Below, piece by piece: positions 1-26,913 of a stretch of DNA of 26,913 bases. The first letter of the stretch is position 1. Each line of letters begins with the position of its first letter. Source of the stretch: Pigoraptor vietnamica (taxonomy: Eukaryota; Opisthokonta; Filasterea). The stretch is from positions 1-26,913 of the forward strand of contig CALSCQ010001388.1 in the NCBI GenBank assembly GCA_943704525.1, written 5' to 3'. The notes below the pieces were generated by a model, which saw only the letters and a list, made by a program, of their open reading frames with translations, was not told where the DNA came from and ran no database searches. Made by a program: the position numbers and the translations under genes.

Positions 1-86
1 CACCAATAAACGGTGAAAGGGAAAGAAGAAGAGAAGAGGTGACCGCACGCAAGGCCATTCGAATTCAAATAACCCCGCGGGTGCAA

Positions 87-94
87 TCACGTGA
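87..94. promoter_or_regulatory. TCACGTGA palindrome (extended E-box)
   Basis: Perfect 8-bp palindrome about 220 bp upstream of the first start codon. It contains the E-box core CACGTG, bound in known systems by bHLH-zip factors of the USF/MITF/TFE type. The same octamer recurs upstream of other genes in the window, so a promoter role is likely, but the binding factor is inference. Confidence 0.5.
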
Positions 95-175
95 CGCCCC
101 GCCCCGTATGTGAAGGCTAAACCGGCACTTCACAACATTAGTTCCCTTGTAACTATTTAGGGAAACATTTCTTGA

Positions 176-183
176 TCACGTGA
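176..183. promoter_or_regulatory. TCACGTGA palindrome (extended E-box)
   Basis: Second copy of the octamer, about 130 bp upstream of the first start codon and 89 bp from the first copy. Paired copies in one promoter region strengthen the case that it is functional. Confidence 0.5.
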
Positions 184-309
184 GTTGCACACGGCAGTGC
201 ACCCGATGCACAACAGCAGCGCTCTCATCGCTTATTTTCCCAGCGACTGTTTCACTCTCCACTCTCACTCACTTAATTCACATCGGCCAGTGTGGCGCTC
301 ATTGCCGCC

Positions 310-2052
310 ATGTTGGCCCTGTGGCGAGCGCCGCACGCGGCCCCGCGTTGGGCGCGATTGGGTCGCACGATTGTGCGCGCGTACACCGCGAACAACGACG
401 ACGGAAAGGGCTCGGTGCGTGGTTGTGTATTCACTCCGGTTGACACGCACCCACCTCGACCCCACAATCTCATATTGTATCTGACAACGCTTGTGTTGCA
501 GAAGCCGTCGTCTGATGAGTTTGACGTCCGACCAGCAAGCGGAGCGCCGAAGTCCACATTGTCGCTAGTGGAAATGCTCACGTGGGTGCTTTGGATTCCC
601 CGTTGTCGGTGTTGTGCGTATTATAGGGGCATGTGCGTTAGATCTCTGGCCGAATCGAACCGATTCCCTTTTATTTTATTATTTTATTGATTTCTGCGTA
701 AACAAAATGACGCACGCTGCACACGAAGGCGCCCACGCCGCGGATATAACACATGCACGCAAGCAGCGAATGAGTCTTGGGTTTGTTCTTCGAGAGTTCT
801 CAATGCCTGTGTGTTTGTGCCCAACGCGTCTCCAGGCGGCCGAAGCAGCAGTCTGCCGTGAAGAGTGAGCCGAAGATTGTGTCGACGGAGGAGCTCAAAC
901 GGACGATTATGAGCGTGGAACGACCCAACGAGCGCAAGAAGGCGGTATCGCTGCTGGACAAGCCCGACCGAAAGCAAGTGTCCCTCGACGCCGAGCCATT
1001 GGGTGCGTGCCGTGTTGCGTTTGCTGAACTCGCGCGTTCTCCCACTCAATGCCTGTGGCTGCGCATCCGTTTCGCTCTCCCATTGAGCGTCTGTTCTTGT
1101 TCTGCGAGAAACTTTTGTCTCGAGTTCAAAAGAACACTTCCCTCCTGTCCCAACCCTATGCTTACTTCTCTTCATTGTGCGGATTGTCGTCCCCACAGGT
1201 CTGTTTGCGCCCAACTCGGCCGTGGCTGTGGCTGTGCCCGTGCAGGCCGCGAAAGGGCGCCCAGAGTCGATCGACGACGACGATTTGCCCCCAATCGACG
1301 ACAGCGCATGGAACGACGACGAGTCGCCCGAAAAGGCATCCGTGGAAAAGGACGAGCTGTCGAAAGCGCGCAACGAGCTCGCACGTGCTGACGAAGAGTA
1401 TGACGCGAGCCAGGCCTTCGTGCCCCCCCAACCCATCCCGCGGTTCAAGGACTATCTTCCGAAGCCCGACGGCACGCCAACTGACGCGGCACGGCTGGAG
1501 GAGCTGCGGGAGATGATGGAATACGCGCAAGGGCTGCGCGTCTACCTCGACCACGCTTTGACGGACTTGTGCAAGGAGCAGGTTCTGGAGGCGCAGTCGC
1601 ACGCTGCGCTCAACTACAAATCGTCGCTCGAGAAGCGCTGCAATGTCGTGGGCGCCATGACGCCGCCGGGGGAAGAGACGTTCGAGGACCACATGAACAT
1701 TGGCAAATTTATCGACGAGCTGGAGCTCCCGGAGTCCGGCGAGCGTGCGCTGCTCGAGCGCGCTAGGCACGAACTGCGCTTCAACCCGACGTACACGATC
1801 CGGGAGAAGGAGAAGTGCCTCGAGCTGCTCGCGCACAACCTCTTCACCGCCGCCCCCGTGGCCGAGGCTGCTCCAGCGGCGCCCGTGGTCGTCGAGGATC
1901 AGCAGGCGGCGATGGACAAGAAGGGGAAGAAGGGACGGCGCGAGGACAATGAGCTGGAGCGACTGCTGCGGGGAGACAAGCCCAGCAGGGGCAGCCAGAA
2001 GGGCGCGCAAAAGGGCGCAAAGCCGCCGCCATCCAAGAAGGGTAAAAAGTAG
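310..2052 (+). CDS. Unknown protein with mitochondrial-type leader (4 exons)
   Basis: Exons 310-414, 502-581, 836-1002 and 1199-2052; 401 residues. All three junctions keep frame (phases 0, 2, 1), with donors GTGCGT, GTGGGT and GTGCGT and CAG acceptors. The first ~30 residues are rich in Arg and Ala with no acidic residue (start MLALWRAPHAAPRWARLGRT), which reads as a mitochondrial presequence ending near VRAYTAN. The middle is acidic and low in complexity (SIDDDDLPPIDDSAWNDDE). The best-structured part is the last third, with helical stretches around YAQGLRVYLDHALTDL and FIDELELPESGERALLERA. The tail is strongly basic (Lys/Gly rich, ends KKGKK), which suits RNA or ribosome binding. I do not recognise the family. 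A mitochondrial ribosomal or assembly protein is a guess from the leader and basic tail only. The ATG at 310 is the first in the frame and opens the leader. Confidence 0.75.
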
Positions 2053-2187
2053 TACATGGCATGCGTGCGGATCTCTTGCGCTGCGCTGCGCTGTGCGTTG
2101 CGTCGTCTCACCGGCCGTGTTGTCACTGGGTGAATATACACGGAGAAGAAATAGGACTTCGGTGCGTGTGCGCGTGACGTCGCGATT

Positions 2188-2197
2188 GTCACGTGAC
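2188..2197. promoter_or_regulatory. GTCACGTGAC palindrome (extended E-box)
   Basis: A 10-bp perfect palindrome around the TCACGTGA octamer, about 320 bp upstream of the second gene. GTCACGTGAC is the classic high-affinity form of this E-box in animals; the factor here is unknown. Confidence 0.5.
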
Positions 2198-2313
2198 TCA
2201 ATCTCACCCCGGATATCGCGTGAGCCAGTTGATTGGGGGAATTTGAATTATTTCGGCTTCAATTCACTATGAAATTGCTATGGACTCGAATTTTATTAGC
2301 ATTCTCACACACT

Positions 2314-2315
<2 letters not shown>

Positions 2316-2398
<83 letters not shown>
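2316..2398. repeat. (CT)n microsatellite
   Basis: About 83 bp of nearly perfect TC dinucleotide repeat with one interruption near 2382, lying about 120 bp upstream of the start codon at 2517. Such polypurine/polypyrimidine tracts can act as GAGA-type promoter elements or form triplex DNA; here this is only a possibility. Confidence 0.95.
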
Positions 2399-2516
2399 GT
2401 GTCTCCCATCGCTCGCCGTGAATCGTCCGCCCGTTCGCCCTTTTACAAGAGCGAGACGTCGTCTGCAATTGCGTGTGGCGCACTATCCCCTCCGTCTCTC
2501 TCCTCGCGCTGCAACC

Positions 2517-2905
2517 ATGTTCTCCGCCTTCGCCCGCCGCGCCGTGCGGCCGATGGGTCGTCGCCTCGCGTCGCACGCGGCCGAGCACGCCGTTGCGCCC
2601 AAGATTGAGCCCGTTGTCATCCCTATGCCTTCGGCAAAGCCCAACGCGCGTGCGTTTGCGCGCAAGTGGACGCCCGACGTCAACGAGAACACGTACCTCG
2701 CGCTCGGCGTTGGCGCCTTCTTTGTCTCGATCATCATTGTGAGTGGACTTCTTTCATCCACTCTTTTAATGCATTTTTGTATTCCACTTGTTTGCTGCTT
2801 TTAAGTGCTTTTGAGTGCCTTGTGTGTGTCGCACAACAACACATAATCCCACCCATTCACTCCAGATAACAAAAAATGCACAACTCGCATGAACAAACTG
2901 AAGCA

Positions 2906-2937
<32 letters not shown>

Positions 2938-3326
2938 CACATACACACACACCAACAAATATGTGAGGTTTTGGATGTGTGTGTGTGTGATTCTGTGTGC
3001 GGTGTGCGCGTTACATATCTTGTGTGTGCGGTAGTGTGCGCCTGTATCCTGAGACGTTGCAAGGCGGTGCGTGAGTGAGTGTAGTGAGCGCTTATAGTGA
3101 TTTGGACGCCCACGTTCGCCTCTTGGGTATACACTTTCCTTCGATCGAGGCAATGACTGTCTTGGCGTCGCGTATGCGTGCATCTCTATTGACATCAGTC
3201 TTCTCCCCAACTTCTTACGTGCTGTGCGATCTTTCTCAGGCCGCGTCGATGGGCACGTTCAAGCACTTCAACATTGTTCGCCATGGCTACGCCCAGGCGT
3301 CGAAGCCCGTCCCGCGCACGGAATAG
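2517..3326 (+). CDS. Small single-span protein with mitochondrial-type leader (2 exons)
   Basis: Exons 2517-2738 and 3240-3326, joined in phase 0 across a 501-nt intron with donor GTGAGT and acceptor TTTCTCAG; 102 residues. The N-terminus (MFSAFARRAVRPMGRRLASH) is basic, free of acidic residues and amphipathic, typical of a mitochondrial presequence. One hydrophobic segment, about residues 60-78 (YLALGVGAFFVSIII then AAS), is interrupted exactly by the intron. The C-terminus is short and basic (FNIVRHGYAQ). Size, leader and single span fit a supernumerary subunit of an inner-membrane respiratory complex or of ATP synthase, but I cannot place it in a named family. The ATG at 2517 follows a CAACC context and is the only good start. 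Confidence 0.75.
2903..3040. repeat. CA then GT microsatellites inside the intron of the small mitochondrial-type gene
   Basis: The intron 2739-3239 carries a CACG/CA tract (about 2903-2952) followed by GT-rich runs (about 2976-3040). The two arms are roughly complementary, so the transcript could fold back on itself here. No coding role is supported. Confidence 0.8.
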
Positions 3327-3920
3327 ACGCGAAGCACTATTGCGCGTTGCATTTTTCCGTTTGTGCAGAGTGGGCGTGCGGGGGTTGAGGGCAACTGTAT
3401 TCTGAGGTCGTTGCTATGATTGCGTCGTCTAGCGGCGCTGATGACTTGGCGTGTACATATGAGCGTGGGCTTTGGGAGATCATAATCCCTGAGTTGATGG
3501 TGAATGGAGATTATCATGGAGTGCTACGGGCAACTTTTTGAACGTGATTGCGGAGTCGGAAGGATTATCGGGTGATTGGAAAGGTGCCAGTGTTTTTGCT
3601 TGTATTTATATGTGTCAGTTTGTGTGATTGTAGTGTGCGAGTAGTGTGTCACGAGTGTGTGCGTGCTAGGGAGATATGTGTGTCGGTGTGCAGAGATTAA
3701 CGTGCCGGCCGGGTTGGGAGGGTAGAGATCAGACGCAGTACCGGCTTTATTGGAGGGCCGAGTGAGTGAGGGAGAGAGGGAGAGATCAGTCAGACGTGTC
3801 GGCTCCACTGGGAGGGTAAAGAGAAGGAGACGCCGGAGAGGACTGTGACTGAGCGTCGTGCTCCGAGTTGGAGTCCGGAACGGCCGGGCCCGGCAAGGCT
3901 CAGTGATCGGGGCGGCGCCG

Positions 3921-4041
3921 GGCCCTCGACCAGCACTGGTAGACCATCATGTGCGGCTCAGAGTGCGTGTGCTGCGCCAGGCCCTCGGCCAGCACTTGTA
4001 GACCGTCATGTGCGGCCGCTCAGAGTGCGTGTTCTGCGGTG
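3921..4041. repeat. Tandem duplication, about 59-bp unit, two copies
   Basis: Copy 1 is 3921-3979 and copy 2 about 3980-4041. Both begin GGCCCTCG, share AGACC(A/G)TCATGTGCGG, then CTCAGAGTGCGTGT, and differ by a few substitutions and a 3-bp insertion in copy 2. It lies about 400 bp upstream of the laminin-like start codon. Confidence 0.85.
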
Positions 4042-4114
4042 TGTGGCGGGCTGCCTCTGCTGACCAATTCGGTGCCGAACATTACTCAGATGTATGTGAA
4101 GTGGCCCGTCACAG

Positions 4115-4122
4115 TGACGTCA
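4115..4122. promoter_or_regulatory. CRE palindrome TGACGTCA
   Basis: A perfect 8-bp CRE, the classic target of CREB/ATF-type bZIP dimers, about 290 bp upstream of the laminin-like start codon. A bZIP-containing membrane protein is encoded in this same window; a link between the two is speculative. Confidence 0.5.
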
Positions 4123-4142
4123 TTTCCACAAATCCCACATGC

Positions 4143-4150
4143 TCACGTGA
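4143..4150. promoter_or_regulatory. TCACGTGA palindrome (extended E-box)
   Basis: Octamer 20 bp downstream of the CRE and about 260 bp upstream of the laminin-like start codon. It is the same element seen in the two preceding promoters. Confidence 0.5.
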
Positions 4151-4411
4151 CGCAAATCACACACATGGGCTGGGCCTGACCACACCCCCTGGGGAATACA
4201 AATTAGGAAATGCCCATCGCTGAACCGCGCCCCTCGCTGTCGGCCACACACCCGTGCCCTCAATTTCGCCGAGAGACTCACCTGCTCTTCTCTTTGTGCT
4301 CAAGGCTTCAGTCGCACATCACTCTTCAATCCTCCCCCGGCTCGTCAGTTCTGAAAAGCGGCGCGGACAGCCGGTGTATTGCTGGCCCGTTGCCCCCGGA
4401 TTGGAGTGAAA

Positions 4412-7400
4412 ATGGCGCTCACTCGCGCAGTGTTCCTGTGCGCGGTTGCGGCGGCGATTGTTGTGGTCGCGCACGCAGCGGCGCCGAGCTCTCCGAATGC
4501 TCGCTGTGAGGACGCCATTCCCGAGAAAGCCGCGAGCATTTTCGGCGATGGAATCGAGGCTTCCCTGTCTTTTGAAGGATTCGTCGACTTTGCCACGGAC
4601 GGCGGTAAGGAGATTGACACGACGGACGGCGGCGCTCTTGCCGATTGCATGGGCAAGTTCGGCCTCGGCGCAAATCGCTTCACGTCGTTCCATTCGATTC
4701 GCCCGGACGGCGACTACATGTACTCGATTGGCTTCTGCAGCCGCGACGCCGCGGACGGCAAGCTCCAGGTGGTCGTGTACGAGGCCGACAGCTGCGACGA
4801 CACGCCCAAGTGCGTTCCCGGGCTTGATGTGACGGGTGATTGCGGCGGCGCGGTTCTGTTTCGCGCACGTCGGGGCGTCCGCTACTTTGTTGTCGTCATC
4901 AACGGCGAGGCGGACCCCACGAAGGTGACGCGCCCCTACAGCCTCGACGTCCACCGCTACGAGTGCAGCGACTCGGGCTCTCTCCGGTGCGACACGGACG
5001 GGACGGCCATTGCGTGCGACGACGGGTACGTGAAGTTTTTCGACAACGACGTTCCGAGGTGCGTCCAGGACGTTTCCATTTCGCGCGTGGGGAATGCGCC
5101 GATCGAAGGCCAGTCGTTTACGATGCAGGCGAACGCGGGCGGCAACGTTCTGAATGAGCCTATCCTCGCGAGCGAGATCACGTGGTATTTCCGCCACGAG
5201 CGCGACGCGGAGGTCACGCAGCTGACGGACCATCCGATCACGAAGTCGCCCACCAACTCTCCCCCCGTGAGCCTCATGACGTCCGGCGCCGGGCCCCTCC
5301 AGAAGCAGCAGCTCGTCATTGACCGCGCGTTTTCGAACTGGCGCAAGTACTTTTTCTCGGCCAAGGTGGAGCGCGGCGGCAAGACGTACTGGTCGCCCGA
5401 GTTCCAGGTGACCCTCAGCACCCTCCGCGCGTTCCCCGTCGAGAGCATCGACAACATTCTCAACGGCAAGACGGTGAGCGAGTACTGGCACCCGACGAAC
5501 AACTGGCCCGCGTTTGAGCGCTACGTCTACTCTGTCAACATTGCCGGCGCGACGGGCACGCGCGTGTACCTCACGGCGCCCGTGTACACGGAGAACAGCG
5601 GCTCGATGACGGTTAAGCGCAACGCCGTGCCGACGGCGGTGGCGACGACGGTCGTCAAGGATATTGGCAACCAGTGGTTCACGGTCATCTGCGACCACGT
5701 GATCCTCAAGTTTGACGGCTCGAGCTACAGCGACGCGGCGACGCGCAAGACGCACATCCAGACGACGCTGGAGACTGCGCTCAAGGCGCTGATGGACGAC
5801 GGGAAGACGACGCCCGCCCCCTTTGGAGTGTCGGTGTACATTACGTCCTCTGTTCCCGCCATTACGAGCGGGCCGTACGAGGTGAACCTCTACGCTATGA
5901 ACTATCGCACGGGCAAGCCGATTGCGCTCGCGGATATTGTCACCGCCATCAACTGGAACGGCAACGCCGCCAGCGCCGGCAGCACGAGCATCTTCACGGC
6001 CGCGACCGTGGGCAAGCTGACGACCGGCACGACCACGACTGGCCCCACGTTTTGCACCCTTCTCTGCTCGGACAACTCTTACGTGACGACGCGAACGGAC
6101 ACGAACGGGTTTGTCGCCGTGGCGCCCGCCGACACGCTCAACCTGGGCTCGCGCTGGAGCATTGAGGCCGCCGACGGGGAGGTGAAGCTCGATGCCCCCT
6201 ACCAGTCGCGCGTCGTCCTCAAGTCGCTCAACACTGGAGCCGCCGCCTTCACGAACAAGTACGTCGCTGCGAACATTGTCCTGTCGAGCGACTTTACGAC
6301 GGTGCAGTCGTCGACCTTCTCGTACGTCGCCGCCAAGGCCGACGCGCTTGTCTTTGAGATTACGAACGCCGCGACGTACTTCCTCTTCACGTCGGACCCG
6401 AGCAAGACGATGCAGTACACGTCGACCAAGTGCCCGCCGCGCTCGTTTGGCAAGTCGGCGACGGATATTAGCACGCCTTCGCAGTGCGCGTCCACGTCGG
6501 TGTTCCCTGCGAACGACCCGACGTACCGCCGCTACGAGATTGACCTCGGCGGCGAGTTTTCGCTCAACGGCTTTGCGGCCGCGACGGCCTACTACACGCT
6601 TGCGGACACGACCAAGACGAGCCAGCGCCCCTTCCGCATTGCCGCGAAGCTGAAGGCCGAGGACGCCTACACGTCGCTCACGACGGCGATTGGCGCGGAC
6701 GAGGGCACGCGGTGCCGCTCGTTTATTCCCAGCCCCTGCCGCGACGCGCCCATTTCCGCGAACATTATCGGCTACACGCGTTCGAAGACGTTCCCCGGCG
6801 GCGTCCGGGACGGCATGCTCGGGTGGCGCTACCTGCGGATCGAGTTTGACACGATGCTCGCCAACATTGCCAAGGTTGCGATCGACCAGCGCTTCTTTAT
6901 CTTTGAGCGCGTCACCGTGGACGGCATGTGCCCCTGCAACGGCCACTCTGGAGCGTGCGACCCGTCGAACGGCTACTGCGCCCTCAGCGTCGGCAACGGC
7001 GACGGCGAGAACCTTGCGTTCACCGACACGACTTCGCTCGGCGAGAACTATCCCGCGCAGTCGAAGGGCAAGGACGCGCTCGTCAACTGCCAGCACCGCA
7101 CGGCCGGCATCAAGTGCGACGTGTGCGAGGTCGGCTTCTACGCGTCGTCGCCGGTCATCAACCACGGCTTCCCCGACGTGACGTACGATCAGATTGGTAA
7201 CCCCTCGATCCCGGTCGTGACGCCCGAGGAAATTCGCAACCTCCAGTTTTTCTACTACGACTTTGACCTCACGCCCGCGCAGACGAACCGCTACATGGTG
7301 CCCGACGACTCTGATGACGGCGTGAACGGCTTTTCGGAAGTGTACAAGCTGTTCTTTGGCAACGGCGAAGTGTGCCGCGTCTGCGAGTGCAACGGCCACG

Positions 7401-10400
7401 CTCGCTCCGAGTGGGATCCCAACGTCAGCCCCTCACTCACGGACCCCTGCGACGTGGAGACGGGCGTCTGCGACTGCCACCCGGACACAAACACGGAGGG
7501 CGACCACTGCGAGACGTGCATGGACAACTACTGCCGTCCGCTCTGCTACGACGACTCGGACCCGAGCTGCTTCCGCTCTGCGTGCTACGAGTGCATGTGC
7601 AACAAGCACTCGATCGGCTACGACGCGGGCGCAAACCAGGACCGCTGCGAGAAGATGGGCTGCGGCTGCGCGTGCGACCCGACGCACAACGTCGACGGCG
7701 CATTCTGCCAGAACTGCAAGTACGGGTACCACAGCGACGACGGCACGGGCCTCGACGGCAAGGTGTGCTCGGCGTGCGCGTGCAACGGACACAAGAAGTT
7801 TGCCGCCCTCGGAGAGGTGCCCGACGGCGTCGACGACCTTGCCGAGTCGTGCAACGCGGTCGCCGGCCACTGCATGCAGAACTGGTACGGCGAGAAGGAG
7901 GCCTGCCTCGACAACACGTTTGGGTCGTCCTGCCAGTACTGCCTCCCCGACTACTACCGCCCTTACCTTGCGGGCACGACGAACATCTCCCCGCGCGACT
8001 CGTGCACCAGCTGCCAGTGCGGACCCTCGGCGGAGGGGCGCGCGCTTGCGGACCGCGGCTACGGGTGGGAGGACGGCAAGCTGGCAACGTGCGACCCGGA
8101 GGGCGGCCAGTGCTTCTGCGACGCCGCGAAGAACGTCAAGCTGAACGAGGAGCTCAACAAGTGCGAGTGCAAGGTTGGCTTCTGGCGGACGCCCGCGGAG
8201 GAGGCCAACGGCGACCCGTGCAAGCCGTGCAACTGCAACTCGCACAAGGACGATGACTTCTGCAACCCGACGACGGGCAACTGCGACGACGAGAGCAAAC
8301 TCTTCGGGGGCCTCTGCAAGGACAACACGCGCGGCGAGAAGTGCGAGCTGTGCATCGACGGCTTCTTCCGCGCCACGGGCGACCCGCTCTCGGCCGGTTG
8401 CGTGCCTTGCGACTGCACGGGCAACGGCGACAAGCTCCAGTCTGGCGAAGACACGTGCAACCCCGTCGGCGGCGCGTGCAACTGCAAGGGATGCACGACG
8501 GGAGCCAAGTGCGACGAGTGCGGCACGAGCTGCTTTAGCCAGCCGACCCGCGCCAACGGCGACAAGCTCGTGAAGGGCGTCCACGTGTGCAAGGCATGCC
8601 GCACGGACAGCTGCAACGGATGGAGCGACACGTGCGACAAGTGGTCCAGCGTCTGCTCGAACTGCGACGCCACGTCGAACACGGGCGGCGACCACTGCGA
8701 CACGTGTAAGGATGGCTACAAGCGCGACCTCTCGAAGGTCGCCTTCCTCGGCGCCACCAAGCCGTGGGACTACACGTTCACGGATGCCGACAACGCCGTT
8801 CTCCTCAAGACGACGTGCGTGCTTTGCCAATGCAACACGCACTCGACCAAGTGCGACGCAAAGACGGGCGAGTGCAGTGCATGCGGCGACAACACGGAGA
8901 ACGACAAGAGCGCCACGGGCACGGCGAGGTGCGACAAGTGCAAGGACAACTACTTCCGCAACAGCGAGGGCTACAACCCGTTCTCGTCGTGCGACCTCTA
9001 CGGCCAGTCGCCTCCCTCTCCCAAGACGGCGCAGGACGTGACGAAGGCGTGCGTGGCGTGCTCGCAGCACTGCTTCCTCGCGGGGGCCGGCGCCACGTGC
9101 ACGAAGTCCAACGGCAAGTGCACGAATTGCCCCACGGGCGCGACTGGCGACCGCTGCGAGCGCTGCACCCCCGGGTACTATGGCGAGCCGAGCAAGGGCA
9201 TTCCGTGCCGCAAGTGCGAGTGCTACGGCCACGAGTCGCCCGTCAACGTCGGCCGCAACGCCGGCAAGAACAAGGAGAACAAGATTAGCCCCCTGCAGCT
9301 CTGCGAGCACGGCGCTGACGCGACGCTGACGAACGTGTGCTTCCTCGAGTACTTGAGCATGGGCGCTGGCCCCGGGTCGGACGCCGAGAAGGCCAAGACG
9401 GACGCGTCGGTCGCCCTCAAGTACGTGCGGTGCGCGTGCGAGCAGGAGACGACGGACAAGGTGACGAACTGGAAGACGGGTCTCCTCATCAACGACGAGT
9501 CGAAGTACACTGGCCGCCAGTGCACGAGCTGCAACGCCAAGCGCTACTACGGCATTCCCACGACGCCGCTCGGCGCCGGTGGCTACGATGTTTGCCACGA
9601 CTGCGTGTGCTACTCGAACATCAACCTGTACGGGACGAGCGACAATTGCGTCACGTCGCTGCTCTCGCCCAAGTGCCAGAACTGCCTCGGACAGACGACG
9701 GGCGACGACTGCGGCACGTGCAAGGACGGATGGTACGGCAACCCGAAGCGCCAGGACCGCGCGGTCCTCGACGGCAGCGGCAACCCCAACAAGTGCTTCA
9801 AGTGCGACTGCAACGGCCAGTCGAAGACGCGCGTGGGTGTCGCATTGGGCATCGCCGGCGACACTTGCATTGGCGTCGGCGCGAACCCGAATCCCGGCGA
9901 CTACAAGTGCGGAGAGTGCCGCCCGGGCTACACGGGCGACGGGTGCGACCAGTGCGCGATTGGGTACCAGAAGTCGACGGCGAATGCCCTCGGCGACGGC
10001 CGCAAGGACAACCTTTACGTCGTCTGCACGCAGTGCGACTCGTGCACTACGGACCTCCTCAACGGAAAGCTCGTGCCCAACCAGCCCATCCTCAACGCCG
10101 TATACGACGGCGTCGCCACGCTCAACGCGTCGGTGCTGACGTATATTGGCCTCGACGGGTCGATCCTCAACGGAAAGCTCACGGACGCGCGGGACGCTGC
10201 GACGGACGCCGTGACCAAGTCGCACGAGGCGCTGAACGCGGCGAACCTGCTCGACACTGCGATTGACCAGCTGAAGAGCGACCAGGAGACGACGATTGGG
10301 AACATTCAGACGCAATTTAACACGGCCAAGCACAACATTGCCGGGGAGGCCGATGCCGACAGCCTGGCGATTATCGCCCTCACGACGGCCATCGGCGCGC

Positions 10401-12466
10401 TCGAGGCGGAGTGGTCGGGCATCGCCGGCGACATTGGGGACGCGAAGACGGCGATTGACGGCTTCTACGACGACGTGACGGCCATGTGGGAGACGCAGAA
10501 GGGCCTGGAGGGCGACATTAACGACTTTGTGACGGGCCGGCTCAAGGCGCTGAAGGACGGCTACGTCGTCAACACTGCGCTCATCGGGAATCCCAACCAC
10601 GCGCGGCGCGAAGTGCCGAACGGCGGCGACGGGCAGTCTCTTGCCGAGCGGATGCGCGCGGCGGAGGACGACCTCGACGACGTGGTTGGCAGGGAGAGCG
10701 ACGGCGTGAACGCGGTGGAGGACGAGCTGAAGGACATTGCGAGCCTGCACAACATGCTCTCCGAGCAGCTCGATGCGCTCGCGAACATTACGGCGCGCCT
10801 GGCCGCGCAGAACGACCAGATCGGGACGCTCCACGACGTCATTTCGAACGAGGTGACGGAGGCGCTGCTGGACCTTGACGGGTCTCTCGACGAGATTGAC
10901 GGGCGCCTGTCGCAGCTGGAGAACCTCGCGACGCCATGCGGGCAGAACCCGTGCGGCACGCGCCTCTGCCGGAACACTGGCGGCGGCCAGTACGAGTGCT
11001 ACTGCAACGACGACGAGTTCGACACGGGTTCGGAGTGCATCAAGATTATGGACCACTGCCACGACGAGGGCGGCGCGGCCGTGTGCAAGAACGGCGCCAT
11101 CTGCACAAACAGCCTCATGGGTTACGAGTGCTCGTGCACGCTCGGCTACCGCGGTGACGACTGCGCGACGGCGTTCCGCCCCTGTGACAGCTCGCCCTGC
11201 GCCCACGGCACGTGCTCGAAGGACAAGAACGACGCCGAGGGCTTTGTGTGCACGGGCTGCCCCCCGTACTACACTGGCCCGCGCTGCCAGTTCCGCCAGG
11301 CGTTTGCGTTTACCGGCACGCAGTGGATTGGGTACGCGGCGCCCACGGCGTTTACGGCCGCCGTCGGCTTTTCGGTCAAGTTTTCGTTCATGACGGAAGC
11401 GAGCACGGGGACGCTCTTCGGGACGTTCCGCCAGGGCTCGTTCCAGGACCACATTGCCGTCTACCTGTACGCCGGTCGCCTCACGTTTTCGTTTGCGCCG
11501 GGCGCCTACAGCGCGTGCAACGAGGACTACACGTCGTGCCCCGGCGCGACGGTGTGGCGCACGGCCGACAAGGTCAACGACGGCGACGAGTATACTGTCA
11601 TGATCACGGTGGCCGCCAACCTCGTGACGATTTCGCTCACGGACGACGACGGCGCCCACGTGGCGGGATCGCCCAAGTCGCTGGATCTGATTACGAAGCC
11701 CGGCGCCGCCGGCACGATCGACCTCACGGGCCCGCTGTACTTTGGCCGCTTCAACCCGACGACGAACAACCAGTTTATCCCGCGCGCGCTGTCGAGCAAC
11801 CCCGGTTTTGTGGGCCACATGTGGGGCGTCTGGCTGTCTGGCACTCCGCGCACGCTCAACGCGGCCGTTGGAGGCGCCGTCACGGATGTGTCGAGCCCCC
11901 CCGCGGCCCTCGAGACGATCGGCAACGGCAACATGCTCGTGTTTGCCGGCGGCGCCTACGCGCGCTTCCTTCCGCGCACGCTCGGCGACGTCTTTGCGCT
12001 ATCGATGTGGTTCTCTGCGTCGTCTGACGGCATTTTGTTTGCGTCGGCCTCGGAAGACGGCAAAGACTACGCCGTGCTCGAGGTGGCCGACGGGAAGCTG
12101 TCGTTTTCGTGGAGCTGCGGCGGCGAGGGTCACAAGATCACGGGCCCGAGCGTCGTCGACATGGGCGCGATCAAGGTCGTCGTGGAGAAGGCCGTGCAGA
12201 CGACGGCGTCTGGCGTCGGGTCAAAGGTGACGCTGACGGCGTCTGGAGCCCTGTCTGCGCAGAGTGCGGTTGATGCGAACGGTCCGCTCGTTTCGATTGA
12301 CAACATGGAGAGCATATGGCTTGGCGGCGCGCCGGAGGAAGTGGCCGGCTCGTCGACGAACCGGGGCATCCAGGGCCGCGTGTGGGCGTTTGCCATCTCC
12401 GGCATGGCAGTGCCTTTTGGGACGGCCGTGGAGGTCGGAGAGGGGACGTTCTACGCCACGCACTGA
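4412..12466 (+). CDS. Laminin-like secreted multidomain protein, single exon
   Basis: Encodes 2684 residues without a detectable intron. The start at 4412 is chosen because it opens a signal peptide (MALTRAVFLCAVAAAIVVVA). Order: residues 25-190, a Cys-containing beta-rich domain resembling pre-peptidase C-terminal (PPC) modules; about 220-350, an Ig-like stretch; about 674-838, a divergent laminin N-terminal (domain VI) region ending RFFIFERVTVDGMCPCNGH, close to the animal junction motif GGRCKCNGH; 840-1880, about 13 laminin-type EGF modules (for example CDCHPDTNTEGDHCETC); CDSC near 1880, where laminins place the cysteines that cross-link chains; about 1885-2172, an Ala/Leu/Asp-rich coiled coil; 2176-2294, three ordinary EGF modules; about 2297-2475 and 2500-2684, two LamG-like domains. 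This is the order of a laminin alpha chain, apart from the extra N-terminal domains, the EGFs after the coil and only two LamG units. A role in extracellular matrix or a cell coat is likely. Trimer formation with other chains is unproven. Two in-frame stops lie 18 nt apart at the end. Confidence 0.93.
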   Translation: MALTRAVFLCAVAAAIVVVAHAAAPSSPNARCEDAIPEKAASIFGDGIEASLSFEGFVDFATDGGKEIDTTDGGALADCMGKFGLGANRFTSFHSIRPDGDYMYSIGFCSRDAADGKLQVVVYEADSCDDTPKCVPGLDVTGDCGGAVLFRARRGVRYFVVVINGEADPTKVTRPYSLDVHRYECSDSGSLRCDTDGTAIACDDGYVKFFDNDVPRCVQDVSISRVGNAPIEGQSFTMQANAGGNVLNEPILASEITWYFRHERDAEVTQLTDHPITKSPTNSPPVSLMTSGAGPLQKQQLVIDRAFSNWRKYFFSAKVERGGKTYWSPEFQVTLSTLRAFPVESIDNILNGKTVSEYWHPTNNWPAFERYVYSVNIAGATGTRVYLTAPVYTENSGSMTVKRNAVPTAVATTVVKDIGNQWFTVICDHVILKFDGSSYSDAATRKTHIQTTLETALKALMDDGKTTPAPFGVSVYITSSVPAITSGPYEVNLYAMNYRTGKPIALADIVTAINWNGNAASAGSTSIFTAATVGKLTTGTTTTGPTFCTLLCSDNSYVTTRTDTNGFVAVAPADTLNLGSRWSIEAADGEVKLDAPYQSRVVLKSLNTGAAAFTNKYVAANIVLSSDFTTVQSSTFSYVAAKADALVFEITNAATYFLFTSDPSKTMQYTSTKCPPRSFGKSATDISTPSQCASTSVFPANDPTYRRYEIDLGGEFSLNGFAAATAYYTLADTTKTSQRPFRIAAKLKAEDAYTSLTTAIGADEGTRCRSFIPSPCRDAPISANIIGYTRSKTFPGGVRDGMLGWRYLRIEFDTMLANIAKVAIDQRFFIFERVTVDGMCPCNGHSGACDPSNGYCALSVGNGDGENLAFTDTTSLGENYPAQSKGKDALVNCQHRTAGIKCDVCEVGFYASSPVINHGFPDVTYDQIGNPSIPVVTPEEIRNLQFFYYDFDLTPAQTNRYMVPDDSDDGVNGFSEVYKLFFGNGEVCRVCECNGHARSEWDPNVSPSLTDPCDVETGVCDCHPDTNTEGDHCETCMDNYCRPLCYDDSDPSCFRSACYECMCNKHSIGYDAGANQDRCEKMGCGCACDPTHNVDGAFCQNCKYGYHSDDGTGLDGKVCSACACNGHKKFAALGEVPDGVDDLAESCNAVAGHCMQNWYGEKEACLDNTFGSSCQYCLPDYYRPYLAGTTNISPRDSCTSCQCGPSAEGRALADRGYGWEDGKLATCDPEGGQCFCDAAKNVKLNEELNKCECKVGFWRTPAEEANGDPCKPCNCNSHKDDDFCNPTTGNCDDESKLFGGLCKDNTRGEKCELCIDGFFRATGDPLSAGCVPCDCTGNGDKLQSGEDTCNPVGGACNCKGCTTGAKCDECGTSCFSQPTRANGDKLVKGVHVCKACRTDSCNGWSDTCDKWSSVCSNCDATSNTGGDHCDTCKDGYKRDLSKVAFLGATKPWDYTFTDADNAVLLKTTCVLCQCNTHSTKCDAKTGECSACGDNTENDKSATGTARCDKCKDNYFRNSEGYNPFSSCDLYGQSPPSPKTAQDVTKACVACSQHCFLAGAGATCTKSNGKCTNCPTGATGDRCERCTPGYYGEPSKGIPCRKCECYGHESPVNVGRNAGKNKENKISPLQLCEHGADATLTNVCFLEYLSMGAGPGSDAEKAKTDASVALKYVRCACEQETTDKVTNWKTGLLINDESKYTGRQCTSCNAKRYYGIPTTPLGAGGYDVCHDCVCYSNINLYGTSDNCVTSLLSPKCQNCLGQTTGDDCGTCKDGWYGNPKRQDRAVLDGSGNPNKCFKCDCNGQSKTRVGVALGIAGDTCIGVGANPNPGDYKCGECRPGYTGDGCDQCAIGYQKSTANALGDGRKDNLYVVCTQCDSCTTDLLNGKLVPNQPILNAVYDGVATLNASVLTYIGLDGSILNGKLTDARDAATDAVTKSHEALNAANLLDTAIDQLKSDQETTIGNIQTQFNTAKHNIAGEADADSLAIIALTTAIGALEAEWSGIAGDIGDAKTAIDGFYDDVTAMWETQKGLEGDINDFVTGRLKALKDGYVVNTALIGNPNHARREVPNGGDGQSLAERMRAAEDDLDDVVGRESDGVNAVEDELKDIASLHNMLSEQLDALANITARLAAQNDQIGTLHDVISNEVTEALLDLDGSLDEIDGRLSQLENLATPCGQNPCGTRLCRNTGGGQYECYCNDDEFDTGSECIKIMDHCHDEGGAAVCKNGAICTNSLMGYECSCTLGYRGDDCATAFRPCDSSPCAHGTCSKDKNDAEGFVCTGCPPYYTGPRCQFRQAFAFTGTQWIGYAAPTAFTAAVGFSVKFSFMTEASTGTLFGTFRQGSFQDHIAVYLYAGRLTFSFAPGAYSACNEDYTSCPGATVWRTADKVNDGDEYTVMITVAANLVTISLTDDDGAHVAGSPKSLDLITKPGAAGTIDLTGPLYFGRFNPTTNNQFIPRALSSNPGFVGHMWGVWLSGTPRTLNAAVGGAVTDVSSPPAALETIGNGNMLVFAGGAYARFLPRTLGDVFALSMWFSASSDGILFASASEDGKDYAVLEVADGKLSFSWSCGGEGHKITGPSVVDMGAIKVVVEKAVQTTASGVGSKVTLTASGALSAQSAVDANGPLVSIDNMESIWLGGAPEEVAGSSTNRGIQGRVWAFAISGMAVPFGTAVEVGEGTFYATH

Positions 12467-12515
12467 CCCTTCGAGTCGCTCTGACCCTCGAGTCACTCTG
12501 ACCCCTCGAGTCGCT
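12463..12515. repeat. 17-18-bp tandem repeat spanning the laminin-like stop codon
   Basis: Three units of about CTGACCCTCGAGTCGCT (12463-12480, 12481-12497, 12498-12515). Each unit includes a TGA. The first is the stop codon and the second is in frame 18 nt later, so the stop has been duplicated in tandem. Confidence 0.8.
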
Positions 12516-12748
12516 CGAGTCACCTTCGCCCGGTCAAGGGCCGCAAACGTCGCTCGCGTTCGCATTGCGTCAAGTATCAATTAAGAGGCCTCACGTGCCG
12601 ACAACTGCGTATAACAGCACAGTTTACTGCCCCTGCACACGCGTATGCCTCACAGGGAGCATGACGACACAGCGAAGTTGTTGCGATTAGAAAGCCTGAA
12701 TTGTCAACACGACTCTATCGGTGGAAATGGCGAGAAAGCCACCATCAG

Positions 12749-12756
12749 TCACGTGA
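12749..12756. promoter_or_regulatory. TCACGTGA palindrome (extended E-box)
   Basis: Octamer about 490 bp upstream of the tetraspanin start codon, with a second CACGTG core 12 bp further on (12768-12773). Confidence 0.45.
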
Positions 12757-13002
12757 TGGCCGAAGAACACGTGGCGTTGTGTGGAAAATTGCCCATTTTT
12801 GGTGCGTTTTCAAATTAATTGCCCGGGCAGGTAGGATGCCGTCGAATTAAATTGGAGAATACGTTATTTTGTGCAATTTTTGTGAACAAATTCAAATTAA
12901 TATTTGAAACAGTTCCAATCTTCCATTTGCCCGCGAAAAAACCGCTAAAACGGACTTTTTTGCTTACTCTGTGTGAGAGGTTGCCGCCTGACGGTCACAC
13001 GT

Positions 13003-13072
13003 ACACACACACACACACACGCACGCACACACACACGCACGCACACACACACATACACACACACACACACAG
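13003..13072. repeat. CA/CG-interrupted (CA)n microsatellite
   Basis: About 70 bp of CA repeat with CACG interruptions, about 165 bp upstream of the tetraspanin start codon. No coding role is supported. Confidence 0.9.
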
Positions 13073-13238
13073 CGTCCCACGCACTCACGCGCATGGCTCT
13101 TGCGTGCTATCCACGGCACAGGTGACGCGGTATAGCTACTCCCATATAACAGTGGGCCTCACACACTTCTTCGTTGCATCTTTTTTCACTCGTGCCTTCC
13201 GACCCGGCTCTCTGTCGCGTTTTTGCTGAACAGGGAAA

Positions 13239-14424
13239 ATGGCGGCGTACGACTGCCTCAAGAACTCGCTCAAGGCGCTCAACATTTTCTACGCCGTGAG
13301 TGTCTGTTGCGTGCGTGTGTCTGCGGCACCTCTTCTCTTATTTTCCGGCTGTCTCGAGTGCTGGCTCTCGTTTCCGTTGCTCGCTTTTTGGTCCGGCGTA
13401 CTTCTCCACTGCTCCTGTGAGCGCGCCTGAGTGTGCTGTCTCGGTACGTTGCTCACCGCTGCTCTTCTGCCTCCATTCGCCACATGCCGACAGATTATCG
13501 GCATCATCCTTATCGCCGTCGCCGCGTATGCCAAGGGCGCGGCAAAGATTTCGAGCGTGAGCATTGCGGGCGGCATTATTGCCTGCGGTGTCTTCCTGTT
13601 TATTGTCGCCCTCATCGGCTTCGTTGGCGCGCACAAGCACCACCAGGTCCTCCTCTTTATCGTATCCGCCCGAGTCGCCAGCGTTGCATTGCAATGGACG
13701 CGCGGTTGCTTTCGTGTGCTTGACGTGCTTCGCTTAGTGTGTTGGACTGTGCGCTTTCGGTTTGTCGACTGTGTCGTCTGTGCCGACTGCGCGTTAAGTA
13801 TTCGTCCCTATCTGTCACGTCGAGTCACCTGCGCTTTGCACTTGTGTTCCTTGACTGCGCACGCCTGTCGTCTTTCCCCTTTCCCACCACTTTGCACTTG
13901 TGTTCCTTGACCTGCACGCCCCTGTCGTCTTTCCCCTTTCCCACCACTTTGCACTTGTGTTCCTTGACCTGCACGCCCCTGTCGTCTTTCCCCTTTCCCA
14001 CCACTTTGCACTTGTGTTCCTTGACCTGCACGCCCCTGTCGTCTTTCCCCTTCCCACCCCACAGTACATGATTGTGCTGGGCATCGTCTTCATCATTGAG
14101 CTCGGCGTCTCGATTGCCGCCCTCGCCGTGTCGCACAGCCAGAAGGAGGACCTCCTCTACAACGGTTGGACGTCGCTCTCGGACGCGTCCAAGAACGACA
14201 TTCAGGATTGGGGCGTCTGCTGCGGCTTCAAGAACGCGTCGCTGCCGCCCTTCACCCCCGAGGGCCGCGGGTCGCTCTGCCCGGGGTACCCGATCATCAA
14301 CGCCACGTACACGAACGCCATCACGTGCTACAGCAAGCTGGAGAAGAACCTCGACAAGTCGTTCAAGGCTGTCGGCGTTGTCGGCATCGTCTTTGCCTTC
14401 ACGGAGGTGCGTGGGTCGCCGGGG

Positions 14425-14493
<69 letters not shown>

Positions 14494-14527
14494 TGTGTGT
14501 GTGTCGGTGTGTGTGTGTGTGTGTGTC

Positions 14528-14565
<38 letters not shown>

Positions 14566-14789
14566 GGTGTGTGTGTGTGTGTGGGGGGGCATCTTTGTGT
14601 GCCTGGGTGTTGTTGTGCTCCCGCACGCGTGCCTCGTGTCATGCTCTGTGCCTGCGTGTGTGCGCATGCCGGCGTGCGGTGCGGTTCGCTCATCCCACTG
14701 CGCTTCTCCAACAGCTTGTCGGGATTGTCCTTGCGCTCGCCTTCCGCAACCAGAAGAACCCCAAGGCAAACCCCAGCGCCTTTTTGTAA
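13239..14789 (+). CDS. Tetraspanin family membrane protein (4 exons)
   Basis: Exons 13239-13295, 13494-13661, 14065-14406 and 14715-14789, all phase 0; 213 residues. Four membrane segments are visible: roughly residues 13-32 ([19 protein letters not shown]), 41-62 ([19 protein letters not shown]), 71-97 ([19 protein letters not shown], followed by a short hydrophobic tail) and 176-199 ([13 protein letters not shown] then [10 protein letters not shown]). The large loop between segments 3 and 4 carries the family signature CCG (WGVCCGFKN) plus two further cysteines ([14 protein letters not shown]), so it can form the two core disulfides, and one sequon (NAT). The cytosolic tail is short and basic (RNQKNPK). 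Tetraspanins organise partner proteins such as adhesion receptors in the plasma membrane. The protein is on the short side for the family because the large loop is small. Subfamily is not assignable. All three introns cut within or at the edges of membrane segments. Confidence 0.93.
13834..14064 (+). repeat. 57-bp minisatellite made of 3' splice-site sequence in tetraspanin intron 2
   Basis: Four units (13834-13889, 13890-13946, 13947-14003, 14004-14064) starting CTTTGCACTTGTG. Each has a branch-point-like CCTTGACC followed by a long pyrimidine run (GTCTTTCCCCTTTCCCACC). Only the last unit ends in CAG, the acceptor used. No AG dinucleotide occurs from 13824 until that acceptor. The unit is thus a repeated copy of the intron's own 3' end minus the AG. 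Confidence 0.9.
14426..14582 (+). repeat. (GT)n microsatellite in tetraspanin intron 3
   Basis: About 155 bp of GT repeat with occasional GTCG and TTG interruptions, making up half of the 308-nt intron 14407-14714. UG-rich tracts just downstream of a 5' splice site can bind CELF/TIA/TDP-43-type proteins in animals; no such role is shown here. Confidence 0.95.
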
Positions 14790-15281
14790 GCGCCGCAGTA
14801 GCCCAGCGCTGTGCGTGTGCGCACGTGCGGCCTCCCTTGAACACGTGACCCTGCAAAGCATCGCACCGCCAGCGCCCTAATTCTCCCTGTGTTTGTGTGG
14901 ATGTCTGCCGTTGCGTGCGCCTTGCGAGCGAATACACTGTTCGTGTCGCAGAGCTGTACACCAGTGCACATTGGATAGTCGATTTTTTATAATATATAAT
15001 GTTGTGCAACTCTGCGTTACGGTACTGCACCATTCGGACGCCTGGAGCGCACGGAGGCGTCTGGCAGAGTGCGGCAGTGGGAATAGGAGAGCGCACACAG
15101 TGGCACCGTTGGAGTGCGACAGCCGCGAATTGCAGGCTGCCCTCGCTGGCACGAAACGATACGCCCAGATATTGCCCTGGCTTCCGCAGCCCAAAAAGTG
15201 GATGCACTCTCCCTAGAGTACGTAGCGAGACGACGTTCGTGCAGTCAGGGCAGGGGCGTTCGAATCGACGTCACACGTACA
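14790..15281. other. Convergent 3' region between tetraspanin and SPRTN
   Basis: No gene is supported. The region is shared 3' flanking sequence of two convergent genes. It includes an AT-rich patch (TTTTTTATAATATATAATG, about 14983-15001) that may serve cleavage and polyadenylation. No canonical AATAAA is present at the expected distance of either gene. Confidence 0.5.
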
Positions 15282-17980
<2,699 letters not shown>

Positions 17981-18351
17981 TGCCAGCGCGCTCTTCTCAA
18001 ACGAACGCCAGCAAAGAGAGTGTCGTCGACGAGTGTTTGGGACTCGCGCTCAAGCGCTGTTTCGGCACGCGTGCGCCGTTTTGGGTCAGTACTTCGTCGG
18101 GCCACGAACTGATGACGTCACGCCAGTCCCTCAGTCCAGCACTCAGTCGAAGTGCGTGTGCGCGCTAGTGTGTGCCGCCTATGTGTGCGCACGTGTGCGC
18201 AATCGAAGTGTGTGCGTGCGTGCGTGTGTCTCGTGTCTATTTGCGCGCACGTGCCTGCGTGTGTGTGCATGAGCACGCGCGCATTGTATGACACCCTCCC
18301 ACCACTTTTCACGCACTCTGCCCTGTCTTCCGGCCTGCGCTGCAACGGGCG
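17981..18351. other. Divergent promoter region of SPRTN and the homeodomain gene
   Basis: 371 bp between two start codons that point away from each other. No gene is supported. It contains a perfect CRE (18113-18120) and GTGTGTGCG-type runs (about 18148-18270), with a pyrimidine-rich stretch before 18352. Confidence 0.6.
18113..18120. promoter_or_regulatory. CRE palindrome TGACGTCA
   Basis: A perfect CRE inside the divergent SPRTN/homeodomain promoter, about 130 bp from the SPRTN start and 230 bp from the homeodomain start. CREs are bound by bZIP dimers of the CREB/ATF type. Confidence 0.5.
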
Positions 18352-19600
18352 ATGAGCGCGCTCGAGGGTGGCGCGCGCACGCGTCGTTTCACGCCCACAC
18401 AGGCGGCGCTGCTGTCGTCCCGCTTTGCCGCCGACCCGCGCCCGTCCACAGCCGCCATCGACGACATTGCGCGGCACACTGGCCTCACCCACGCGCAGAT
18501 ACGAAAGTACTTTCGCAACAGGCGCACGCGTGACGCAGCATCGCACGAAGCGGAGACTGCGCCTGCTAGTGGGGATGGCGGCGTGCAGGCACTCGGAGGA
18601 GGCGCAGCTGACGAACACGCGGGCGCGAGTGTGTTAATTGCGGGAGAGGCGCGCGAAGGGGCGCGACGGAAGGCATTGAAGCGCGCACACGAGGCCGCAC
18701 GTGTGCTACTGGATGCGCTCGCTGGTGTGGGCCCGTCGCGCGATCGCCGCAGTGTGCTGTCCCGGCTGGCGCGTCGGCTGGGTACTCCGGACAAGCGGGC
18801 GCTGAGGGACTCGCTGGGGCTCAAGCCGAAAATTGGCAGCGCAGACCCGTCGCTCAAGGCGTCGACGGTGCGCGACAGGTGCGTGTCAGTGTGGCTGTTG
18901 CGTGGGCTTGAGTACCGAGTTTCCCTCCCGCTCTCGCTGAACGAGCGTTATTGTTAGTCTTCTTCCCTCGTCGCCCACTGTTACTTCCGACACGGTGCAA
19001 TTCCGTGCTGTCGCATGCCTCGATGTGCGAGCTGCCTCCGCGCTTCAACCGCGCGCGATCCCCCAATTCGTCGCATGAATAGCCAACAGAAACCGAATGA
19101 CACCGCACATCCACAGGTCGACACGTGCCTGGCGCGAACTCGAGTCGCTCTTCTGCGCGTCGGCACCCGCCCACTCGGCCCCGGCCGTTCTAGCGCACGC
19201 CACCCCGGAAGATCTCCTCACGGTTTCGGACACCCCGTCTACGGGCGATGCTATGGCGCCAATGTCCCTTACCAGCGATGCCCTCAGCGCGCTCGGACTC
19301 GGCGCGCACGTGGGCCCGCCTCCCATCGGCCCCCTTGCGCCCGCGCTGCGCGCTGCCAACGCCGACATGGTTGCGGGCATAGCGGCCATGCTGGAACGCC
19401 ACGAGGACGTCGCAGTGCTCGTCGCCCGTCGCTTGGGGTTTGAGGACGTGCGGCGGAGGGGCGTGAAGGACCTCGGCATTTGTGTTTCCCGCAAGCGCGC
19501 GCGAACGGACGGCGCGCCCTTGCGGTCCATGGGCTCCTCTTCGAAGGATGGCGACGAACACGACCTCCTGCGCGCTCGCGGCGTGGGAGACCTCACTTAG
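18352..19600 (+). CDS. Homeodomain protein, non-TALE type (2 exons)
   Basis: Exons 18352-18878 and 19117-19600, phase 2, donor GTGCGT and acceptor CCACAG; 336 residues. A 60-position homeodomain without a TALE insertion occupies residues 6-65. Counting from the invariant Asn51 (residue 56), Phe8, Gln12, Leu16, Phe20, Pro26, Leu40, Phe49, Arg52 and Arg53 all fall at their standard places (RRFTPTQAALLSSRF; QIRKYFRNRRTR). The normally invariant Trp48 is Tyr (residue 53). The remainder is Ala-rich and mostly without recognisable domains. A basic helical stretch (ALKRAHEAARVLLDALAGV, about residues 105-123) and a second helical region in exon 2 (MVAGIAAMLERHEDVAVLV) could mediate contacts. A basic KRAR motif near the C-terminus may be a nuclear signal. 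It should be a sequence-specific DNA-binding regulator; class is not assignable by eye. Confidence 0.85.
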
Positions 19601-20001
19601 GGGTCCGGTTGCTCGCTGTGAGATGATGCGATGAATGCTGAGAAGGAAGCACGCCATTACGGGGGACCGACGGGCACTGCTGTGTGCGGTGGTCGGCTGT
19701 GGCGCGCCCTGTCCCCGTGCGCGTGTCCTCAACTCGCCGGGTGCTCCATAGAATCGTGGGACGGGCGAAGGCCCCTTTGGCCGGCTGTGGCGCGCTCTGT
19801 CCCCGTGCGCGTGTCCTCAACTCGCCGTGTGCTCCATAGAATCGTGGGACGGGCGAAGGCCCCTTTGGCGGCAGCGATTCGAATATGTGCGCCGCAATCC
19901 CTGTCTGCGCCGCACGCCGATGGTGCATAAAGAAATGTCGACAGTCGGTTCAATTCACTGTCCATGTTGACCTATATTGTGTTGCTTTGGAGCCACTGCG
20001 A
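19601..20001. other. Convergent 3' region between homeodomain and receptor genes
   Basis: No gene is supported. About half of it is an 88-bp tandem duplication. The rest is 3' flanking sequence shared by the two convergent genes. Confidence 0.5.
19694..19869. repeat. 88-bp tandem duplication, two copies
   Basis: Copy 1 is 19694-19781 and copy 2 19782-19869. Both begin CGGCTGTGGCGCGC and end GGGCGAAGGCCCCTTTGG; only a few positions differ. Near-identity points to a recent duplication. It lies between two convergent genes and contains CCATAGAATCGTGGGACGG in each copy. Confidence 0.93.
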
Positions 20002-22908
20002 CTAGTGCGGCACAACAGCACCCCCCGCCGTCAGAAGGGCGCGGAGGCGAACGGCTTCGTCTTCCAACTGCGACAGTTGTGTGCGCATTTCTGCGTTGTC
20101 CGCCTCAAGGCCATCGACCTCCCTCTGCAGCGCTGTTTCACGCACGCGCTTCTGCTGGCGGGACCTGCGCGACACAGTAACGAATGTTGAGCGCACTCGG
20201 CGGACGGAGGAGAAGTCTAACAGCGGGCGTTCGCAAGCTGTTGCGACCATGCATGTGGGCGTGAAAGTACAGACGTGCGCAGACGTACTTTTGATTGGCC
20301 TCTCTGTGCTTGCGCAGCTTCGTCTCCCGCGGGTCTTCGTCAGACGGCGCTTCTTCCGTCGCCGACATACTCGGCATGGACATGGCCGTGAGATCGGGGA
20401 CACCGTATTCGTGTGCGGCCGGCGGAGTGCTGCCGTCAAGCGACGCTGGCACTGCGACGTCCGGAGGCACAGCGCTGGTGGGCGAGAACGCGCTGCTGTA
20501 CGCATCAGAGCCCGTTGTGTCCCTCGGGGACGTTGCGAGGGCCTGTTGGGCAGCGGAGGGAAGAGTGATGCCCATTGCGGCCGCGTAGTCCATGGGTGTC
20601 TTGCCTGCAGTCAACAGCATCGAGTGATGAGAGGACGTGCGCAACGGCATCGGCAGTATGGGGCGCACAGGAAACTGTGTTGCACAGACGGCGAATCAAC
20701 AAAGCGAGAGGCGGGGAGCAGGATAATACAAAGCGGACGCGTACATTCATGGGAGTGCGGGCCACGCACCTTCATCGTCCGCTAGAGACAAGTTCCCGCC
20801 CGCAAGCACAAGCGCCCCGAGCACTTCTGCGTTGCCCTGTCGTGCCGCCACGCACGATGGCGTCTCGCCGTTGGATGCACGCGCGTTAACGGGGTCAGTG
20901 ACGCCTTCGTCCTCTCCGTTGGGCACACCGTCACGTAGGGGCAGGTACCCGCCGGCCAGCAGCGCCGTCACAACCGCCGCTTCGTTGCTCGCAGCTGCCC
21001 AATGGAGCACGTTCCACTGTCGCCGCGCGTCGCACGTGTGCACGCCCACGCCACGGCCGCTCTGCACTATACGCAAGGCGCAGTCCGGCTGTCCTGTTGC
21101 CACAGCGACGCACAGGGGCGTGCGACCCAGCCCATCCACGCGCTCGCAATCGGCGCCGGCGGCAAGCAGCATATCCACGGCCGCAGCGAAGCCCAGCGCA
21201 CACGCCATGTGCAGCGGCGTGTCCCTCTGGGCATTGCGCACGTCCAAGGCCTTCACTGTCCCGCCCTCTGCATCGGCGGTTGAGCTGAAGTCGCCGCCGA
21301 CAGCAGCGAGTGCCTCCAGCACGAGCGAAACGCACTCGGCCGAACCGCCCGACACTGCCGCGTGGAGGGGCGTCTCCGCGTGCCCGGCACCGCCTGCCCG
21401 CGTGGCGCTTGCGCCGTGCTGCAACAACACACGCACGCACTCAGCGTGACCCAACCGACACGCCGTCAGGAGGGGCGTCTCGCCGGCGACGGTCGGCTCG
21501 TCCAGCAACGCCACTCGCCCGGCAGTCGATAGCCACAGCAGCCGCGCCACACCAGCGCACGAAGACAGGAGGACGGCATCGCCTGCTTCGGCGGCGCGGT
21601 GGATGCCCTCGCGCAGCGCACTTTCGTCCCCCCCTTCGCTGTGCGGCGTCACCACAGTCAGCGGAGTCGCGATTTCCGCCAGTTCCACGTCACCTGCGCG
21701 GCGCTTTTTGTCCGCGCCCGAGCCCGAGCCGTCGCCCGCCGCACCGCCACCGTCCCCGCCGTCTCCGTCGCGCTTTCGCTTGCGGCCGATAAGCCCCTTG
21801 GCAGCCCCCGCGATAATGCCGAATCCCACGGGGACAGCGGTGGCCAGCGTCGCGTTGCCTGCCAGCATGCCGGTCGCCGCCGCACCGACCACCGCGACGG
21901 CACCGACGCCGACAGTGGCAACCACTGTCGCAATGACGGGGATGACGACATCCTTGCCGCTGTCGGTGGACCCGCCCGATGGGGGGTCGGGGAATATCTT
22001 GGTGGCTGTGCGAGGAACGGTGCGCGAGGGTCAGTGGCGCATTCATGGCCGAGTTTCTCAGTCCACAGCGAAACGGCATTGGGTGACGGCGTGCATGCGA
22101 AAGGGACTGCAACAGAACACTAGCCCGGATGCCTAACGGATGTGCGACATCGACCAAACGCCATCGGCGATGCAACCCACCCGAGTAGCACTTGACGCCG
22201 CCGGGGGTCCGCGTGCACGGCGTCGATGTGTCTGGGAGGGAGAAGTTTCCCGCGAACAGGCAGACGGGGGTGCTCGCGGGGCACGGCTGCTCTTGAAAGA
22301 GTATGCCGCCGTTACACCAGTGGTACCCAGCGCAGTCCACGCCGCAGTAAAAGTTGCCGCTGATGCACGCGACTGCGCGTGGTTATGGCAGATAAAATGA
22401 GTCACTTAACAGGCGCAAAGGGACACGATAAATGCAACGAGTCTCCTAACAAGCGCAAAAACGCCACATGCGAGGCCGCAAAAAACCCATCAGATTCGAA
22501 CCCACAGCTGTACTGCCATCCCCCGACCAGCGTGCTCGTTGACCCGTTCGTCTGCGAGACAACGACGTCCAGCGGACCCGACGTCGTGTCAGACCACACA
22601 TGTCGCCACTCTGCCGACCACGCGGGGACGATGCACGCGGCCGCCGTCCAATTCGCGGCGAACCCAAGCGCGTTCGACACTTTGAGGCATGGCATCGAGT
22701 GCCCATAAGAGTCGCGAATGGTGATCGAGCTCACGGACGTCAAGTTGGTGCCGGTTAATGTCGCCACGTACTGTCCCTGCCACGAGTTCTGCGGCGCGGT
22801 GAACGACGCGAGCGAAATGGACGCGCGCGCAGTTGCGAGAGACGCCGCGACAACGAGCAGCAGGTACGCGAGCGCCCGCGGGCTCGCACGATTGCGTCTA
22901 TGCCGCAT
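20002..22908 (-). CDS. Predicted membrane receptor with intracellular ankyrin repeats and C-terminal bZIP (5 exons)
   Basis: Minus-strand exons 22908-22506, 22372-22181, 22005-20770, 20604-20289 and 20164-20002; phases 1, 1, 1, 2; 769 residues. Signal peptide 1-29 (LAYLLLVVAASLATARA). Residues 30-134 are an IPT/TIG-like beta domain (GQYVATLTGTNLTSVSSITI). Residues 137-196 hold eight cysteines and a chitin-binding type 2-like pattern (C148, Y151, C154, NGG, CP, C172). Four sequons (N55, N86, N121, N177) fit a secreted side. A wholly uncharged stretch at 218-246 is the membrane span; a second hydrophobic stretch, 250-271, precedes RKRKR (273-277) and KKRR (298-301). Seven to eight ankyrin repeats run from about 326 to 625 (AGETPLLTACRLGHAECVRV; DTPLHMACALGF). 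One is split by intron 3 and restored on splicing (ADDEG then KTPMDYAAAMG). The bZIP is 705-760, with a basic region split by intron 4 and a zipper of L728, L735, M742, L749, L756. The split ankyrin repeat and split bZIP bind exons 3-5 firmly into one gene; joining exons 1-2 rests on phase, signal peptide and topology. Likely role: a membrane-held transcription factor released by proteolysis. Confidence 0.82.
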
Positions 22909-23358
22909 GTTGAGAGTGCGCGCTAAGCGCTGTCGTAATCGTGCCGCAATATTCGCATCACGAGGAAGGCGGCCGGGTCGGGGAGACTATGGAATGCGAC
23001 TCGCACCGAGGAGAAGAGGGAGAGGGAGAAGGATGCACAAAAGAAAAAACAACGGAGATTGCAGCGATGGTTGAAAGCGCGAGTCTTGCGCGTCTTATGC
23101 GAGAGGCCGTTATTTCCTATGTTTCTGCTTTGAGTGAAAAGCAGCCACACACGTGAGTGAGTGTGAGGGGAGACGGTCGCACGCCCCGTGTCCAAAATAG
23201 CACTCGTGTGCCACGGTCAAAAGGTGCCATCAATTTGCAGAACGTGCGGAAATTGAGGCAAAAAATGCAAGGCGAATACAATTGAAAGTGACATGATTGC
23301 CAAAAATGGTGACGGGAACGCCTACTGAAATCTGCCGTTATGATATATCTATTGACCC
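22909..23358. other. Region between the receptor gene and the DCUN1D-type gene
   Basis: No gene is supported. For the receptor this is the promoter; for the DCUN1D-type gene, which lies to the right on the same strand, it is the 3' flank. It contains purine-rich sequence (23000-23060) and ACACGTGAGTGA near 23150. The two genes are transcribed in the same direction, 450 bp apart. Confidence 0.5.
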
Positions 23359-24958
23359 TTACTGCATCGACGACCCCTCGCGCAAATACTCGACAAACTC
23401 ATCCAAGAGAACGGGCCCTGCGAGCGCACGCAGTGTTACTTGCGTTAGTTACAGCGGTTCAACTGGGGCAGTGTCGGCTGCAGCTGTTTCAGTCACGTGA
23501 CTCACACGCCGCCATCTCGTCGTAGTTTGAGAGATCCCCCTGTATGGTCGAGCTGAATTCGAGTATGCTCATCCACTGATCCTTGTTGACCACCTTATAC
23601 GACACCGTCTGCGGCGTGAATGCGGCACACAGGTTACATGGGACGGAACGAGGGGATCCAACGGTGCCAGAGGACACACACGGTTCGCACTCACCCCAAG
23701 AAACTGCACAAACTGGTCAAGAGACTGCCAGCGGCCAGCAAGCAGCAGCGAGAGCATTGCCTTGGCTGTCTCCATCTCGAGGCTCTTTTGGGAGGGATCG
23801 CGCGCAAAGTCAAAGGAAAAGCGGTAGAGCTCCTTGAACTCTGCCGGCGTGATGTTGGGCAGCGAGGGAAGGAGGGCGCGCATCTTGTCCGCCGTGTCGC
23901 AGCTGCAGACGTCGCACGTATTGCTCGTGAACATGGATGCAGCAAGACATGCACACACGAGCGTCGCGTATTGCGAAGGCGATTGCACGAACAGCATACG
24001 ACAAATGCGCTGTGCGCAACAGAGGGGCCGTGAAGGCAACGGGAGACCGACGCACCCCAATTTTTGCATTCCGGACATCCACTCTGCCTTAGTAAGGTAG
24101 CCCATAGTGGCGGCGTTTAACCGCCACGCAATGATAAGCACAACCACCTGCCGTGACGGTCGGTAGGTAGTAAGTAACACTCGCGCAGAGAACGTGCGCA
24201 CACAGAAAGTGCCACTGAGACGCAATGCAAAGTGGGCGAACATGCACTCACGTGCTCGGGTGCGACGCCGATATCGCGACAAAAGGCCTCGATGCCCTCG
24301 GGTCCAATTCTCTCGGCGTCTTCGTCGACGTACGACGCGAACCAGTTGGCGCAACGCTCGAGCGAGAAGACCGACATGTCCTATGGAAGAGAGCATGTGG
24401 GCAAGGATGTTAGTGACAATCCAGCGATATAGGTGCGCCCCATGGGACAGCAAGAGGTCACAGTCGCAGGTTCATGGACGAATGGGGACGTGAATCATAC
24501 ACGCACACCAATAATATTACTTGAGCCAAACAGTACATTAGTCATTCTCACAGGTAGGCACAGCCGCAGAGAAAACATCGATGGCTCCCATCACACAGAA
24601 GTAAAAAACAAAGACGCATCCACGCACCTCTTGTTGGGCCCTGTTGCAGAGGAAATTTGACAGCGCGTCAGTCCGAAGCATTGTCCACATCGCGTGAAAT
24701 GAGAGGAGATGCCACAACACGCGCACGATAACATGCGCGCGTGTACTGACACACACAGAGTGGACCATTCCGCACATCCGCCTCTCCCTTTAACGACTGC
24801 ATTCACGCTGTCATATCCACTCCACAACACACACAACACACGCACCTCCCACGGCGCCCATGTGACTGGGTGACGGCGGGCACAGTGGCTTCATCGTCGC
24901 CCTTCCGCCGCTTGCTCGCCCGCGTGGCAGCCTCACTGCCGCCGCGCTTGCGTGTCAT
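23359..24958 (-). CDS. DCUN1D5: DCUN1D4/5-type cullin neddylation factor (7 exons, one a 13-nt micro-exon)
   Basis: Minus-strand exons 24958-24846, 24640-24628, 24380-24252, 24147-24056, 23902-23695, 23608-23506 and 23417-23359; phases 2, 0, 0, 2, 0, 1; 238 residues, close to human DCUN1D5. DCN1-family proteins help UBC12 attach NEDD8 to cullins and so activate cullin-RING ubiquitin ligases. Residues 1-42 are basic and nuclear-signal-like ([16 protein letters not shown]), as in DCUN1D4/5 and unlike DCUN1D1. The PONY (potentiating neddylation) domain covers 45-235: [115 protein letters not shown]. Several of these are interrupted by introns and restored exactly by splicing. The first exon and the micro-exon are less certain. 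A shorter protein starting at Met44 (24377) would keep the whole PONY domain. The symbol means DCUN1D4/5-like, not strict orthology. Confidence 0.92.
24628..24640 (-). other. Predicted 13-nt micro-exon of the DCUN1D-type gene
   Basis: Sense sequence GGCCCAACAAGAG, preceded by TTTCCTCTGCAACAG and followed by GTGCGTG. Exon 1 ends in phase 2 and exon 3 begins in phase 0; these 13 nt (1 + 12) bridge the two and add Arg-Ala-Gln-Gln-Glu. Without it the exons are out of frame. Confidence 0.65.
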
Positions 24959-25225
24959 TTGCGCGCTTGCTTATGAAATGGGCCCTCAAAAGCGCGACAA
25001 AGGCAAAGCGCCTTCGTCCGAAACTGCACGAGCGCAGTAACAACGTTGGACGGCAGCGTTGTAACCGAAAGCTGCACTCGCGCAACGCTCCCCTTGCTGT
25101 GTGCAAGTGAATGCAGTGTCGTTCAAAGCCCGTGTCGTGAGTGAAAGGAGGTAAAGGGGGAGAGCGTGCGTTTAACTTGGTCTAATGTCACACATCGCGA
25201 CGAAAGACAAAAGGCGCACGTGCTA

Positions 25226-25233
25226 TCACGTGA
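25226..25233. promoter_or_regulatory. TCACGTGA palindrome (extended E-box)
   Basis: Octamer about 390 bp upstream of PDS5 and 270 bp upstream of the divergent DCUN1D-type start. A further CACGTG core lies about 10 bp to the left. Confidence 0.5.
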
Positions 25234-25269
25234 CATTCCCTGAAGGCCATTTATAGTAAAAGTAATTCC

Positions 25270-25319
25270 TTTTTCGCCAAAAATATATGTCCGGACATGT
25301 CCGCGGATTCCCGCCAAAA
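25270..25319. promoter_or_regulatory. E2F-like sites flanking overlapping palindromes
   Basis: ATTCCCGCCAAAA at 25307-25319 matches the E2F/DP core (TTCCCGCC), and TTTTTCGCCAAAAA at 25270-25283 is a weaker relative. Between them lie two overlapping perfect palindromes, ATGTCCGGACAT (25287-25298) and GGACATGTCC (25293-25302). PDS5 is a cell-cycle gene, so E2F control is plausible, but this is inference from motif match. Confidence 0.4.
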
Positions 25320-25410
25320 TTCTTTTCAGTATGAACCGTGTATGCGCCAATATGGGCTGAGTATTGGGGTTGAGTGTTCGCGCGCAGTGACAGGTCCAAC
25401 ACTCTTGTCT

Positions 25411-25503
25411 CACACGCACACACACACACGCACACGCACACGCACCGCAACGCACACACACGCCTCACTCACACACGCACACGCACACACACGCAAAACA
25501 CAC
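25411..25503. repeat. CA/CG-interrupted (CA)n microsatellite
   Basis: About 90 bp of CACA with CACG interruptions, about 115 bp upstream of the PDS5 start codon. Confidence 0.9.
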
Positions 25504-25616
25504 ATTCGCTGTCTCTATATTCATTTTCAAGTGTCGCGTGCCTTACAACAACCAAAGCAGTACTAGCTTTCAGTCCCCTCCAACCGGGGGAACATTGCCA
25601 CACACGTCTGCTGCAA

Positions 25617-26238
25617 ATGCTCGGCCGCAACTCGGGCGGTGGCGCGGCCATGGCAACGGCGAATGGCCCTGCGGCGCTTGCGGGCGTCAAGGAGATCAAT
25701 GCCAAGTTGACGACGAGCGAACTCATCACGCGCCTTAAGGTTGGGCGTCACGCGCACTTGCGCCACTCGTGCCGAGTGTGAATAGGCTCTGTGTTTATTG
25801 TGTGTTAATGGTGCGAAGGAGCGATAAGTGAGTGCAGTGAAGCGAGGGAGTGATGCATGTCCCCGTCCTTTCTACGTGTCTGTCCTGTGGGGACACTTAC
25901 AAACTTGTCAACTTTTGCGTCGCTCACCCACGCACCTGCGCAGGCGCTCATGAGCGTGCTGTCCGAGGCGGACCAGGAGGCCAACACGGCGCAGATTCAG
26001 CCCTACGCGGCGAGCCTGGTCAAGAGCGGCATCATCCACCACCCGGACAGGGACGTGCGCCTGCTCGTCGCGTGCTGCCTCGCGGACGTGCTGAGGATAT
26101 TTGCGCCCGATGCGCCGTACACAGAGTCTGACTTGAAGGTGGGGAGGTGTTCGTTAATGACTTTCACTGCTGGGAATGCATGAAGCACAAACTATATGCA
26201 CGGCGTTTTCTGCCAGCGCACATTGCGCGCACACGCAG

Positions 26239-26269
<31 letters not shown>

Positions 26270-26913
26270 CACACACGCACGCGCGCGCGCACGCACACAT
26301 TGAGACACACACACATACGCATACACACACACACTCTCACACACACACACACACACACACACCCGCACGCAGGCACACACACACACACATACACCACCGA
26401 CACCAGTGTCTCCCTACCAAGGAGTACTGTACTGGCGCTTCTGCATTCGCACGTTACCCGCATACAGCCGATAGTTCACATCGCGCTGACCCTAACTCCT
26501 CCTCTCACAGACCATCTTCATGCTCTTCACGGAGCAACTCCGCGGTGTCGCGAACACGGCGAGCGCGACCTTCTCCCGCGTCTTCTACCTTCTCGAGAGC
26601 CTTGCGATCGTCAAGTCGTTTGTGATCTGCACTGAATTGCGCGCGGACGACATCATCCTCGACCTCTTCCGCCTCTTCTTTGAGATTGTCAGGTGGGTGA
26701 CCCTGGGAGTGTCCGCAGTGGTCGTTCCGCAGTGGTCTGCTCCACTCCGTTGGCGCGCGACCTTCGTGAGAGTCTCTCGTCGCAGTTCGGATTATAGACT
26801 CTTTGTACATTGCGCTCTCTGCTTGCAACCTGTTTTGCCCGTCTCGAATTACCAGAGGTCTCGGTGTGTCTGCGTGCTGATGGTGTGCACACTCGCCCCT
26901 CTCCCCCTCCCCC
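25617..26913 (+). CDS. PDS5: PDS5 cohesin-associated HEAT-repeat protein, N-terminal part (runs off the window)
   Basis: Exons 25617-25739, 25944-26138 and 26511-26692, then an intron that reaches the window end; phases 0, 0, 2. Only the first 166 residues are visible, of a family usually over 1100 long. PDS5 binds the cohesin kleisin and controls cohesin release and acetylation. The clearest match is [20 protein letters not shown] followed by APYTESDLK, nearly the same as the animal and yeast motif ([21 protein letters not shown]). It continues across the splice as [12 protein letters not shown] and [18 protein letters not shown], matching the HEAT repeats that follow in the family. The first 20 residues are Gly/Ala rich. 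The ATG at 25617 is the first in frame; Met12 is an alternative. The window ends in a C/T-rich run, probably just before the next 3' splice site. Confidence 0.94.
26231..26395 (+). repeat. CA/CG-interrupted (CA)n microsatellite in PDS5 intron 2
   Basis: About 165 bp of CA repeat with ACGC and TACA interruptions within the 372-nt intron 26139-26510. The ordinary 3' splice site (CTGACCCTAACTCCTCCTCTCACAG region, ending at 26510) lies over 100 nt downstream. Confidence 0.92.

Follow-up and report, generated by a model that had tools for sequence, protein, structure and literature searches.

In the filasterean Pigoraptor vietnamica, a single gene seems to encode a type I membrane-held transcription factor, in which an ectodomain is followed by a single membrane span, a pair of basic clusters, an array of seven to eight ankyrin repeats, and, at the C-terminus, a bZIP, and which would originate from exon shuffling and be released from the membrane by cleavage. 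We give this reading a probability of roughly 0.6. The DNA analyzed, referred to here as the window, is the whole of contig C567 (26,913 nucleotides), and the genome searched comprises 32.5 Mb in 1395 contigs. The order of outside domain, span, ankyrin repeats, and bZIP that a preliminary description of this DNA had proposed is favored, as far as sequence can tell, by the gene model and the ectodomain and intron phases shared with two paralogues, and by a clear span followed by Arg/Lys clusters, whereas some doubt about it comes from the join of exon 2 to exon 3 and from a second, only weakly hydrophobic stretch. If this order is correct, one protein would be sensor and gene switch at once, a type I receptor ending in a bZIP being about the shortest possible route from the surface to the gene. 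Such routes could then originate by exon shuffling, and presenilin would gain a substrate, open to testing, that does not belong to the Notch family.

Gene model and the junction between exons 2 and 3

Five exons of the minus strand, running from 22908 to 20002, are joined by predicted splicing into an in-frame chain of 769 residues (translation of the joined exons), with the start ATG at 22908, before which the ORF list shows no Met in that open frame, and the stop at 20002. The introns measure 133, 175, 165, and 124 nt and have the phases 1, 1, 1, and 2 that had been proposed for them; their donors (GTGGGT, GTGGGT, GTGCGT, and GTACGT) all fit GTRNGT, and CAG ends each of the four acceptors. 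This five-exon structure is thus borne out by consensus splice sites, and the host appears eukaryotic from its introns and genes. The parts of the gene are as follows.

22506..22908, minus strand: exon 1 of the gene model, signal-peptide-like start and first half of the ectodomain
22908-22819, minus strand: signal-peptide-like start, aa 1 to about 30, recognized by eye from a basic start and a hydrophobic core
22372-22181, minus strand: exon 2, Cys-rich module of the ectodomain (63 complete codons at 22182..22370)
22006..22180, minus strand: intron 2 (phase 1), whose splicing the proposed architecture requires
20770..22005, minus strand: exon 3, one open frame with a short linker, the membrane span, the basic clusters, and most ankyrin repeats
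20289..20604, minus strand: exon 4, last ankyrin repeat, linker, and start of the bZIP basic region
20002..20164, minus strand: exon 5, remainder of the basic region, leucine zipper, and stop codon

For intron 1, the alternatives 22486/22359 and 22501/22359 also keep the frame, but they were set aside, having neither a donor consensus nor the position shared with the paralogues.

Exons 3 to 5 belong together, since one ankyrin repeat is divided between exons 3 and 4 and the bZIP basic region between exons 4 and 5. The weakest link of the gene model is the predicted junction between exons 2 and 3. When both GT and GC donors are allowed, 54 in-frame joins of these two exons are mechanically possible, so the frame alone proves little; among them, 22180 is the only donor that fits GTRNGT, and it suits acceptor 21924 as well as 22005. 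Two adjacent genes could therefore be envisaged, with exons 1 and 2 beginning a surface protein and exon 3, or a further exon hidden upstream of it, beginning an independent ankyrin-bZIP factor, and it would agree with this arrangement that the paralogues of exons 1 and 2 end in different 3' parts and that a Met occurs at residue 245, inside exon 3. However, such a division seems rather unlikely. The gap between exons 2 and 3 is just 175 nt and resembles the other introns (124-165 nt), the intron 2 donor, GTGGGT, stands where both paralogues have a phase-1 donor, and exons 1 and 2 alone would be left without a membrane span. In exon 3, Met245 is the first Met, and a stop lying 25 nt before the acceptor keeps its frame from extending further upstream (ORF list). 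Moreover, the part of exon 3 that precedes Met245 has a coding-like score. Its span-bearing residues 200-244 reach +0.20 per codon, with a GC3 of 0.80, and resemble the neighboring gene parts, since the remaining parts of the ankyrin-bZIP gene score between -0.45 and +0.39, with an out-of-frame row for the last third of exon 1 left aside; the introns score -0.56 to -1.31 per codon in all frames. Among 6,998 open 45-codon frames elsewhere in the window, some of them coding, the mean was -0.98 and the 95th and 99th percentiles were 0.01 and 0.78, and residues 200-244 fall between these two percentiles.

Other features lie in the same contig. Upstream of the ankyrin-bZIP gene are a frame with a cullin-binding (DCN1-type) domain (window 23569-24471, minus strand, E 3.5e-11) and a PDS5 frame (window 25854-26183, plus strand, 3.4e-23), and directly downstream is a tandem pair of 88-nt copies with 97% identity (window 19690-19865). 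The window also contains a homeodomain frame (18292-18957, plus strand, PF00046, E 2.1e-11) and an open frame of 2,684 aa (4412-12466, plus strand) in which laminin EGF (E 1.9e-21) and laminin G (8.8e-17) domains were recognized and for residues 20-900 of which no relative was found at E 1e-10 among 7,999 candidates.

An ectodomain module and its paralogues

The two-exon ectodomain module was found in three genes of the genome, on contigs C567, C1332, and C770, whether the query was the window protein or the C770 ectodomain; these searches scored the best candidates only and the gene counts are lower bounds. The ectodomain can be considered a real module because two further genes of the same genome carry it.

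L039 2662-5459, plus strand: C1332 paralogue, a mucin-like surface protein
L040 7739-3062, minus strand: C770 paralogue, a mucin-like surface protein

Exon 1 is 30% and 34% identical to its counterparts in the two paralogues and exon 2 is 41% and 43% identical, and in all three genes introns 1 and 2 were read by eye as phase 1 at matching places. In the paralogues, the module leads into a long stalk rich in Ser and Thr, after which come one span and a short tail; neither an ankyrin repeat nor a bZIP was seen in the frames listed for them, and their contigs are absent from the bZIP matches and from the ankyrin matches listed (150 scored of 460 candidates). Exon shuffling classically involves modules with a phase-1 intron on either side, and the arrangement here suggests that a surface module was shuffled onto a cassette of span, ankyrin repeats, and bZIP, most likely through a phase-1 intron.

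The identity of the module is less clear than its existence. The preliminary description saw an IPT/TIG-like domain in the first half, but up to E=10 no Pfam family, PF01833 included, matches exon 1 of any of the three members or the first 330 residues of the window protein, and C567 is not among the 35 TIG matches in the genome; the IPT/TIG label, without HMM support, remains a by-eye resemblance and was dropped. For the second half, a Cys-rich module common to the three genes is retained, whereas the chitin-binding label is not, with exon 2 reaching CBM_14 (PF01607) at E=0.034 and 14.7 bits, below the cut-off of 22.1, and in one of three members. Profile searches against the PDB gave weak matches only (E 1.2 and above for exon 1, E 0.2 and above for exon 2), and residues 1-330 have no relative at E<=1 among 7,997 candidates of the protein collection.

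A recent, functionless chance chimera or a decaying gene could also account for the gene, and neither the genome searches nor those of the protein collection found a second gene of the same domain order. Nevertheless, this explanation is very unlikely in view of an intact frame of 2.3 kb over five exons with good splice sites, of ankyrin and bZIP domains that exceed their cut-offs, and of paralogues that are only 30-43% identical; because of this low identity, the fusion need not be recent.

Predicted membrane span, ankyrin repeats, bZIP, and possible release

Between the ectodomain and the ankyrin repeats, the following features can be placed.

21881..21949, minus strand: predicted membrane span, aa 218-240, at the Kyte-Doolittle maximum
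21770..21784, minus strand: basic cluster RKRKR, aa 273-277 (translation), stop-transfer or nuclear signal
21698..21709, minus strand: basic cluster KKRR, aa 298-301 (translation)

The highest 19-residue Kyte-Doolittle mean, 2.42, is found over residues 218-238, and the spans of the paralogues are more hydrophobic (3.44 and 3.08), which calls for some caution. Thus, the span announced at 218-246 is predicted at about 218-240, but the uncharged stretch to which it belongs is longer and covers 50 residues, 218-267. A second, weaker hydrophobic stretch, at 245-272, reaches a maximum of 1.56 and contains Pro257 and Lys268. The PDB profile search with the span region gave matches only at E 0.057 and above. 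Both basic clusters are where they had been described, and in Notch1 a similar pair of basic clusters occurs between the span and the ankyrin repeats. From a signal peptide and one span, a cytosolic C-terminus is predicted; a model with two spans and the C-terminus outside appears less likely.

The ankyrin repeats, for which a number of seven to eight had been given, are confirmed as ankyrin by Pfam (Ank_2, E=1.5e-33); their best matches are designed and generic ankyrins, and no Notch chain occurs among the best 60 of 240 matches. The bZIP, over residues 703-757, exceeds the Pfam cut-offs of both bZIP_1 (E=1.6e-6, 28.5 bits versus 27.6) and bZIP_2 (E=6.9e-6, 26.5 bits versus 22.3), and it aligns to the ATF-2, NFIL3, and FosB chains with E values of 0.0025, 0.0083, and 0.0085. 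Its zipper has the heptad positions L728, L735, M742, L749, and L756, with Asn739 inside, so that the bZIP stands, but its heptads are not perfect, one of the five positions being Met. Given the exon model, the predicted chain therefore combines a DNA-binding domain and a membrane span.

The basic region of bZIPs usually contains an Asn, the position of which is occupied here by His710 in the alignment to known bZIPs. The other bZIPs of the genome mostly keep the Asn (11 of the 13 basic regions readable by eye, from 29 other loci). The closest among them (E 6e-7), C489 (G000:C489:31739-31897, L023), likewise lacks the usual Asn and is possibly a partner or the source of the window bZIP. Within about 1.5 kb of the 29 other bZIP loci, C489 among them, no ankyrin match was found; these loci derive from 32 other matches, three of them without a locus, and are shorter where they reach contig ends. 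In addition, residues 560-769 yielded 16 proteins at E<=1 in the protein collection (7,776 candidates), each listed with ankyrin families and without a bZIP family.

The genome encodes a presenilin at C92 (seven matches there), with GLGD and PALP motifs and with last residues that align to human presenilin-1 (E 1.2e-16), and an Aph-1 at C314 (9.7e-23), so a Notch-type release is plausible. Nicastrin had no genome match with two models, and control searches with them were likewise without a match. For the site-2 protease (PF02163), no genome match was found either, a result to be read knowing that the family matched 14 of 14 controls, all prokaryotes, and that introns could hide a gene. Gamma-secretase is therefore the best candidate for the release, considering the encoded presenilin and Aph-1 and the lack of a site-2 protease match. 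In the proposed mechanism, an outside event would cause the loss of the ectodomain, and an intramembrane protease, with presenilin as the best candidate, would then cut the span. The freed ankyrin-bZIP fragment could subsequently enter the nucleus and may bind DNA as a dimer.

It is also conceivable that the protein is as modeled but that its ankyrin-bZIP part is not released and acts at the membrane, for instance as a tethered dimer partner that keeps another bZIP from the nucleus, or that the hydrophobic stretches form a hairpin. The 50-residue uncharged stretch, the second part of which reaches 1.56, would fit such a behavior, as would the His in place of the usual Asn, which could weaken DNA binding. 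However, the second stretch is weak and interrupted by Pro257 and Lys268, the basic clusters come after it, as on the cytosolic side, and presenilin and Aph-1 are encoded, all of which makes retention at the membrane unlikely.

Comparison with known membrane-bound regulators

No membrane protein with both ankyrin repeats and a bZIP was found described in the open-access literature searched. The statement that no described family has such a domain order thus holds within the open-access literature and the protein collection searched, where the order of this putative membrane-bound transcription factor was not found described. A survey of membrane-bound transcriptional regulators, mainly of vertebrates, recovers Notch, ATF6, CREB3L, and SREBP in the excerpts available (PMC12724719, PMC13294678).

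The closest resemblance in the ectodomain is to the C1332 and C770 proteins, which share the two exons and the matching phase-1 introns of the window gene but continue with a Ser/Thr-rich stalk, a strong single span, and a short tail, with no ankyrin or bZIP seen. Yeast Mga2 and Spt23 have a C-terminal tail anchor, are freed by proteasomal processing, and lack a bZIP and a secreted-side part. They resemble the window protein as membrane-linked transcription regulators with ankyrin repeats, and they sense lipid packing, according to an excerpt of PMC9118731. With ATF6 and CREB3-type factors, the window protein shares a bZIP held at the membrane by one span; however, in ATF6 it is the N-terminal cytoplasmic part that is released (PMC12724719, in excerpt), whereas the window bZIP (703-757) is C-terminal to the span (218-240), with the ankyrin repeats between them. 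NF-kappaB p100/p105 and the NF-kappaB of the protist Capsaspora likewise combine a DNA-binding domain with ankyrin repeats in a single chain, and the Capsaspora protein can enter the nucleus once its ankyrin part is removed (PMC8677719, in excerpt). In this type, however, a Rel homology domain takes the place of the bZIP, the ankyrin repeats are C-terminal, and no membrane span is reported in the part of PMC8677719 available.

Notch has the same type I order of an outside part, one span, basic residues, and ankyrin repeats. It is defined by EGF, Notch (LNR), span, and Ank domains in that order (PMC6040629, in excerpt), whereas the window gene has neither an EGF nor a Notch domain (no Pfam match to either up to E=10); moreover, Notch works through RBPJ (PMC9118731, in excerpt), whereas the window protein would have its own bZIP. 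It is about an even bet that the gene encodes a type I receptor resembling Notch but equipped with a DNA-binding domain of its own, and that this receptor would have received its surface module by shuffling onto the cassette, be released by presenilin, and have evolved apart from both Notch and the type II membrane bZIPs.
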